From assembly GCA_026129095.1 (NCBI GenBank), contig JAHCIT010000001.1, forward strand, positions 496,245-560,244: a stretch of 64,000 bases of DNA, read 5' to 3'. Below, one piece after another: positions 1 to 64,000 of the stretch. Made by a program: the position numbers and the translations under genes. The notes beneath the pieces were generated by a model. The model was not told the DNA's origin. It searched no databases and saw only the letters and a list, made by a program, of their open reading frames with translations. Within the stretch, counting starts at the first letter, position 1; each line of letters starts with the position of its first letter. The DNA is from Deltaproteobacteria bacterium (GTDB taxonomy: Bacteria > JAGRBM01 > JAHCIT01).

Positions 1-110
1 TTCGTCTCGCCCTCGCCCCACAGCCTCACCACCACGCGGCGGAGGTTGCGGCAGTCGATCAGGTGCCTGCCGCCTGGACCGAGCTCGACGGCTTTCGGGT
101 CGTAGTTCAT
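1..110 (-). CDS. Partial hypothetical protein of the prophage tail operon, cut by the window edge
   Basis: The leftward reading frame opens with ATG at 110 and stays open to base 1. The visible product begins MNYDPKAVELGPGG and continues with a basic stretch (CRNLRRVVVRLW). Its ATG overlaps the TGA of the preceding small ORF in an ATGA, the usual sign of translational coupling, so it belongs to the same late operon. Only about 36 residues are visible and I do not recognise the family. Confidence 0.55.
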   Translation of the reverse strand, partial: MNYDPKAVELGPGGRHLIDCRNLRRVVVRLWGEGET

Positions 111-388
111 GGATTTTCTCCTTTGTCGGGTGGTTCAGGGGTCTCGCAGCTATCAAAAAGCTCGCAGCAGCGGGCCCAGAAAGCCGGCGGAGGAGGCCAC
201 GAGCCGCGCAAGTGGAAAACGCAATAGGCCATGTTCTCGTTGAAGTCCCCGCACATGAAGACATGCCCGAGCAGGCACAGATCGGCGGCGACGGCCCGGC
301 AGTCGAGGGTGTCGCAGTTGTACACGGCCGGGAGCTCCGGCAGGGAACACGCAGCGGCGAATATTATGCCCATGACTGTTCGTCTCAT
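107..388 (-). CDS. Small cysteine-rich, putative lipoprotein of the prophage
   Basis: A 93-residue ORF starts 13 bases after the tail fibre stop. The N-terminus MRRTVMGIIFAAAC looks like a short export signal ending in a possible lipobox cysteine. The remainder contains eight further cysteines and a proline-rich segment (SWPPPPAF) near the C-terminus, which ends in PEPPDKGENP. Small Pro-rich lipoproteins in phage late regions are sometimes outer spanins, but Cys richness is not typical of those, so the role is open. ATGA overlap with the next gene supports it being translated. It is not a family I recognise. Confidence 0.5.
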   Translation of the reverse strand: MRRTVMGIIFAAACSLPELPAVYNCDTLDCRAVAADLCLLGHVFMCGDFNENMAYCVFHLRGSWPPPPAFWARCCELFDSCETPEPPDKGENP

Positions 389-401
389 CTCATCTCGATC
401 C

Positions 402-1583
402 TCATGCGAATGGTGGTGCAGGGGGTTTCCAAATCGTGTATTCGAAGCGGTAGCAGCGTATCTGGGCGTTGCTGCCGTCGATCACGGCGACGTCGGTGCC
501 ATTAAGGGCCGTCAGCACGGCATAGCCGCTGGTGATGGAGTAGGCTGTCCCGGCACCAACCTGCGCCCACGTGGATCCGTTGAAACGATAGGTCCGGAGC
601 TCGTCATTCCCGGTATCGAGGAATGCGACGTCGGTCCCATTGAGCGCCGCTATCCCGAAGCTCGTGCCGAGCCCTGTGATGCCGAGCCCGCTCCCAACCT
701 GCGCCCACGTGGATCCGTTGAAACGATAGGTCCGGAGTTCGCCGTTGCCCTCATCGATCATGCTGACGTCGGTGGGGTTCAATGCCGCGAGACGGGTCGA
801 TGAGGTAACGCCGCTGATGCCGAGTGCACTGCCGAGCAGAGTCGCCTCTCCGGTCGTCAGATTGATCTGGTAGCAGCGGAGTTCCGCTGTGCCGCTGTCG
901 AGAAGGGCAACATGGGTTCCGTCGAGAGCGGATATTGACGGGGACGAAACACCAGGGATTGACGTCCCGCTGCCAACCAGTGACCAGGTGCTCCCGTTCC
1001 ACCGGTATACCCGGAGCGAAGCATTGTTCCCGTCGATCATGGCGACGTCGGTGCCATTGATCGCCGCCAGCGCGGTCCCCGAGGCAACCGCTGCGATGCT
1101 GAGCCCGCTCCCAACCTGCGCCCACGTGGATCCGTTGAATCGGTAGGTCCGGATCTCGTCATTCCCGGCGTCGAGGAATGCGACATCCCTTCCGTTAAGC
1201 GCCGTCATCGACGGCTGGGTAACACCAGATACGCCTAGACCGCTCCCCACGATGGCGGCCCGGCCCCACACCGGTTGCTCCAGGTGGCGCTTCGTCACCG
1301 GATGCACGGGCAGCGTGGGATCTCCGGCGAGCACTAGCGGCCCGGTCATGGTGCCGCCGGCCTTCAGCAGTGCGAGCCCGCCGATCATCGCCTCGACCGC
1401 AGCCGCGAGCTGGGTGTTGTCCGCTTTCGAGAGCGTGATGCCCATCTCCTCGATCAGATGACACAGCTCCTCCTGCAGGGCGTTCAGGAAATCGGCCGTG
1501 ATCTCGGTCCCTTTCAGGGCCGGCGGGCTATTCCGGCTGTGCAGGTTCCCCTCGGTGCGCCTCGCGCCGTCGGTCCGGTGCAT
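402..1583 (-). CDS. Phage tail fibre protein with repeated propeller-like modules
   Basis: The N-terminal ~110 residues resemble phage tail fibres, with a segment (TADFLNALQEELCHLIEEMG) followed by a TMTGPLVLAGDPT element. The rest is about six tandem ~46-residue repeats with consensus ALNGTDVAFLD-GN-ELRTYRFNGSTWAQVGSGL, probably a beta-propeller or beta-repeat receptor-binding region. The start at 1583 is chosen because GAGGAGGAG lies just upstream of the ATG; a longer frame upstream only overlaps the preceding gene. It directly follows the gp48-type gene, as the fibre gene S follows gp48 in Mu. A fibre assembly chaperone is not visible in the window. Confidence 0.75.
   Translation of the reverse strand: MHRTDGARRTEGNLHSRNSPPALKGTEITADFLNALQEELCHLIEEMGITLSKADNTQLAAAVEAMIGGLALLKAGGTMTGPLVLAGDPTLPVHPVTKRHLEQPVWGRAAIVGSGLGVSGVTQPSMTALNGRDVAFLDAGNDEIRTYRFNGSTWAQVGSGLSIAAVASGTALAAINGTDVAMIDGNNASLRVYRWNGSTWSLVGSGTSIPGVSSPSISALDGTHVALLDSGTAELRCYQINLTTGEATLLGSALGISGVTSSTRLAALNPTDVSMIDEGNGELRTYRFNGSTWAQVGSGLGITGLGTSFGIAALNGTDVAFLDTGNDELRTYRFNGSTWAQVGAGTAYSITSGYAVLTALNGTDVAVIDGSNAQIRCYRFEYTIWKPPAPPFA
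557..1155 (-). repeat. Near-identical DNA repeats within the tail fibre gene
   Basis: The ~43-base segment beginning CAACCTGCGCCCACGTGG (plus strand) occurs at 557, 695 and 1112, almost unchanged. The intervals are 138 and 417 bases, that is one and three repeat units of about 139 bases (46 codons). The units between are more diverged. Such DNA-level identity suggests recent duplication or gene conversion between modules. Confidence 0.8.
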
Positions 1584-1585
1584 CG

Positions 1586-2185
1586 TTACTCCTCCTCGTC
1601 TTCTTCGGCCGGCGCGAACAGCAGCACGGTATGCGCCGGGGCCAGCCGGGCGAACAGGCACGGCAGGATCTCGTTATCGGCCCAGGTGAGCGGCTCCCCG
1701 GCGCAGGCCTCACCGGCGTTCGCCGTCCGGATGAGGTCGCCCACCCCGTGGACGCGCCAGACGTGTGCCCATTCGGCGTCCCACTCCGGATCGCCGATTT
1801 CGTCCGGATCCTCATACCCAGCCGGGAAGGTCTCGATGGTGATCTCGAAACCCAGACGTGCGGCCACCTCGATCAGGTACGCTTTCGACTGCCCGCCGTC
1901 CGCGAGGTCCGCCGCCCAGGCCGCCTCGCGCCGCTGCGCGAACGTCTGCTCCTGGGTGATGCAGGGGCCCGGCAACCCAAACACCCGCTCGAAGTCCAGG
2001 AGCAGCTCGTCGCTCGTCTCCGGGAACATCTCGCGCAGCAGGTCCGGCACGCGCCCGTCCACCCGCGCGAGCTCGGCAGCGATTCCCTCCAGCGTCCGGT
2101 GCATCACGCTCCCAGGCTCGCACTCCCAGATGATCCCCGGCGGCAGCAACTGCCGGAGCAACCCCGTGTAGTGCCTCACGTCCAT
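1586..2185 (-). CDS. Mu gp48-like tail protein (DUF2313/YmfQ family)
   Basis: The 199-residue product (MDVRHYTGLLRQLLPPGIIW) matches the YmfQ/DUF2313 family of phage tail-end proteins. The family pattern is a short N-terminal motif with LLPPG, a central LLREMFPETSDELL-DFERVFGLP segment, and a C-terminal EILPCLFARLAPAHT. The start is ATG 2185, 10 bases inside the 3' end of the baseplate J gene; a much longer open frame upstream is just its shadow. The acidic tail EEDEEE ends immediately before the tail fibre gene. In Mu this protein sits at the distal baseplate. Confidence 0.85.
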   Translation of the reverse strand: MDVRHYTGLLRQLLPPGIIWECEPGSVMHRTLEGIAAELARVDGRVPDLLREMFPETSDELLLDFERVFGLPGPCITQEQTFAQRREAAWAADLADGGQSKAYLIEVAARLGFEITIETFPAGYEDPDEIGDPEWDAEWAHVWRVHGVGDLIRTANAGEACAGEPLTWADNEILPCLFARLAPAHTVLLFAPAEEDEEE

Positions 2186-3243
2186 GTGACCGTCCCCATC
2201 ACCGGGATGTGCCCGAGCGCCGCCTCGTAGTCTTCGGACGGCCCGGAGAGCGTGTGCGTGATCTCGCCCTGGGCGAGCCCGATGGCCGTGTGGATTTCGG
2301 TGAGATAGATCCGCGATTCCCGCGCCGCCCGCTTGCGCCGGATCAGGTCCTCCAGCTGCTGCGTGACCGCCGCCTTCACCGCGTCGGTGTCCGGCGTGAG
2401 CGCGATCTCGAAATCGATGATGTCGGGCGTGGGGGCGAACACGGTCACCTCGGCCGTCACGGGGGCGAGCGGGGCGATGTGCGCCTGCACCGCTTCCACC
2501 ATCTCCGAATCCGGCACGAGATCCCCGTCGCCTTCCTCGCCGGCGAGCAAGGTGAACGTGACGCCAACGGTGCCGGGGCCGTCCATCGCCGGTATCACCC
2601 AGACGTTCCCTACGCCGGCCACCTGGCGGGCCCATATCTCGTAGTCCGGGATGGCGCCCCCCTGCGGCGGCCGCCGCAGGCGGGCGAGCAGCCGGTCCAG
2701 GAGCTGGCTGGCGGTTTCGGCGTCGATCCCGCCGGTGATCCCGCCATCCGCCGCCTGGGCCTCCTCCTGGATGCCCTCGACCGGGGAGACGAGCCGGAGC
2801 TTCGTCCCGGCGGAGGCGTTGCCGGCCGCGCCGCCCTCCTCGGCCCGGACCGCAATCCCGGCCTCGCCATCGGTGATGGTCCCGCCCGTCACCGTGAGGT
2901 AACGGATCCCGTCCTCCCGCTCCCAGACGGCATCGGTGCCGATCTCCGAACCGTCCTCGCCGGTCACGGTGGCCTGGCCCTCGGCGCTGACCGCCTCGCG
3001 GCGGTAGACCCCGCGCCGCTGCGCATGGAGGATCAGGTTCTCCTCGTCGGCCGTATCGGGCGTCACCTGGCGGCCCGCCCACTCCAGGTGGCCATGCATC
3101 GAGTGGGCCGCGCCCGCCATCACCCGGGCCAGCACCTGGAGCACGCTCCGCCGGAGCAGAGCGCCGCCGCCAGTGAGCCGCGAGGCGAGATCCGCCTGGA
3201 TGCGGGCGTCGAGCTGCTGCAGTGTCGGCCTGTCAAACGGCAC
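2176..3243 (-). CDS. Baseplate J-like protein (Mu gp47 family)
   Basis: A 355-residue protein similar in length to Mu gp47 and P2 gpJ. The N-terminus (MPFDRPTLQQLDARIQADLA) is typical of baseplate J proteins, as are the segments DTADEENLILHAQRRGVYR, NASAGTKLRLVSPVEGI, RPPQGGAIPDYEIWARQVAGV and LAPVTAEVTVFAPTP. It forms wedge subunits of a contractile-tail baseplate. It overlaps the gp46-type gene upstream by 11 bases and the gp48-type gene downstream by 10 bases, consistent with a tightly coupled late operon. Confidence 0.9.
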   Translation of the reverse strand: MPFDRPTLQQLDARIQADLASRLTGGGALLRRSVLQVLARVMAGAAHSMHGHLEWAGRQVTPDTADEENLILHAQRRGVYRREAVSAEGQATVTGEDGSEIGTDAVWEREDGIRYLTVTGGTITDGEAGIAVRAEEGGAAGNASAGTKLRLVSPVEGIQEEAQAADGGITGGIDAETASQLLDRLLARLRRPPQGGAIPDYEIWARQVAGVGNVWVIPAMDGPGTVGVTFTLLAGEEGDGDLVPDSEMVEAVQAHIAPLAPVTAEVTVFAPTPDIIDFEIALTPDTDAVKAAVTQQLEDLIRRKRAARESRIYLTEIHTAIGLAQGEITHTLSGPSEDYEAALGHIPVMGTVTWT

Positions 3244-3688
3244 GGAGATGCACCTCCCAGGTCCGGGTCCAGCGGGCCGGAACGGCCCCGGGCCGGTCGA
3301 TCACCGTGACTAGGCTGAGCGCGCCGCTGCGGGCCGGGAGCGCCTCGGCCGTCACCTCCACCGCCGACGCCACGCCGTCCTCGATGAGCCATTCGAGCGC
3401 CTCTCGGGCATACTGGATCGCCCGCTGGATCGTCCGAGCCGACAGTGTCTCGCGGCGGAGCAGCCACAGGCGGCTGCCAATGCGGTCACCTGGCGAGACT
3501 CTCAGGCCATCGCCCCACCAGCCTCGCCGGTCCTCGCCCTCCGGGAGATCGCCCGGCAGCGCCTGGCGGTCGGTGAACAGGCTCACGAGCACGGCCGTTT
3601 CCAGGCCGCCGTCCACGGCGAGATCGCCGCTCTCGAGGGCGAAGTCGGCCCGCTGCCGTTCGTCGTCCCAGCGCAGCGCGATGTCCAT
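3233..3688 (-). CDS. Mu GP46-like baseplate protein
   Basis: The 151-residue product fits the phage GP46 family: N-terminal D-ALRWDDERQRADF, the typical LETAVLVSLFTDRQA, and RGWWGD followed by GSRLWLLRRE. Synteny is exact for Mu gp45-gp46-gp47. It is one base from the end of the following gp45-type gene on the same strand. In myophages this protein is a small wedge component (gp25-like role), an inference from family. Confidence 0.85.
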   Translation of the reverse strand: MDIALRWDDERQRADFALESGDLAVDGGLETAVLVSLFTDRQALPGDLPEGEDRRGWWGDGLRVSPGDRIGSRLWLLRRETLSARTIQRAIQYAREALEWLIEDGVASAVEVTAEALPARSGALSLVTVIDRPGAVPARWTRTWEVHLRAV

Positions 3689-3689
3689 G

Positions 3690-4250
3690 TCACATCGCCC
3701 CCGACGGCGTTCCGGTCGTGCCGGGGGCGGACGTCACTTCGTGCGTGTGAGGATTGTAGGCAGCCCGCATCGCGGCCATCGAACCGGCGGTGTCCGAGAC
3801 GTCGCCCGCCGCCGTGATGCTTCCGCCCACGGTCAGGTCGCCGGTGATCTCGGCCGAAGGAGATTCAACCGTCACCTTCGTCGACCCCCGGACACGGATG
3901 TTCCCGTCCCGCTGGATCCAGACGCGGCTGCCGTGGTCGTCATAAAGACAGACCTCGCCGGGAGCGAGATCCCTCGGCCGGTGCCGCCGGTCGCTCACGG
4001 CGATCACGACCGAGAACCCAGCCAGCTTCACCACGATGGCCTCCGCCCCGACCAGCGGCCGGAACGCAATCCCGTATGGCTGGAAATGCTCCACCGGTCC
4101 GCGCGGCTCGCCCTGGCGGCCCCGGAACTGGATACGCTGAAGCCCTTGCGCCTCGTCCACGAGCGTCACCACCGCCCGCGAGACAAGCGAGGTGATGCGC
4201 CGCTCGTGCGGTTCCAGCATCCTCCGCAGCGTTCGTTCGAGGCCGGTCAT
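3690..4250 (-). CDS. Mu gp45-like baseplate assembly protein V (tail spike)
   Basis: A 186-residue protein starting at ATG 4250, where it overlaps the stop of the gp44-type gene as ATGA; the frame remains open far upstream but that part is antisense shadow. The N-terminus carries ERTLRRMLEPHERRI and the VTLVDEAQGLQRIQ segment of gpV/gp45 proteins. Then comes an OB-like region with FSVVIAVSDRRHRP. The C-terminus has a beta-helical repeat (GNIRVRGSTKVTVESPSAEI, DLTVGGSITAAGDV) ending in the histidine-containing NPHTHEVTS, typical of the iron-binding spike apex. Confidence 0.88.
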   Translation of the reverse strand: MTGLERTLRRMLEPHERRITSLVSRAVVTLVDEAQGLQRIQFRGRQGEPRGPVEHFQPYGIAFRPLVGAEAIVVKLAGFSVVIAVSDRRHRPRDLAPGEVCLYDDHGSRVWIQRDGNIRVRGSTKVTVESPSAEITGDLTVGGSITAAGDVSDTAGSMAAMRAAYNPHTHEVTSAPGTTGTPSGAM

Positions 4251-5302
4251 GTCCACCACCCCTTCTCCGCCTGCTTCTCCGGCCGCGCGACGAGATCGAG
4301 TGCGTCCGGCGGCTCCAGGGTGAGCGTCGTGCGCGTGCCGTCCCCGGCGTCCTTTTCCCAGACGACCTGGGTGACGAGCATCGGCCCCTCTATCTGGCAG
4401 ACCGGATCGTCGACATGGACGATCCGGTTCACGTCCCAGATCCCGTCCGCATGCGTCCAGCCGGCCACGGCCGCCGTGTAGAGCGCGCCGCGCCCACGGC
4501 GGCGGCGGACCTCCCACGCTGCCATCCTCTCCATCGCCACGGCGTCGCCCGCCTCGCCAGAAAGAATCACGAGCGGACGGTGCCGGGGGACGCCGGCGTC
4601 CGTGGCCCGGCCCTTCGCCCTCGCGGCGGCTTCGCCCCAATCGTCGTCGTCGGCCGGTTTCTGGCCGAGGCAGGTGATCTCGCTGTAGCGGCCGCGCACC
4701 GACCGCTGGACGCTCCCCGACAGCAGGTTCTCGCCGAAGACGATGGGCGTCGGGATTTCTTCCGCGCCGGGGCGGGCGATCACGAGTTCGCCGGCCGGGT
4801 TAGAGAGCAGCAGAACCGCCCGCATGGCGGCGAGCCGCCGGACCGCCTCGAATGCCGTCTCGCCCTCCTCGAGTTCGAACTCGCCGAAAGCACGGTCGCT
4901 GAGCGGCGATGCCTGGTCGCGGACCGTGATACCGAACGGACGGCAGAGGTCGGCAGCGATGTGCGCGAGCTTCTGCCCACGCCACACCCCCGGCTTCTGC
5001 GGCGCACTGCAGTCGACGAGATCGGCCGTCCGGTCCCGCCCGGCGATCCGGAGCTCACGGGACTCCACACCGTGGCGGATCCCGTCCTCGTCGATGAACG
5101 CTTCCCCGAGCACCGGCTCGCCGCCGATCTCGATCCGGCAGGGAGCCCACGCCCGGAGAGAACTGAATGCCTCGGGCGCGATAATGGGCGACGCGGCCGT
5201 GAACTCGAACTCCCCGGACAGGTGTTCCAGCGACCGTTGGGCCCGCACCGACTTCCAGCCGGTAAACCGCTTCCCGTCCACGATCACGGCGGCATCAGTC
5301 AC
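4247..5302 (-). CDS. Mu gp44/P-like baseplate hub protein
   Basis: A 351-residue protein with the gpD/gp44 hub fold pattern. It has an N-terminal DGKRFTGWKSVRAQRSLEHL, then APCRIEIGGEPVLGEAFID, a domain containing RIAGRDRTADLVDCSA, and a C-terminal beta-region ending VTQVVWEKDAGDGTRTTLTL. Hub proteins bridge the tail tube and the spike, which is encoded immediately downstream. It overlaps the gpN-like gene upstream by 8 bases and the spike gene by 4. Confidence 0.87.
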   Translation of the reverse strand: MTDAAVIVDGKRFTGWKSVRAQRSLEHLSGEFEFTAASPIIAPEAFSSLRAWAPCRIEIGGEPVLGEAFIDEDGIRHGVESRELRIAGRDRTADLVDCSAPQKPGVWRGQKLAHIAADLCRPFGITVRDQASPLSDRAFGEFELEEGETAFEAVRRLAAMRAVLLLSNPAGELVIARPGAEEIPTPIVFGENLLSGSVQRSVRGRYSEITCLGQKPADDDDWGEAAARAKGRATDAGVPRHRPLVILSGEAGDAVAMERMAAWEVRRRRGRGALYTAAVAGWTHADGIWDVNRIVHVDDPVCQIEGPMLVTQVVWEKDAGDGTRTTLTLEPPDALDLVARPEKQAEKGWWT

Positions 5303-6428
5303 TGCGGACCTCCAGTGCCTCGCCGCCCGGCACGAACCCCGGGTGGCGGATCCGGTTCATCCGTACGATCTCGGCCTCGCGCAGCGGGTCGCCGTGGAGA
5401 CGCCAGGCGATGGAGAGCGCCGGCTGGGTCGCGGGCGGGATGAACCGCACGAGGCGAGGCAGGTCGATCGCCGTGCGGTCCAGGTGGGCGGCCACCGCCG
5501 CCCTGAGATCGATGAGCGCGCCGTACTCGGCGGCCGACACAGACCCGGCCGCCAGCTCGTCGATCATTTCCAGCAGCGCGGTCTTGAGTTCCGCCGCCTC
5601 GTCGGCCGTCTCGTAGTGGAGTTCCGCCGCAATGCGGGCTGTCTCGCTCACGGCCGCGACGCGGACCATCTGCACGATGGCCCTCTGGCCCGATGCATGC
5701 TGCGCCGCCTGTGGCGTCGTTTCCGGCACCGCCACCGCGCCACCGCCGCCGAAACCGCCCAGCTCGGTGAGCGCCGAAAGCGCGGACCGGACCGAGACCA
5801 CGCCACCCACCACCGAGGCCACGACATTCTGGACGGAACTGGCGAGCTGCGCCGGCGTCCGGATAAGCGCGGCCGCCGAACCGGCGAGCCCCGTTACCGC
5901 CTGGGCGGCCGCGTTGACGAATCCGGTCACGGCCGAAATCCGCCCCCGCACGCTGTCGAGCAGGGCGGCGGCCGAGCGGACCTGGTCCACGGCCGCCGTG
6001 ACGTACCCAGCCAGCTGCGAGGCCGTGCTGAACACGGCGGCGAACGCGCCGCTGGAGGCCGCTCTCGCGCCAGCGGACGCCTTGACAAGCGCCGCCCGGG
6101 TATCCGTCTCCGCCGACGGCAGCCCGGCGACGCGCGGCACCGCCAGCGGAATCGTGAACTGGCAGTAGCCGCCACGCGAGGTCGATTCGGTCTGGCGGAC
6201 CCGCCCGCTCACCACCACGGTGAGCTCGCCCATCCACGGGTGCACGAGCTTGCCGGGGCCTGGCTCTAGGAGCGCCGCCCGCAACCGGTCACGGGCGTCC
6301 ATGTAACCAGGCCCAACGACGAACGCCTCGACCGTGAACTTCTGGGCCGTGGCCCCCGTGTCCTCGAAATCGCTCCCGCCGCCCGTCTCGCGTCGATTCT
6401 CCGGGACGTCCGCCTGAACGAGCCGCAC
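5295..6428 (-). CDS. 5'-truncated phage DNA circularisation protein (Mu gpN, gp43)
   Basis: From about 6363 leftwards the product matches DNA circularisation/gpN proteins: FEDTGATAQKFTVEAFVVG, LLEPGPGKLVHPWMGEL, a long Ala/Ser/Val-rich helical centre, and the family's C-terminal NRIRHPGFVPGGEALEV. The family's N-terminal domain (roughly 50-80 residues) is missing: upstream of about 6,370-6,410 the frame is only the antisense of the portal gene. Possible starts are GTG 6428 or ATG 6302, neither with a clear ribosome binding site. It is probably non-functional. Confidence 0.75.
   Translation of the reverse strand: MRLVQADVPENRRETGGGSDFEDTGATAQKFTVEAFVVGPGYMDARDRLRAALLEPGPGKLVHPWMGELTVVVSGRVRQTESTSRGGYCQFTIPLAVPRVAGLPSAETDTRAALVKASAGARAASSGAFAAVFSTASQLAGYVTAAVDQVRSAAALLDSVRGRISAVTGFVNAAAQAVTGLAGSAAALIRTPAQLASSVQNVVASVVGGVVSVRSALSALTELGGFGGGGAVAVPETTPQAAQHASGQRAIVQMVRVAAVSETARIAAELHYETADEAAELKTALLEMIDELAAGSVSAAEYGALIDLRAAVAAHLDRTAIDLPRLVRFIPPATQPALSIAWRLHGDPLREAEIVRMNRIRHPGFVPGGEALEVRSD
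6366..6428. other. Head-to-head junction between two truncated prophage genes
   Basis: Family similarity of the leftward gpN frame fades at about here (last good motif FEDTG near 6363). The rightward portal frame becomes recognisable at about 6372 (PAARLASILRD, then LAEEVEEAEWHYRSV). Both genes lack their N-terminal codons, with no intergenic space. In Mu these genes are far apart and co-oriented, so this is a deletion/inversion or assembly breakpoint. Confidence 0.65.
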
Positions 6429-6452
6429 GACTACTTCGCCCTGGCCGAGGAG

Positions 6453-7805
6453 GTGGAAGAGGCCGAGTGGCACTACCGCTCGGTGATCTCCACCCGGAAG
6501 AGCGCCGTGGCCGGGCTCGACTGGCAGGTGGCCGCAGCCTCCGACGGGGCAAGGGACCAGGAGATCGCCGGGTTCGTCCGCGAGGCGCTCGCCGCGCAGC
6601 CCATGCTCGGGCTGGTCGAGGACCTGATGGACGCACTCGGCAAGGGGTTCGCGGCGGCCGAGATCATCTGGGACTTTTCCGAGCGCCAGTGGATGCCGGC
6701 CCGTTACGAGTGGCGCGACCCGCGCTGGTTCCGGTTCGACCGCGAAAGCGGCCGCGAACTCCGCCTGCGCGACAGGGCCGATCCGGCCAACGGCATTCCA
6801 CTCCACCCGTTCAAGTGGATCGTCCATGTGCCGAAGCTGAAGAGCGGACTCCCGGTGCGCGGCGGACTCGCCATGCTCGGGGTGAGGAGCTATCTCTTCA
6901 AGTCCTACACCCTGAAGGACTGGCTCGCCTTCATGGAAGTGTTCGGCATGCCGCTCCGGGTCGGAAAATACGGGCCCGGAGCGACAAGGGAAGACCGCCG
7001 GACGCTCATCAACGCCGTGGCCAACCTCGGCACCGACGCTGCCGCCGTGATCCCGGACAGCATGAAGATCGAGTTCGTGAGCGCCTTCAGCGGCACGGGC
7101 GTTGAAGGGTTCCAGCGTCTGGCGGAGTTCTTCGACGCACAAACGTCGAAGGCCGTCCTCGGGCAGACGATGACCGCCGACGACGGGTCCAGCCGCGCAC
7201 AGGCACAGGTCCACGACGGCGTGCGGGTCGTCCTCGTCCGTTCGGACGCCAAATACCTGTCGGCGGCCATCAACCGCGATCTGGTGCGTCCGCTCGTCGA
7301 CCTGAACTTCGGTCCCCAGGCTGCCTACCCGCAGGCGATCCTGCAGGTGCCGGAAGCCCACGACCTCACGGCCGAGGCGCAGAACCTCAAGACCATCGCC
7401 GACCTTGGCGTCCATGTGGCCGAGTCGGTGGTGCGCGACCGGTTCGGCTGGCCGGATCCGGCCGATGGCGAGACCGTTATCGGCGGACGCCCGGAGCCGT
7501 CTTCGCCGTTCGGCCTGAACCGCCAGCTCGCCATGAACACCGGGAGCCCGGAGGAGGCGGCCCCGGCCGCCGACCTGCGCGACGCTCTGGCGGCCGAGGA
7601 ATCATCCGACTGGGAGCCGCAGTTGTCGCCGGTCATCGACCCGCTCCTCAAACTGGCTGGCGAGGCGTCCTCGCTAGAGGATTTCATGGGCCGGCTGGCG
7701 GACCTGTATCCGCGCATGAAACCGGACGAGCTGGTGCGTCGGCTGGCCGCCGCCGGGTTCATGGCGCGTGGCACGGGCGACGCCACCGATGACCTCGATG
7801 TGTGA
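6453..7805 (+). CDS. 5'-truncated phage portal protein (Mu gp29, DUF935)
   Basis: Open frame with a possible GTG start at 6453. Family similarity begins upstream of it, at about 6372, with PAARLASILRD. Hallmarks are RSVISTRKSAVAGLDWQV, GFAAAEIIWDF, RGGLAMLGVRSYLFKSY, FMEVFGMPLRVGKY, QTMTADDGSSRAQAQVH and LVRPLVDLNFGP. The portal forms the dodecameric vertex ring through which DNA is packaged. The visible 450 residues are shorter than the ~510 of Mu gp29 because the 5' end is lost at the junction. The C-terminus appears intact and is followed 27 bases later by the MuF gene, the normal order. Confidence 0.8.
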   Translation: MEEAEWHYRSVISTRKSAVAGLDWQVAAASDGARDQEIAGFVREALAAQPMLGLVEDLMDALGKGFAAAEIIWDFSERQWMPARYEWRDPRWFRFDRESGRELRLRDRADPANGIPLHPFKWIVHVPKLKSGLPVRGGLAMLGVRSYLFKSYTLKDWLAFMEVFGMPLRVGKYGPGATREDRRTLINAVANLGTDAAAVIPDSMKIEFVSAFSGTGVEGFQRLAEFFDAQTSKAVLGQTMTADDGSSRAQAQVHDGVRVVLVRSDAKYLSAAINRDLVRPLVDLNFGPQAAYPQAILQVPEAHDLTAEAQNLKTIADLGVHVAESVVRDRFGWPDPADGETVIGGRPEPSSPFGLNRQLAMNTGSPEEAAPAADLRDALAAEESSDWEPQLSPVIDPLLKLAGEASSLEDFMGRLADLYPRMKPDELVRRLAAAGFMARGTGDATDDLDV

Positions 7806-7832
7806 CTTGCTCCAGAAGGCAAACTGACATTC

Positions 7833-9134
7833 ATGCCTGACAGTATTCCCGCAGGTTTCAGCTTCCCAGGCACGCCGCCAAAGGAGGCGCTCGACTATTT
7901 CCGCCACAAGGGCCTGAAGCCGGGGTTCGACTACCGGGACGTCTGGCGCGAGGAACACGCCTACGCATTCACCGTGGCGAAGGCGATGCAAATCGATGTG
8001 CTGACTGGTATCCGTGCGGCGGTGGACAAGGCACTGGCCGAGGGCCAGACGCTCTCACAGTTCCGCAAGGATCTGGAACCGCTGCTCGTAAGGCAGGGCT
8101 GGTGGGGCCGCCAGACTATGACCGATCCAAAGACCGGCATGGAGAAGGCGGTCCAGCTCGGCACCCCGCGACGGCTGGAAACGATCTACCGGACCAACCT
8201 CCGGACGGCCCGTGCTGCCGGGCAGTGGCAGCGGATGGAGCGGACGAAGTCCGCGCGCCTCTACCTCCTCTATCTGCTCGGTCCATCGAAAGAGCACCGC
8301 GAGGAGCATGTGACATGGCATGGCACCCTGCTCCCGGCCGACGACCCCTGGTGGGAGACGCACATGCCGCCGAACGGGTGGGGATGCAAGTGCCACGTCC
8401 GGCAGGTGTCTAAACGGGAAGCGGACGAGCTGGAGCGTGAAGGTGTCGCGGATCCAACGGCACCGCCAGTCCGGGATTCAGCCGGTCGCCTCACCGGACA
8501 CCGCTCGACCCGCTCCGTGCCGGTGAAAACATCGGCACCGCCGGTCCAGCTTGCCGAGTGGCGGAACAAACGGACCGGCGATGTGGAGCTGCTCCCGAAA
8601 GGGATAACGCCGGGTTTCGACACCAACCCTGGCAAGCTGCGCCTCCAGTCGGCCGCCCGGCTGCTGACCGACAAGCTCGAGGGAGCCCCGCCCGGGATCG
8701 CCCAGGTGGCGATCCGGGACGTGATGGCGTCCAGGGAGTTCACCCAGTGGTTCGAGGATCCGAAGTCCGACTGGCCGCTGCTGCGGCTGTCGGACAAGGC
8801 CGCTGACGCCATCGGCGCACGGCACCGCGTGGCGGTGATGAACCGAGGCATCCTGCACAAGCAAAAGAGGCACCATCCCGACCTGAAAATCGAGGATTAT
8901 CGGAAGCTCCCTGAACTCGGCGAGTTTCCGACGGTGATCATCAGGCAGCCGGAACATCCGAAAGGTGAGCGGGTGGCCGTCATCCGGGACCAGGGCGATA
9001 TCTACATGGCGGTTGTGCGCGCCGAAGACCGGGGCCAAGCCACATACGTAGTCTCGTTCCGTCGGGCCAGTGGCCGGGACGTCCGACGCCTGCTGAAAGG
9101 CTCCACTGTATTGTTCGGGAAGTGGGAGGAGTGA
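7833..9134 (+). CDS. MuF-type head morphogenesis protein with C-terminal nuclease-like domain
   Basis: A 433-residue protein. Residues ~1-200 are the phage Mu F (SPP1 gp7-like) minor head domain, ending in the signature WHGTLLPADDPWW-T-MPPNGWGCKCHVRQ. After a linker (~200-260) the C-terminal part contains LRLQSAARLLTDKL, then NRGILHKQKRHHPDLKIEDY, RKLPELGEFPTVIIRQ and TYVVSFRRAS-RDVRR. This His/Arg-rich C-terminal block resembles the phage-barnase-EndoU-ColicinE5/D-RelE-like (PBECR) nuclease domains often fused to MuF proteins; that assignment is by pattern and is tentative. It is the last phage gene before chromosomal sequence. Confidence 0.8.
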   Translation: MPDSIPAGFSFPGTPPKEALDYFRHKGLKPGFDYRDVWREEHAYAFTVAKAMQIDVLTGIRAAVDKALAEGQTLSQFRKDLEPLLVRQGWWGRQTMTDPKTGMEKAVQLGTPRRLETIYRTNLRTARAAGQWQRMERTKSARLYLLYLLGPSKEHREEHVTWHGTLLPADDPWWETHMPPNGWGCKCHVRQVSKREADELEREGVADPTAPPVRDSAGRLTGHRSTRSVPVKTSAPPVQLAEWRNKRTGDVELLPKGITPGFDTNPGKLRLQSAARLLTDKLEGAPPGIAQVAIRDVMASREFTQWFEDPKSDWPLLRLSDKAADAIGARHRVAVMNRGILHKQKRHHPDLKIEDYRKLPELGEFPTVIIRQPEHPKGERVAVIRDQGDIYMAVVRAEDRGQATYVVSFRRASGRDVRRLLKGSTVLFGKWEE

Positions 9135-9378
9135 AAATCACCGGGCGTGCGGTGGGGACTCCCGTGGCCCCACATTGCGCATCGCCACTTCCATGGCTAG
9201 CTACGGCAGGGAGCATTCACCGTGTCGCGCACGCCCGGCTAAAATGGATTTTACGGCTCCCTGAACGGCCTGTAAAGGCCGATCTTCCGGACTTATGGAG
9301 GTCAATGTTCCACGCTGAGAACTGCCACTCATCGACTGCATATGTCTGGATTCACGCCACTTTCCGGCTTATGTAGGT

Positions 9379-9401
9379 AAGTACGGCCTGAGGCCGTACT
9401 T
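9379..9401. repeat. Perfect inverted repeat, 11-base arms
   Basis: AAGTACGGCCT, a single G, then AGGCCGTACTT. The right arm recurs as GGCCGTACTTCGGA at about 9420 and 9541, so the element is part of a dispersed local repeat family rather than only a hairpin. No T-tract follows, so it is a poor intrinsic terminator candidate. Confidence 0.75.
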
Positions 9402-9482
9402 AGGTCATTGTTCCACGGAGGCCGTACTTCGGAGAAACTCCTTGCGCGACGCGAGCTTAGGCCGCTTCAATGCCACCGGTGC

Positions 9483-9648
9483 GCTGCCAAGTTAGGTGAT
9501 TCGTCACAGTGAAGTGCTGCCAAATTAGGTGAGCGGACCAGGCCGTACTTCGGAATCCGCGCCGCTGCCATAACTGCCCGATTCATTTGGCGATCCCGCC
9601 AAATCCCGCTTCTTCCCGTCAAGTCCCGCCTGCTGCAATGTTAGGTGC
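9483..9648. repeat. Three TTAGGTG direct repeats
   Basis: GCTGCCAAGTTAGGTGA (9483-9499), GCTGCCAAATTAGGTGA (9516-9532) and GCTGCAATGTTAGGTGC (9632-9648), spaced 33 and 116 bases. Between the first two is the small palindrome TCACAGTGA (9504-9512). Multiple short subterminal repeats of this kind occur at ends of IS21-like elements; no transposase is present here, so this is only a suggestion. Confidence 0.6.
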
Positions 9649-9652
9649 TAGT

Positions 9653-10504
9653 TCACACGGCAGCATTAGTTTTCACCCCGGCCGGAGTTTTCGGCATCCA
9701 AGCGATCCGCTGGGGTTCGCCATCCGGAACGCACTTGTACTGGTCAAAATCGGTCTGGCCCGCTGACCGTAGGAAATCTTCGTCGAGAAGTGCGTGACCG
9801 GTAAAGTCCCGGGGCTCTTTTCGAACTATCTCGAATGCCGCATCAGCGAGGATCGTTCCCTTGCGCCACTGTCTCGGTCCGCCGAGACCGAAATTGATAG
9901 TCGCCTGGGATTCGATGATCGTGACCGGCCACAGGGCGTTGGCCGCTATGTTATGCTCACGGACTTCCCCAGCAAGCCCATGGGCGATCAATGTCATACC
10001 GAACTTGGAAATAAAGTAGGCAATCCGCCCAGGCACATGAGAAAGATCAATGGGTGGGCTCATCATGATGATATGGCCCCATTTCTGGGCGATCATCCCC
10101 GGCAGGAATGCACGCGTTACGAGATAAGTCCCCCGAGAGTTCACCTCGTGCACAAGATTGTATTTTTTCACATCAGTCTCGATCATCGGCTTCCACCACA
10201 GGGCGCCAGCATTGTTCACGACAATATCCGCATGGCCAAAACGGTCCAGCACTGCCTTTGCCATCGAATCGATCGACTCCGGATCACGCACGTTGCAGAC
10301 TACCGGGAACGCTTTGACGCCCAGCTTTTCACACTCCTCGGCAACACTGTAGATCGACCCAGGAAGCCGCTCGGTGGATTCGGTGGACTTGGCAGCAACG
10401 ACAATGCTGCACCCCTCGGATGCAAACTTGAGCGCAATATCCCGCCCGATGCCTCGGGAACCTCCCGTAATTACTGCCACTTTCCCTTCAAGATGTTTCC
10501 CCAT
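9653..10504 (-). CDS. Short-chain dehydrogenase/reductase (HSDL2-like)
   Basis: A 283-residue SDR. The Rossmann cofactor motif TGGSRGIG is at residues 13-20, NNAG at about 97, and the catalytic serine (MMSPP) and YFISK are present. The segment VVAAKSTESTERLPGSIYSV and the motif NALWP after the active site are typical of the HSDL2/peroxisomal-type SDR group, often linked to fatty acid or steroid metabolism. The substrate cannot be told from sequence. GGGAG lies about 13 bases before the ATG. It is the first chromosomal gene beside the prophage and reads towards it. Confidence 0.85.
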   Translation of the reverse strand: MGKHLEGKVAVITGGSRGIGRDIALKFASEGCSIVVAAKSTESTERLPGSIYSVAEECEKLGVKAFPVVCNVRDPESIDSMAKAVLDRFGHADIVVNNAGALWWKPMIETDVKKYNLVHEVNSRGTYLVTRAFLPGMIAQKWGHIIMMSPPIDLSHVPGRIAYFISKFGMTLIAHGLAGEVREHNIAANALWPVTIIESQATINFGLGGPRQWRKGTILADAAFEIVRKEPRDFTGHALLDEDFLRSAGQTDFDQYKCVPDGEPQRIAWMPKTPAGVKTNAAV

Positions 10505-10673
10505 GATTCAAAAAACTCCCGGTCAGTTCCATCCAGCAAATGAAACGCCCGATGGCGCCAAACTTCATGCGTGAGGCACCGTGGATATTTGGTCATCAGG
10601 AACCGGAGGGCAAGGCCTGCTAAGGCCTTTCCGGTTTTCTACCGGCTCCGGGAACGCTAGGCTTGCATTGCAA

Positions 10674-12104
10674 ATGGTTATCCGTTCACCAACTGACATC
10701 ACACATCTTGGTGCGCTTGGACTTGCCCATGCGATCCGCGCCGGCGAACTGTCACCGCTCAATGCCGTGGACGCATTCATTGCCCGTATTGAAGCTGTCA
10801 ATCCGAGACTGAATGCCGTCGTCGCGAACCGCTATGATGAAGCCCGGAGGGAAGCCCGGACTGCCGCCGAGCGGCTCGCCAAATCTGGCGACCCGCCGCC
10901 GCTGCTTGGCGTCCCGTTCACTGTGAAAGAGGCCATTGCCGTCACCGGATGTCCGCATACGGCAGGATCGGTCTACCGGAAACGGATAATTGCGCACACC
11001 GATGCCATCGCCGTCCAGCGGCTTCGCCGGTCGGGTGCGATTCCCATCGCCAGCACCAATATATCCGAGATGTGCATGTGGATGGAGAGTTACAATCTGG
11101 TCTATGGCCGAACGAACAACCCCTATGACCTTGGCCGAATCCCGGGCGGGTCGAGCGGTGGTGAGGGATCGATTCTCGGGGCTGGCGCATCACCTTTTGG
11201 AGTGGGCGGCGACGTAGGTGGATCCATTCGCATGCCAGCATTCTTCTGCGGCATCTTCGGCCACAAGCCAACTGGCGGCCTGGTACCCGTGGATGGGCAC
11301 GCCCCTGAACCCATGGGCGATGTCCGGCGATATTGCACCATAGGGCCCATGACACGACATGCTGCGGATCTGGAGCCCCTGCTCAGCATTATGAGCGATA
11401 CTCCTGTCCCGAACACCGATCCCGTTAGTTTCCGGGACCGCGTTGTCTATACCTGCGAAGGACTCGATTTTCCGCTCCCTCCCGCAACTGATGAGCTGAA
11501 GGATGCGCTCCGGCGGGCGGCCTCGGTATTCCGCGAACTGGGCGCTCAGGTCCGGCCATTTGATCCCAAAAAATTTGGTAACGCATTCTTCATCTGGAGC
11601 GCCATGCTGCATGAGGGCGGAAACCCTGAATTTGCCCGCATCATGACCGAGGGCAAAGACCCCGATCTTGTGGCGGAAACTGTCCGCTTCATCCTCGGCC
11701 GGGGACGGCACACCGTACCTGCGCTGGCACTCGCTATTCTTGAAAAACTGCTTGATGTGATACCGGGCGATGGGACCCGGCGGCTTGCGAAAAAAGGCCT
11801 GGAGGTACGGTCCGAATTCGAAAAAATCCTCGGTGACAATGCCATCCTGCTGATGCCTACTCACCCGCGACCAGCTCCCCGGCACAACGCACCGCTTCTC
11901 CGGCCAATGGATTTCGCTTACACGGGAATTTTTAACGTTCTGGAGGCACCTGTGACTTCTGTCCCCATGGGATACGGACAAGAAGGCGTACCACTCGGCA
12001 TCCAGGTCGCCGCCCGCCACGGCCGCGACCGGCTGACGATTGCTGCCGCTCGAGTGCTGGAAGAGGCGCTTGGCGGTTGGGTGCCACCCAAAATCCTCGG
12101 CTAA
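10674..12104 (+). CDS. Amidase (amidase signature family, GatA/FAAH-like)
   Basis: A 476-residue amidase-signature enzyme that hydrolyses an amide bond with a Ser-cisSer-Lys triad. The catalytic lysine is K85 (PFTVKEA), the cis-serine S161 (PGGSSGG) and the nucleophile S184 (GDVGGSIR), followed by GIFGHKPTGG. ATG 10674 is chosen because the family's N-terminus (HLGALGLAHAIRAGELS) starts there; a GTG at 10581 in frame would add an unconserved extension. No gatB or gatC lies nearby, so this is probably not a tRNA amidotransferase subunit. The natural substrate is unknown. It is convergent with mobB. Confidence 0.85.
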   Translation: MVIRSPTDITHLGALGLAHAIRAGELSPLNAVDAFIARIEAVNPRLNAVVANRYDEARREARTAAERLAKSGDPPPLLGVPFTVKEAIAVTGCPHTAGSVYRKRIIAHTDAIAVQRLRRSGAIPIASTNISEMCMWMESYNLVYGRTNNPYDLGRIPGGSSGGEGSILGAGASPFGVGGDVGGSIRMPAFFCGIFGHKPTGGLVPVDGHAPEPMGDVRRYCTIGPMTRHAADLEPLLSIMSDTPVPNTDPVSFRDRVVYTCEGLDFPLPPATDELKDALRRAASVFRELGAQVRPFDPKKFGNAFFIWSAMLHEGGNPEFARIMTEGKDPDLVAETVRFILGRGRHTVPALALAILEKLLDVIPGDGTRRLAKKGLEVRSEFEKILGDNAILLMPTHPRPAPRHNAPLLRPMDFAYTGIFNVLEAPVTSVPMGYGQEGVPLGIQVAARHGRDRLTIAAARVLEEALGGWVPPKILG

Positions 12105-12110
12105 AAGCCG

Positions 12111-12749
12111 CTACCGGTCATCATCCCGGACAACCATTTCGATCGTCCGCGCCTTTTCGCACCCCTTGAGCGAGCCGACTGCTCCCTCAACAACGCCAGC
12201 GACTATTTCCTGCAGATGTGCCTTTAGTGGTACACGTTTCCCGTCTACCCGCAAGGCCACCCGGTTGCCCGGCGGGGCAACAAGCTCGCTTCGGATAAAA
12301 TCGACAAGGGAATCCGGACCAGGGAAATGACGGAGGCCCTCCACCGGCACATCCCCATAAATCCCCAGCAACTCACCGTGAGGTACCATCGGCTTCGATG
12401 AAATGGCTTTCCGCACTACCTCGATCTTGGGAAGCGGCGAGTCACGGAAGCCTTCCAGCAGCACAACGTCACAGCCGGCAAACCGTTCTTCAACCGCATG
12501 GACATGCTGGACAGGTCCATCTTCAAAAGTGGACGTCATACCCGGTGAAAGCAGAACACTCTTCAGCGCTCCTGCCCTGAGATGCCGGGTAGTATCCTTG
12601 CCCTCGACGGCAGCCTCGGCCTTGCCATGGCCATCAGCCTTGAGCGTACCAGTGCGGATACCCAAGTCGGTCAGCCGCCGGACGAGTATTTCGATCAGAG
12701 TTGTTTTTCCGCTGTTGGAAGCCCCGCAAATAACGAGTGTCCGCAGCAT
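12111..12749 (-). CDS. mobB: Molybdopterin-guanine dinucleotide biosynthesis adaptor MobB
   Basis: A 212-residue GTP-binding protein with an N-terminal P-loop GASNSGKTT (residues 9-17), then the MobB-typical TGTLKADGHG, DTTRHLRAGA and the Walker B-like CDVVLLEGFRDSPLPKIEVVR. MobB assists MobA in attaching GMP to molybdopterin for bis-MGD enzymes. About 50 residues at the C-terminus (RVDGKRVPLKAHLQEIVAG) exceed the usual MobB length and look like the small extra domain found in some MobB or FeS-linked variants. No other molybdenum cofactor gene is in the window. Confidence 0.88.
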   Translation of the reverse strand: MLRTLVICGASNSGKTTLIEILVRRLTDLGIRTGTLKADGHGKAEAAVEGKDTTRHLRAGALKSVLLSPGMTSTFEDGPVQHVHAVEERFAGCDVVLLEGFRDSPLPKIEVVRKAISSKPMVPHGELLGIYGDVPVEGLRHFPGPDSLVDFIRSELVAPPGNRVALRVDGKRVPLKAHLQEIVAGVVEGAVGSLKGCEKARTIEMVVRDDDR

Positions 12750-12790
12750 AATTACGAATCTGGCCTCTATCTAAATGACCGCGCCCGGCA

Positions 12791-15235
12791 TCAGGACCGC
12801 TGGTTGCCTTCGCGAATCACCAGTGTCTGTCCGGCACGAATACGATCCAGATTAACGCCAGGATTCGAGCGGCGAAGGTCAGTAAGCGAAACACCATAAC
12901 GGCGCGCAATGGCGCTAGCATTCTCGCCCGAGCGAACCTTGTGCAACCGCTCCACGCCGGCAGGAATATTGTTCCGGGCCGCGGTGGCTGTCGTGACGGA
13001 CGTTGCTGATGGTAATGCCGGACGGAGTACAAGCCTGTCGCCTACATGCAGACGGTCCAGATTCTTGCCGGGATTGAGCCGAGTGATCTGGTTGATCGTG
13101 AGCCCGTAACGACGGGCGATCGTCGTGGCATTTTCACCGGAACGGACCATATGCAATCTGGGCAAACCTGTATCCGGAGCCGAACTGGAGGCTGATGCCG
13201 AAACCGATTTCGTTATGGGACGCGATGCGGGCGACGTTTCCAGAAGTGCAACCTGGATTCTCTGACCGGCATATATCCGGTTTAAATCCACACCCGGATT
13301 GAGCCGGCGCAGATCCGTCAGCGAAATGCCTGCATCACGGGCAATTGCAATAGCCGTATCACCAGCCCGAATCCGGTAGTTGCCGTCACCAGAGGTATAC
13401 CCGCCACCAGCACTCGCCGGGGCGGAGAATTTCAGGGGGCGCTCTTCAACCATCCCCTTGATGGGATTAACCGGACTGTTTGACACGTCATCCGGCAGCG
13501 GACGGACCTCCACATAGGGCGAAGCCGTCGAGGCGAGAGCCACACTTCGTGCATCACCGGTCGACTTGTAGATCGTAAGCACGTCGCCCGCATTCACTCC
13601 TTCACGGCGACCTATACGGTTCCAGAGCTTAAGCGCATTTTTGGTCACACCGTACTGGCTGGCAATGCTGCGCAGGTTTTCCCGCGACACGACCACATGA
13701 CCCACTTCACGGGCATTCATCGGCTCCACTGCATCGTGCCGCTTGAGCAGATTGCGGGCATGCTTCCAGTTTTTGGGGAGTTCCAGCGGCTCCATCGTGC
13801 GCGGTACCGGAAGAACCAGCATTTGTCCCGTACGAACTGCCTTTACGCCGCCGTTCATCTGGGAAATGGCGTCCGGGTCAGTGGCGAACTTGTAGGCAAC
13901 CGACAACAGCGTGTCGCCTCCAGCCACCTCATAGCGCATAAAATCATCGAGTCCTTCGGACTGGGTAAGTTCATCGAAACGGGCAAGAAAACCGGGACCC
14001 TTGCCGCCCGGAACCCGAATCTCATAGCTGGCTACATTCGGGGGAACGAACCACCGGAGCAGGTGCGGGTTGAGTCGCTTGATGTCCTCAAAGTCACACT
14101 CGGCAGCCGTGGCAACCAGGTACAGGCTGGTCCCGCCGGGAACCGTCACCGTGTCGTAGTCGAATGCTTCGACTTCGGGGAGATGATGAAAGCCAAATTT
14201 CTCAGGCGCCTGGGCGATAATCGCGGCGGCCATGTATTTCGGCACGTACTCCCGGGTTTCGGGGAACAGACCTATCCGCTTACTGCGGATAGTACGCATC
14301 GCCCAGAAGTTGTCCGAACCGCTGCGTCGCTTGGTTGCACGAATTTTCCCTTCACCGGTATTATAGGCGGCAAAGGCCAGATACCAGCTTCCGAATTCGT
14401 TGTAGAGGTTTTCCAGATAACTGGCCGCCGCATGCGTCGCCCGTATGGGATCACGCCGTTCGTCCACCCACCAGTTTATCGCCATGTTGTATCTCACGCC
14501 CGTCGGCGCGATGAACTGCCATAGTCCCACTGCACGGGCCGTTGAATAGGCCCGCACATTGAATCCACTCTCGATCATGGCGAGGTAAATAATCTCTTCA
14601 GGCAGCCCCCGGTCTTGCAAAATCTGGCGAATCAGCGGCGAATAACGCTTCTCGCGGGCAAGCCAGCGCTCCATATAGGGGGCACCCTTGGGGCTGACAA
14701 AATAGGCAATCCATTTTTCGACGACTGAATTGTAAACAATCGGGACAAAGTGACGTGGTGTTTTCCCCTCGGACGGAAACCCTCTGAATACGGTCAATCC
14801 TCCCAGCCGCTCCGACAGCTCTGTGTCGTGCTGAGAGAAAAAACCATCCGACGGCAGGATGATCTCACGAGCGGTCTGTCCCTCGACTTCCGGCACGTCG
14901 GCTGGAATCTCTTCCATTTCTTCCAAGCCCTCGGACAGGAACGACTCAAAAGGGTCGGCACCCTCGCTATCGAGGGAAGCAACCGCGGCACTGTCTTCAG
15001 CGTCGGTGTCGTCAAGAGAATTATCGGCCGCATTCCCAGCGTCAGCCAGAGGCTCATTCTGGGAAATGGGGGAAACGGTGGCAGACGGAACGACGGGCTC
15101 CAGCGATGAGCCTATTCGGACCCAGTCACCTGCCTCCAGTTCCGCCACAGTTGGCGGAGGTGCCGCTTTCGTGGCACAGGATACGAGAAAAAAACCACCC
15201 ATGGCGGTCAGGGTCTTCAGGGAAAACCACTTCAT
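12791..15235 (-). CDS. Membrane-bound lytic murein transglycosylase D-like lipoprotein with multiple LysM domains
   Basis: An 814-residue exported protein. The start at 15235 gives a lipoprotein signal (MKWFSLKTLTAMGGFFLVSC) with lipobox LVSC. After an acidic linker comes an SLT domain (about residues 180-330) with the catalytic glutamate in IYLAMIESGF, GLWQFIAPTG and FAAYNTGEG, matching MltD. A degenerate LysM follows, then about five clear LysM repeats such as YRIRAGDTAIAIARDAG and HKVRSGENASAIARRYG, reaching the C-terminus. It should cleave glycan strands at the outer-membrane face of peptidoglycan. An upstream open frame of 44 codons lacks any signal and is not used. Confidence 0.9.
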   Translation of the reverse strand: MKWFSLKTLTAMGGFFLVSCATKAAPPPTVAELEAGDWVRIGSSLEPVVPSATVSPISQNEPLADAGNAADNSLDDTDAEDSAAVASLDSEGADPFESFLSEGLEEMEEIPADVPEVEGQTAREIILPSDGFFSQHDTELSERLGGLTVFRGFPSEGKTPRHFVPIVYNSVVEKWIAYFVSPKGAPYMERWLAREKRYSPLIRQILQDRGLPEEIIYLAMIESGFNVRAYSTARAVGLWQFIAPTGVRYNMAINWWVDERRDPIRATHAAASYLENLYNEFGSWYLAFAAYNTGEGKIRATKRRSGSDNFWAMRTIRSKRIGLFPETREYVPKYMAAAIIAQAPEKFGFHHLPEVEAFDYDTVTVPGGTSLYLVATAAECDFEDIKRLNPHLLRWFVPPNVASYEIRVPGGKGPGFLARFDELTQSEGLDDFMRYEVAGGDTLLSVAYKFATDPDAISQMNGGVKAVRTGQMLVLPVPRTMEPLELPKNWKHARNLLKRHDAVEPMNAREVGHVVVSRENLRSIASQYGVTKNALKLWNRIGRREGVNAGDVLTIYKSTGDARSVALASTASPYVEVRPLPDDVSNSPVNPIKGMVEERPLKFSAPASAGGGYTSGDGNYRIRAGDTAIAIARDAGISLTDLRRLNPGVDLNRIYAGQRIQVALLETSPASRPITKSVSASASSSAPDTGLPRLHMVRSGENATTIARRYGLTINQITRLNPGKNLDRLHVGDRLVLRPALPSATSVTTATAARNNIPAGVERLHKVRSGENASAIARRYGVSLTDLRRSNPGVNLDRIRAGQTLVIREGNQRS

Positions 15236-15526
15236 CCGGATTTCAGGCCTCCAAGTTGTATCGCCCCACCTGGCATTTTCCGAACGGTTGTGTGCAGCGC
15301 CTCTGGTCGACGCGCCGTCCGGTTTCCTTGAAAAACGGATGGAATTCCACCACTTAAGGAGTTCCACCCGCCCCAGCGGCGAATCGTTACGACGCTCCGC
15401 AAAAGGAAAAGTTCGCTCTTTGTCATTGTGTCCATCTTGATCCGAAGGGTCAACTGGTTTTCAAGCGGTTTTCGGATTAACGGACATTCCATAAGTAACA
15501 TTAATTTCAGGGAGTTAGGCCCGGAC

Positions 15527-17926
15527 TTGTCCACAATCACTCTGACACTGTCTGTTGCCCAGAACTGGTCGCTCGACCGGCTTGAATGGCCAGCCGTACG
15601 TGTCGCTCTTTCGGCATTTTGCCAGAGTCCCTTGGCGGCCGAGCGCATGCGCTCTCTTACGCCGAATCTTTCTCGTCAAGATGTGGAACGGATTTATACG
15701 CTGATCCGGGCTGCGACCGAAGTCGATCGTTTAGGTGCATGGCCCGGTCTCGCGAACCTTGTGGACATCACACCAGTTACGGCTCGTGCCGAACGCGGTG
15801 CTGTACTGGAAGGAACCGAACTGCGTGACGTGGCAAACCTAGCCAGCGCCGCACGGAGCTATCACCGGGTGCTGGGCCATTACAGTAACGGCCGGCCAGC
15901 ACTTGCCGGCTGGCTCGCGCGAATACAGCCGGTAGATGAACTCCTTGACGTACTGGAAGATTCGCTCGACGCGGACGGTTCGCTCAAGGACAGCGCTTCG
16001 CCCGAACTGGCGCGCCTCCGTGAAGAAGTGCGTCACCGGTCACAGGGACTTCGAACGCGTCTGATGGAAGTATTGCGGTCATCCAGGTTCCAGCCGTTCC
16101 TGCAGGACGAATTTTTCACACTCCGTGAAAACCGGTTCGTTGTTCCGCTGAAAGCCGGCGCTCAGGCACAGATTGACGGCATTGTGCACGATACATCCAA
16201 TACTGGCGCGACTGTGTTTATCGAGCCTGTCGAGGTGATCGACGCGAACAACCGGCTAAAAACGGCCATGGCAGACCTGGCCCGCGAGGAACTCCGCATC
16301 CGGCGCGAACTATCCACACAAGTGGCCGCCCGGTCTTTCCGGTTGTCCACAAACTTGGAATTGCTCACCGAGATCGACCTCATTCTGGCCCGGGTACGAT
16401 ATGCGGTTCGTGCTGAAGCGACAGTGCCGGACCTCGCCCCGCCAGACTCCCGGGGATTTCACTTGAAGGCACTGGCCCACCCCCTGCTCCGGCTCCAGCA
16501 AGTACCATGCGTAACGAATGATCTGAAAATCGACGCCAGGTGCCGCATGGTTATTGTGAGCGGACCCAATACTGGAGGGAAAACCGTCCTGCTCAAATCA
16601 CTGGGACTCGCATCCCTGTGTGTACGTGCCGGTGTCCCGGTATCTGCTGCTGAAGGAACCCAGATACCTTTTGTACCGGCGGTTTATGCAGATATCGGCG
16701 ATACCCAAGATCTTTCCGGCGCGTTATCCAGTTTTTCCGGACACCTTTTTCAGATTCGCCGGATTCTGGAAGAGGCCCAGCCGGGCTCAGTCGCTGTAAT
16801 GGACGAACTGATAAGCGGAACCGATCCAGCGGAGGGTTCGGCACTGGGCCGGGCCCTACTGGACTCGCTTGATGCGCGTGGCGTCCTCGCCGTTATTTCG
16901 ACACATTACGACGATCTGAAGCTGTTACCGTCTGAAAATGGGCGGCGGCTGGTGGCGGGGATGGAATTCGATCCAGTGACGCTGAAGCCGACTTACCGTA
17001 TCCGGGTGGGTGTACCTGGCCATTCACGGGCAATAGAGGTGGCGGACAGGCTTGGTTTCCCGGCGGAAATTATCGAGAGGGCGCAGGGGTTCCTGTCTGA
17101 ATCCGGTCGTGAGGTAACTCGTCTCATTGAGGAGCTGGAGGACCGGAACCAGACGCTTGAGCTGGAACGCAATGCCCTCATTGGCGAAAGAAAAGACCTT
17201 GAGAAAACCGAGCGGGAACTCAGGGCCGAAATTGCCAAGCTGAAAACGGCCGAAGGCAAAAAACTGGGCACTGACGTCGCGCAACTCCGCGAAGAAGTAA
17301 ACGAACTCCGGAGCCTGGTAAAAATGATCCGTAAACAGGCAGAGACAAAAGCCGGAGCCCGCGATCTGGTAAAACGGGCCGATTCAGCCATTCAGCGGGC
17401 TATACATCTTTCAGGAAAAGCCCAGTCCGTAGAGATTGCCCGTGATGCCAGCCCCGCCCTGACCAAAGAGGCCGCCCGGCCGGGAACACCCGTGCGGCTT
17501 CGGGGATCAGATACCATCGGCCGGATCGATTCGGTTCCGGATGGAAAGGGACGCGTCTGGGTGGAGTTCAGCGGCCAACGTACGCAAACCACACTCGACC
17601 GCCTGATTCCAGTCAAAACAGCAAAAGCCAAGGAACGCCGCCAGTGGATTCCGCTCGGTGCGAAGATGGAATCCAGACTGGATGATATCGAGCTTGATCT
17701 TCATGGTATGCGTGAAGAAGAAGCCCTAAAGGAAGTAGAGAAATTTCTGGATACGGCGATGGCCCAGAACATGGACAAAGTGCGGATTATCCACGGCTTA
17801 GGTAGCGGAAGACTCCAGAAGGCCGTTCGTGAATACCTGAAATGTTCACCTTATGTCGCCCGGTTCGAAACGGCAGTGCCACAGGCTGGCGGCCACGGTG
17901 TTACCGAAGTTCTCTTGAAAGGATGA
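15527..17926 (+). CDS. mutS2: Endonuclease MutS2
   Basis: MutS2 with an N-terminal core beginning LDRLEWPAVRVALSAF, the P-loop GPNTGGKTVLLKSLGL, Walker B VAVMDELISGTDPAEG and switch STHYDD. A coiled coil around the GREVTRLIEELEDRN segment follows, and the C-terminal Smr nuclease domain has DLHGMREEEAL and HGLGSGRL. MutS2 acts on branched DNA or stalled ribosomes, depending on species. No ATG lies near the conserved start: TTG 15527, 12 bases after GGGAG, gives 799 residues; GTG 15428 would add 33 unconserved residues. It heads a three-gene operon with overlapping junctions. Confidence 0.9.
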   Translation: MSTITLTLSVAQNWSLDRLEWPAVRVALSAFCQSPLAAERMRSLTPNLSRQDVERIYTLIRAATEVDRLGAWPGLANLVDITPVTARAERGAVLEGTELRDVANLASAARSYHRVLGHYSNGRPALAGWLARIQPVDELLDVLEDSLDADGSLKDSASPELARLREEVRHRSQGLRTRLMEVLRSSRFQPFLQDEFFTLRENRFVVPLKAGAQAQIDGIVHDTSNTGATVFIEPVEVIDANNRLKTAMADLAREELRIRRELSTQVAARSFRLSTNLELLTEIDLILARVRYAVRAEATVPDLAPPDSRGFHLKALAHPLLRLQQVPCVTNDLKIDARCRMVIVSGPNTGGKTVLLKSLGLASLCVRAGVPVSAAEGTQIPFVPAVYADIGDTQDLSGALSSFSGHLFQIRRILEEAQPGSVAVMDELISGTDPAEGSALGRALLDSLDARGVLAVISTHYDDLKLLPSENGRRLVAGMEFDPVTLKPTYRIRVGVPGHSRAIEVADRLGFPAEIIERAQGFLSESGREVTRLIEELEDRNQTLELERNALIGERKDLEKTERELRAEIAKLKTAEGKKLGTDVAQLREEVNELRSLVKMIRKQAETKAGARDLVKRADSAIQRAIHLSGKAQSVEIARDASPALTKEAARPGTPVRLRGSDTIGRIDSVPDGKGRVWVEFSGQRTQTTLDRLIPVKTAKAKERRQWIPLGAKMESRLDDIELDLHGMREEEALKEVEKFLDTAMAQNMDKVRIIHGLGSGRLQKAVREYLKCSPYVARFETAVPQAGGHGVTEVLLKG

Positions 17927-19317
17927 CTCTGGTGGCCCTCAAGTCTTTGCCATCGGTCCGTCTTCACTGGCCTGCAAGAGGAGCAAAGGTACGATGGAAC
18001 CCAGCCACGGGCCGGAACGAACCAGCCAACGCCAGTGATAAAAAAGCCTGTGGTTCCTGGCTGAAAGAACAGCGCTCCTTCGGCGACGGGAGTGAAAATC
18101 TCCTCATACACGGCGAAAATGCCGAGATAATGGAAGTGCTTACGGCAACTTATGCCGGACGGGTAAAGCTCATCTATTCCGACCCTCCTTTTAATACAGG
18201 CCGGACTGATTTTGCTGCCTATGACGATGCACTCGATACCAGTGTCTGGCTCTCAATGATGGAAGAACGGCTTCGACTGGCCTGTGACCTCCTGCGCCCA
18301 GACGGGACCATTGCCATCCATATCGGCACGGGGCAGGCCGGAAATCTCCGCGCGTTGATGGACGAGATTTTTGGTGCGGAGAATTTTCTTAACCAGATAT
18401 GTGTCGCTGCAACTCCACCATCAGGTTTCAGGATCACAGGTGCAGCACTGCTCACAAGCGCCAATTACATCCTGCTTTATGCAAAAGACCGGACACAAAG
18501 ACCACTCACACGGCTTTATCGGGAACGGAACTATGACTTCCAGTACCGTTACTTTCTGGAAAACCGCGAAGACTCATCCGAACATTGGCACTGGCGACCG
18601 GTCCAGGAGGTAGTTGCCGAAAAACTGGGTTTTCGCTCCCCCGCAGAGGCCCGGCGACGAGTGGGAGCGGACGCTTTCAAGCTTGAGCTGGCAAAACTCG
18701 CTACACGCGATGCGGACCGGGTATTCCGGTTGGCCGTAATCCGGGGTGGTGCCCGCCAGAAGCGGCTCACTACCATCACTAGATCGCTCAAATACCCCGG
18801 CCGGGTATTTATTCATCCTGGCGAGAACCTCCGCGATTTTTACATCCTGAACGGAAACCAGATGCTCTTTTACGACCGGCGGCTCGCCAAGGTGAATGGA
18901 CAAACTGTTCCTGCCGAACCCCTGAGTGATATCTGGGCCGATATTCCCTGGACCGGCATCGCCAGCGAAGGTGGCGTCAGGCTTAAGGACGGCAAAAAGC
19001 CGGAAACCCTGTTGGCACGGGTGATCAACCTTGGCAGTTCACCGGGTGATCTGGTTCTCGACTTTTTCGGTGGCTCGGGCACAACCGCAGCCGTGGCACA
19101 CAAACTGGACCGCCAATGGATTTCTATTGAAGCGAGTCCGGATAATCACCGGCTCTCAAGGAAGCGGCTGCAGCGAGTTATCAACGGCACCGACACTAGT
19201 GGTATAGCCAAAACCATCAGATGGACTGGAGGAGGCGGGTTCCGGGAACTGGTGATGAAGGCAGGAAAACAGGCAGGACATTCCCGCCCAGCCCATGTTA
19301 TAAACATTACCCCATGA
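17923..19317 (+). CDS. Site-specific DNA methyltransferase (beta class, type III Mod-like), no restriction partner
   Basis: A 464-residue methyltransferase. Motif IV SDPPFNTG (about residue 85) precedes a target-recognition region, and motif I DFFGGSGTTA lies near the C-terminus: the beta-class order of adenine-N6 or cytosine-N4 enzymes such as type III Mod proteins. LLIHGENAEIMEVL upstream of motif IV and KKPETLLARVI before motif I support this. Its ATG overlaps the mutS2 stop (ATGA) and its own stop overlaps dcd (ATGA). No Res gene or endonuclease is nearby, so it is probably an orphan or epigenetic methylase. The recognition sequence is unknown. Confidence 0.87.
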   Translation: MTLVALKSLPSVRLHWPARGAKVRWNPATGRNEPANASDKKACGSWLKEQRSFGDGSENLLIHGENAEIMEVLTATYAGRVKLIYSDPPFNTGRTDFAAYDDALDTSVWLSMMEERLRLACDLLRPDGTIAIHIGTGQAGNLRALMDEIFGAENFLNQICVAATPPSGFRITGAALLTSANYILLYAKDRTQRPLTRLYRERNYDFQYRYFLENREDSSEHWHWRPVQEVVAEKLGFRSPAEARRRVGADAFKLELAKLATRDADRVFRLAVIRGGARQKRLTTITRSLKYPGRVFIHPGENLRDFYILNGNQMLFYDRRLAKVNGQTVPAEPLSDIWADIPWTGIASEGGVRLKDGKKPETLLARVINLGSSPGDLVLDFFGGSGTTAAVAHKLDRQWISIEASPDNHRLSRKRLQRVINGTDTSGIAKTIRWTGGGGFRELVMKAGKQAGHSRPAHVINITP

Positions 19318-19889
19318 TCCTTTCCGACCGGGATATCCGGCGAGCGCTGTCATCTGGGCGCATTCGCATAGACCCTTCGCCGCCTGATTCAGCATACCAG
19401 ACATCGGCGGTTGATCTCGCCTTCGGCGGCGGTGTGCATGTCTGGAAGCCTGAAATTAAGGGGACACGCATTGCCATCGGACAGTTTGATTTCGCCCGGG
19501 TCGCCCGCAGTGGACTCAAGCGCCTGGCACCCGGACCAGACGGAGTATGGCGCCTCAAGCCCGGAATATTCTGTCTGGCCCTGACCCGTGAACGGATAGA
19601 AATCCCTTCCCGGTCACGTCTGGCGGCGAGGGTCGAGGGGCGAAGCTCGCTTGCCCGTCTGGGGCTTTCGGTGCACATGACTGCCCCCACTATCCACGCC
19701 GATACCCATGGCCAGATCACGCTAGAAATCCTGAACCACGGACCGTTTGAGCTGCTGCTCCGTGAAGGCGATCCAATCTGCCAGCTTGTTTTCGAGGAGC
19801 TTTCCGCTCCTCCGGAAACGGCCCAAAAGGAAACTTTCCGAGACCAGCGGAGTGTTAAAGGCCGGACCAGACGCAAACCCCGTTCTTGA
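19314..19889 (+). CDS. dcd: dCTP deaminase
   Basis: A 191-residue dCTP deaminase/dUTPase-family protein: N-terminal MILSDRDIRRALSSGRI, the conserved VEGRSSLARLGL, and the nucleotide-binding TAPTIHADTHGQITLEILN with the catalytic glutamate, then DPICQLVFEEL. It deaminates dCTP to dUTP for thymidylate synthesis. ATG 19314 overlaps the methyltransferase stop, so the longer upstream frame is rejected. The C-terminus is short and basic. Being the third gene of the mutS2 operon links nucleotide-pool control with DNA maintenance genes, though this may be chance clustering. Confidence 0.9.
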   Translation: MILSDRDIRRALSSGRIRIDPSPPDSAYQTSAVDLAFGGGVHVWKPEIKGTRIAIGQFDFARVARSGLKRLAPGPDGVWRLKPGIFCLALTRERIEIPSRSRLAARVEGRSSLARLGLSVHMTAPTIHADTHGQITLEILNHGPFELLLREGDPICQLVFEELSAPPETAQKETFRDQRSVKGRTRRKPRS

Positions 19890-20019
19890 CTCTCTCCACG
19901 CCACCCCGCTAGACCGCGCCCGGCGGAAGCACCTCTCGTCAATCGGGAGCTTTCGTGGCGGTTTCGCCGTCTAGTTCGTCAGGTTCCCAATCTTCCCTGG
20001 AGGTCTCAAGTTTCAACCC

Positions 20020-20943
20020 ATGGCCAAGTGTGCAGTCACCGGTGGCAGCGGATTTATCGGTTCCCATGTAGTGGATGCCCTGAAAGAGGCCGGACACGAC
20101 GTCATTGTGATTGATCACCGTGTACGTCCCCACCGGACAGACGTGGGTTTCGAAGATGTGGACCTGCTTGATCTCTCCTCGATGATCTCGGCCACCAAAG
20201 GTTGCGAGCACATTTTCCATCTGGCAGCCGTGTCCAACGTGAATTATGCATTCAAGTATCCTGTCTACACGACCGCTCTGAATGTGCAGGGGACAGCCAA
20301 TGTGCTGGAGGCAGCCAGGATCCACAATGCGAAGCGGGTTTACCTGGCCAGTACCGTGTGGGTTTACGCAGGTTCCCAGGCTCCCCAACCGATCGTCGAG
20401 GACTCTCCGTTCTATCTCGCCGAAGCAGGACATATATATACTTCGACCAAGATGGCGGCCGAAATGCTCTGCCACAACTACCGGCAACTGTATAACCTCC
20501 AGACAACAATTTTTCGTTATGGCATTCCCTATGGCCCTCGGATGCGCGAGGAGTTGCTGATTCCGATCTTCCTCAAGAAAGCATTTAGTGGCGAAGCCCT
20601 CACAGTCGCCGGCAAAGGCGAACAGTTCCGGAATTTCCTCTATGTGACCGATATGGCGAAGGCGCATGTGTTGGCCATGAAGGATGAGGGAGCTGGACAG
20701 GTGTACAATCTTGAGGGCCCCGAGAAGATCACCGTCAAACAGGTAGCCGAGGCCGTCATCAAGGCGGTGGGCAAGCCTATCGATATTGTCCACACCCCCG
20801 AACGCCCCGGTGACTATGGCGGCAAGGAAGTCTCTCCAGCCAAGGCCCAGAAGGAACTGGGCTGGAAAACAACAGTAAATTTCGAAGAGGGTGTGCGCCA
20901 CACCGCTGAGTTTTTCCGGCAAAAGTGGGGCATTCAGAGCTGA
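20020..20943 (+). CDS. NAD-dependent epimerase/dehydratase (UDP-glucose 4-epimerase-like)
   Basis: A 307-residue extended SDR. The NAD-binding motif is TGGSGFIGSHV (residues 7-17), followed by HLAAVSNV, the catalytic STVWVYAG serine/threonine region and YTSTK. TIFRYGIPYGPRMREE and the C-terminal RPGDYGGKEVSPAKAQKELGW are typical of nucleotide-sugar epimerases. The likely role is supplying an epimerised or dehydrated NDP-sugar for cell-surface glycans; the precise sugar is undetermined. It stands alone between dcd and the hydrolase operon. Confidence 0.85.
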   Translation: MAKCAVTGGSGFIGSHVVDALKEAGHDVIVIDHRVRPHRTDVGFEDVDLLDLSSMISATKGCEHIFHLAAVSNVNYAFKYPVYTTALNVQGTANVLEAARIHNAKRVYLASTVWVYAGSQAPQPIVEDSPFYLAEAGHIYTSTKMAAEMLCHNYRQLYNLQTTIFRYGIPYGPRMREELLIPIFLKKAFSGEALTVAGKGEQFRNFLYVTDMAKAHVLAMKDEGAGQVYNLEGPEKITVKQVAEAVIKAVGKPIDIVHTPERPGDYGGKEVSPAKAQKELGWKTTVNFEEGVRHTAEFFRQKWGIQS

Positions 20944-21171
20944 TTCCGGCCATCCCTGATATGGCCTTCCCTGTTACAAAGCTTTACGGGGAGACGGCCG
21001 CTGGATGCTGGTTTCCCCTCCGTAACGGCTTATAAAATCAGTGTTCATCCGCGTTGCCCGTCCCCGGACCGGCGGTTACGATCGCGCCTTTGGAACCCAC
21101 TGGGTCATGCATGAGGGAGAGCGGACGGCCATCCGGTTTGACCGGAGAGGTACCGGGCAGGGTCATTTAAG
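20944..21171. other. Intergenic region upstream of the hydrolase operon
   Basis: No gene. A small inverted repeat GGCCAT (20948-20953) / ATGGCC (20961-20966) just after the epimerase stop, followed by TT, could be a weak terminator. The remainder presumably holds the promoter of the hydrolase operon, but no convincing -35/-10 pair was identified. Confidence 0.35.
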
Positions 21172-22281
21172 ATGAAGGCCAGTATGTCTGAATTCTGCCA
21201 ACGGCCCCGCAGCCAACGAGGCTGGATCACTGTCCTGACAGTGGTGCTGTTGACGTGTGCCTTCAATACCGGTTGTTTCTGGATTCAGTCAGTTTCAACG
21301 GCCAACGAGCGGCATTCTACCGAAACCCGTGACGGCTGGAAGCTGGCTATGCACCGGTACAAGCCTGAACAGCTATCGGTCGAAAAAGAACCCGTGTTGC
21401 TGGTTCATGGTTTCGCTTCCAACCGGTTTACCTGGTCACTCTCCAGCGACCGGTCCTTTGCCACTTACCTTCTTGAAAAAGGCTACGACGTCTGGGTAGC
21501 GGAACTTCGCGGTTCTGGCGAAAGCGATGGTTCGGCAGTCTTTACCGACCGCAAGGCCGACTACAATTTTGACACATATATGAAGGTGGATCTGCCCGCC
21601 CTCATTACTTACATCCGTTATACCACCCAGCGCGATAACCTGACCTACATTGGGCACAGCCTGGGGGCGATGCTGGGCTATGCATACCTGAGTACCAATC
21701 CTGATGGCGGTGGCGTGAAGAATCTTGTCGCCCTCTCCGGGCCATCCAACTTCAAGGATCGCAACTCGGCGATTGATTTCATCATGAAGGTAAAAGGCCT
21801 GTTCATGGTGACTCCAAAGATATATGCCGAGCTGGCGGCCAAGGCTGCCGCCAACAATCTCGGCTGGACCGACACACGGTTCGATGCTCTCCTGTGGAAC
21901 AACGAGGCGATCAACCCGCGCGCTATTTCCATGGTGGCCTACAACTCGGTATCCAATTTCCCGACAACCCTGCTTGAACAGGCTTCCGACTGGGTGAGCA
22001 CCGGTGAATTCCGCTCAGCAGACAAGCTGCTCAATTATGAGGAACTCCTGCAGCAGATCGAGATTCCCTGTTTTGTGGGTACTGGAAAGGTGGACGCCAT
22101 CGCCACACCACGGGCAGTGAAAACCGCCTTCGACAAAATCGGATCGAAGGACAAGGAATTGCGCGTTTTTGGCACTGCCAACGGCTTCGCAGTTGATTAC
22201 GGGCATCTGGATCTTGTGATGGGCGACAAGGTTGCCCTTGAGGTCTTTCCAACTGTCTTCACCTGGCTGGAGAATCACTGA
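21172..22281 (+). CDS. Alpha/beta hydrolase lipoprotein (first of three)
   Basis: A 369-residue alpha/beta hydrolase. The N-terminus has a hydrophobic signal ending in the lipobox-like AFNTGC. The oxyanion region is VLLVHGFASN, the nucleophile elbow GHSLG, and the likely acid and base are in TGKVDAIATP and the DYGHLDLVMGD histidine. Thus all triad positions are present. An upstream GGGCAGGG may serve the ATG at 21172; ATG 21184 is an alternative. It is followed after 5 bases by a paralogue, so the three genes look like an operon built by tandem duplication. Substrate unknown; lipase/esterase activity is plausible. Confidence 0.8.
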   Translation: MKASMSEFCQRPRSQRGWITVLTVVLLTCAFNTGCFWIQSVSTANERHSTETRDGWKLAMHRYKPEQLSVEKEPVLLVHGFASNRFTWSLSSDRSFATYLLEKGYDVWVAELRGSGESDGSAVFTDRKADYNFDTYMKVDLPALITYIRYTTQRDNLTYIGHSLGAMLGYAYLSTNPDGGGVKNLVALSGPSNFKDRNSAIDFIMKVKGLFMVTPKIYAELAAKAAANNLGWTDTRFDALLWNNEAINPRAISMVAYNSVSNFPTTLLEQASDWVSTGEFRSADKLLNYEELLQQIEIPCFVGTGKVDAIATPRAVKTAFDKIGSKDKELRVFGTANGFAVDYGHLDLVMGDKVALEVFPTVFTWLENH

Positions 22282-22286
22282 TTATC

Positions 22287-23402
22287 ATGATCTCCTTTCG
22301 CCATCTCTTTGCCGTCATAGCTGTGATGATTGCCTGCACAGGCTGCCAGGGACGAGCATTCAATCCGAATCTCCGGCTCGAACGTTTTCTGCCCAATGTT
22401 TCCCGGCGCCCGGACGTGCTGTTTACCCAGACCACCGATGGCAAGATACTCGCGCTTGAGCGTATCCAGCCGAACCAGATCAATCCTGACATGCCTCCTC
22501 TCATCTTCATTCACTCCGAGGGGTTTAACCGGAATTTCTGGACCGTGGCCGGAGAGCGATCGATCATTCACTTTTTCTCTCGCTATGGCTTTGATATCTG
22601 GCTGCTGGATCTGCGTGGCCATGGCGATTCGACGAAGCCGGAATGGTATAACGACGAAGACTGGGACTGGACGTTCGACGACTACGTGCATAAGGACATT
22701 CCCGCTGCCATCAGCTTCGTGCAGGGCCAGACCCGCTCCCGGCAAGTGACTCTCGTAGGGCATGGCGTGGGAGCGATGGCGATCTACGGATACCTCGAAC
22801 TCGAAAACTTCTTTGATGAAGTGGCGAATGTCATCCTTTTTTCGCCGCCCGCCTTTCTGTCTGAATTCAACGAGTCGGTCTCGAAAGCCATTGGCCTGGC
22901 TCGCCAGCTTGGCAAGGATGACCCCCTGACATTGCAGTTCGCACTGGAAAAGCCTGAAAAGCTAGAGCTCTTCCATGAGATGTACATAGCCGGCTCCTTT
23001 ATCCGGACGCCCATCATACGGCGACTCGGACTCACGGCCGTCGACAATATTTCGCCGCGGGTGATCCAGCAGGTACTCAAGTGGGTGGAGAACGAGGATT
23101 TCCTCTCGTCTGATCTCCAGCTCAGCTATCGCGTGAAGCTGGGCCTTGTGCGTGTACCAACCTTGATTATCTCCGGTGCGAAAGACCGTGTCGCTCCAGT
23201 TGGAGCGGTGAACTACGGTTTTCGTTCGCTCACGGTCTCGGACCGGGCCTTGCTCGTGTTCGGCCGGGACTATGGCTATATCCATGATTACAGCCACTTG
23301 GGACTCCTGCTCGGTGACGGCGCTTACGATGAAGTATTTCCCGTCGTATTCGAGTGGATCGAAGCACGGACGCCGGGCGTCCAGGCATGGGGGCGGTTCT
23401 GA
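22287..23402 (+). CDS. Alpha/beta hydrolase-like lipoprotein with nucleophile serine replaced by glycine (second of three)
   Basis: A 371-residue paralogue of its neighbours with a lipoprotein signal (VIAVMIACTGC). The fold motifs are kept: PLIFIHSEGFNR, WLLDLRGHGDS, acid in SGAKDRVAP, histidine in DYSHLGLLLGD. The nucleophile elbow reads GHGVG (codon GGC) where active members have GHSxG, so the normal serine nucleophile is missing. It is probably a pseudoenzyme or non-hydrolytic binding partner of the flanking active copies. The frame is otherwise intact, and its stop overlaps the next start by one base (TGATG). Confidence 0.8.
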   Translation: MISFRHLFAVIAVMIACTGCQGRAFNPNLRLERFLPNVSRRPDVLFTQTTDGKILALERIQPNQINPDMPPLIFIHSEGFNRNFWTVAGERSIIHFFSRYGFDIWLLDLRGHGDSTKPEWYNDEDWDWTFDDYVHKDIPAAISFVQGQTRSRQVTLVGHGVGAMAIYGYLELENFFDEVANVILFSPPAFLSEFNESVSKAIGLARQLGKDDPLTLQFALEKPEKLELFHEMYIAGSFIRTPIIRRLGLTAVDNISPRVIQQVLKWVENEDFLSSDLQLSYRVKLGLVRVPTLIISGAKDRVAPVGAVNYGFRSLTVSDRALLVFGRDYGYIHDYSHLGLLLGDGAYDEVFPVVFEWIEARTPGVQAWGRF

Positions 23403-24886
23403 TGAATACGCCTCGGCGGTATCTGGCACTTTTCTTTGCCGTAACTCTGATTGGCACTACGGCTGCCGAGGCACAGGAGTCATTGGGGTCTATTTCGGAT
23501 GATGCACCCACTGCCGAGGAAACCCATGAGTCCGGTGCGTCAGAAACTCCGCAGGAGACTGAAGCTGCCCCTTCCAATCCGGACGTCAAAGCACCCCCCG
23601 TCCCGGACCAGCGCTTCAAACCGGGCAAGGACGACTTCCCTTACGAGGCTCCTGATCCGGCCCTCAAGTATGCCGACGAGACATCGATCCCGATCACCGA
23701 GGCTGAGCGCCGGATAGGTGCCGGATCCCGCCGGTACGGCGAGGGCACCCTGCACCGGGTCAAGACCGACGATGGCTGGAAGATTGCGGTCCAGTATTAC
23801 GAAGCGTCCACCTACGAAAAACTGTATCCCGTCATTCTGGTTCACGGCGAAGGGATGAACCGTTACATTTTCGATTTCGGACGGAACCATTCGCTCGCAC
23901 GGTACCTGGCATCTCGGGGATATCCCACCTATGTCATTGAGCTCCGTGGCCATGGGTTGTCGTCAGTCGCTCTCGCGGCGCCATCAGCACGAACCACCTG
24001 GGTATTTGAGGATTACCTCAAGGACATTCAGGCAACGATAGATTTCGCCACCAAGCAGTTCGAAATCAACAAGGTGCTGTTGGTGGGACATTCAACCGGC
24101 GGCACGCTTGTATATGGAATCATGCAGAACGAACGGTATGCCCGGATGGTAGCCGGCGCGGTAACATTGGGTGCCCCCCTTCTCTACTACCATCCGAACG
24201 ATACGCTGACGTCTCTGTTCAACAACCGCGACAAGCTGTTCCAGAACCGGGATCTGGTGGAAGTTACCACTCGCTACGGCTATTACTTGCCTGCGCCATT
24301 CGCCAAAAACACCGAAACGCTGCTCGGAGTGCTATTCTTCAACGACTATTTCCTGAACAAGCATCGGCTGGAACGGTTCCTGGACCACGGCATCGAGAAC
24401 ATACGGGTCGATATCCTGCGCCAGATGTCGCTATGGCTTCAGGAAGAGAAGGTTTATGGCACTGAAGACACTACCGTTAAATACGTAGAAGACATGAATC
24501 TGATCAAGTCGCCGATCTGTTTCATGACCGGCTGGCGTGACAATTTCGTCGAACCTGAGACGGTTATCATGGCCTCCGAACTGGTCGAACCGGGCCTGCG
24601 GAAACTCATAAACTTTGGAAAGGTCAACGGACATAACGATAACTACGGGCACTTGGGGTACCTGCTGAATGACTACGCCCTGGAAGACGTGTATCCGGAA
24701 GTCGGGAAATGCCTGCACGAATGGACCGAACGTGCAGTGACCGAGGAGCTCGGCATTGTCCCTGAGCCGGTCCAGGAAGAGATTCCCGATGCAGAAAAGA
24801 AACCAGAAACTGCGCCTGAACAGCGTGAAGGTCAGGATCTGGTGCCAGAAGAGATCCCGTTCCGCGAGATTCTCCCCGGCTTCTGA
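23402..24886 (+). CDS. Secreted alpha/beta hydrolase with acidic N- and C-terminal extensions (third of three)
   Basis: A 494-residue exported protein. ATG 23402 gives a cleavable signal (LALFFAVTLIGTTAAEAQ). An acidic, Pro/Glu-rich linker follows (~25-85). The hydrolase domain has VILVHGEGMNR, ELRGHGLSS, nucleophile GHSTGG, acid in TGWRDNFVEPE and histidine in NYGHLGYLLND. The C-terminal ~45 residues are again Pro/Glu-rich. Its start overlaps the preceding stop, giving a coupled three-gene operon that ends at a strong hairpin 30 bases downstream. Likely periplasmic or envelope-associated; substrate unknown. Confidence 0.8.
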   Translation: MNTPRRYLALFFAVTLIGTTAAEAQESLGSISDDAPTAEETHESGASETPQETEAAPSNPDVKAPPVPDQRFKPGKDDFPYEAPDPALKYADETSIPITEAERRIGAGSRRYGEGTLHRVKTDDGWKIAVQYYEASTYEKLYPVILVHGEGMNRYIFDFGRNHSLARYLASRGYPTYVIELRGHGLSSVALAAPSARTTWVFEDYLKDIQATIDFATKQFEINKVLLVGHSTGGTLVYGIMQNERYARMVAGAVTLGAPLLYYHPNDTLTSLFNNRDKLFQNRDLVEVTTRYGYYLPAPFAKNTETLLGVLFFNDYFLNKHRLERFLDHGIENIRVDILRQMSLWLQEEKVYGTEDTTVKYVEDMNLIKSPICFMTGWRDNFVEPETVIMASELVEPGLRKLINFGKVNGHNDNYGHLGYLLNDYALEDVYPEVGKCLHEWTERAVTEELGIVPEPVQEEIPDAEKKPETAPEQREGQDLVPEEIPFREILPGF

Positions 24887-24915
24887 TATCCTGCCATCAG
24901 TCCTCCTGTAAAAGC

Positions 24916-24951
24916 GACGCCCCGGATACTCGCCGAAGTATCCGGGGCGTC
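24916..24951 (+). terminator. Strong hairpin terminator after the hydrolase operon
   Basis: GACGCCCCGGATACT, loop CGCCGA, AGTATCCGGGGCGTC: a perfect 15-base stem with a 6-base loop, 30 bases after the stop codon. The downstream T-tract is weak (TTACC), so termination strength is inferred mainly from the stem. Confidence 0.75.
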
Positions 24952-25348
24952 TTACCAATTACGATCGAGGCAACACAGGCGGTGGCCTGATCTTGATGGC
25001 CAAGTCCAAAATAGGTTGTGAACGGTCACAGACCGGACAAGCCGCTGTCGCTGCTTGTGGGCAACCTGAGGAAGACCCCGGAAACCCATTCACCACCGCT
25101 CAAAAATTAGACCACCGCCGAAACCCCATTCAACCATTCCCGAGAATTTATACAGAAAGTTTCCCTAAAGGATATGATGCACAGGAATCACCTGTAATTT
25201 CAAATGGTTATGATGCTAAATGGGTTCGATCACTTGTCCCATACCCAAATGCTACCTGGAGGAACAGTTATCCTTCGAATTCGGAATAATATACTGATTT
25301 TATTGGTATTATTGGGATCAGATCAGAAATTTTCCGTGGGCAACCCAT
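24952..25348. other. AT-richer spacer without a confident gene
   Basis: From about 25090 the composition becomes visibly more AT-rich than its surroundings. One rightward frame (24993-25289, 98 codons, starting MMAKSKIGCERSQTG) stays open, but has no ribosome binding site, no recognised family and a composition unlike its neighbours, so I do not call it. Short repeats around CCCATTCAAC occur at about 25130 and 25342. Confidence 0.4.
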
Positions 25349-26293
25349 TCAACTGAGCTCGACGGCTAAGTCAGCGGCTATCGGAGCCGGGGCATGCGAG
25401 GATTTGGCCGAGTGCTTTTCCCCAACCGATTCAGCACGAGCTATCTCGCCTTTCACGCCGACCTTGAGGACATTCGTCACTGCATTGTACCTAGGAAACA
25501 GTTCGCGCAGCACCTTCGATACTGACAGCAGGATATTGTACCCCCGGTTCTTCGCAATGTCGGGATTTTTCTGACCAAGCATCTCAAACCGCTTTTGCGC
25601 TTCGAGGAACCGTGAACCCTCGGGATCCATTACCGCTACTACACGAACAAAAAAGTTGCCGAAGAACAGCACAGCCCAAGTGAGCGAACCAAACAGGTTC
25701 AGATTCGACAGAAGCCGCGCCAGGTCAGCCGCACTGGGAGGTGCTGTCTCCTGCCTCCCAAACTCTTCCATCAAGTAAAAATCCATGGCTATATGCCGCG
25801 ACTCATCCTGGTTGATCTTCTCGATCACGGCGCGGGAAAGCGGGTCTTCAATATAATCATTCACTGCCCTGAGCAGCGCCACATCCAGCACCAGTTCTCC
25901 CAGCGTCACCATCGCTGAAGCAAAGGCAGGGTTAATCTCCTGGATGGTTCGTGTGATATAGCGGACCAGCATCGTGAGCCGCTCATCCGGCGTATAAATC
26001 CTGTAGTCATGGACATTAAAATAGTCGGCCAGCTTGGCCACTGCGACCGAATGCCGCACCTCATCAGCGTGGAAACTCTCATAGATCAGCTTTAACGTGG
26101 GATTGCTCACCTTTTTCGACAGTTCCAGGAATGTCAGGCCTGCTATCCGTTCCACGTAAATGAGATTGGTCAAGGCCTGGCAAACTTCGATCTCGTCAAA
26201 CTTCGAGAGGGCAATTGGTTGGCCTGTGTAATCGAAGTCATCGGCATCCCACTGCCCCTTCTGACAACGATCCAGCATTCGCTCTAGGTCCAT
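25349..26293 (-). CDS. Ferritin-like diiron protein
   Basis: A 314-residue, mostly helical protein with two ExxH-type iron-binding motifs, FHADEVRHS and NQDESRHIA, each preceded by a helix that should supply another glutamate (YVERIAG and VTLGELVLD). This is the four-helix di-metal carboxylate layout of the ferritin-like/ribonucleotide-reductase-R2-like superfamily. The function could be an oxygenase, oxidase or membrane-lipid desaturase-type enzyme; the substrate is unknown. ATG 26293 has GGGAGAG about 12 bases upstream and is preferred over 26335. It is divergent from the Deg protease. A second diiron protein lies at 45756-46739. Confidence 0.75.
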   Translation of the reverse strand: MDLERMLDRCQKGQWDADDFDYTGQPIALSKFDEIEVCQALTNLIYVERIAGLTFLELSKKVSNPTLKLIYESFHADEVRHSVAVAKLADYFNVHDYRIYTPDERLTMLVRYITRTIQEINPAFASAMVTLGELVLDVALLRAVNDYIEDPLSRAVIEKINQDESRHIAMDFYLMEEFGRQETAPPSAADLARLLSNLNLFGSLTWAVLFFGNFFVRVVAVMDPEGSRFLEAQKRFEMLGQKNPDIAKNRGYNILLSVSKVLRELFPRYNAVTNVLKVGVKGEIARAESVGEKHSAKSSHAPAPIAADLAVELS

Positions 26294-26459
26294 CGGATAA
26301 GCACTCTCCCCGCACCAGGCTCGCGACTGACGCATGCGTCATTTCTATTTTCTTCTAGCCCCAATCCCCTTTGGGGGCAAGGTTCCGGTTGCTCCCTCAG
26401 CCACCAGACTTCAGAATAAGTGCCCTCCTTACCGACTTCGCCCCGAAAAGGACTTCATA

Positions 26460-27923
26460 ATGCGGAAACTGGTCTTCACCTTCTTCCTATATGGGTTTTT
26501 TATTCCTGGTGTATCCGTCATCCCGGCAAAGGCGGCCGATCTTGCCAGACTCGAACCATCAGTCGTCAAGATATTCACGACACGCCAGTTCTGGAACGTC
26601 AGTCAACCTTGGACAAAAATGCCGGCTACCGATTCCACCTGTACTGGGTTCTTCATCCGCGAGGGCATCCTGACCAACGGCCACTGCGTTGCTGCTGCCA
26701 CTTATATTGAAGTGGAAATTCCTGGCCATCCAGACCGCATCGAGGCCGAAGTAAAGGCCGTAAATCATCAGGTTGATCTCAGTCTCATACGGCTCAAGGG
26801 GGATGACCGGCCGTTTCGTCGCGCCCGGCCTATCACTTTTGGCTCACTACCCAATCACAGGCAGAAGGTAGTCACGGTGGGCTATCCGACCGGCGGTCGC
26901 CAGATATCCTACACCGAGGGCGTCGTGTCCCGTATAGACATTCTGCCATATGTGCACAGCAACCAGCCAAACCTGATTGTCCAGACGGACGCTGCGATCA
27001 ATCCTGGCAACTCCGGTGGTCCGGTTTTCTCTGACACTACAGGCGAATGTCTGGGAGTTGCCACCCAGAAGAATACTTCAGGTGAGGGGCTCGGCTATTT
27101 TGTCCCGGCTCTCGTCGTACAGCAGTTCCTCAAGGACGCCGATGATGGATCAATCGAGGGCACAACAAACCTCGGTATCCAGTTCCAGTCCCTCGAAAGC
27201 GATGCCCTTCGCGCCTATCTTAAGCTGAAATCCGGCCAGACCGGTGTCCGGGTGACGGGTATCGCCATCGGCTCCACTGCCGACGGCATACTTCAGAAGG
27301 ATGACGTCATTCTTTCCATCAGCGGCCAGAAGATATTCAACGATGGGCGGATTCCATTTCGTGACAATTCCAAGATCGGCCTTGCCTATCTCATGGCAGG
27401 CAAGGAGGTAGGTGAAGAACTGCCCGTGATGATCTCACGCAATGGCGAGGTGATGAACTTGAGTCTGAAGCTCAAACCGTACATTTCATCGGTAATTCCG
27501 GACCTGCCCAACTACGATACTCCGCCAGCTTGGGCTGTCGTCGGTGGCGTTGTCCTGATGGGCGTGGAAGGAATGTACCTCTACCGGTGGGGCGGTCCTA
27601 GCTCGGACCGGCTACCGCCCTCAATCCGGCCGTTTACGCAAAAACTGGTAGGTGAGGATGGAATCCATCAACTGGTCGTCATTGCCAAAATCTATAATGC
27701 TCCCGTAAACCGTGGATACGGCTCCGAAGTAGAGAATATCCGGGTAGCGAAGATAAACGGCCGCGATATCACGCGCATGAGGGACGCACAGGAGGCCTTG
27801 GCCGATATTCAGGGCCGTGACTGGCTGGAAATCGAGCTGGAGGGTGGTCAAAAAATCGTCCTCGACCTCGGGCAGATTGCCGCACAGGACGAGATGATTC
27901 GCGCCCGGTACAACATCAAGTAA
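26460..27923 (+). CDS. Secreted Deg-type serine protease with two PDZ regions
   Basis: A 487-residue exported trypsin-like protease. Signal peptide MRKLVFTFFLYGFFIPGVSV, catalytic histidine in TNGHCV, aspartate in QVDLSLIRL and serine in NPGNSGGPVF. A first PDZ follows (about 225-330: GVRVTGIAIGSTADG, DVILSISGQKI) and the C-terminal region (RVAKINGRDITRM, LADIQGRDWLEIEL) fits the second PDZ of Deg9/plant-type Deg proteases. The likely role is envelope protein quality control. ATG 26460 is preceded by AAAAGGA; an open frame back to 26334 has no support. Confidence 0.85.
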   Translation: MRKLVFTFFLYGFFIPGVSVIPAKAADLARLEPSVVKIFTTRQFWNVSQPWTKMPATDSTCTGFFIREGILTNGHCVAAATYIEVEIPGHPDRIEAEVKAVNHQVDLSLIRLKGDDRPFRRARPITFGSLPNHRQKVVTVGYPTGGRQISYTEGVVSRIDILPYVHSNQPNLIVQTDAAINPGNSGGPVFSDTTGECLGVATQKNTSGEGLGYFVPALVVQQFLKDADDGSIEGTTNLGIQFQSLESDALRAYLKLKSGQTGVRVTGIAIGSTADGILQKDDVILSISGQKIFNDGRIPFRDNSKIGLAYLMAGKEVGEELPVMISRNGEVMNLSLKLKPYISSVIPDLPNYDTPPAWAVVGGVVLMGVEGMYLYRWGGPSSDRLPPSIRPFTQKLVGEDGIHQLVVIAKIYNAPVNRGYGSEVENIRVAKINGRDITRMRDAQEALADIQGRDWLEIELEGGQKIVLDLGQIAAQDEMIRARYNIK

Positions 27924-27932
27924 GGTTCCCTG

Positions 27933-29084
27933 TCACTTCCTGAATACCACAATACGGTTGGTATTCGTGCCACGGGTGTTGTTGCTGACTCCCCAGCAAT
28001 TCGCCGTTTTTGTGAATTGCTGGTCGTTAATGAGCACAAGGATTGGTTCAAAACCGGATCTGATGCCGGCAGGAATGACCGTTTCCTCCAACTTCACCCT
28101 GCCGCCGCGAACCTCCCCAACCTCAAACGCCACATGCCCACCGGGCTTCAAGATGCGATGAAGTTCGACAAAAACTGCCATCATCGATTTCTGCCAGCCG
28201 TCAATACTGGCCATATGGGTAATGGCCACTCTGTCTGGGTCTATCCCGCAGAACCAGCAGCGCAGCCAATTGTCAGTGGAGTATTGGACAACATCCAGAA
28301 ACGGGGGCGACGTGACCACCAATGCCACCGAACCGGATTTAAGGGCCGGTGTTTTAGCGGCCGGGCCGGTAAACCATCTGGATCGCCGGGATATCAACTG
28401 AAGCCGGCAACGAACCTCCGGCGTTACATCGGACAGCAGGCCGCGGGTTTTCCTTGATATGAGTGCTCGAACGTCACGTCGGGGCGGCACCTGCTTCCTT
28501 TGCCGATTTATCTTTCGCTGCGATTCGACGGACACAGCCTGATTGGGCGGCAGCGTATAAACAGAGAAGAAGCCAGGGGAATGACCCGTCAACCGGTTTA
28601 TCGAGACCATCCGTATCCAGCGATCAATAGAGTCCAGTTTTCCGGATTTTTCCCGCTTGAGGAAATAGTCGCGTAGCGCGCAAATCTCTTTCAGTGTTTC
28701 ATGATGGTAAAACACAAGCAGATCAGAGGGGATATCGCCAGTGAAATCCAGTGATATGCGTTTCAGGCGCATGTCTATCTGGTTCGGCTCGGGCGGATCC
28801 AGGCGGGGTTCAACAAGCGCTCGGCTTAAAGGGTTGACATCATTACCGGCTGGTACTCGTCCAAGAAGCGCCGCTTCCAGAGGCGTGGTCCCTCGGCCCA
28901 TGAAAGGATCGTAAATCAGATCGCCCTCCTCAGTGAGCCGTTCAATAAAAAACCGGGGAAGCTGCGGCTTGAAGCAGGCCCGGTAACTAATCTCATGCAG
29001 GCTGTGGGCTGCACGCTGCTTTGAGGTCCAGAACTCGTTAACAGCTACCGGTAGAATTCCCGAACCTGAAAACGGGATATCCAT
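27933..29084 (-). CDS. DNA methyltransferase (N4-cytosine/N6-adenine type), orphan
   Basis: A 383-residue class I DNA methyltransferase with motif I YDPFMGRGTTPLEAALLGR near residue 60 and motif IV TSPPFLDVVQYS in the C-terminal third, then HRILKPGGHVAFEVGEV. The N-terminal FWTSKQRAAHSLHEISYR is a recognisable family block. TSPPF suggests cytosine-N4 specificity but does not prove it. The start at 29084 (MDIPFSG) leaves 136 bases for divergent promoters with RNase D; longer frames up to 29234 would overlap RNase D. No endonuclease is adjacent. It is the second orphan methylase of the window. Confidence 0.8.
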   Translation of the reverse strand: MDIPFSGSGILPVAVNEFWTSKQRAAHSLHEISYRACFKPQLPRFFIERLTEEGDLIYDPFMGRGTTPLEAALLGRVPAGNDVNPLSRALVEPRLDPPEPNQIDMRLKRISLDFTGDIPSDLLVFYHHETLKEICALRDYFLKREKSGKLDSIDRWIRMVSINRLTGHSPGFFSVYTLPPNQAVSVESQRKINRQRKQVPPRRDVRALISRKTRGLLSDVTPEVRCRLQLISRRSRWFTGPAAKTPALKSGSVALVVTSPPFLDVVQYSTDNWLRCWFCGIDPDRVAITHMASIDGWQKSMMAVFVELHRILKPGGHVAFEVGEVRGGRVKLEETVIPAGIRSGFEPILVLINDQQFTKTANCWGVSNNTRGTNTNRIVVFRK

Positions 29085-29220
29085 TATCCGCGTGCGCGTG
29101 CCATATTCACGAAAACTCCGGAGCCCGGACAGCAATGGCTGCTCTGGACCGCCTCCAAGTTGCACACTGGCGGCTGTACGAGTGCGAGAAAGCATAGCGA
29201 CCAGCTTATTACCTGTTTTC

Positions 29221-30456
29221 ATGGAATGGTACAATCGTTTTGTATTTTCTTCCGGCGTGTGCGATGAAACCCCTCATCCCGTGCTGGTTACTACTTCCCA
29301 AAAGCTTGAAGCCCTGTGCCGTGATATCCGGTCCGAGGGTGTATGCGGCTTCGATACCGAATTCGTTTTTGAACGAACCTATTACCCCAGACTCGGCCTC
29401 ATCCAGCTATCCGCCCCATCTGGAATTGCCGGGGCGGTCGATCCGCTGTCAGTGAAAGACCTGGGGCCGGCACTGGATCTCCTGCTCGACGACCGAATAA
29501 AAAAGATAGTCCATGCCGGTGGAATGGACTGGAAGATCGTTGCCCAGCTCTCTGGTCGACTCCCTCAAAGCGTGTTTGATACGCAGATTGCGGCCAGCTT
29601 TCTCGGCTTTGGTCCGCAAATCGGCTACGCGCCACTTATTGAGTCTGTTTTGGACATCAAGGTAGACAAATCCGAAACCTATACCGACTGGCTACAGCGG
29701 CCACTTCGGCAAGAGCAGATTACTTACGCACTGAGTGACGTGACCCATCTCTTGAAAGTTCAGCATCACCTGGAGTCCGAGTTGGAGCGACGAGGCCGGC
29801 TATCCTGGGCGGTCGAGGAGTTTCGCCGGTCAGTCCATATCGATCTATACGCCGATCCGGATCCCTACGCGGTCTTTCTGGATATCCGCCGATCTTCCTC
29901 GCTAGGACGCCGGGAACTGGCTGTTCTCCGGGAACTGGCTGCCTGGCGGGAGATGGAAGCCAAAACCCGTGATCTCAGGCCCCATTTTGTCCTCAAAGAC
30001 GATGTGCTGCTGGCACTGGCCCGGCGCGCGCCCAGATCCGAGCCCGATCTTTTACAGGTCCGGGGTATTACTTCACAGGAGATAATCCGGTCGGGCCCTG
30101 ACATTCTCAAGGCGATTCATAGAGCCCGGAAACTTCCTGACACCGAATGGCCTTCCGTCGAGAAAGGCGAGCCGCCGGAACCTGGACTCGATGCAGCCGT
30201 GAACCTGCTCCAGTCGTACCTGCAGATTCGTGCGAAAGAACTGGATCTGGCCACCGAAACGCTCCTGACCAAAGGAATGCTGAAAGCAATCGTTCGACAA
30301 GGGGAAAATGCCACATCCACTGACGGAACGCCGATTTTGAAGGGCTGGCGAAAGGAGCTCCTCGGCACCGATTTCCTTGATCTCCTGAATGGACAAATGA
30401 CTCTTGGACTCGACCCCAAAACCCGCAAACTGAAAATCTATCCGGCGGCAAGATAG
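29221..30456 (+). CDS. rnd: Ribonuclease D
   Basis: A 411-residue DEDD exonuclease that trims the 3' ends of tRNA and other stable RNAs. Exonuclease motifs are GFDTEFVFERTYYPRLGLIQ, VHAGGMDWKI, FDTQIAASFLG and YALSDVTHLL (residues ~40-180). An HRDC domain follows (LGRRELAVLRELAAWRE, RPHFVLKDDVLLALA). ATG 29221 is used; GTG 29257 is an alternative that would begin nearer to the conserved region. It diverges from the methyltransferase and converges with the MMPL gene. Confidence 0.88.
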   Translation: MEWYNRFVFSSGVCDETPHPVLVTTSQKLEALCRDIRSEGVCGFDTEFVFERTYYPRLGLIQLSAPSGIAGAVDPLSVKDLGPALDLLLDDRIKKIVHAGGMDWKIVAQLSGRLPQSVFDTQIAASFLGFGPQIGYAPLIESVLDIKVDKSETYTDWLQRPLRQEQITYALSDVTHLLKVQHHLESELERRGRLSWAVEEFRRSVHIDLYADPDPYAVFLDIRRSSSLGRRELAVLRELAAWREMEAKTRDLRPHFVLKDDVLLALARRAPRSEPDLLQVRGITSQEIIRSGPDILKAIHRARKLPDTEWPSVEKGEPPEPGLDAAVNLLQSYLQIRAKELDLATETLLTKGMLKAIVRQGENATSTDGTPILKGWRKELLGTDFLDLLNGQMTLGLDPKTRKLKIYPAAR

Positions 30457-30499
30457 TCCGTCTTATCGGACCCAGGTTCCGGATTGCCGCAAACCTGAT

Positions 30500-32917
30500 T
30501 TATGCAACTGGAATGGACTTCCGGTGGCTGCGGTTTTCAATCACCTGAAGGATTGCAGGGACAAAGGTAAAGGCGACAAGTAATGCGGCAAGCATGCCGG
30601 TACATGCGAGAATACCTAGTGATTGCAGTCCCTTGTGATGTGAAAAGACGAGGCCACCAAAACCTGCCAGCGTCGTCAGGGCAGACATAAAAATACTGCC
30701 TCCCGTATGGGCAAGTACTTTTCGAAGCGAACCGGGACCTTCTTCGCGGTACCGGTGAACGATATGAAGACCGTAATCCTCACCAAATCCAATCAGAAGG
30801 GGGATAGCAATCATGTTGAAGACGTTCACCGACTGGCCAAACCAGACGATTCCCTCCAGTGCCCAGAGCATTCCGACCACCAGCGGCGCACAAACCAGCA
30901 AAGTATCGGCAGCACGTCCCATTCCGAACCAGATGAAGAAAAAGACAAACAGGATAGCCAGCAGAACGAGCCGTGGTCCTTCATGGACCATATAGTAAAG
31001 AATATCCGCTTCAACCGGGATTTCGCCCGCGCCTACAACGTCATGGGAAGCTCCCGGAAGGGTGATAGCGGCGAATGCCTCCCGGAACTTCAGCACGAAT
31101 CCCTGTTCATATTCCTTCGATAAAGGATTGAGATAAACGAGGAAGCCGCCATCATCGGTCCGGAAGTCAGACGACACTTCTGGTGGAACCTCGTTCAACG
31201 TCACTCCGGCAGGGGGCAGTTCACTGATCAGCTTCTGGATATCAGCCTTCTGGCTCTCAGTATCGGCGAGTCTGAGTTCCCGGTTCAGCTTGAACCGGAG
31301 TTCATCCAGCATTTCCAGCTTTTCATCCTGTTTCTCCGGTAAAACCGTGAGGATCGAACGGACTTTCAAGACCATATTTGCCGGCTGCTGCTGATTAATC
31401 TCTGCAATCCGGCCGCCAAGCACCTCTACTTCATCCAGAGATTCCACAGTATAGATCACCGGCGGGTCATCAATCTCGGCAACCTCATGGTAGTATCTTT
31501 CCACATGAAGAAGGCCTTTGGTTGAAGGGCGCAGTTCCGAAATACGGAAGTTGAAACTGAGATTCTGGGGGGCGGTCCAAAGACACCACAATGTAAACAC
31601 GACAGTGAGACCGAGCATCATTACTGCTCCCGGGATCGGGCGCCTTGAACTCAGAAAACTGAACTGCCGGTGCGGGGGCGGTGACTGGAAAAATCCGCCC
31701 CATCCTCGTGCTTCTAGTTCAAGAAACAGACAGGGAAGAAGAACGACCGATGCGATCACCGTCATTAGGGCGCCGGTACCCGCCAGGAGCCCGAACTGCT
31801 GGTAACCACGAAAGTCCGCGGTCGCCAGCACAAAGAAAATCCCGCAATTCGTTGTGGCAGTTTCCACACAAGCAGCGCCCGAGCTTTTCATCATCATCAC
31901 GAATGATTCTTCGCGGGAAAAGCCATCCGAGCGATGCTCGATATAGCGGTTAAGAAGATGTATGGCGTAATCAACGCCAAGGCCAAACAGGATCATTCCC
32001 ATGAAGCCGCTCATGGGGTTCAACTGGCCGACGACCCATCCGGCGATTCCAAAACTCCAGATCATTGCCACATTCAGTGGACCGACAATAAACAGCACCG
32101 GCCAGAATGAGCGATAGTAAACGAACAGCAACGTGACGACCGCAACGAGTGTGAATACTGATCCCCGGACTATGTCGCTACGCAAGACCGAATCCTCGTA
32201 AAGCTGATCCTGAAAGGGACCACCCGTGGAAATTGAAAGACCATCGGGCATGGTGCGTCCAGGGAACACTGCTTCAATGGTGCGGTCTGTAATTTCTACA
32301 ATCCGCTCGGCAGCGTCCACATCACTCACGAATGCCCTCGGTGTCACGAGCAAAAGAAGAACCGTGCGGTCCTTGTCGGTAAAGTATCCGAACCAGTCGT
32401 CTACATCATGCTTTTTACGGATGGCGTCGAGATCTTCTTCTTTTTCTTCATCACTCAGAAGATCAATCAGGCGTCCGGATTCCTTCAGCCGCTCATAATT
32501 AATCCGGCCAATCACCGCACGGCTGAACTCATCCAGCTCATCCAGCGGCATATAAAGAAACTTGTACGGCTCAAAAAATGCCAGATATGTGCGGTAACGG
32601 GCGCGAAGAACAAATGGATCAGACACTACAAGAGCGCGGAGCCGCTCGGCTGCCGCTACCCGGTCTTCCATGGAACCGCCTTCAATCAGTACCACATGAT
32701 CGGCAAGGCCCGGCACCCTTTCCTTAAGATCTTCGAGAGCTTTCACACTTTGTGCATTCCTGGGAAGCATCTCCGCGTAATCATTACGGACATCCAGTCG
32801 GGAGAAACCCGGCAACGCTGCAAGCGTCACCACCGACAGTATTCCAAGCGCAAGCCGGTGATGGCCAAGAAGCCACCGGGCCAGCCGTTCCATGAGATTT
32901 TCAATCCATCCAGCCAT
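30500..32917 (-). CDS. RND/MMPL-family membrane transporter (HpnN-like)
   Basis: An 805-residue protein with duplicated halves. Each has one N-terminal membrane segment, a large periplasmic loop and a five-helix bundle; VTLLFVYYRSFWPVLFIVGPLN and LGVDYAIHLLNRYIEHR mark the first, FGEDYGLHIVHRYRE the second. The two GxD(Y) motifs are the proton-relay positions of RND proteins. Hopanoid (HpnN) and lipid exporters have this architecture; the cargo is a guess. It starts 10 bases after ybeY, so is probably co-transcribed, and no hopanoid biosynthesis genes are in the window. Confidence 0.82.
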   Translation of the reverse strand: MAGWIENLMERLARWLLGHHRLALGILSVVTLAALPGFSRLDVRNDYAEMLPRNAQSVKALEDLKERVPGLADHVVLIEGGSMEDRVAAAERLRALVVSDPFVLRARYRTYLAFFEPYKFLYMPLDELDEFSRAVIGRINYERLKESGRLIDLLSDEEKEEDLDAIRKKHDVDDWFGYFTDKDRTVLLLLVTPRAFVSDVDAAERIVEITDRTIEAVFPGRTMPDGLSISTGGPFQDQLYEDSVLRSDIVRGSVFTLVAVVTLLFVYYRSFWPVLFIVGPLNVAMIWSFGIAGWVVGQLNPMSGFMGMILFGLGVDYAIHLLNRYIEHRSDGFSREESFVMMMKSSGAACVETATTNCGIFFVLATADFRGYQQFGLLAGTGALMTVIASVVLLPCLFLELEARGWGGFFQSPPPHRQFSFLSSRRPIPGAVMMLGLTVVFTLWCLWTAPQNLSFNFRISELRPSTKGLLHVERYYHEVAEIDDPPVIYTVESLDEVEVLGGRIAEINQQQPANMVLKVRSILTVLPEKQDEKLEMLDELRFKLNRELRLADTESQKADIQKLISELPPAGVTLNEVPPEVSSDFRTDDGGFLVYLNPLSKEYEQGFVLKFREAFAAITLPGASHDVVGAGEIPVEADILYYMVHEGPRLVLLAILFVFFFIWFGMGRAADTLLVCAPLVVGMLWALEGIVWFGQSVNVFNMIAIPLLIGFGEDYGLHIVHRYREEGPGSLRKVLAHTGGSIFMSALTTLAGFGGLVFSHHKGLQSLGILACTGMLAALLVAFTFVPAILQVIENRSHRKSIPVA

Positions 32918-32927
32918 GAACTACCGG

Positions 32928-33416
32928 CTACTCCCGAATCCTTGCCAGCAGGTGATCTTCAAACTGATGCATAGCTGCTTCGGCCCGATCACCCCGTTCG
33001 TGATCGAAACCCAGTAGATGCGCTACTCCGTGAACGATCAGCCTGCGCATTTCAGCCGATAATGGGATCCCCTGTTCCTTTGCCTGCCGCCGCGCCTGTG
33101 GAACCGAAATCACTATATCCCCCAGCAGAACCGGCACAGGTCTACGCTGGTAACGGAGTTTTTTCAGTGCGCCAATAGCTGCCCGCCGTCCCGTCGAACC
33201 GGATGTCAGGCAATCGGCCTCTCGCGCCAGTAATACTGTTTCTTGGGGAAAAGAGAGTACATCTGTCGTGCCCCGGCGCCTAAGTGCCGACCAATTAAGA
33301 CGGGTCATCAAAACATCGCCGGCCAGCATGACTGACAACGCGACACTCTCAGATTCCAAGACGCTTAAGATCGTCCGGACGTCCGCCGTCAGGTTTTTCA
33401 GCTGATGCTCCGTCAT
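32928..33416 (-). CDS. ybeY: Endoribonuclease YbeY (rRNA maturation factor) with an insertion
   Basis: A 162-residue protein with the zinc motif HGVAHLLGFDHERGD near the C-terminus, TTDVLSFPQE in the centre, and LLGDIVIS preceding the active site. It acts in 16S rRNA 3'-end maturation and ribosome quality control. Between SFP and LLGD it has about 39 residues where E. coli has about 10, a basic insertion (GRRAAIGALKKLRYQRRP). ATG 33416 follows GGAGGG and lies 68 bases inside the 3' end of the 7TM-HD gene, an unusually long overlap; the HD-ybeY order is conserved widely. Confidence 0.87.
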   Translation of the reverse strand: MTEHQLKNLTADVRTILSVLESESVALSVMLAGDVLMTRLNWSALRRRGTTDVLSFPQETVLLAREADCLTSGSTGRRAAIGALKKLRYQRRPVPVLLGDIVISVPQARRQAKEQGIPLSAEMRRLIVHGVAHLLGFDHERGDRAEAAMHQFEDHLLARIRE

Positions 33417-35676
33417 CTTCGCGCCCTCCGTCATCCAGATCAGTGACGTCGGGGTCGGGGATCTTCGCACGGACCTTTTCCGCAGGCTCGGGGTACTTGA
33501 TCCGGTGATGGTAGAACGCGCCGATGACGCGCGTGAAGGTTCGGGCAATGACATGGAGATCCTTCAGGGTAAGTTCGCATTCATCGAGCTGTCCGTCGGC
33601 GAATGCATCGTTGATGAGCTTTTGCACCATGCCCTGTATCCGGGCACGGGTATAATCAGGCAAGGTCCTGGCAGCGGCCTCGCAGGCATCCGCCAGCAGA
33701 ATAACACCCGCTTCCCGCGTCTGCGGCTTGGGACCGGGATAGCGGAAGTCAGCATCGTTGATCGCCGGCGCGTCCGGATCCCGCTGATCGATTGCCTTGC
33801 GATAAAAGAACTTCATCAGTTTGGTGCCATGATGCTGTGGGATCATGTCGATTACTGCCTGTGGCAATCCGGCTTCGTGTCCCATCCGAATGCCTTCTTC
33901 CACATGGCTCCGTATCACAAGTGCGCTCATGGTGGGTGAAAGCTTCAGATGCGGATTTGTCTGGCCTTCAACCAGGTTTTCAACAAAAAATGACGGCTTC
34001 AGCGATTTCCCAATGTCATGGTACATGCAGGCAACCCGGGCTAGCAACGCATTCCCACCGATCTCCTTTACACCTGCCTCCGACAGGGCTCCCACGATCA
34101 GGCTGTGATGATAGGTTCCCGGTGATTGGAGAAATACTTTCTGAATAAGGGGATGATCGAAGGTATTGAGCTCCATGAGGCGCAGATCGCTTGTGTAATT
34201 GAAGAGTCTTTCGAGCGAAGGGAGAATCACGTAGACACAGGTTGGCGTGGCAAGCGCGCCACCGGCAATTGCAATGAGCAATGCCTCCCGTAACTGGCCA
34301 CTGTCGATGCTCCCCATCTGCCAAACCACCAGGACGGCCGAAGCATTAATCAGTCCTATGGCGGCACCAGTCCGCATAACAATGCCACGGCTTGTCGTCT
34401 GTGAAATCAGTGCCGTACCCACGGAACCGGCGGCAAGATAATGGATGGCTAGCACCAGATCACCGTGAGCGGCAATCACCGACAGGACAGAAGCAACCAC
34501 GGTCCAGGCAAATACGGTTTCGGCACGGTAAATAAGCCTGAGAACGACAGCGAATGGTGCCACCAACGCCACATATATCCATATGGGCGGCAGGAGGCGA
34601 TTGATGACTGTAACAACCGTCAGCAGGATTCCCATCGTCAGAAGGTCGTATGGCTCGGAAGCCACGGAAACGAATTGTCGCCGTAAATAAAACACGAGTG
34701 CGAACAGAAATACGAATACGGCGATTGTAAGTGCGGCAAAGTGAAGCAGCCAGCGCGATTCTTTCTGGCGAGCGCGAATCAGATCCAGCAGGTCCAGCTT
34801 CTGCTGGTCCACGCGTTCTCCTTCACGGATGATCAGTTCGCCCTTGGTGATTCTCACATAGACCGGTTTGACCGACTCGCCAGCTTTCAGGCGGCGCCGT
34901 TCTGTTTCCTGGATATTTCGGGAGAAATTTGGCCTCAGAACTTCGCGAAGCAGTTCGGTGGCCGCCTGACGGAGCCTGAGCGGAGATTCTTCCATCCACA
35001 AATCGATAATACCCGGCGCTGCTGACCGTGCTCCCCGGAGATCAGTAATATAGTCATAACTGCTTTCCGTAAATTCCTGTCCGCCCGGAACCCGGCGAAT
35101 CATAATTGCCACGCCAGACTCGGCAGGGAGATCCCCCATGGAACCGATGACACCCGGCTTGAGGAGTTGCTCGGCAGCCCGTTTGATCTGGATCTCGACT
35201 ACCTCCGGCCAACGGATCGCCCGCAGTTCAGCGAGTGTCCGGGGATGTAGTGCAAGCCCAAGCGATGCTGCCTTTTCCGCGTCGGTGCGTGAGCTCTCGA
35301 CAGAAACGTGCTGCCGCATGCTTTCAAAAAATTCTCCGAGGCGGCGGACAACCTCACTCACCACTCCTTCGTCATAGTCGTAGATGGCGGGAACCATGCG
35401 TGCCGCTTCAGATCGTCGCAAGCGCGTTGTGACTTCATCTTCCAGCGTCATGTCTTCGGGTGCCTGAAGGGCCTCCCGGGCCGGCTCACCGGCTTCATAG
35501 ACAGGAATCCGGATCGGTAAGCCAGGCGTGAGCGAGATTCCAATCACTGCGGACATGACTATCAGGAGTGCAAAATACACGGCTTTGCCACGTGCGGTGA
35601 CCGGCAACACACGGATCATCCCGGTTTCTTCGACCAGCCGTTCCAGAACACCAAGGGCTGATTCGCGCTCAGTCAT
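33349..35676 (-). CDS. 7TM-HD family phosphohydrolase (PgpH/YqfF-like)
   Basis: A 775-residue membrane protein. A first TM segment (residues ~30-50) precedes an extracytoplasmic domain (~50-300), then about seven TM helices (~305-500), then a cytoplasmic HD domain with PGTYHHSLIVGAL and the HD signature ACMYHDIGKSLKP. In Firmicutes PgpH degrades c-di-AMP; that substrate is inferred from family only. The C-terminus is acidic. It lies upstream of ybeY, the usual gene neighbour. Confidence 0.87.
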   Translation of the reverse strand: MTERESALGVLERLVEETGMIRVLPVTARGKAVYFALLIVMSAVIGISLTPGLPIRIPVYEAGEPAREALQAPEDMTLEDEVTTRLRRSEAARMVPAIYDYDEGVVSEVVRRLGEFFESMRQHVSVESSRTDAEKAASLGLALHPRTLAELRAIRWPEVVEIQIKRAAEQLLKPGVIGSMGDLPAESGVAIMIRRVPGGQEFTESSYDYITDLRGARSAAPGIIDLWMEESPLRLRQAATELLREVLRPNFSRNIQETERRRLKAGESVKPVYVRITKGELIIREGERVDQQKLDLLDLIRARQKESRWLLHFAALTIAVFVFLFALVFYLRRQFVSVASEPYDLLTMGILLTVVTVINRLLPPIWIYVALVAPFAVVLRLIYRAETVFAWTVVASVLSVIAAHGDLVLAIHYLAAGSVGTALISQTTSRGIVMRTGAAIGLINASAVLVVWQMGSIDSGQLREALLIAIAGGALATPTCVYVILPSLERLFNYTSDLRLMELNTFDHPLIQKVFLQSPGTYHHSLIVGALSEAGVKEIGGNALLARVACMYHDIGKSLKPSFFVENLVEGQTNPHLKLSPTMSALVIRSHVEEGIRMGHEAGLPQAVIDMIPQHHGTKLMKFFYRKAIDQRDPDAPAINDADFRYPGPKPQTREAGVILLADACEAAARTLPDYTRARIQGMVQKLINDAFADGQLDECELTLKDLHVIARTFTRVIGAFYHHRIKYPEPAEKVRAKIPDPDVTDLDDGGREDDGASAEKPDGGRPDDLKRLGI

Positions 35677-35832
35677 GGCTTGTTGTCGTCCTTGCGTTTG
35701 CAGCTCTGGCGAACCTGAATGTCCAAGGACATACTCGCCCGGTGCTGCCGGAGCACAGAGAGGCCGTCACCCAGAACGGCATGGATTTCGACTGGGGATG
35801 GAACTCAAAACTGTCTTGCGGCAAACCGTCCG

Positions 35833-36963
35833 TCAGGGACTACTCCCGGCCCTATTATCGGGTTTTTGTTCCGTGAGACTGAAAGTGTCTCCCGCCGGCT
35901 GATAATCAGCCCTACCGGATATGAAGGTTACTGTCTGCGGATCAATCAATCCAACTCTCAGCAATTCGTCCAAAGAAGCTGGATACGCGCTTTCAAGAGC
36001 GTACCAAGCCTCTAAAGCATGAATCACACGGGCTTCATGCAGGTGCTTTCTTTCGGATTCCCGCAGCGCCCGGCTCCAGAACGGCCAAGTGACCAGATGG
36101 TAAAGGTTACCGAGTCCCGCAAATACACTCACCGCAAGCAACGCGAGGAGCAAATAGGCCGGCCCGCGACCCGTCCAGGTACGCTTGCGCTTTGCCGGAA
36201 TGGCCGGGGCCAGAAAATCCGGCTCGGCGCGAACCTCGATCTGGACATATCCTTTCTTGAGAAGCGACAGAAGCGATTTGGCGCCGTCGAATTTCCCCAA
36301 CCGGGCCATGTCGATAACCTGCTGAACGGTCCGGCCAGCTTCGACCTGCTCGTAAACACGATGCTCTTCGTGCGTAATACCTCCACCCTTGCCACCTTCC
36401 GTAGGTGGGGGCGGCTCGATCCCTGGTGTCCGGGCAACACCCTGCGCAAAATCCGGCATCTCTCTCAGGATTGCCGGCCATTCATCCACCATCCGGAAAC
36501 CGTCCATGAGCACATGTTCAGCCGGTATTGCCTCGAAGCTGTCAGTGTTAACTTCGATTTCCTTCTGCTGGAATTCGAACTCGGCGTCCTGCCAGCCAAA
36601 AAGTTCGTAGATGTTTTCCAGTGTGTCGAGCTTTTCGACCGCTGATACCTGCTCGTTCACGATCAACCCTGAATCAACCAACACGTCACGGAGTTGTCGG
36701 AGTTGTTCCCGGGCACTGGATGAGGCCTCGTCAGCACCACGCCGGGTGATGAGGCCCCCGCGCACCAGCGCGTTGCATAGGGCTGCATCAGCGCTGACCC
36801 CGTGGGGAGCCGCTCGACGAATCCGGCCCTTGGTAAAAAATACATCGACAGCACTGTTGCCCGGACCGTTGCGAAGATAGAGCACACCTGTTTTTTGCTG
36901 CTGCCCGATAAGCTGGAAAATATCGGCAATACCGAAATCCTTTATAGTCCCCTGCAATGCCAT
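35833..36963 (-). CDS. DUF4388 (PATAN-type) domain protein with a membrane segment
   Basis: A 376-residue protein. Residues ~1-110 match DUF4388: ALQGTIKDFGIADIFQLIGQ, QQKTGVLYLRNG and VDVFFTKGRIRRA, a domain common in deltaproteobacterial signalling proteins. The middle has a Pro-rich linker and a helical region (VYEQVEAGRTVQQVIDMA, winged-helix-like as in extended DUF4388 proteins). A single TM helix (AYLLLALLAVSVFAG) precedes a C-terminal domain (YPASLDELLRVGLIDP). The start ATG 36963 follows GGAGAG one base after the upstream gene's stop. Function unknown; likely regulatory. Confidence 0.75.
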   Translation of the reverse strand: MALQGTIKDFGIADIFQLIGQQQKTGVLYLRNGPGNSAVDVFFTKGRIRRAAPHGVSADAALCNALVRGGLITRRGADEASSSAREQLRQLRDVLVDSGLIVNEQVSAVEKLDTLENIYELFGWQDAEFEFQQKEIEVNTDSFEAIPAEHVLMDGFRMVDEWPAILREMPDFAQGVARTPGIEPPPPTEGGKGGGITHEEHRVYEQVEAGRTVQQVIDMARLGKFDGAKSLLSLLKKGYVQIEVRAEPDFLAPAIPAKRKRTWTGRGPAYLLLALLAVSVFAGLGNLYHLVTWPFWSRALRESERKHLHEARVIHALEAWYALESAYPASLDELLRVGLIDPQTVTFISGRADYQPAGDTFSLTEQKPDNRAGSSP

Positions 36964-36964
36964 T

Positions 36965-39139
36965 TCAGCTCTCCTCCAGATCGAAGAAGTGCCATAAGGC
37001 GGCCAGATAAAAGAGAAGACCACTTGTAATAAGTGCTACCCGGAACGGAGCTGATGGGTCCTTCAAAAGCGACCAGGGATCACCCGTAAGGATTCCGCCC
37101 TGAACCCAGAAACTCGCAAGCACGGAGCTTACTGCCAAAAATACAGCCCCGATCGCGAGTCGGCCCCGGCCCATTTCGCCTGAGCCTGGGGCGATGAATG
37201 TAGCAAATGACCACAATCGCCTCTTGTGCCGCTGCCAGGACTTTATTTCGGCGCGCTTCTTGAGAAGCGTCATCGGCTCCACTGTCTCTGCCCGGTAAAG
37301 CACAGCGATACATTGCGAACAGATAGAAGTGGACTGGAGAAACTGTCCTTCCCGGGCACGAATCCATGTCCCGCACGACTCACACACATATGAATGCCCA
37401 ACCCTGGGCCGCAAAAGCTGAATAGCCAGAACGACTACAGCACACAGGAGCACCAGCAACGTCGCTTCCCGTTCGCTCCCAGTAAAGGCGGCATAAAGGG
37501 CCGGCACACTGCTTCCATCCCCAGCAAGACTTTCATGAAAATCCCAGATGTGCCGGTCCGATAACGGGAATGTAGCCAAAAGTTTCAACTCGCCTGTGCC
37601 CATTACCGGGCGCGTCCACCGGCTCCAGTTGTCAGGGCCCAACTCTCTCTGGGCAGCGGAAATAGCCCGCTGGGCTGCTTCGGCCTGATCAGCTCCTGCC
37701 AATTCGAGAATTCGGGCGCGGTTAAGCGCAAGCCACCGGGCCTCTCCGCCATCTCGCATAGCCCGTTCGTTGAGTTCAAGCGCCTTCATTGGCTCCCCAT
37801 CCAGCGCTTCCACCACTGCAAGATTGGCTGCCGCCTGCCAGAAAGCAGGACGAGATTGCAAGACCTGGCTGAACGATTCACGAGCTGCATCTAAATTCCG
37901 CCGCTTCAGGGCAACCATCCCGAATGAAAACCAGGAAACTGTGTCGGCAGGGTTTTCGATTTTCCGGCGCTCAAGGATCGCTTCCAGCGATTTCGTAGGC
38001 TCTCCGTATCGGGCCTCCACAACCGCAGCCAGGGAAGTGGACCTGGAAGCGGCAGCGCGCACTGCGGCACTACGGGCGAGCGGCGGGACCACCGCCAGAA
38101 CTGCCAGCGCCACAAACAGCACCGCAGATTCGCGCTTGGTGACATACATGGCTGACATGACAAGCCAGCAGGCCGCAGTACCAGTGGCACCCGCACCCAA
38201 TGCAGGTGGAACCAATGCTGCCAAGAGCACCATCACCCTGAATATCCCGAGTGGCACCTGATCAATCGCCCGGAGCCAATAGGCGAGATCGGCAGATAAC
38301 GCCATATGAGTACGGTAAAGCAGCACCAGCGCGATCACCAATGCCGCAAGAATTCCAGCAAGCACTGCTGCCTGAAAAAGTGCGGAAGTAGCTGACAGAT
38401 AGGTGATAATCTGCCCCATCTGGCGGCGAATGCCACTGCGATAATGTTCCATCAAGGCACCGGGATCGAGGTCACCACCCTCGATAGCGAGTCGGAACCG
38501 GGCATAGGGAACTGATGCCAGCCGGGGAGAAAGCCGCTCGGCATCATCGAGCATTGCGCGCATGAGATCACGATCACCATTGCGGAGTGCCTGACGAGCC
38601 ATATGAATCAGTGCAGTGGAACGTGGCGCCAGATTTTCGATTCCAAGAAGAAACCGGAGACGATCAAGACGGTCGAGCAGTGATGCCGCCACAGAAAGAC
38701 GCCCACCCCGAAGGGCTGCAAGCAGTTCACGCCAAGTACCCTCCAGCATGCCAAGGGTCGGCGCTTCTGCCGGGTTATATTCGGCTGGGCTATCGGCCAA
38801 AAGATCAGCGATACTTACGGGATTTAAAAAAATCGGGCCGGAACTGGCCGCACCCAAGACAGCGGAAGCCCCAGACAAGGGAGCATCTGGGGCCACAACC
38901 GGCACGGCAGGATCTGGAACAGTCTCGAGGATATCTGGACTCCGTGGCTGGATTCTGGACGGAGAAGCGAGCATTTGATCCACTTCATCCAGGGATCTTG
39001 GGGACTCACGTTCCTGCGCTTTCAGGAGCAGCGCCCCACCAAGACAGAGCATTCCGGCAGCAAAAAACATCAGCCAGCGCCAATGTGCAGGCGCCTGTTG
39101 ACCGGTGGCTGCCGTGCCGGTGAATCTCCCCCGTCTCAT
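36965..39139 (-). CDS. TPR-containing membrane protein with zinc-ribbon-like motif
   Basis: About 724 residues. N-terminal signal-anchor (RWLMFFAAGMLCLGGALLL), a soluble helical region, several TM helices (~250-370), a TPR-like block (FGMVALKRRNLDAARESFSQ, WQAAANLAVVEALDG, WLALNRARILELAG), one more TM, a CESCGTWIRARE...ICSQC four-cysteine cluster like a zinc ribbon, and two or three terminal TM helices. No known family recognised. The ATG 39139 overlaps that proposed for mazG on the other strand; starting at 39070 would free space for promoters. It is coupled to the DUF4388 gene. Confidence 0.65.
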   Translation of the reverse strand: MRRGRFTGTAATGQQAPAHWRWLMFFAAGMLCLGGALLLKAQERESPRSLDEVDQMLASPSRIQPRSPDILETVPDPAVPVVAPDAPLSGASAVLGAASSGPIFLNPVSIADLLADSPAEYNPAEAPTLGMLEGTWRELLAALRGGRLSVAASLLDRLDRLRFLLGIENLAPRSTALIHMARQALRNGDRDLMRAMLDDAERLSPRLASVPYARFRLAIEGGDLDPGALMEHYRSGIRRQMGQIITYLSATSALFQAAVLAGILAALVIALVLLYRTHMALSADLAYWLRAIDQVPLGIFRVMVLLAALVPPALGAGATGTAACWLVMSAMYVTKRESAVLFVALAVLAVVPPLARSAAVRAAASRSTSLAAVVEARYGEPTKSLEAILERRKIENPADTVSWFSFGMVALKRRNLDAARESFSQVLQSRPAFWQAAANLAVVEALDGEPMKALELNERAMRDGGEARWLALNRARILELAGADQAEAAQRAISAAQRELGPDNWSRWTRPVMGTGELKLLATFPLSDRHIWDFHESLAGDGSSVPALYAAFTGSEREATLLVLLCAVVVLAIQLLRPRVGHSYVCESCGTWIRAREGQFLQSTSICSQCIAVLYRAETVEPMTLLKKRAEIKSWQRHKRRLWSFATFIAPGSGEMGRGRLAIGAVFLAVSSVLASFWVQGGILTGDPWSLLKDPSAPFRVALITSGLLFYLAALWHFFDLEES

Positions 39140-40148
39140 GTCACGTTCAAAACCATTCAAAGCTTCACCACGTTCCGCTCTGCGGAAGACCGCCGCACCG
39201 GCCAGAAGCCGATTGCGCCAGAAAACCCGTCGCAAGAGGCTGCATGGTAAATCCAGCAGCGCAATTCTCCAAGCGGCGAAAGGAAGCAACGGTTTCTCCC
39301 GGCTTGTCGAAATCATGGCGCTTCTCCGCGCTCCCAACGGGTGCCCCTGGGACCGGGAACAGGATTTCGATACGATAAAACCGTATACACTTGAGGAAAC
39401 CTACGAAGTAATGGAGGCGATAGATGCCCGCGACTGGGAATCCCTCAAGGAAGAACTGGGCGACCTGCTTTTCCAGGTAGTGTTTTATGCCCAAATCGCC
39501 AGTGAATACGGGTATTTTTCCATTGACGATGTAACAGAGGCTATCGTCCACAAAATGATTACCCGCCATCCGCACGTCTTTGGCGATCTGAGTGTCAAAG
39601 GTTCCCATGATGTCGTGGCGAACTGGGAAGCAATCAAGCGGCACGAGAAGGCAAAACGGCGCGAAAGCTTGCTGGATGGCGTACCGCCGGAGCTTCCAGC
39701 GCTCGTTCGCGCTTCGCGCATCAGCGAAAAGGCCGCCCGTGCAGGTTACGACTGGCCTGACCGGAATATGCTCTGGAATAAGCTGGACGAAGAGATAGGT
39801 GAGCTCGAAGAAGCCATTTACGGAAAGCAGGGAAGACCGAAGGTGAGGGCCTCCGTAAAAGGGCCTATCAAAAACGAAAAGCCCATAGTGCCGGCAAAAC
39901 GCCGCGAACATGTGGAGGAGGAAATCGGCGACGTCCTGTTCGTTGTGGCGAACATCGCCCGCCGGTTTCACCTGTCGGCCGAGGATGCCCTTCGCAAGTC
40001 GAACGCCAAGTTCTATCGCCGGTTTCGCCATATAGAGACAGCTATCGAGTCGAACGGACTGCAGTTCAAGGACGTGTCACTTGAGCAGATGGAAGAATTT
40101 TACCAGCAGGCGCGCCAAGCCGAAGGAAAGACAAGAGTGAGGAAGTAG
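39138..40148 (+). CDS. mazG: Nucleoside triphosphate pyrophosphohydrolase MazG
   Basis: MazG with the N-terminal repeat MALLRAPNGCPWDREQDFD, YTLEETYEVMEAID and EELGDLLFQVVFYAQIA, and the second repeat with RREHVEEEIGDVLFVVANIARR. The EExxE/ExxD metal-binding helices occur in both halves. It hydrolyses (d)NTPs, including aberrant or stress-related nucleotides. The start is uncertain: ATG 39138 adds an unconserved basic stretch of about 50 residues, whereas homology begins near 39290 and the next ATG is 39315. An ~8-residue basic linker separates the halves. Confidence 0.85.
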   Translation: MSRSKPFKASPRSALRKTAAPARSRLRQKTRRKRLHGKSSSAILQAAKGSNGFSRLVEIMALLRAPNGCPWDREQDFDTIKPYTLEETYEVMEAIDARDWESLKEELGDLLFQVVFYAQIASEYGYFSIDDVTEAIVHKMITRHPHVFGDLSVKGSHDVVANWEAIKRHEKAKRRESLLDGVPPELPALVRASRISEKAARAGYDWPDRNMLWNKLDEEIGELEEAIYGKQGRPKVRASVKGPIKNEKPIVPAKRREHVEEEIGDVLFVVANIARRFHLSAEDALRKSNAKFYRRFRHIETAIESNGLQFKDVSLEQMEEFYQQARQAEGKTRVRK

Positions 40149-40169
40149 ATCGGGAGGAGCTCGATATCC

Positions 40170-40709
40170 ATGAACACGCTGGATTTTTTCCATATTCATG
40201 CTCGCTACAACCGGTGGATGAACAGAAAGATATATGATGCAGCCGCAGAATTTCCCGACGCTGAACGAAAACGGGATCTCGGCGCATTTTTCAAATCAAT
40301 CCACGGGACACTCAATCATCTCGTCCTGACCGACCGGATATGGCTTGGCCGGTTTACGGGAGACACCGAACGATTCCGCTCACTGGATTCGAGCGGGAAA
40401 CCGATTGACATACATTCGCTGGGCCAGGTTCTCTATGAGGACTTCGCTGAACTGCGCCATGAGCGGGAACGCACCGACAGTGATATCGGCAAATTTGTGG
40501 ATTCACTGAGCCAAGATGTTCTTGAGACCCCCCTTCATTACAAAACGAGTTCCGGGGAGCCCTGCAGCCATCCCTTGTGGTGGGCCCTGATGCATATGTT
40601 CAACCACGGCACCCACCATCGTGGACAAACGACAACGCTGCTAAAGCAACTCGGCAAGGATCCTGGCGTCACCGATCTGGTGGCAATGCTGAGGAATAAT
40701 GAGGGATAA
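40170..40709 (+). CDS. DinB family protein
   Basis: A 179-residue four-helix DinB/YfiT-like metalloprotein. Likely metal ligands are the histidine in SIHGTLNHLVLTD and the two in MFNHGTHHRGQ. Members include thiol-dependent transferases and DNA-damage-inducible proteins; the substrate here is unknown. A strong GGGAGGAG precedes the ATG. It begins 21 bases after mazG and is probably co-transcribed. Confidence 0.82.
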   Translation: MNTLDFFHIHARYNRWMNRKIYDAAAEFPDAERKRDLGAFFKSIHGTLNHLVLTDRIWLGRFTGDTERFRSLDSSGKPIDIHSLGQVLYEDFAELRHERERTDSDIGKFVDSLSQDVLETPLHYKTSSGEPCSHPLWWALMHMFNHGTHHRGQTTTLLKQLGKDPGVTDLVAMLRNNEG

Positions 40710-40710
40710 A

Positions 40711-41763
40711 CTACCCCTGCGCTTCCTGACACCATTCGGGGTAGGTTTCGCCCTTGGGAAAATAAACGACGCGGTTCTTTTTATACTCGGTAGTAGAAAA
40801 AAGAACCGTGTAGTCTTTGAGCCCCGAGTCTTTTGAAAGTTCGGCAATGATATGACGACAGGCGTCGTCAGATTCCCCGTGAACCATTGTGAAGAGATTG
40901 TATTTCCAGTCGGCATATACCGGGCGGCGATAGCAGTGAGAGACAGCCCGGTATTGACCGAACATTTCTCCGTATTTATCTACTTCACTTTCGTCCACCC
41001 GCCATACGCCCATCCCGTTGGACTTGAATCCGGCTTTGCGGTGATTCAGGATGGCAGCATTCCGGCGAAATAGCCCTCGATCGTGCATCTCGACAGTCTT
41101 TTCCTTAAGACGAGGGAACGGGACCCCGAGCCGCGCCGCCATCTCGACATAAGGCTGTTCCACCAACGCGAGATCTTCCTGTAGTTCTCGAATGTAGGCA
41201 ATATCCTCTTCGGATAGCTTGGCTGGTTCTTCCAGCAGTTTATCCCAAACCGGAGCCTTTTCCTTAGCGGTGAGGTTTTCGGTCTTTCGGCCTTCGTCGG
41301 TAAGATCAAGTTTCACGCCAATCTTGTACAGACGGAGAGTCTGCATAATTCGGGTGGAAATGGCCCCCGACGCCTTGTGAATGGCCTCCACATGCCTCTC
41401 CAAGCTCTGTCCCGGTGGTACGGCAATGGTGAACCAGATGTTGAATTCGTGATTGCGTTTGTAGTTATGGGAAACGCCAGGGTGTTCGCTTACAACCGCA
41501 GCTACCTGATCGCATTTTTCCGGATCAGCCTTGATCGCTACCAGTGACGACTTGTACCCCATGTTGCGCGAGTCGAAAATGACGCCGATCTGGCGGATGA
41601 TATTCTGGTCCTTGAGCCGCCGGACACGCTCCAGGCATTCAGCCTCGCTGACCCCCACCTTTTGACCCAGATCGCGAAAGGGATGCTCAGAAATGGGAAT
41701 CTCTTCCTGCATGATCGTGGTGAGCTGCTTGTCTATGGCGTCAAGCTGATCAAGTGTGGACAT
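40711..41763 (-). CDS. Fused siroheme decarboxylase (AhbA-AhbB / NirDL-type, Lrp/AsnC fold)
   Basis: A 350-residue protein made of two related halves, each with an Lrp/AsnC-like winged helix and a RAM-like domain. The first half has LERVRRLKDQNIIRQIGVI and FDSRNMGYKSSLVA; the second has RNAAILNHRKAGFKSNGMG and HCYRRPVYADWKYNLF, the latter typical of AhbB-type subunits. Siroheme decarboxylases convert siroheme to 12,18-didecarboxysiroheme on the way to heme (alternative pathway) or heme d1. The subunits are separate genes in most organisms; here they are fused. GAGGAG lies before the ATG. No other heme pathway genes are present. Confidence 0.83.
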   Translation of the reverse strand: MSTLDQLDAIDKQLTTIMQEEIPISEHPFRDLGQKVGVSEAECLERVRRLKDQNIIRQIGVIFDSRNMGYKSSLVAIKADPEKCDQVAAVVSEHPGVSHNYKRNHEFNIWFTIAVPPGQSLERHVEAIHKASGAISTRIMQTLRLYKIGVKLDLTDEGRKTENLTAKEKAPVWDKLLEEPAKLSEEDIAYIRELQEDLALVEQPYVEMAARLGVPFPRLKEKTVEMHDRGLFRRNAAILNHRKAGFKSNGMGVWRVDESEVDKYGEMFGQYRAVSHCYRRPVYADWKYNLFTMVHGESDDACRHIIAELSKDSGLKDYTVLFSTTEYKKNRVVYFPKGETYPEWCQEAQG

Positions 41764-41987
41764 GGGTTCTTCTCCTCAAACACCTCGGGATCCGGGACAG
41801 ACCCAAGCCCCAAGAGCGTCGGTCACCCAAATCCACCGTTTTCCAATGTAGCCATCAACCGGGCGGGGGTCCATATCAGCAGACCCGCTGTATTTGCTCC
41901 CATCCGGTGCTAGCGTCTATGGGCCAGTGTCGCCGCAATGCGCCCGGCTCCGCCACTTTTACCAACTCCGGACAGGAGGGATACCCC
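41764..41987. promoter_or_regulatory. Divergent promoter region between the siroheme decarboxylase and gltA
   Basis: Non-coding 224-base region between divergent genes. A rightward candidate is TTGCTC at about 41900 with TATGGG 18 bases downstream, fitting a weak sigma70 promoter for gltA. GAGGAG (leftward) and GGAGGG (rightward) ribosome binding sites flank the region. The promoter itself is tentative. Confidence 0.35.
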
Positions 41988-43277
41988 TTGCCCAAGAATA
42001 CCATCACCATTACCGACAATCGCACCGGAAAAACCTATGAAGTTCCGGTAGAGAACGACACCATTAGGGCGATGGATTTGAGGCAGATCAAGGTTAATTC
42101 CGACGATTTCGGGATGATGACCTATGATCCCGCCTTCACCAATACGGCTTCCTGCCAAAGCAGCATTACCTTTATTGACGGCGACAAGGGGATTCTCGAA
42201 TACAGAGGTATTCCAATACAGGAACTCGCCGAACATTCAACCTACCTTGAAGTCGCCTATCTGCTGGTACACGGCAAGTTGCCGACCAAGGATGAGCTGG
42301 TTGAATGGGACCGGAACATTACCTATCACACGTTTGTCCACGAGAATGTGAAGAAGTTCGTTGAGGGATTCCGGCATGACGCGCATCCAATGGGAATGAT
42401 GATTTCGACACTGGGGGCGCTTTCGACCTTTTATCCCAGTGCCAAGAATATCCACGACCCCGTAGAGCGACAGCTGAATACCTACCGGCTGATCGCAAAG
42501 ATGCCGACACTGGCTGCCTGGGCCTACCGTCACCTGCTCGGAATGCCCTATGTGTACCCCGACAACGAGCTATCGTTCGCCGGAAACTTTCTTGCCATGA
42601 TGTTCAAGATGGCTGAACGGCGCTATCTGCCACATCCGGCCGTCGAGCGGGCTCTGGACGTGTTGTTCATCCTGCATGCCGATCACGAACAGAACTGCTC
42701 GACCAACACCATGCGGTCGATCGGTTCCAGCCATGCCGATCCATTTTCCTGTGTGGCCGGCGCCACCGCCGCTCTCTACGGGCCGCTCCATGGCGGCGCC
42801 AACCAGGCAGTTCTGGAAATGATTGACAAGATCGGCTCCAAGGCCCGCGTGACCGAATTTATCAAGGGGTGCAAGGACGGTTCGAACCGGCTGATGGGAT
42901 TCGGCCACCGCGTATACAAGAACTATGACCCTCGGGCGAAGATAATCAAGAAACTCGCCAATGAGGTATTTGATGCTCTTGGCAGCAACCCGAAAATCGA
43001 GATCGCTTTGGAAATCGAGCGGATCGCACTTGAGGATGACTACTTTGTGAGCCGCAAGTTGTACCCAAATGTCGATTTCTATTCCGGTCTCATCTACGAG
43101 GCGCTCCGGATACCGGTGGATATGTTCACCGTCCTGTTCGCTATTCCGCGAACAGCCGGATGGATCGCCCAGTGGATTGAGATGCTTAACGACAAGGAGC
43201 AGAAGATTGCACGCCCCCGGCAGGTATATACGGGTGCCCGCGGCATGAAGTTCGTTCCCTTAAAAGATCGCAAATAA
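41988..43277 (+). CDS. gltA: Citrate synthase
   Basis: A 429-residue type II citrate synthase using a TTG start at 41988, set by GGAGGG seven bases upstream; there is no ATG at the conserved N-terminus. Catalytic histidines lie in HADHEQNCST and GPLHGGANQ, the aspartate in the DFYSGLIYEALRIP block, and FGHRVYKNYDPRA is present. It condenses acetyl-CoA and oxaloacetate in the TCA cycle. Length and C-terminal RPRQVYTGARGM match bacterial GltA. It is followed by an MBL-fold gene. Confidence 0.95.
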   Translation: MPKNTITITDNRTGKTYEVPVENDTIRAMDLRQIKVNSDDFGMMTYDPAFTNTASCQSSITFIDGDKGILEYRGIPIQELAEHSTYLEVAYLLVHGKLPTKDELVEWDRNITYHTFVHENVKKFVEGFRHDAHPMGMMISTLGALSTFYPSAKNIHDPVERQLNTYRLIAKMPTLAAWAYRHLLGMPYVYPDNELSFAGNFLAMMFKMAERRYLPHPAVERALDVLFILHADHEQNCSTNTMRSIGSSHADPFSCVAGATAALYGPLHGGANQAVLEMIDKIGSKARVTEFIKGCKDGSNRLMGFGHRVYKNYDPRAKIIKKLANEVFDALGSNPKIEIALEIERIALEDDYFVSRKLYPNVDFYSGLIYEALRIPVDMFTVLFAIPRTAGWIAQWIEMLNDKEQKIARPRQVYTGARGMKFVPLKDRK

Positions 43278-43298
43278 GCCGGTCCCCAATTGGGTATC

Positions 43299-44213
43299 AT
43301 GAGTTTGCTGTCTGAGTTCCCTCGTACCGGGCGAGTTGTATTCTGCCCAGGCCCTAACCGATCACCATATCCAAACTGCAACGGTCTGTACGTGGAAGGG
43401 GATATCCGTATTCTCATTGACCAGGGCGGTTCGGCAATTCAGGCAAAATCCATTGCTGCCGGGCCCGGCATCGATCGGCTGTATGTCACCCATTGGCATG
43501 AGGATCATGCACTATCGGCCTGCCAGTTGCCGGAAATTCCTCTTTTTGCCCCAGCAGCCGACCGGGAACCGATCGAGACCCGGAAGGCGACTCATGCTCG
43601 TGGCGGAATCCATGATAAGATGCTTCAGGCCCAGATGGATGCGCTTTATGACGGCATGGGATTCACCCACCGGAAGGTGGACTCATTTGTGGAACCAGAG
43701 AGTGAAATAGATCTCGGTGGTATCACGATGATAGCGTTGCATGCTCCCGGCCATACTTCGGGCCATACCTGCTATTGGTTTCCGAAAGAATCCGTTCTGG
43801 TTTTGGGTGACTACGATCTCACTCGTGCCGGGCCGGTTTGCCCCGATCTCGATTCCAGTGTGCGGAATACGTATCAGTCGCTTGCCCGCCTACAACGGCT
43901 TCCGGTGAAATTTGCCGCAGCGGCACATGGCCGCGGCTGGTTCGATGGCGAGGAGTACAAAACCCGCATGGCTGCCTATCTGGAAGTGCTAGACCGGCGT
44001 CTCGATGCGATTTTGGACCTCGTTCGTGCTGGGGATACGACGATTCCCTCGCTCGCCCGTCATTTCCAGAAACTATTCAATTTCCCTGTTTTGCCGGGCT
44101 ACGAAGCATGGGGTGCGGTTTCCGGGCAGATGCTGATCCGTCCGATGACCCGGTACTTGTGCGAAGAGGAGCGCCTTATCGAGCCAGAACCAGACCGTTT
44201 CGAAGCAGTTTGA
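43299..44213 (+). CDS. Metallo-beta-lactamase-fold hydrolase
   Basis: A 304-residue MBL-superfamily enzyme with THWHEDHA (HxHxDH), the third histidine in APGHTSGH and the bridging aspartate in VLGDYD, so a dinuclear metal site is likely. The helical C-terminal part (AYLEVLDRRLDAILDLV) resembles LACTB2/hydroxyacylglutathione-type proteins. Substrate not known. ATG 43299 is chosen; TTG 43290 is also possible. It begins 21 bases after gltA and converges with the metallophosphoesterase. Confidence 0.8.
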   Translation: MSLLSEFPRTGRVVFCPGPNRSPYPNCNGLYVEGDIRILIDQGGSAIQAKSIAAGPGIDRLYVTHWHEDHALSACQLPEIPLFAPAADREPIETRKATHARGGIHDKMLQAQMDALYDGMGFTHRKVDSFVEPESEIDLGGITMIALHAPGHTSGHTCYWFPKESVLVLGDYDLTRAGPVCPDLDSSVRNTYQSLARLQRLPVKFAAAAHGRGWFDGEEYKTRMAAYLEVLDRRLDAILDLVRAGDTTIPSLARHFQKLFNFPVLPGYEAWGAVSGQMLIRPMTRYLCEEERLIEPEPDRFEAV

Positions 44214-44221
44214 GCCGACCC

Positions 44222-45085
44222 CTATTTTTCCACAAAATGCTCCATTCTCCTGCCCGGATTATCGGTATCAAAAACCACATAATGGACGATTCCCTTATAG
44301 GGATCCTGACCGGGATTGACGCATATGGTGGAGCCGATCTCGTCACGATAGCTGCCAGTCATGGCCGGGGATTCGTGAATGTGGCCATGAAGAGAAAGGG
44401 CCGGCTGTGTCTTTTCTATGAACTCCCGAACAGCCAGCGAACCTACATGCTTCCCAAGCATCATCTTGTCCAGGCTCGTTTCAATGGGTGGGCAATGGGC
44501 AACAAGGATTGAAACGCCCTTTTTCTGTTTCTCGGCGAGTGGCGCCATCTCTTCTTCCAGCGTGGGCAGAACACTTAAGACAGGATCGTCCTCAAACTTG
44601 AAATATTCGAGTTTCATTTCCTCGCCGGTCACTACACCGTTCAAGAGCCGCATTTTGGCGGGCAATATTCCCGACCGCTTGTCCCACCGCTCGAAATCCT
44701 TGAGCGGAAACGGAGAGATATCCACACAGTTGTAGCCCGATAGCAGGAGACCCGGTTCCAGTTCAGCGGATTTCAGGTGCAGATATTCGATAATATCGCC
44801 GTCTCGATCCGCAAACAGTTTTTCAGCTGCCCTGGAATCGTCATTTCCCATGATGAAAAAGATACGCGTCCGAGGACGCTTGAGCCGGAACTGTTCCAGC
44901 AAAGGGAACAGTGTATTCCGGTGCCAGTCCACCTGGTGCTGGACAAACTTGCCGTCCCGGAAGTTCTTGGGTGCCAGATCTCCACCAAAAATAATCGCAC
45001 CACAATCACGGCGGTGAGCCGCAGCAAGCACAGCCTCATAGTGTTTCATCGAACCGTGAAGATCGCTGATATAGGCTACCCGCAT
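44222..45085 (-). CDS. Calcineurin-like metallophosphoesterase
   Basis: A 287-residue metallophosphoesterase with all motifs: SDLHGS (D-x-H), FGGDLA, IMGNDDSR (GN[DH]), VAHCPP and the C-terminal LHGHIHESP. ATG 45085 begins directly at the conserved MRVAYISDLHG. It starts 5 bases after the macro-domain gene and is surely in its operon. The family includes phosphoprotein, nucleotide and 2',3'-cyclic phosphodiesterases; the substrate here is not determined by sequence. Confidence 0.85.
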   Translation of the reverse strand: MRVAYISDLHGSMKHYEAVLAAAHRRDCGAIIFGGDLAPKNFRDGKFVQHQVDWHRNTLFPLLEQFRLKRPRTRIFFIMGNDDSRAAEKLFADRDGDIIEYLHLKSAELEPGLLLSGYNCVDISPFPLKDFERWDKRSGILPAKMRLLNGVVTGEEMKLEYFKFEDDPVLSVLPTLEEEMAPLAEKQKKGVSILVAHCPPIETSLDKMMLGKHVGSLAVREFIEKTQPALSLHGHIHESPAMTGSYRDEIGSTICVNPGQDPYKGIVHYVVFDTDNPGRRMEHFVEK

Positions 45086-45090
45086 CAAAA

Positions 45091-45651
45091 TTATCCCGGC
45101 AAATTGATGCCGTACCGTCGCGTCCATGTGCCATCAAAAGCAAAATAGGTAGGATCATCATAAAGGCATAGGTCCACACGGCAAACCGGATCTGCATTGC
45201 CTTTGAGAAACGACTCGCATGCATCGATAATGATTTCCGACGCCTCGACTTTGGGAAATCCGAAGATGCCAGTGGAAACCGCCGGAAACACAATGCTTTC
45301 CAGTTTTTCCTCGCGGGCCAGTTTCAGGCCGGAATAAATTGCTGATCGGAGCTTTTCGGATTCACTGCCTTCGCCCCACTGAGGGCCTACCACATGTATG
45401 ACTCTTCTGGCGGGCAGACTGCCCGCCCCGGTGGATCGCGCCCCGCCAACAGGCACAGGCCCGTATATCTGCACCGAACGTGTGGATTCATCCTGGACTT
45501 CGCGGCCGCCGTTGCGAACGATCTGGGCGGCCACCCCACCTCCATGCGCCAAATTCGAGTTGGCCGCGTTCACTATGGCATCGGCCGGCACATGGCAGAT
45601 ATCGCCATTCAGGAGCCTGAGTCCCCGTCCAGCGACTGTTACCGTCCGCAT
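45091..45651 (-). CDS. Macro domain protein (ADP-ribose-binding, deacylase-type)
   Basis: A 186-residue macro domain: DAIVNAANSNLAHGGGVA, VIHVVGPQWG and VFPAVSTGIFGFPKVEA are the ADP-ribose-binding loops and cover nearly the whole protein. Such enzymes hydrolyse O-acetyl-ADP-ribose or ADP-ribosyl-protein esters. ATG 45651 is used; an upstream TTG 45681 would add 10 residues. It precedes the metallophosphoesterase by 5 bases, suggesting consecutive steps on an ADP-ribose-derived nucleotide. Confidence 0.88.
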   Translation of the reverse strand: MRTVTVAGRGLRLLNGDICHVPADAIVNAANSNLAHGGGVAAQIVRNGGREVQDESTRSVQIYGPVPVGGARSTGAGSLPARRVIHVVGPQWGEGSESEKLRSAIYSGLKLAREEKLESIVFPAVSTGIFGFPKVEASEIIIDACESFLKGNADPVCRVDLCLYDDPTYFAFDGTWTRRYGINLPG

Positions 45652-45755
45652 TACCCGGTATGGAGTTTCCCGTGGCACCAACCACTGAGGATACCGGTAC
45701 GAGCGGCAGGTTCAACCAGCACGGCCGCGGGGCGATTGGGATTTCCTGCGCTGCC

Positions 45756-46739
45756 CTATGCCGACGCTTCCCAGTTCTCGAACTTGAGGATATCGAGTTC
45801 CTGGAACCGCTGGCGGAGGTCGCCGGTGAGCAGGCCAATACGCCGCAGGTTCGGAACTATCTTGGAAAAAAGCATCTTGCGGAATTCCCGCATCGCGGGA
45901 GAGTTCATGGATAGATCCAGGCACCGGTCCACGTCGAAACCCATCTTCTGCCACACTTCGAGCCCGTTAAACCGGTCACGCATCAGGACACAGGCTTCGT
46001 AGGCAAAATCCTGCCGTTCCTTGAACTCCTTTTCGCTCATCTGGTCGTAAAGGCCCCTGAGACTCATCACGCCGAAGGCTACATGCCGAGCCTCATCCAG
46101 CATGACGTGCTTGGTTAAATCCTTGATGAGCGGTTCCTTGGAGAAATTATGCATGAAGTTGAACGCAGCCAGGGCCAGTCCCTCGACCATGATCTGCATG
46201 CCGAGATATTTCATGTCCCAGCGTGAATCAGCGAGGATCAGGTCGAGAAGCGTCTTGAGATGTGGATTGACCGGGTATTCCATCTCCACCTTGTCTCGAA
46301 GGTATTTGTCATAAACTTCTACATGACGCGCCTCGTCCATCACCTGCGTGGCCGCGTAATACTTGGCATCAATCCACGGAACCGCGTCTACAATCTGTGC
46401 CGTTGCAAGCAGGGCTCCCTGCTCACCATGCAAAAATTGCGATAATGTCCATGACTGGAATTCGTGCCGAAGGCGTCGGATGTCTCGCTCGTTCAGTTTC
46501 TTCCACATGTCAGTGCCATAGATAGCGATCTGGGCATCGGGCATGTTCTCGGCTTCAGGATCCACGTCGATTCCCCAATTCAGTTCTGTTTGACCGTTCC
46601 ATTGCCCCTGCTTGGCCTTCTCATAAAGGCTGCGGAGATCTTCGCGCTGGGTATCGTAGTTCCAGGTATACAGCGTATCGAACTTGGTCTCGACATGGTC
46701 GAGCGCTTGACCAAGATTTCGTGGCAGCGGCTGGGACAT
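45756..46739 (-). CDS. Ferritin-like diiron protein (second paralogue group)
   Basis: A 327-residue ferritin-like protein with the paired motifs QVMDEARHVEVY and VMLDEARHVAFGVM and a preceding glutamate in LHGEQGALLATAQI. This arrangement is that of R2-like/AurF-like diiron enzymes. AGGAGGA stands a few bases before the ATG. The substrate cannot be told; it is only distantly like the 25349-26293 protein. It stands alone between the macro gene and a hypothetical gene. Confidence 0.78.
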   Translation of the reverse strand: MSQPLPRNLGQALDHVETKFDTLYTWNYDTQREDLRSLYEKAKQGQWNGQTELNWGIDVDPEAENMPDAQIAIYGTDMWKKLNERDIRRLRHEFQSWTLSQFLHGEQGALLATAQIVDAVPWIDAKYYAATQVMDEARHVEVYDKYLRDKVEMEYPVNPHLKTLLDLILADSRWDMKYLGMQIMVEGLALAAFNFMHNFSKEPLIKDLTKHVMLDEARHVAFGVMSLRGLYDQMSEKEFKERQDFAYEACVLMRDRFNGLEVWQKMGFDVDRCLDLSMNSPAMREFRKMLFSKIVPNLRRIGLLTGDLRQRFQELDILKFENWEASA

Positions 46740-46922
46740 GACGTGAATCCTCCTGAACCTGTATATGGTTCGGGGCCGGATGACCCGCCTCCAATACGGT
46801 CCGCATTGTCGCCGACCGTTCGGTCGGGGAGGATGATCCAGATCAGTTTTTGATGCGGGTGAGCAGAAATAACCAGGATAAATGATGTCGATATTCTTGG
46901 GTTATACCGAGAGAGATCATCC

Positions 46923-47447
46923 CTACAACTTTCTCCACAAACGGCGTAACAAGCTGGGTTTGTCCTCGTGAATTTCGACTTCGCTGGAATAGGGTAGCAG
47001 CGCCCCGAAAGTTGCTCGTTGAGCTTCAAACACCGCCAGGGCCTCATTCCAACTCGATGTTCGTCCGGTGGCTCCAAGTCGGCATTGAGCCTGGGGGTCG
47101 AAAATCAGTGCTTCCAGCCGGACGGCCAGATGGCGAGCCACCTTACCCGCCAGCTCAAAACCGTCACGCCCGGTTTCCAGCCCGGTCCGGATTACCACAG
47201 TCGTAAGCGGTCCCCCTTCCCCCGATTCATGGCCGGTGACGACCTGCACCTCAAAAATGGTTCCATCGGCAAGCGTCGCCTGCACGTCATAGCCGTTGGC
47301 CGTGGGAAGCGAATCAGGAAACCGTTTCATGGCATCCTTCACCGCTGCTGGCGAAAGCGGTTCGAGACAGCTCTCCTCTCCGAGCTCACCGCGAAAGACG
47401 TAAAGATCGTACGGAATGGAGCGGGGGCGTTTGGGGAAAACAGGCAT
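46923..47447 (-). CDS. Conserved hypothetical protein
   Basis: A 174-residue protein of unknown family starting MPVFPKRPRSIPYDLYVFRG. It appears cytosolic, with no signal or TM helix, and ends in a basic LLRRLWRKL. ATG 47447 leaves 91 bases to the divergent purD start; a longer frame to 47672 would run through the purD 5' end and is rejected. Confidence 0.5.
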   Translation of the reverse strand: MPVFPKRPRSIPYDLYVFRGELGEESCLEPLSPAAVKDAMKRFPDSLPTANGYDVQATLADGTIFEVQVVTGHESGEGGPLTTVVIRTGLETGRDGFELAGKVARHLAVRLEALIFDPQAQCRLGATGRTSSWNEALAVFEAQRATFGALLPYSSEVEIHEDKPSLLRRLWRKL

Positions 47448-47538
47448 ACACGAAGCGCAAGAATGACCGGCGAAAAGGCCAAGAGGAACCCCCGCCCCGG
47501 ATTTGCCTCCTTTCCTCCAGCGGCTATGGTCACGCACG

Positions 47539-48819
47539 ATGAATGTGCTCGTACTGGGAAGTGGTGGACGCGAACATGCCCTGGCGTGGAGGCTGCAGCA
47601 GGGGCCAAAGGGCCGAAAAGTGGTCTGTGCTCCCGGAAACCCTGGAATCGCGCAAGATGTAGAAACCACCACATTCGATATTCTGGATCCGGCGCAGGTT
47701 GTCGAGGCAGCAAAAACGCAGGGAGCAGATCTCGTAATTATAGGTCCTGAGGCTCCGCTTGTTGCCGGCGTGGCTGATGCCCTCCTTGAAGCTGATATCC
47801 CTGTATTCGGGCCAAGTCAGTGGGCCGCACAACTTGAGTCGAGCAAGTCGTTCGCCAAGAAAATCTTCAATGACAACAAGATACCAACGGCGCGGGGAGA
47901 GACGTTCACCACCGCCAAAGAAGCCCTTAACTACCTGGACGATCTGGGCTTCAACTGCGTCATCAAGGCCGACGGGCTGGCTGCCGGCAAAGGAGTGATT
48001 CTCTGCGACACGCAGGAGGACGCCATCATTGCTATTGACCGGATTATGACGCGCAGGGAATTTGGGGATGCCGGTGCGAAAATCGTGATCGAGGAAAAGC
48101 TTGCGGGCGAGGAGGTAAGCGTATTCGCGCTTACTGACGGCGAGCGTATTCTCATGCTTCCCACGGCTCAGGACCACAAGCGCGTCTTCGATGACGACGA
48201 AGGTCCCAATACTGGCGGCATGGGAGCCTATGGACCCGCACCGGTACTCGACAACAAGAGCCTGAAGAAGGTTGTCGAAAAAATTCTTGAGCCTACCGTG
48301 AAGGCGATGGCCCGAGGTGGGCATCCTTACCGGGGTGTTCTTTATGCCGGGCTGATGGTGACCGAAGATGGCCCGAAAATTCTTGAGTACAACTGCCGGT
48401 TCGGCGACCCCGAGTGCCAGGTGCTGATGATGTTACTGGATGAAGACCTCGCACCGCTGCTCCATGCCTGCGCCACCGGTAAAGTTGAACCGGGACGGGC
48501 GCCGAAATTGTATAAGGGTGCCGCTGCTTGCGTGGTAATGGCTTCCGGGGGGTATCCAGACAAGTTCAAAAAGAGCCTCGCCATTACCGGGATTCCTGCT
48601 GGCGAACCGGATCTCAAGGTTTTTCATGCCGGCACGGCAATAAAAGATGGCAGGCTCGTTACCAACGGTGGCAGGGTTCTAGGTGTCACCGCACGTGGTG
48701 CAGACCTGCGGGAAGCACTCAAGACCGCCTACAATGCTTGCGGGCAAATCACATGGGACGGTGTGCATTACCGCAAGGACATCGGACGAAAGGGCCTTAA
48801 ACGGCTGGGGTTGATCTAG
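47539..48819 (+). CDS. purD: Phosphoribosylamine--glycine ligase
   Basis: A 426-residue GAR synthetase. N-terminal MNVLVLGSGGREHALAWRL, then APGNPGIAQ, LVIIGPEAPLVAGVAD, the ATP-grasp region with IKADGLAAGKGVI and DHKRVFDDDEGPNTGGMGAY, and ILEYNCRFGDPECQ. It joins glycine to phosphoribosylamine in purine synthesis. ATG 47539 starts exactly at the conserved beta strand. No other pur gene is adjacent; it is followed after 7 bases by a usp gene and after 6 more by a GNAT gene, forming a three-gene operon. Confidence 0.95.
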   Translation: MNVLVLGSGGREHALAWRLQQGPKGRKVVCAPGNPGIAQDVETTTFDILDPAQVVEAAKTQGADLVIIGPEAPLVAGVADALLEADIPVFGPSQWAAQLESSKSFAKKIFNDNKIPTARGETFTTAKEALNYLDDLGFNCVIKADGLAAGKGVILCDTQEDAIIAIDRIMTRREFGDAGAKIVIEEKLAGEEVSVFALTDGERILMLPTAQDHKRVFDDDEGPNTGGMGAYGPAPVLDNKSLKKVVEKILEPTVKAMARGGHPYRGVLYAGLMVTEDGPKILEYNCRFGDPECQVLMMLLDEDLAPLLHACATGKVEPGRAPKLYKGAAACVVMASGGYPDKFKKSLAITGIPAGEPDLKVFHAGTAIKDGRLVTNGGRVLGVTARGADLREALKTAYNACGQITWDGVHYRKDIGRKGLKRLGLI

Positions 48820-48826
48820 TAGCGAT

Positions 48827-49312
48827 ATGAGCAAGCAAATACTGGTCGCAATCGATTTTACACCAATCACCACACATCTTATCCAAGAAGCCGTTCGGCT
48901 AGCCGAACCTGGCCGTGCAAAGGTCCGGCTCATTCATGTTGTCGGCAAAGATACCATGACGCTCTGGTTCGACCGGATGACGGAGTTCACCGTCTTTGGT
49001 GCGCCCGAACAGACGATGCTGGAGCAGATGCGGATGAAGCTAGCTGACCGGGCTGACGAGCTGATCGCCCAGCTTGCGAAAGATTTTTCCAAGCCAGATG
49101 TCGAGGTCACAGGACGGGTGGCCAAGGGAAGTGTTGTGGATGAAGTGGTGAAAGAGGCAAAGGCAATCCGTGCCGATCTACTCATCTGCGCTGCCCACCA
49201 GCACGAAAGCCTGAGTCATACACTGCTAGGCAGCGTTGCCTCCAAGCTGGCTGAAAAGGCGCCCTGCTCAGTCATGGTGGTCCGCCAGCCCGCGGACACC
49301 GTGAGAGACTGA
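48827..49312 (+). CDS. Universal stress protein family
   Basis: A 161-residue UspA-fold protein starting SKQILVAIDFTPITTHLI and ending with LGSVASKLAEKAPCSVMVVR. The classic ATP-binding signature G-x2-G-x9-G-S/T is not complete: the first glycines are replaced (AAHQHESLSHTLLGS), so it may belong to the non-ATP-binding UspA-like class. It sits in the purD operon. Confidence 0.83.
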   Translation: MSKQILVAIDFTPITTHLIQEAVRLAEPGRAKVRLIHVVGKDTMTLWFDRMTEFTVFGAPEQTMLEQMRMKLADRADELIAQLAKDFSKPDVEVTGRVAKGSVVDEVVKEAKAIRADLLICAAHQHESLSHTLLGSVASKLAEKAPCSVMVVRQPADTVRD

Positions 49313-49318
49313 AAGTTC

Positions 49319-50011
49319 ATGGCCAGCTACCGCGTACGTCCCTATGATCCGGACCGCGATATAGACGCTTGCGCCCGGGTGCAGGTGTCGGCCTTCGGTC
49401 ACAACCACTGGCCCTTCTGGCGAAAGGCGCACTCTCGGCTTGCCCGGGATTTTGTGGCCTTTATGGGCGGGCTTGGAAACCTGAACCTCGTTGCCGAGGA
49501 GATGGAATCTGGCCGCGTGTCAGGCTTTGTGTTTGCCGCCTCCCCCCTAGATAGCCGCTCGCTCCTGAATGCTTCTGGCAAGATTATAAAACTGCTCGGA
49601 TTTGGAATGATCGGGCTTCCCGGCTGGAAGAGCATCGCTTTCCGCCATGCCCGGCGGTTCATTTCGGCAATGTCCAGGCTGATGCGTGAGCATCCTTCAT
49701 ATGATCCACACACGGAAATACTGGAATTTGCGGTTCATGAGGAGGCACAGGGCAAAGGTGTGGGCCGCATGCTGATGAATTCGGCCGTAAGAGAACTCGC
49801 TCGGCGGGGGGCAAAACAGATCGTCCTAATGACTGACTCAACGATGAGCTGGCGGTTTTACGAACGCTATGGGTACAAACGGGTGCGCGACGTGGATTTT
49901 GGGAACGCCTATGAACTTGCCACCGGCTCACTCTCGGAGCATGGTTACTCCTATGAACTGGATATTCCAGACAAAATGAACGCCTTGCAGCGCGAGGGCC
50001 GAGCAGCCTAG
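49319..50011 (+). CDS. GNAT family N-acetyltransferase
   Basis: A 230-residue acetyltransferase with the acetyl-CoA motif VHEEAQGKGVGRMLM followed by RGAKQIVLMTD and SWRFYERYGY. The N-terminal RVRPYDPDRDIDACARV is typical of GNAT. The acceptor is unknown. Its stop overlaps that of the convergent nitroreductase gene. Confidence 0.83.
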   Translation: MASYRVRPYDPDRDIDACARVQVSAFGHNHWPFWRKAHSRLARDFVAFMGGLGNLNLVAEEMESGRVSGFVFAASPLDSRSLLNASGKIIKLLGFGMIGLPGWKSIAFRHARRFISAMSRLMREHPSYDPHTEILEFAVHEEAQGKGVGRMLMNSAVRELARRGAKQIVLMTDSTMSWRFYERYGYKRVRDVDFGNAYELATGSLSEHGYSYELDIPDKMNALQREGRAA

Positions 50012-50766
50012 ATTTCCCTTACCAGTTTACTTCGCTCACGTCGCCACTGACGGCCCCAAAGTCCCTTTTCTGACCGGTAACCGAAACCAAGGACCATCGG
50101 GATATCCCACTTGTCACCGGATAGCCCTACCAGCTTGCCAACACGTACCGCATCCATCCCTTCCATCGGGCAGGAATCAAATCCCTTGGCGACGGCCGCG
50201 AGCATGATATTCTCGCATGCAAGGGCGGTACTCTTCACTGCCCAAACCCGCATGTCGGTATCAGACACCGGAGCACGGGGAACCGGACGGAACAACCCGG
50301 TAGCCGTCAGCGTAATATTACGAACTGCGCCGTAAATGCTAAGAGGCCCCTGATTGTACATCGTTTGAGCGAGCCGCTCGTAATAAATCATTACCGGTTT
50401 AGGAATTCCCTGTTCCTGGCGGAGCCACTCAACATACTCCTTTCGGCAGTCATTCCACTGATCCCAGCGGGCCACGCAAACAACCAGCTCTTTAGCTGTC
50501 TTTGCCGCATTCTGCTTGAAGCAGGCTTCAACCAGTTTCTGCTTCTTCTCGGGAGACCGGACCCAGTAAAATTCAAACGGCTGCAGATTCGAGCTGTTCG
50601 GTGCGATAAGCCCCATATCAAGAATGTCGTTCATGTCCTTTTCAGAAATGGACCGGTCGGAGAACTTCCGGACGCTACGCCGACGCCGGGTAACGGTCTC
50701 GAAGTTATTCCAGGATCCCTCGTAGTGCAGATCCGAAATCTCAGGCGTAGTCAGAGATGCGGGCAT
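50008..50766 (-). CDS. Nitroreductase family protein
   Basis: A 252-residue FMN-dependent nitroreductase-fold protein: RRRSVRKFSDRSI at residues ~28-40 (phosphate-binding arginines), MGLIAPNSSNLQPFEFYWV and the C-terminal MVLGFGYRS. The substrate is unknown; relatives reduce nitro groups, quinones or flavins, or dehalogenate. GGAGGG precedes the ATG. It diverges from the Irr-like regulator, whose box (50891-50909) lies in the shared intergenic region and may also control this gene. Confidence 0.82.
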   Translation of the reverse strand: MPASLTTPEISDLHYEGSWNNFETVTRRRRSVRKFSDRSISEKDMNDILDMGLIAPNSSNLQPFEFYWVRSPEKKQKLVEACFKQNAAKTAKELVVCVARWDQWNDCRKEYVEWLRQEQGIPKPVMIYYERLAQTMYNQGPLSIYGAVRNITLTATGLFRPVPRAPVSDTDMRVWAVKSTALACENIMLAAVAKGFDSCPMEGMDAVRVGKLVGLSGDKWDIPMVLGFGYRSEKGLWGRQWRRERSKLVREI

Positions 50767-50876
50767 GAGACACCCTCCTCAAGAATAGGTCGCGATAAAC
50801 TGCCAAAGCGGTTCTCCGCGCCAACGGGATGCTATCCCATCAAGATGCGAACTGTGAACCAGATTCGGACAGAGAG

Positions 50877-50905
50877 TTGACAGGTCCACAATTTAGACTT
50901 AGTCT
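50877..50905 (+). promoter_or_regulatory. Sigma70-type promoter of the Irr-like gene
   Basis: TTGACA at 50877-50882 is a perfect -35, followed by a 17-base spacer and TAGTCT at 50900-50905 (3/6 match to a -10). Transcription would begin near 50912, about three bases before the ATG at 50915, implying a leaderless message; there is no ribosome binding site. Confidence 0.6.
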
Positions 50906-50909
50906 AAAT
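50891..50909. promoter_or_regulatory. Fur/Irr-type operator (palindrome) at the regulator's promoter
   Basis: ATTTAGACTTAGTCTAAAT: perfect 9-base arms around one central base, similar to Irr/PerR-type boxes. It covers the -10 element and ends 5 bases before the regulator's ATG, so binding should block transcription: autorepression. A related site lies at 51338-51364. Confidence 0.7.
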
Positions 50910-50914
50910 CCAGA

Positions 50915-51319
50915 ATGGATGCAGAGGTCAAGCTTACCAGCGCCGGTATCCAGCCCTCTGCTCAACGGCTGGCCGTGGCATCGTTCGTCCTGTTTACGGA
51001 CACCCATCCTTCTGCCGAACAGGTCTGGGAAAAAGCCCAAAAAATACTCCCCATGATCTCCCGGGCGACTGTCTACAACACGCTCAACCTGTTTGTGAAG
51101 AAGGGGATTCTCAAGGAACTTGTGCTGGCCGAAGGGAGATCGGTTTACGATCCCAAAACCGGCCCTCATCACCATTTCATCGACGAAAGCACCGGCAGTA
51201 TTCACGATATCCCGTGGGAGTCACTGGATGTGAGACATGTCGATGAATTGACCGGTTTCGATATTTGTGAATACCAGGTGGTACTGAAGGGCCGGCGCCA
51301 CCGAAGCTGGAAGAAATAG
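50915..51319 (+). CDS. Fur-family transcriptional regulator, Irr-like
   Basis: A 134-residue Fur-family protein with the N-terminal winged helix (AGIQPSAQRLAVASFVLF, ISRATVYNTLNLFVKKGIL) and a dimerisation domain with PHHHFIDESTGSIHDI. Apart from one cysteine (FDICEY) it lacks the C-x2-C structural zinc pairs. The HHH motif and the basic end (VVLKGRRHRSWKK) resemble rhizobial Irr, which responds to heme or iron; PerR-like peroxide sensing is the alternative. The box overlapping its promoter suggests autoregulation. Irr is best known from Alphaproteobacteria, so ligand assignment is inference. Confidence 0.82.
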   Translation: MDAEVKLTSAGIQPSAQRLAVASFVLFTDTHPSAEQVWEKAQKILPMISRATVYNTLNLFVKKGILKELVLAEGRSVYDPKTGPHHHFIDESTGSIHDIPWESLDVRHVDELTGFDICEYQVVLKGRRHRSWKK

Positions 51320-51337
51320 TTACAAGAGAAATTTCTC

Positions 51338-51364
51338 CCATAATTAGACTTGGTCTAATTATGG
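51338..51364. promoter_or_regulatory. Second operator-like palindrome between convergent genes
   Basis: CCATAATTAGAC, TTG, GTCTAATTATGG: perfect 12-base arms. Its core TTAGACTTGGTCTAA differs at one base from the core of the regulator's own operator. It overlaps the stop codon of the ABC gene on the other strand, and is preceded by GAGAAATTTCTC (51326-51337). It could be an operator or, less likely given the AT-rich stem, a bidirectional terminator. Confidence 0.55.
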
Positions 51365-53017
51365 GTTCCATCTCAGTTCCACAACGTCACCTGCCTCCCG
51401 GTTGAACCGCAAGCGGGAAATGCCGTCTTCCAATTCAATTACCTGATCGGCGAGATTCAGCAGGCGCGGATTGTGGGTAATGGTAATGAGCGTTTTCTTC
51501 CCCTTGAGTTCCTTGAGAAGTGATACCACTCGATCTTCGTTCTCACGGTCCAGAAACACACCGGGCTCATCAAGAATCGCTACCGGGGAATCTGATACGA
51601 GCAACCGGGCAAATGCCATCCGCTCTTTCTCGCCGCCGGAAAAGGCGGATGGATCCAGTTCCTTGTCGAGATCAATTGCCCCTACCCGGCCGTCCAGACC
51701 TACCTGAACAAGAGCTGCACGAATGTCTTCGTCGGAAACTTCGGGAGCGGAAAGCCGGAAATTCTCCCGCAGGGTGAGCCCCAGCACTATTGGCTCTTGT
51801 GTGAGCAGCACGAACAAGCGCCGACGCGAGGCAGGAGTAATCTGATTCAGCGGGATTCCGTCGACCTGCAGGTCGCCACGGAAACCTGCCAAAAGACCCG
51901 TCAATACCCGCACCAGCGTCGTTTTCCCACTACCTGACGGACCTGTGACGGCAGTCCATGAGCCTGGTCCGATTACAGCCGATACGTTTTTAAAAACTGG
52001 CCGGTCCTGCCGGTAACCGGCGACAAGCCCTGCAAATTCAATCTGGGGCGGTGATTTCCATGTCCTACTAAAGGTTTCCGGTTCCCGCAGGCTCGGTTCT
52101 GGCAATCGAGAAAGTGCTTCTAGCCCCGGCGCAAGTCCGATACCGGCCGAGAAAAACCCGGTCATTGCACCAAGCAGGAACCAAAGCGCCGGAATCAGGC
52201 CCATCTGCTCCCGGCTGAGACCCTCACCGGGAAGTATCCATAAGGCTCCAACCAGAGCGGCGAGGCGCAATGCCTCACCAATGCCTGTAGCAAGCACGCC
52301 ATAGCCAGCCACCGGTGCGGAACGTAGCTCGAGTTCACGGGATCTTTTCGCCAGTGCCTTCAGTACGGCGTCACCACCCGGCACAGCATGAAGAAGTTCC
52401 GCCCCACGGGCGGCTTCGCCAAACAAAGATGCAAGATGTGCCTCGCTTTCACTTCGAAGGCGTGCACGGCGAGCCAATAATCCACCAATAGCCCACGCCA
52501 GTGCGGTTGCGGGGAGTGCCATTAGCAATGCTCCCGCAGCCAATACGGCTGCCCCATGCCAGATGAGAAAGCCACTCAAGCCGGCGACAAGCAACGGTGA
52601 AGCGACGAATGCCCGCGGGATTGATGCAATCGCCGAAGCCGCACGTTCGCCATCGCGAAGCAGTTTTTGTACCAGCTCGCCAGCCCCTGTTCCGCTACCA
52701 CGGGGTTGATCCAGAAACTCGGAGATGGCCTGCTCCCTGAGGTCTGCAGCGATACCATGCTCAAGGCGGTTGCGAGCCATCGCCTGCCCCCATCGGACAG
52801 TTATGAGCAGCGTGAGGAGCAGTATGAGCGAAAATATATTCTGAAAATCCGGAGCCCTGCCACCTGAGAGCAGCACAACCGACTCAGCACTTAAAGCCAG
52901 CACAACGGCCGTTGCCCACAGATCCGCTCCTCCGGCAAGAAATAGCGTCCGGCGGTGTGCTGCCAGCAACTGTAGCGTTCGTTTCAGGATACGGGCTACC
53001 TTTGCCATGCCCGTCAT
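51359..53017 (-). CDS. ABC half-exporter (membrane plus ATPase in one chain)
   Basis: A 552-residue ABC protein. The N-terminal half has about five or six membrane helices (AGALLMALPATALAWAIGG, LAALVGALWILPG). The C-terminal ATPase has Walker A GPSGSGKTT, signature FSGGEKER, Walker B PVAILDEPG and switch TITHNP. It resembles CydC/CydD-type exporters, but the substrate is unknown and no partner half-transporter is adjacent, so it may homodimerise. Its ATG overlaps the stop of the MBL gene (ATGA), implying translational coupling. Confidence 0.82.
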   Translation of the reverse strand: MTGMAKVARILKRTLQLLAAHRRTLFLAGGADLWATAVVLALSAESVVLLSGGRAPDFQNIFSLILLLTLLITVRWGQAMARNRLEHGIAADLREQAISEFLDQPRGSGTGAGELVQKLLRDGERAASAIASIPRAFVASPLLVAGLSGFLIWHGAAVLAAGALLMALPATALAWAIGGLLARRARLRSESEAHLASLFGEAARGAELLHAVPGGDAVLKALAKRSRELELRSAPVAGYGVLATGIGEALRLAALVGALWILPGEGLSREQMGLIPALWFLLGAMTGFFSAGIGLAPGLEALSRLPEPSLREPETFSRTWKSPPQIEFAGLVAGYRQDRPVFKNVSAVIGPGSWTAVTGPSGSGKTTLVRVLTGLLAGFRGDLQVDGIPLNQITPASRRRLFVLLTQEPIVLGLTLRENFRLSAPEVSDEDIRAALVQVGLDGRVGAIDLDKELDPSAFSGGEKERMAFARLLVSDSPVAILDEPGVFLDRENEDRVVSLLKELKGKKTLITITHNPRLLNLADQVIELEDGISRLRFNREAGDVVELRWNP

Positions 53018-53832
53018 GTCCGGCTCCAGCGGCCAGTTCCTTCAGCCCGGACAGCACCCTCTGCGTCCAGCTTGTCCAGATGGCCCTTCATGACCTGAGC
53101 AGCCAGGGGCCTTATCCTCTCTCCGATAGTATTCCCATAAATGCGCTCAACCAGTTCTGCTATTGATGCGGGGCTGTCTTTCAGTACATCCAGTATCTGT
53201 CTTTCTCGCATCATTCGATGGTCGTAATATTCCGTCACTTTGGCTTGCGGATCGGACACGAGCGGCCCGTGGCCTCCTCGGATCTCTTTCAGGTCCAGTC
53301 CACGGAGTTTTTCCAGCGACCGCATGTATTCTGCAATTGAACCGTGCGGCGGACCGACCCAGGACGTCCCCTCACCGATCACATGATCGCCAGTAAACAG
53401 GACACCCCGTTCCTCCAGCAAAAAGCAGGTGTGTCCCATTGTATGCCCTGGTGTTCCTACAGCGCGCACAGGAATCCCTGCACCGGTTTCTATAATCAGG
53501 CCATCGGAAAGCTCCCGGTCTATTTCATCTTTCTTCACGAATGGACCGACATTCACTTCATATGGATGTGCCCACAGCGTTGCACCGGTTTCACGGCGGA
53601 TACGGGCGGCCGATTCGGCATGATCCGGATGAAAATGAGTAACAAGAATATCGGTCAGCGTGAGCCCGCGAAGCTCCTCCGCAATCAGCATCCGTGCCTG
53701 CTCATGATCATAACAGCCATCAACCAGAACTGCCTGCCTGCCCCGGACCAGCAGATAAATGTTATTGGTTTGCTCTGGCTTGAAAGCGGTCTTTCGGCCC
53801 TCGATCTCCAATGTTCGGATTTCCATATCCAT
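53014..53832 (-). CDS. Metallo-beta-lactamase-fold hydrolase (LACTB2-like)
   Basis: A 272-residue MBL enzyme: VTHFHPDHAES (HxHxDH), TPGHTMGHT, LFTGDHV and the histidine in RGGHGPLV. A C-terminal winged-helix part (ERQILDVLKDSPASIAELVE) follows, as in LACTB2/RNase-like or hydroxyacylglutathione-type hydrolases. ATG 53832 is chosen; M at 53826 is equally possible. It is translationally coupled to the ABC half-exporter, suggesting a metabolite hydrolysed and exported together. Confidence 0.82.
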   Translation of the reverse strand: MDMEIRTLEIEGRKTAFKPEQTNNIYLLVRGRQAVLVDGCYDHEQARMLIAEELRGLTLTDILVTHFHPDHAESAARIRRETGATLWAHPYEVNVGPFVKKDEIDRELSDGLIIETGAGIPVRAVGTPGHTMGHTCFLLEERGVLFTGDHVIGEGTSWVGPPHGSIAEYMRSLEKLRGLDLKEIRGGHGPLVSDPQAKVTEYYDHRMMRERQILDVLKDSPASIAELVERIYGNTIGERIRPLAAQVMKGHLDKLDAEGAVRAEGTGRWSRT

Positions 53833-53953
53833 GCTGACCGGGAAGCTAGCCGGTTCCGGTATCAAAAGCCGGGGTGCCCACAAGGGGATGAATTTTTCAT
53901 TGTCCCGCGGTCAGAAGCCGGGGTATAGTTAATTATACGGTCGGAGGTGGGTC

Positions 53954-54421
53954 ATGGATCGCAGCGCACTTCGGGAGAAAATCAAGGAACTGGAACCCAA
54001 AACACCCGTCACGGTTCCGATGGATGCATCCATCGGACGGGTGATCGGCATCATGCAGGAACGCAAGTTTGGAGCCGTTCTGGTAGTGGATGGTCATAAC
54101 AAGCTGGCTGGCATCTTTACCGAGCGGGATGTGCTCAACAAGGTTGTTGGCCACAATGTTAACCTGGAGCAGTCCAAGGTCAGCCAGCTGATGACGCCAA
54201 ACCCGGCCGCACTTTCAATGGACCACTCAATAGCTTTTGCAATGAACAAGATGTCAGTGGGAGGTTACCGGCACGTTCCGATCGTCGATACCGACCACCG
54301 CCCAGTAGGTATTGTGTCGGTCAAAGATGTGGTAAATTTTATCGTTGAACATTATCCCCAGGAAATCCTGAACCTGCCGCCAGAACCGGGAGCCGCGTTT
54401 CGTAGTCAGCACGGCGGCTGA
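53954..54421 (+). CDS. CBS domain pair protein
   Basis: A 155-residue protein consisting of two CBS motifs: PVTVPMDASIGRVIGIMQER with GIFTERDVLNKVV, and MTPNPAALSMDHSIAFAMNK with HRPVGIVSVKDVVNFIV. CBS pairs bind adenosine ligands and act as energy sensors, usually on partner proteins. GGAGGTGG lies before the ATG. Confidence 0.87.
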   Translation: MDRSALREKIKELEPKTPVTVPMDASIGRVIGIMQERKFGAVLVVDGHNKLAGIFTERDVLNKVVGHNVNLEQSKVSQLMTPNPAALSMDHSIAFAMNKMSVGGYRHVPIVDTDHRPVGIVSVKDVVNFIVEHYPQEILNLPPEPGAAFRSQHGG

Positions 54422-54427
54422 GCTAAT

Positions 54428-55318
54428 CTACAATTTCGTTCGTCCTGTCCGAAGCGCCTCGCCTATATCACGGGCGCAATTGCCGGCAATGGTGTCGATA
54501 TCGGCTTCATCAAACGGTGGTTCCACCGTGCACCGGAAATCTGCCTCTGGGACGTCCGTTGTGACGACAATATCGTTTCCGTCGCAGAAGACGAGCGATG
54601 CCTCTCCACCGCCAGCCGAGGGAACCCGTGTGCCCCGCAATTCGGCAGCCAGTATCCGCTTGAACTGGTCCCGCGCCCATTCATTCGCCATCACCTGCTC
54701 CCGGCAAAGCCGTCCCGGCTTTTCACCTTTTTTTATTGATACCAGACGGTACCCTTGCCAAGGTGTTTTTGGCGTCGAAGCGGGGATATCAGCCGCCACA
54801 CGAGGCATTACCCCGCGCATGATGTATTGCGAAACGGCGGTTGGGTCCATTCCGCCAGGACCGCGCCCCTGGAATTTCCGGTCCCAGATACCGTGGGTAG
54901 CGCCACAGGCGACAGGGGGAGCGGGATCCGGTGCTGGATTTTCCTTTGAGCCAGCGGCAGCGCCCAAACACCAGTATACGGCGGCCGCGTAATGGAAGCG
55001 CCAGGCATCTTCACCCTGCCTGGTTTTTTCTTCGAGCTTTTCCCCCACACGGTAATACAGCAGAACATCCATCGTGAGATCGTAGTAGGAGAGTGTTTCC
55101 GGCTTCGCAGGTTCCCCTCCCAGCACCAAAAAGCGCTGTCCCCGGTTCATATTTTCGCTCTTGAGCAGCACAACAGCCGGCATACAATGGCTGGACTCAT
55201 CCGGCTTCGAGCTGATGGCCCGGCAAACCGGAAAATAACGGGCCTTTTCTGCACCTGACAGGGTCAAAGGAATCGCCAGAATGGCCAATGCCATCGGTAT
55301 TGTCCGAAGAGAACTCAT
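54428..55318 (-). CDS. Secreted hypothetical protein
   Basis: A 296-residue protein. ATG 55318 gives a signal peptide (LRTIPMALAILAIPLTLSG). The mature protein contains cysteines (FPVCRAI, VYWCLGAA, VACGATHG, GRLCREQ) and a C-terminal FRCTVEPPFDEADID. I do not recognise the family; disulfides suggest an envelope location. Confidence 0.6.
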   Translation of the reverse strand: MSSLRTIPMALAILAIPLTLSGAEKARYFPVCRAISSKPDESSHCMPAVVLLKSENMNRGQRFLVLGGEPAKPETLSYYDLTMDVLLYYRVGEKLEEKTRQGEDAWRFHYAAAVYWCLGAAAGSKENPAPDPAPPVACGATHGIWDRKFQGRGPGGMDPTAVSQYIMRGVMPRVAADIPASTPKTPWQGYRLVSIKKGEKPGRLCREQVMANEWARDQFKRILAAELRGTRVPSAGGGEASLVFCDGNDIVVTTDVPEADFRCTVEPPFDEADIDTIAGNCARDIGEALRTGRTKL

Positions 55319-55446
55319 TTCGCTTAAATGCCCGTTTGAAGCCACGTGGTCAAACCCGGTAATTTGTATGACAGGCGTTTTCCCGCTCTCCAGGCTCGGC
55401 TAAGTTGCGAACAACCAGCTTTCGTTTTCTGAAGGAGCCCGCAGCC

Positions 55447-56127
55447 ATGAGCACTGACGGATTTCATGAACTGACAATCCGGAATGTTATCCCTATTGGG
55501 CCCGATCTTGTCCAGGTCACGATAGCGACGACGGGAACCTCCCTTGAGGCCGTTCAGCACAAGCCGGGACAGTATGTACGAATGGCAGCGGGGGAGGAGA
55601 AGCCCTCCTATTTCGCCATTGCATCGGGCCCAGGGGAAAAGGGCCAGTTTGTTTTCGTTCTGAAACGCGGATCAGCCGTCGTAGACCGTATCGTCGCTGG
55701 TAGTAACGGGAGCAAAGTCCGTTGCTCTGGGCCGGAAGGAAATGGCTATCCAATGGATAAGCTGACGCCGTCCGATAACTTGTGGCTGCTGGCCATGGGA
55801 ACCGGCATCACACCGATTCGGCCGGTGATCGAATATCTGCTTGCGAACCCCGGGCGCGTGAAGGAAATCCATCTCTATTTTGGCTGCCGGGATCGCGGAG
55901 TAATTCCATTCGCCGCTGACCTGGAGCGCTGGGAGGAAGCCGGTGTGAAGGTTCGGCTGGTTATTTCCAGCGAAATGAAAATCCATGTCCAGCAGCAATT
56001 TGCAAAGGACCATCCGAAAGCTTCGGGGATTATTTTTGCCTGCGGAAACAAGGAGATGATTGCGGAGGTGAAAGCTGCTGCCGATGCCTGCGGCATCGGC
56101 GCGGCAAATGTTTTCCAGAACTTCTAG
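55447..56127 (+). CDS. FAD/NAD(P)-binding oxidoreductase (ferredoxin-NADP reductase fold)
   Basis: A 226-residue flavoreductase. The FAD-domain has KPGQYVRM and PSYFAIASGPGE, and the nucleotide domain has LLAMGTGITPIRPVIEYLL, LYFGCRD and FACGNKEMI. Missing 2Fe-2S cysteines indicate a simple reductase such as Fre/LuxG or PyrK-like without the iron-sulfur part. AAGGAG precedes the ATG. It stands alone. Confidence 0.82.
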   Translation: MSTDGFHELTIRNVIPIGPDLVQVTIATTGTSLEAVQHKPGQYVRMAAGEEKPSYFAIASGPGEKGQFVFVLKRGSAVVDRIVAGSNGSKVRCSGPEGNGYPMDKLTPSDNLWLLAMGTGITPIRPVIEYLLANPGRVKEIHLYFGCRDRGVIPFAADLERWEEAGVKVRLVISSEMKIHVQQQFAKDHPKASGIIFACGNKEMIAEVKAAADACGIGAANVFQNF

Positions 56128-56206
56128 GTTGTCCAGCCCAATTCCGGTGTCATTGTCTGTCATCTCCTTCGTTTATTATGTTGGCCGCATATCAAAGGGG
56201 CCCGTC

Positions 56207-56479
56207 ATGGCACGAATATCCTTATTGATCCTGTTTTTATTACCGGGCTGCGGCGACAGCCCATGCGGAAAGGCTTGCGGCGTCGACCGGGGCTTTGAAC
56301 GAAATGGTGTCTGCTTTTGTGAAACATCCGATGGCCGGATCTACGGCCCGGTACCTAAACCGGCAGGACTTGATGATTCCGGACATGATGACGACGCAAT
56401 CTTCACCACTGAACATCAATCCTGCATTACCCCAAAGCCTGCAGCCACGCAGCACTGCTCACTTTCACCCGAACCTTAG
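56207..56479 (+). CDS. Small cysteine-rich lipoprotein
   Basis: A 90-residue protein with signal MARISLLILFLLPGC and lipobox LPGC. The mature part contains GDSPCGKACG and GVCFCETSDG, a Cys-rich cluster that may form disulfides, and an acidic D-rich stretch. The stop is 3 bases from the stop of the convergent FG-GAP gene. Family unknown. Confidence 0.55.
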   Translation: MARISLLILFLLPGCGDSPCGKACGVDRGFERNGVCFCETSDGRIYGPVPKPAGLDDSGHDDDAIFTTEHQSCITPKPAATQHCSLSPEP

Positions 56480-56482
56480 CAT

Positions 56483-58087
56483 TCAGTTACGGTCTTTCCG
56501 GGGCGTCCGGTTTCGCAGCACCAATATTTCGTTCCAGTGGTCTGGCATGCTTTCGAACCGGACAGCCACGTCCGGACGGCCGTCATTCTCGAAATCGGCA
56601 AGGGTAATATCATAGCTTCCCTTCAGCTTTCTGAACTGTGCTTCATCACCGGAAGTGAATATCTTTCCTTTCTCCGATCGTGAAGCCAGCACCGAATAAC
56701 GGTCCACACCGGAGTTTGTAAGCATGTCGTTCCATCCGTCCCCGTTAAAATCGGCGAACACGGGTTTCAGTCCCAACCCTGAATCGAGACGGTCGAGCTG
56801 GTAGCCCTTCGAAACGCTCCCGCTATCGCTCCTTTTCGCCGGAAATGTTCCGTCAGGATTCTGCAGGTAAACCCAGAGCTGGGGACTGATGGAACTGGCG
56901 GCAATGGCCTTCACAATGGTCCACAGGTTGAACTTGACGAACAGGAACGCGATGTCGAGCCGTCCATCCCCGTTCACGTCCACGATCAGTGGCATCTCTA
57001 TCCAGAACGGCAGGTCAACCGAAAAGTCCGGTTTGCCGGGCGCAAATTTTCCGTTCCGGTTGTAGTAGACACGGGTCCGGTGAAGCAGGTCGAGATTCTT
57101 CAGGCTCGTCTGGTCGGTGCGGGAAACCACAATGTCGGTCAAACCATCGGCGTTCAGATCGGCCGCCTCAATCCGGAAAATCGTTGCGGGCTTGCTGCGA
57201 CGGTCAATATCATCCCAAGTGTACAGTTCGAAGTCGAATTCGACCGGTTTTTCGCCAAAACTGCCGTCCGGTTTCTGAACGAATACCAGCGCCCGGTCGT
57301 CATAAAGGGTAAAAATATCAGACTTCCCGTCCCCATTCAGTTCGCCCAGACGAATCTGGGGTAGCCGGTAGGTTGTAATTCCCGACGTGGTTTCGATCCG
57401 CTTGAACATGAACACGCCCTCTGCCCATGTCTCGATTTCGGCCTTGAGCGGCAGCGCAAGCGTCGCCGCCACCTCTGCCATTTCCGCCATCGCTGCAAGC
57501 CGGAGCAGAAGCGACTGGCGTCCGAGTGGAAGCAAAAGCTCATTCACACCGTCGCTGTTGACATCAATGAGCAGCTCCAGCCGGGTCAGGTTCTTCCGGT
57601 CGGTGGTCAAAAGCCACGACGGCCCTTCGTACACTCTGACTGGTGCAGAGGGCTCACCCTTGTGGAATTCTACCAGCTCAATGCCGTCGGCCGAGAAATA
57701 AACGAGCTGGGGGATTTTCGAGCCCGACCGGAACCTGCCCACATCATAAGCCGCCACATGACTGGGTACCGCCCAGGTGCGCGCTGGAACAGGCTGAAAG
57801 CCTTCCTTTGAATTCAGGAAAAGAGCAAGCCGCTTTTCGACAGCCGGTTTCCTTTCGTCTTTCACGCTGTAAGAGGCGATAACATCGTCAAGCCCATCGC
57901 CATCCAGATCAGCCACGGCGAAATTCCGCACTTCGCCTGGTGCCGTAAGAACGCTTGATTCCAGCGTGATACCTTCGTCTGTCTGGCTTCCGGTCACTGC
58001 AGATAGTGCCTTCAGCTCCGGCTGGGCCCCCGCATTCACGGCGAGCAATAACATCACGGCACACACCGTTGCGGTAGTTCTGGTCAT
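56483..58087 (-). CDS. Secreted FG-GAP/VCBS repeat protein (beta-propeller)
   Basis: A 534-residue exported protein with signal MTRTTATVCAVMLLLAVNAG. Seven calcium-loop motifs are spread along it: DLDGDGLDD, DVNSDGVNE, ELNGDGKSD, DLNADGLTD, DVNGDGRLD, DFNGDGWND and DFENDGRPD, the arrangement of a seven-bladed integrin-like propeller. Likely extracellular or periplasmic binding; partner unknown. It shares a leftward run with the 58155 gene. Confidence 0.8.
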   Translation of the reverse strand: MTRTTATVCAVMLLLAVNAGAQPELKALSAVTGSQTDEGITLESSVLTAPGEVRNFAVADLDGDGLDDVIASYSVKDERKPAVEKRLALFLNSKEGFQPVPARTWAVPSHVAAYDVGRFRSGSKIPQLVYFSADGIELVEFHKGEPSAPVRVYEGPSWLLTTDRKNLTRLELLIDVNSDGVNELLLPLGRQSLLLRLAAMAEMAEVAATLALPLKAEIETWAEGVFMFKRIETTSGITTYRLPQIRLGELNGDGKSDIFTLYDDRALVFVQKPDGSFGEKPVEFDFELYTWDDIDRRSKPATIFRIEAADLNADGLTDIVVSRTDQTSLKNLDLLHRTRVYYNRNGKFAPGKPDFSVDLPFWIEMPLIVDVNGDGRLDIAFLFVKFNLWTIVKAIAASSISPQLWVYLQNPDGTFPAKRSDSGSVSKGYQLDRLDSGLGLKPVFADFNGDGWNDMLTNSGVDRYSVLASRSEKGKIFTSGDEAQFRKLKGSYDITLADFENDGRPDVAVRFESMPDHWNEILVLRNRTPRKDRN

Positions 58088-58154
58088 ACTGAAAATACCC
58101 TTCCTGCCCGGAAACCGTAGCCGGAAACCGGCTGGATACAAGGAGCATCCGGTT

Positions 58155-59072
58155 TTACTTGATGATTCCCCGGTCCTTGAGAATCTGCCGGGCGGCCTTC
58201 TGAAGTGCGCCGCGGACGGTGGTGGATTCCGCGATAACACGTATCTCTCCCGGCGGAAGCAGCTTGAGCATCTGGATGGCCAGTTCCGGATTGGTCTTGG
58301 GATTACGGATGATCTTCCCCCTGATGCCGTTATCCCGCATCCAGCCGGTATTGTGCGAAATCAGACGGATCGCCTCCGGTGCTGCCGTAGGATCTCCTGC
58401 GATACGCCCGATTTCTTCCAGTGTAATCCGCTGGTTCTTGAGTAAATAGGGCATCAGTGTGGACGCATGGTGATCACGGAGCAGAATGGAGCGGGCATCC
58501 CGGCTTCCCATCATGGCCAGCTTCATCTTTTCAAGGACGGTCATTTCCTTGATCCGTTCCGACAGCGTCAGGTTTTTTTTCTCCCGGGTGCTGGCATCAT
58601 CGGCTTCGTCTTCCTCTAGAAGTGACCGGTCAAATTCGTCCTCACAGGCAGTGACTTCTGTCTTTCGAAACCGTACAGGCGGCGTTTCCCCGCGTAACAC
58701 CTCTGTCATGTACAGTTCGATTCCGGTCCGGACGAAATCCGTCACCGGTGAAAGTTCTATCTCCGCCACGGGTGGTGGGCCCTTGACAAGGGATATCACC
58801 TTCATCGGAAGGCTTACTTCATCTCCGTTGACGGGAAACTCAATGATCAGCGCGCCAGTAGAACCGGTATCCACCCCCTGTGGCGGACTGCCCACCACCC
58901 TGAGCTTCAGTTGCATCAGTTCACCCGTGTAAACGGTGAGAAAATCTGTCACATCCAGAAAACCCACGCGCAGACGGCTGCCGTTTTCCCAGCGGCTTTT
59001 CACAGCGTCCGAGTGTAGCGGAAAATGCCGGGGCGGGAGCAATCGAGTTCGGGACAGCCATTTCCCTCGCAT
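58155..59072 (-). CDS. Conserved hypothetical protein with N-terminal beta and C-terminal helical domains
   Basis: About 305 residues. The N-terminal ~150 look beta-rich, PilZ-like in style (KLRVVGSPPQGVDTGSTGA, VAEIELSPVTDFVRTG). After an acidic linker the C-terminal half is helical and HEAT-like (LSERIKEMTVLEKMKLA, ILLRDHHASTLMPYLLKN, IRGKIIRNPKTNPELA). The start is uncertain: GTG 59003 fits the conserved part better than ATG 59072. No function can be assigned. Confidence 0.6.
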   Translation of the reverse strand: MRGKWLSRTRLLPPRHFPLHSDAVKSRWENGSRLRVGFLDVTDFLTVYTGELMQLKLRVVGSPPQGVDTGSTGALIIEFPVNGDEVSLPMKVISLVKGPPPVAEIELSPVTDFVRTGIELYMTEVLRGETPPVRFRKTEVTACEDEFDRSLLEEDEADDASTREKKNLTLSERIKEMTVLEKMKLAMMGSRDARSILLRDHHASTLMPYLLKNQRITLEEIGRIAGDPTAAPEAIRLISHNTGWMRDNGIRGKIIRNPKTNPELAIQMLKLLPPGEIRVIAESTTVRGALQKAARQILKDRGIIK

Positions 59073-59100
59073 ACCGCCGGGCGCTAGGATTTCGATAGTT

Positions 59101-59493
59101 ATGGTGGAGTCTTTTCACAAGCAACGCTGGACCGTGATCTATGACGGCACTTGCGGTTTTTGTACCGATTCAGTCCGCCGTATCCGGCGGATGGACCAGC
59201 AGGGCGTTTTTGACTACGTGCCCTACCAGGCCAAGGATCTGGAAGCGCGTTTTCCCGGCATCGACCGTGCTGCCTGCGAAAACGAAATGTTTGTCGTGAT
59301 GCCATCAGGGGAAATCCGTGGGGGGCCACGTGGGGTTGCGGAGATTCTGAGGGCCTGTGGCTGGCGCGTTACGCCAGCACTGATGGACGCGCCGGGAATG
59401 AGCTGGTTCGCCCGGCGGGTCTACAACGTTATTGCCGCCAACAGGAAGTCTATCGGCGGCACCTGTGAACTACCCGAAGAATGGCGTGCCTGA
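59101..59493 (+). CDS. DCC-family thiol-disulfide oxidoreductase-like protein (DUF393)
   Basis: A 130-residue protein with the N-terminal VIYDGTCGFCTDSVRRIRR signature (YDGxCxxC) and the later VAEILRACGW. The DCC family has a thioredoxin-like fold; its physiological substrate is unknown. It diverges from the 58155 gene and the frame upstream of ATG 59101 is not conserved. Confidence 0.83.
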   Translation: MVESFHKQRWTVIYDGTCGFCTDSVRRIRRMDQQGVFDYVPYQAKDLEARFPGIDRAACENEMFVVMPSGEIRGGPRGVAEILRACGWRVTPALMDAPGMSWFARRVYNVIAANRKSIGGTCELPEEWRA

Positions 59494-59602
59494 GGCCATT
59501 TTTCTCTTTAATTTCAGTTGGTTACTTTCAAAACGTCCTCGGGTCATCCTGTAAAGACGGGTTTGGCTTTTGAGCAGGTTTGGTTCATTGTGGGCCCCCT
59601 GA

Positions 59603-61078
59603 ATGGGACTGGAACCCAGACGTTTGACGCAACGCATACCATCTGATGAAGCCCCCAGACGGGCTATCTTCTTTCTGGCCGACGGTGCCCGGCCGGATGC
59701 CATGGAAGCGCTCGCCCGGGCCGGACGGCTCCCTGCCATCCGCGAACTGATGTTCGAGAAGGGTTCGTCCGACCCCGCCGTATCCGTCTTTCCCTCGACG
59801 ACGGGCCCCGCGTATCTGCCTTTCGTTACAGGCTGTTACCCCGGAACCTGCAACCTGCCGGGAATCCGCTGGTTCGACCGCAAGAACTACAGCACCCAAA
59901 GGCTGAGCATGCAGCGGACCCGAAGTTATGTGGGCGCGGGAGCCGCGCTTCTCATCGGCGATCTGGACAAGAACGTCAAAACGATGTTCGAGATGATCCC
60001 GCGGTCGCTCAACATCTACAATCACGTGAACCGGGGCATTCCACGCTCACGCCAGCGCGGGAACGGGTCGGGCATCGCCATGATTATCGCCCACCTGACG
60101 GAAAACTATGATCCCGTCACACGGATCGTCATGAATGGCCTTAAACGCTCTCTGGTGGAGGATTTCGAATTCCTGTTTGTGGCATTTCCCGGCATTGATG
60201 GCGCCGGCCATAACTCCGATCCGTTTTCCGAGTGGACACTGAAGGAGTATGAAACCATCGATCGCGCGGTCGAAATGACCTATGAGATCCTAAACCGCTA
60301 CGGACTGTGGGAAACGACCGACTTCGTGATTTCAGCCGACCACGGCATGACTGCCACTCACTCACACTTTGACCTGGACCGTTTCGTTTCCAAGCTCGGC
60401 CACCGCAACTACTACTACCCGGTCGGTTACCGCTACTGGTCAAACGCCACGGCAGCTTCGATGGTATCGGGCAATTCCATGGCAAATCTCTATTTTGCAC
60501 ATCCCAAGGGTGGCTGGGACCGGAAACCCATTTTCGAGGAACTCGCAAACGGTATGTTCGGCGGTGTGGTGGACAAGTTGCTCGACGCGCCAGCGGTAGA
60601 CCTTGTGGCTGGCCCAGATGCCGAAGGGGTCCGCGTCCGGAGTCGCCGCGGCGAGGCGTGGGTACGGGCCGTGGAAGACGGCAGGATACTCTACCATGTG
60701 ACGCATGGTTCCGATCCATTTGGCTATACCACGCATCCCCGCGAGTGCACCGCCGACGAGAGCCTTGCGGTGACATACCAAAGCGAATACCCGGATGCGC
60801 CGGTCCAGCTCCTCCAGTTCTTCCGGTCACAGCGGGCCGGCGATCTGGTTGTGTCCGCCACCAACGGCCATGACCTCAGGGTGCGATTCGAATACCCCGA
60901 ACACAAGGCAAGTCATGGCGGTTTTGCTCGTGAGCACATGATGGTTCCATTTTTATCGAACCGGAAACTGAACGGCGGGCCCCGGCGAACCGTGGACTAC
61001 GCCCCAACAGCGCTCAGCTTCCTGGGTCGAGAGGTTCCGGCCGGCATTGATGGGCGTATGATTGAAAGTCGCGAATAA
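59603..61078 (+). CDS. Alkaline phosphatase superfamily phosphodiesterase/nucleotide pyrophosphatase
   Basis: A 491-residue metal-dependent phosphodiesterase. Metal and catalytic motifs: FFLADGARPDAM, the nucleophile threonine in PSTTGPAYLP, FPGIDGAGHN, ISADHGMTATHSH and KASHGGF. This matches type I phosphodiesterase/nucleotide pyrophosphatase (AP superfamily). No clear signal peptide, so it may act in the cytoplasm. Substrate unknown. It precedes the radical SAM gene by 56 bases. Confidence 0.82.
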   Translation: MGLEPRRLTQRIPSDEAPRRAIFFLADGARPDAMEALARAGRLPAIRELMFEKGSSDPAVSVFPSTTGPAYLPFVTGCYPGTCNLPGIRWFDRKNYSTQRLSMQRTRSYVGAGAALLIGDLDKNVKTMFEMIPRSLNIYNHVNRGIPRSRQRGNGSGIAMIIAHLTENYDPVTRIVMNGLKRSLVEDFEFLFVAFPGIDGAGHNSDPFSEWTLKEYETIDRAVEMTYEILNRYGLWETTDFVISADHGMTATHSHFDLDRFVSKLGHRNYYYPVGYRYWSNATAASMVSGNSMANLYFAHPKGGWDRKPIFEELANGMFGGVVDKLLDAPAVDLVAGPDAEGVRVRSRRGEAWVRAVEDGRILYHVTHGSDPFGYTTHPRECTADESLAVTYQSEYPDAPVQLLQFFRSQRAGDLVVSATNGHDLRVRFEYPEHKASHGGFAREHMMVPFLSNRKLNGGPRRTVDYAPTALSFLGREVPAGIDGRMIESRE

Positions 61079-61134
61079 GCCAGTTTACCCGGCCCGATGG
61101 GCAGGTAATCAATCAAGCAGACGGGGATTCACTA

Positions 61135-62151
61135 ATGGGATCGACAGGAACCATATCGTTCAGCGACCGGATGAAGGCTCTCGCCAAATGGGCGGACCTC
61201 AAGATGAACCCTCGCCCCAAGCATGTGAATCTTGAGGTGACAAAGAAGTGTAACGCCCGCTGCACCTTCTGTTTTTACTGGCAAACGAAAGACGAGACAG
61301 TACTGGATAGCTACGCCGCCATCGTCAGAAAGTTTGATCCGATCATTGTCACGATTTCGGGTGGAGAGCCGACTCTCAGGCAGGACCTGCCGCAACTGGT
61401 CCGGGGCATGAAGGATGCCGTGGATTTCGTTTACATATCAATGGTGAATAACGGCTCCTTGCTGACGAAAGAAAAAGCGAAAGAGCTTCACGCTGCTGGC
61501 CTGAATCAGATCAATTTCTCGCTCGATTTTCCAGACGAACGGCATGATGTTTATCGTGGCATGAAAGGAAACTTCGATCGGATCGTTGGCCTCGTCAGGG
61601 ATATTCAGGATATCGGCTTTGACCGCATCAATTTCAACACCTTCATCATGCGTGACAACCTGCACGATGTCGTCGATATCGCCAAGCTGGCTTACGACCT
61701 CCGGATTGGTGCAAGTTATTCATGCTATTCGTCCCTGAAAACAGACAAGGACGAATACATGATACCGCCGGATGAAATCACTGATGTCCATCGCGTAGTG
61801 AACGAACTTGTCAATCTCAAGCACAAATACGGCCATATCCGGAATTCGGATTACTATCTTCTCAACATTCCGGATTACTTTGTCCGGGGCGCCAAGGATG
61901 GCTGCCGGGCCGGCAAGGACTGGGTGCATGTGACTGCCGAAGGCTACATCCAGCCCTGCTCGGAATTGCCGATCAAGGCCCACTACACCGAATTCACCGA
62001 AAGCACGATTACCGAGAACGACATCTGTGACAAGTGCTGGTTTGCCTGCCGTGGCGAGAGCCAGGCCCCGCTCAATCTTGCCCGGATTGGTGAAGTAGTC
62101 CGAAAGCCCGCCTACGAGCTGCCGTTCGAGAGTTCGCTGGACCTCGCCTGA
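61135..62151 (+). CDS. Radical SAM protein with auxiliary cysteine cluster
   Basis: A 338-residue radical SAM protein. CNARCTFC (C-x3-C-x2-C) at residues ~39-46, SGGEPTLRQD and INFSLDFPDERH are family features. The C-terminal part has GCRAGKDWVHV, IQPCSELP and CDKCWFACRG, a possible auxiliary Fe-S site of SPASM/twitch type. GGGG lies before the ATG. The reaction is unknown; proximity to the phosphodiesterase may hint at a shared pathway. Confidence 0.8.
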   Translation: MGSTGTISFSDRMKALAKWADLKMNPRPKHVNLEVTKKCNARCTFCFYWQTKDETVLDSYAAIVRKFDPIIVTISGGEPTLRQDLPQLVRGMKDAVDFVYISMVNNGSLLTKEKAKELHAAGLNQINFSLDFPDERHDVYRGMKGNFDRIVGLVRDIQDIGFDRINFNTFIMRDNLHDVVDIAKLAYDLRIGASYSCYSSLKTDKDEYMIPPDEITDVHRVVNELVNLKHKYGHIRNSDYYLLNIPDYFVRGAKDGCRAGKDWVHVTAEGYIQPCSELPIKAHYTEFTESTITENDICDKCWFACRGESQAPLNLARIGEVVRKPAYELPFESSLDLA

Positions 62152-62247
62152 TACGCCCCCTTGCCCATTCCTCCTCCCGGCGTCTAGACCCGTACGGTGT
62201 GGAAAATACCTTTGTCCGCACACTGCACATCTGGAACCGGGAGTATC

Positions 62248-63030
62248 ATGAGCTACGAAAATATCCTCTTCGAAACAGCCGGGCCCATTGGCAGGCTCAC
62301 CGTGAACCGGCCGAAATTACTGAACGCACTGAATCGGCGTACCCTCTCCGAAATCGCCGACTGTGCAAAAGCAGCCGCCCAAGACCGGTCACTCCGGGCA
62401 CTGATCGTCACCGGTGCAGGTGAGAAAGCATTTGTCGCCGGAGCAGATATTTCCGAGATGACCGATTTTCCCCGGGAGGCGGCACTCGAATTTTCCCGTG
62501 ACGGGCACCGGGCAATGGATGCCATAGCGGCAATCCCTTTTCCGGTCATCGCCCAGGTAAACGGCTTCGCACTCGGGGGCGGCCTGGAACTGGCTCTAGC
62601 CTGTGACGTCATTTTTGCTGCCGACACGGCAAAGCTGGGGTTACCGGAAGTGACACTTGGCCTGCTGCCGGGCTTTGGCGGAACGCAGCGGCTTTCCCGC
62701 CGGGTTGGGCCAGGGAAAGCCCGTGAACTCACCTATTCCGGTGAACACATACCAGCCACCGAAGCGCTTCGGATACATCTTGTAGATCGCGTGTATCCGG
62801 CAGCCGAACTCGGCGATGCCTGTACAAAATGGGCAGAACTGGTTGCCACGCGTGGACCTTGTGGAATTGCCCTGGCCAAGGAGGCAATCGAGACCGGTTC
62901 CGGGCTCACACTGGCAGATGGCCTGAGGATCGAACAGCACCTGTTTTCAACTGCTTTCACCACACAGGACATGCGCGAAGGAACACAAGCCTTCCTCGCC
63001 AAGCGCAAGGCCGATTTCAAAGGGAACTGA
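62248..63030 (+). CDS. Enoyl-CoA hydratase/isomerase family protein
   Basis: A 260-residue crotonase-fold enzyme: TVNRPKLLNALNRR, AFVAGADISEM (oxyanion hole), NGFALGGGLELALACD and LPEVTLGLLPGFGGTQRL with the catalytic glutamates. It hydrates 2-enoyl-CoA in beta-oxidation. GGGAG precedes ATG 62248. The acyl-CoA dehydrogenase starts 3 bases later, so the two act in one operon. Confidence 0.9.
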   Translation: MSYENILFETAGPIGRLTVNRPKLLNALNRRTLSEIADCAKAAAQDRSLRALIVTGAGEKAFVAGADISEMTDFPREAALEFSRDGHRAMDAIAAIPFPVIAQVNGFALGGGLELALACDVIFAADTAKLGLPEVTLGLLPGFGGTQRLSRRVGPGKARELTYSGEHIPATEALRIHLVDRVYPAAELGDACTKWAELVATRGPCGIALAKEAIETGSGLTLADGLRIEQHLFSTAFTTQDMREGTQAFLAKRKADFKGN

Positions 63031-63033
63031 TCC

Positions 63034-64000
63034 ATGGATTTTGCCCTTTCCGGAACGCATCGCCTTCTCCAGCAGGCGGCCCGCGAGTTTGCTCAAAAGG
63101 AACTGGCACCACTGGCCGAGAAGGTGGATCGAGAACACTACTTTCCTGTTGAAAGCGTGAAAAAGCTTGGTGAGATGGGTTTTATGGGTGTTTTTGTTCC
63201 GGAAAAGCTTGGCGGCGCCGGAATGGACTTTCTTTCCTACGTTATTGTGATGGAGGAAGTCGCCGCCGCCTGTGCAGCGACTTCTGTCATCGTCAGTGTG
63301 AATAATTCTCTCGTTTGTGCCGGCTTGCTTCAGTTCGGAACCGAATCACAGAAGCGTGACCTCCTTGTGCCGCTTGCATCCGGAAAGCAGCTCGGCTGCT
63401 ACTGTCTATCGGAGCCAGACACGGGATCAGACGCGGCCGCCCAGCGTACCCGCGCCACCAGGAATGGCAGCGGGTGGATAATTGAAGGTGCCAAAAATTT
63501 CATCTCCAGTGCATTGCATGCCGACTGGGCTATTGTCTTTGCCATGACCGAGCCGGACAGGGGTTCCAAGGGTATCACGGCATTTCTGGTCGATACGAAA
63601 TCACCGGGTTTTGAAGTCGGAAAGGCGGAGATGAAACTTGGTATCTGTGGATCGGCCACGTCACAAATTACACTGAATGGCGTCAGAGTCCCGGAGGCCA
63701 ACGTACTCGGCGAGGTGAACGGCGGGTTTAAAATTGCAATGACGTTGCTTGAATCGGGACGAATCGGCATAGCGGCCCAGGCACTCGGCATTGGACGGGC
63801 GGCTTATGAGGCGGCCGTGAAATATTCAAAAGAACGTGTCGCCTTCGGCAAGCCGATCAGCGCCAACCAGGGTATCCAGTGGTATTTGTGCGACATGGCC
63901 GTAAGGCTCGAGAACTCACGCAATCTCATCTGCAAGGCCGCCTGGCTGAAGGAAACCGGCCAGCCATTTGGCAAGGAGGCCGCGATGGCGAAACTGTACG
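63034..64000 (+). CDS. Acyl-CoA dehydrogenase, cut by the window end
   Basis: The frame is open from ATG 63034 to the right edge (322 residues visible). It begins MDFALSGTHRLLQQAAREFA, with CYCLSEPDTGSDAAAQ (flavin-binding signature), LGICGSATSQITLNGVRVPE and YSKERVAFGKPI. Typical short-chain acyl-CoA dehydrogenases are ~380 residues, so about 60 are missing, including the catalytic-glutamate region. It immediately follows the enoyl-CoA hydratase: FAD-dependent first and hydration second steps of beta-oxidation. Confidence 0.9.
   Translation, partial: MDFALSGTHRLLQQAAREFAQKELAPLAEKVDREHYFPVESVKKLGEMGFMGVFVPEKLGGAGMDFLSYVIVMEEVAAACAATSVIVSVNNSLVCAGLLQFGTESQKRDLLVPLASGKQLGCYCLSEPDTGSDAAAQRTRATRNGSGWIIEGAKNFISSALHADWAIVFAMTEPDRGSKGITAFLVDTKSPGFEVGKAEMKLGICGSATSQITLNGVRVPEANVLGEVNGGFKIAMTLLESGRIGIAAQALGIGRAAYEAAVKYSKERVAFGKPISANQGIQWYLCDMAVRLENSRNLICKAAWLKETGQPFGKEAAMAKLY

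Follow-up and report, generated by a model that had tools for sequence, protein, structure and literature searches.

The middle gene of a set of three in the window, the 64,000-nucleotide stretch of DNA analyzed here, encodes a protein of 371 amino acids (B; 22287..23402, plus strand) that is predicted to be exported and has an alpha/beta-hydrolase fold without the catalytic nucleophile. Sequence comparisons strongly support the view that B is an old, selected pseudoenzyme of an acid-lipase-like family of alpha/beta hydrolases. It probably acts (at a likelihood of about 60%) as an exported pseudo-lipase that is co-translated with the active paralogue encoded downstream (C) and binds this paralogue, perhaps also the one encoded upstream (A), at the membrane. 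In eukaryotes, the regulation of an active enzyme by a related pseudoenzyme is well known; for bacterial hydrolases it is little documented, and a conserved, co-translated pair makes the role of the dead lipase for the live one directly testable in bacteria.

The paralogues A (21172..22281), B, and C (23402..24886) are arranged head to tail on the plus strand, and each of them has a Pfam match to the alpha/beta-hydrolase fold. Both A, a putative lipoprotein, and C possess an intact Ser-Asp-His triad, with GHSLG (AGC, 21658-21660) and GHSTG (TCA, 24092-24094) as the respective elbows, which agrees with the GHS motifs reported for them in a first-pass annotation of the same DNA. Only 5 nt separate A from B, and the stop codon of B overlaps the ATG start codon of C by 1 nt (TGATG). 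A perfect 15-bp hairpin located 3' of C (24916..24951, plus strand; -31.3 kcal/mol, z -5.9) is the probable terminator; together with the 228 bp between A and its upstream gene, it makes A-B-C look like a single transcription unit. The set is flanked by genes encoding an SDR epimerase, an AurF-like protein, and an HtrA-like protease; these neighbors do not explain its function, as the flanks in other phyla are different. The gene at 25349-26335, which is divergent from the adjoining HtrA-like protease gene, encodes a ferritin-like protein whose match to AurF is below the threshold, and an open reading frame at 7833-9131 matches a phage Mu F-like protein (PF04233) and is perhaps a prophage remnant.

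Although the match of B to the Pfam model Abhydrolase_1 is well above the curated cut-off (59.2 vs. 25.8 bits), the catalytic serine of the GxSxG motif is replaced by Gly160 (GGC, 22764..22766, plus strand), which turns the elbow into GHGVG. The acid and the histidine of the triad are retained as Asp300 (GAC, 23184..23186, plus strand) and His337 (CAC, 23295..23297, plus strand), two positions that are invariant in 46 aligned homologues, and the frame is open across all 371 codons. The first-pass annotation had described these features of B correctly, down to coordinates, strand, and codon, but had missed a further catalytic lesion in the HG motif of the oxyanion loop, which has degenerated to His76-Ser77 (22512..22517, plus strand) in the window and to HD in the orthologue from a second genome (G001). 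The lipoprotein signal that it had also proposed is plausible with respect to the cysteine: at the end of the signal peptide of B are two lipobox-like cysteines (Cys18/Cys20; 22338..22346, plus strand), and Cys20 is conserved in the G001 orthologue and two distant relatives, but the lipobox in the window itself (C-T-G-C) is weak. Because the nucleophile is absent and the oxyanion loop is altered, B is not expected to form an acyl-enzyme. It would thus appear to lack catalysis altogether; the invariant Asp-His pair could nevertheless allow some residual chemistry.

The loss of catalytic residues seems to have left the fold unaffected. In the AlphaFold2 model of B (mean pLDDT 89.4, pTM 0.87), the strand formed by residues 154-159 leads into the elbow at Gly160 and is followed by a helix (161-169), as in active enzymes; a relative from another phylum (G036) was modeled with a pLDDT of 92.1. 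In a Foldseek comparison, the structures nearest to B are those of lysosomal acid lipase and gastric lipase (TM about 0.72), and acid lipases also match B in a profile search against solved structures (E 1.6e-11), being the only clear relatives in this search by sequence. The gastric and lysosomal acid lipases (1k8q, 1hlg, 6v7n) have the elbow, the acid, and the histidine at the same positions as B. Unlike these enzymes, B has neither the nucleophile nor the glycine of the oxyanion loop, and it is a bacterial protein with predicted export. The elbow residue of alpha/beta hydrolases has a strained backbone, and the relief of this strain by glycine may explain why glycine is the replacement throughout.

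The age of the replacement is evident from the orthologue in G001, the single further genome of this phylum in the collection searched, which belongs to the same order as the genome of the window but to a different family. Contig C258 of G001 carries the same A-B-C set in the same gene order, with serine in the elbows of A and C and glycine (GHGIG, codon GGC) in that of B. The B proteins share 52% identity, the highest value of the three (A, 46%; C, 45%), and synonymous sites are near saturation, which implies that the glycine is old. An alignment of orthologues had been suggested in the first-pass annotation, with serine in the orthologues as the outcome that would speak against a selected pseudoenzyme; the glycine proved to be conserved. 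Scans of genome-contig and viral-contig collections with B found no close orthologue.

Homologues with a glycine elbow occur in at least three phyla. The list of 31 members, which stem from 30 genomes and 19 genera, comprises the best-scoring matches and is no exhaustive census; the loci are not independent, because one genus (g415) contributes seven of the genomes and another (g393) contributes five. Most come from a third, large phylum whose members have large genomes, probably Myxococcota, in which a profile search of 195 genomes detected at least 27 loci in 26 genomes, 15 genera, and four families. The elbow glycine is present in all 31 listed members, and the glycine of the oxyanion-loop HG motif is lost in 30 of them, whereas it is kept in 81 of 83 homologues with an elbow serine. 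Its position (77 in B) is occupied by Asp or Glu in 29 listed members, including those of the second phylum (G036 and G388), where HG is changed to PD, and by Ser in the window. The sole listed member that keeps the glycine (PGLG; G574, L171:1495-2730) is possibly an intermediate or a reversal. The Asp and His of the triad were seen at 30 of the 31 listed loci, the frame of G535 being broken in its record, and reading frames are intact in nearly all. A PxWxN loop signature is common to only four members. Elbow-serine homologues with about 30% identity are frequent in other phyla.

The glycine-elbow genes are almost invariably paired with an active sister. At 29 of the 30 listed loci whose downstream side is visible (G538, whose locus ends at a contig edge, was excluded), the next gene downstream is on the same strand and encodes a serine paralogue; the exception is G388, which has no adjacent serine partner. 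This count is based on score-ranked profile matches to the pseudoenzyme alone, plus the loci from the other two phyla, with a profile built from glycine-elbow members that mostly have partners; it does not rest on 20 neighborhoods fetched earlier, some of which had been picked as promising. Pseudoenzyme and partner overlap by 1 or 4 nt at 20 of 27 junctions measured and by 17 nt in G036, and a lipobox is present in almost all downstream partners. The wider neighborhoods vary: two loci of the large phylum (L140:2317-10393 and L177:3361-9074) have a gene for a protein kinase-like protein or a response regulator upstream of the pair and M16 peptidase genes downstream, whereas in G036 and G388 (L057 and L098) a DUF72 gene follows the glycine-elbow gene, or its partner if there is one. 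In the latter two genomes, the glycine-elbow gene is preceded by a gene for a membrane protein without a Pfam match, and no significant similarity was detected for these two membrane proteins.

Phylogenetic analysis suggests that pseudoenzymes and partners of the large phylum have a shared history. There, the partners form a clade of their own (100/99), and its branching order nearly repeats that of the pseudoenzymes, as expected from joint inheritance. The sampled glycine-elbow members fall into one supported group with the C proteins of the window and G001 (97/92), in which B and C of the window are weakly sisters. Constraining all glycine-elbow members to a single clade was not rejected (p-AU 0.475 and 0.626, the latter with a slightly higher likelihood for the constrained tree; 0.246 after removal of the trait columns), so that one origin of the glycine elbow and several origins are both compatible with the data. 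An orthologous relationship between C from the window and the large-phylum partners is disfavored, albeit not firmly rejected (lnL 22 lower when held together, p-AU 0.09). Because C is not clearly orthologous to these partners, there may have been more than one origin or rewiring of the pairing.

As judged from substitution rates, the glycine-elbow pseudoenzymes are under constraint and do not decay. Their dN/dS ratios in close pairs are about 0.12-0.4, mostly somewhat above those of the partners; the higher values in more distant pairs (up to about 0.75) coincide with less reliable synonymous counts. The proposal of a selected pseudoenzyme is thus borne out by this purifying selection and by the glycine in the orthologue and 29 further relatives. 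Between orthologues, identity in B is 61% for the active-site loops and 53% for the rest of the protein, a smaller contrast than in A (68 vs. 45%) and C (66 vs. 48%), which is expected if selection on B is weaker at the pocket and stronger elsewhere in the domain.

This smaller contrast between the loops and the rest also speaks against a rather unlikely alternative, in which B is a stand-alone protein that binds lipids or esters as a receptor, carrier, or chaperone, does not need A or C, and is co-transcribed with them because of a shared substrate. Such a role would be in line with the retention of the pocket fold and the Asp-His pair, the predicted export, and the absence of an adjacent partner in G388, and might be compared with that of the non-catalytic MPT51, which is reported to be related to the active enzymes of the antigen 85 group; yet it does not account for the near-universal overlap with a serine paralogue and the parallel branching of both genes. 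It is improbable that B has been re-purposed as an enzyme whose activity is independent of serine (e.g., a lyase, an isomerase, or a cofactor-free oxygenase), with His337-Asp300 as general base and an acid in place of the HG glycine. The Asp and His at 30 of 31 loci and the acid at position 77 in 29 of 31 are what such an activity would call for, but B of the window has Ser77 and no acid, the His in front of the Gly is also variable (VQG, GLG, GWG), and few residues are both shared among glycine-elbow members and rare among serine members. Decay of the gene, which the loss of a second catalytic feature might suggest, and a strain-specific mutation or sequencing error are practically out of the question, because the glycine was sequenced independently in 30 genomes with nearly all frames intact, dN/dS stays under 0.4 for close pairs, B is better conserved than A and C, and G001 has the same GGC codon.

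The preferred reading remains that of a pseudo-lipase that binds its active sister. B, having kept its fold, the Asp-His pair, and its export signal, would be co-translated with C via the overlapping stop and start codons, bind C (perhaps also A) at the membrane, and tune the activity, stability, or substrate access of C, by analogy with the action of ABHD5 on ATGL. The conserved co-translation with an active sister, with predicted export of both, suggests that B scaffolds, stabilizes, or regulates C; we infer both the physical contact and the direction of the effect. The first-pass annotation had envisaged a complex of B with its neighbors, which gains indirect support from gene order, the overlaps of 1-4 nt, and the parallel trees, although G388 lacks an adjacent partner; the comparative evidence points to C more than to A as the partner of B. 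More tentatively, and at less than even odds, the pairs might represent an ancient two-gene module, found in at least three phyla, whose pseudo-lipase, derived from a single Ser-to-Gly loss and with the oxyanion glycine mostly replaced by an acid, is the translationally coupled, obligate regulator or subunit of an active extracytoplasmic lipase. If so, bacteria would have a counterpart of ABHD5-type regulation, in which a dead relative controls a lipase.

The general type, a pseudo-alpha/beta-hydrolase beside an active paralogue, is already known. In mycobacteria, MPT51 and an active antigen 85 protein are encoded by adjacent genes. Like B, MPT51 (FbpC1) is reported to be an exported alpha/beta hydrolase of bacteria that is non-catalytic but has active relatives (Wilson 2004, cited in PMC8875947), but it is actinobacterial and belongs to another alpha/beta-hydrolase family. 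In ABHD5 (CGI-58), the nucleophilic serine is replaced as well, and the protein is a co-activator of the active lipase ATGL (PMC8850477); unlike B, it is eukaryotic and intracellular, has Asn instead of Gly, and its partner is a patatin and no paralogue. Neuroligins likewise have an extracytoplasmic esterase fold that lacks the catalytic serine and serves in protein binding (PMC12931606), but they are cell-adhesion proteins of animals from the carboxylesterase type B family. In the openly accessible papers searched, we found no description of the widespread bacterial pair analyzed here.

The Pfam models used label all these genes hydrolases, which calls for caution in annotation. Elbow residues other than Ser and Gly also occur: two genomes of the large phylum encode a paralogue with an Asp elbow (GHDIG, GHDLG; L135:4898-5989 and L136:4499-5617) and an intact HG motif, in each case directly downstream of a serine paralogue. 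Since epoxide hydrolases and haloalkane dehalogenases use Asp as their nucleophile, these paralogues may be a different enzyme.
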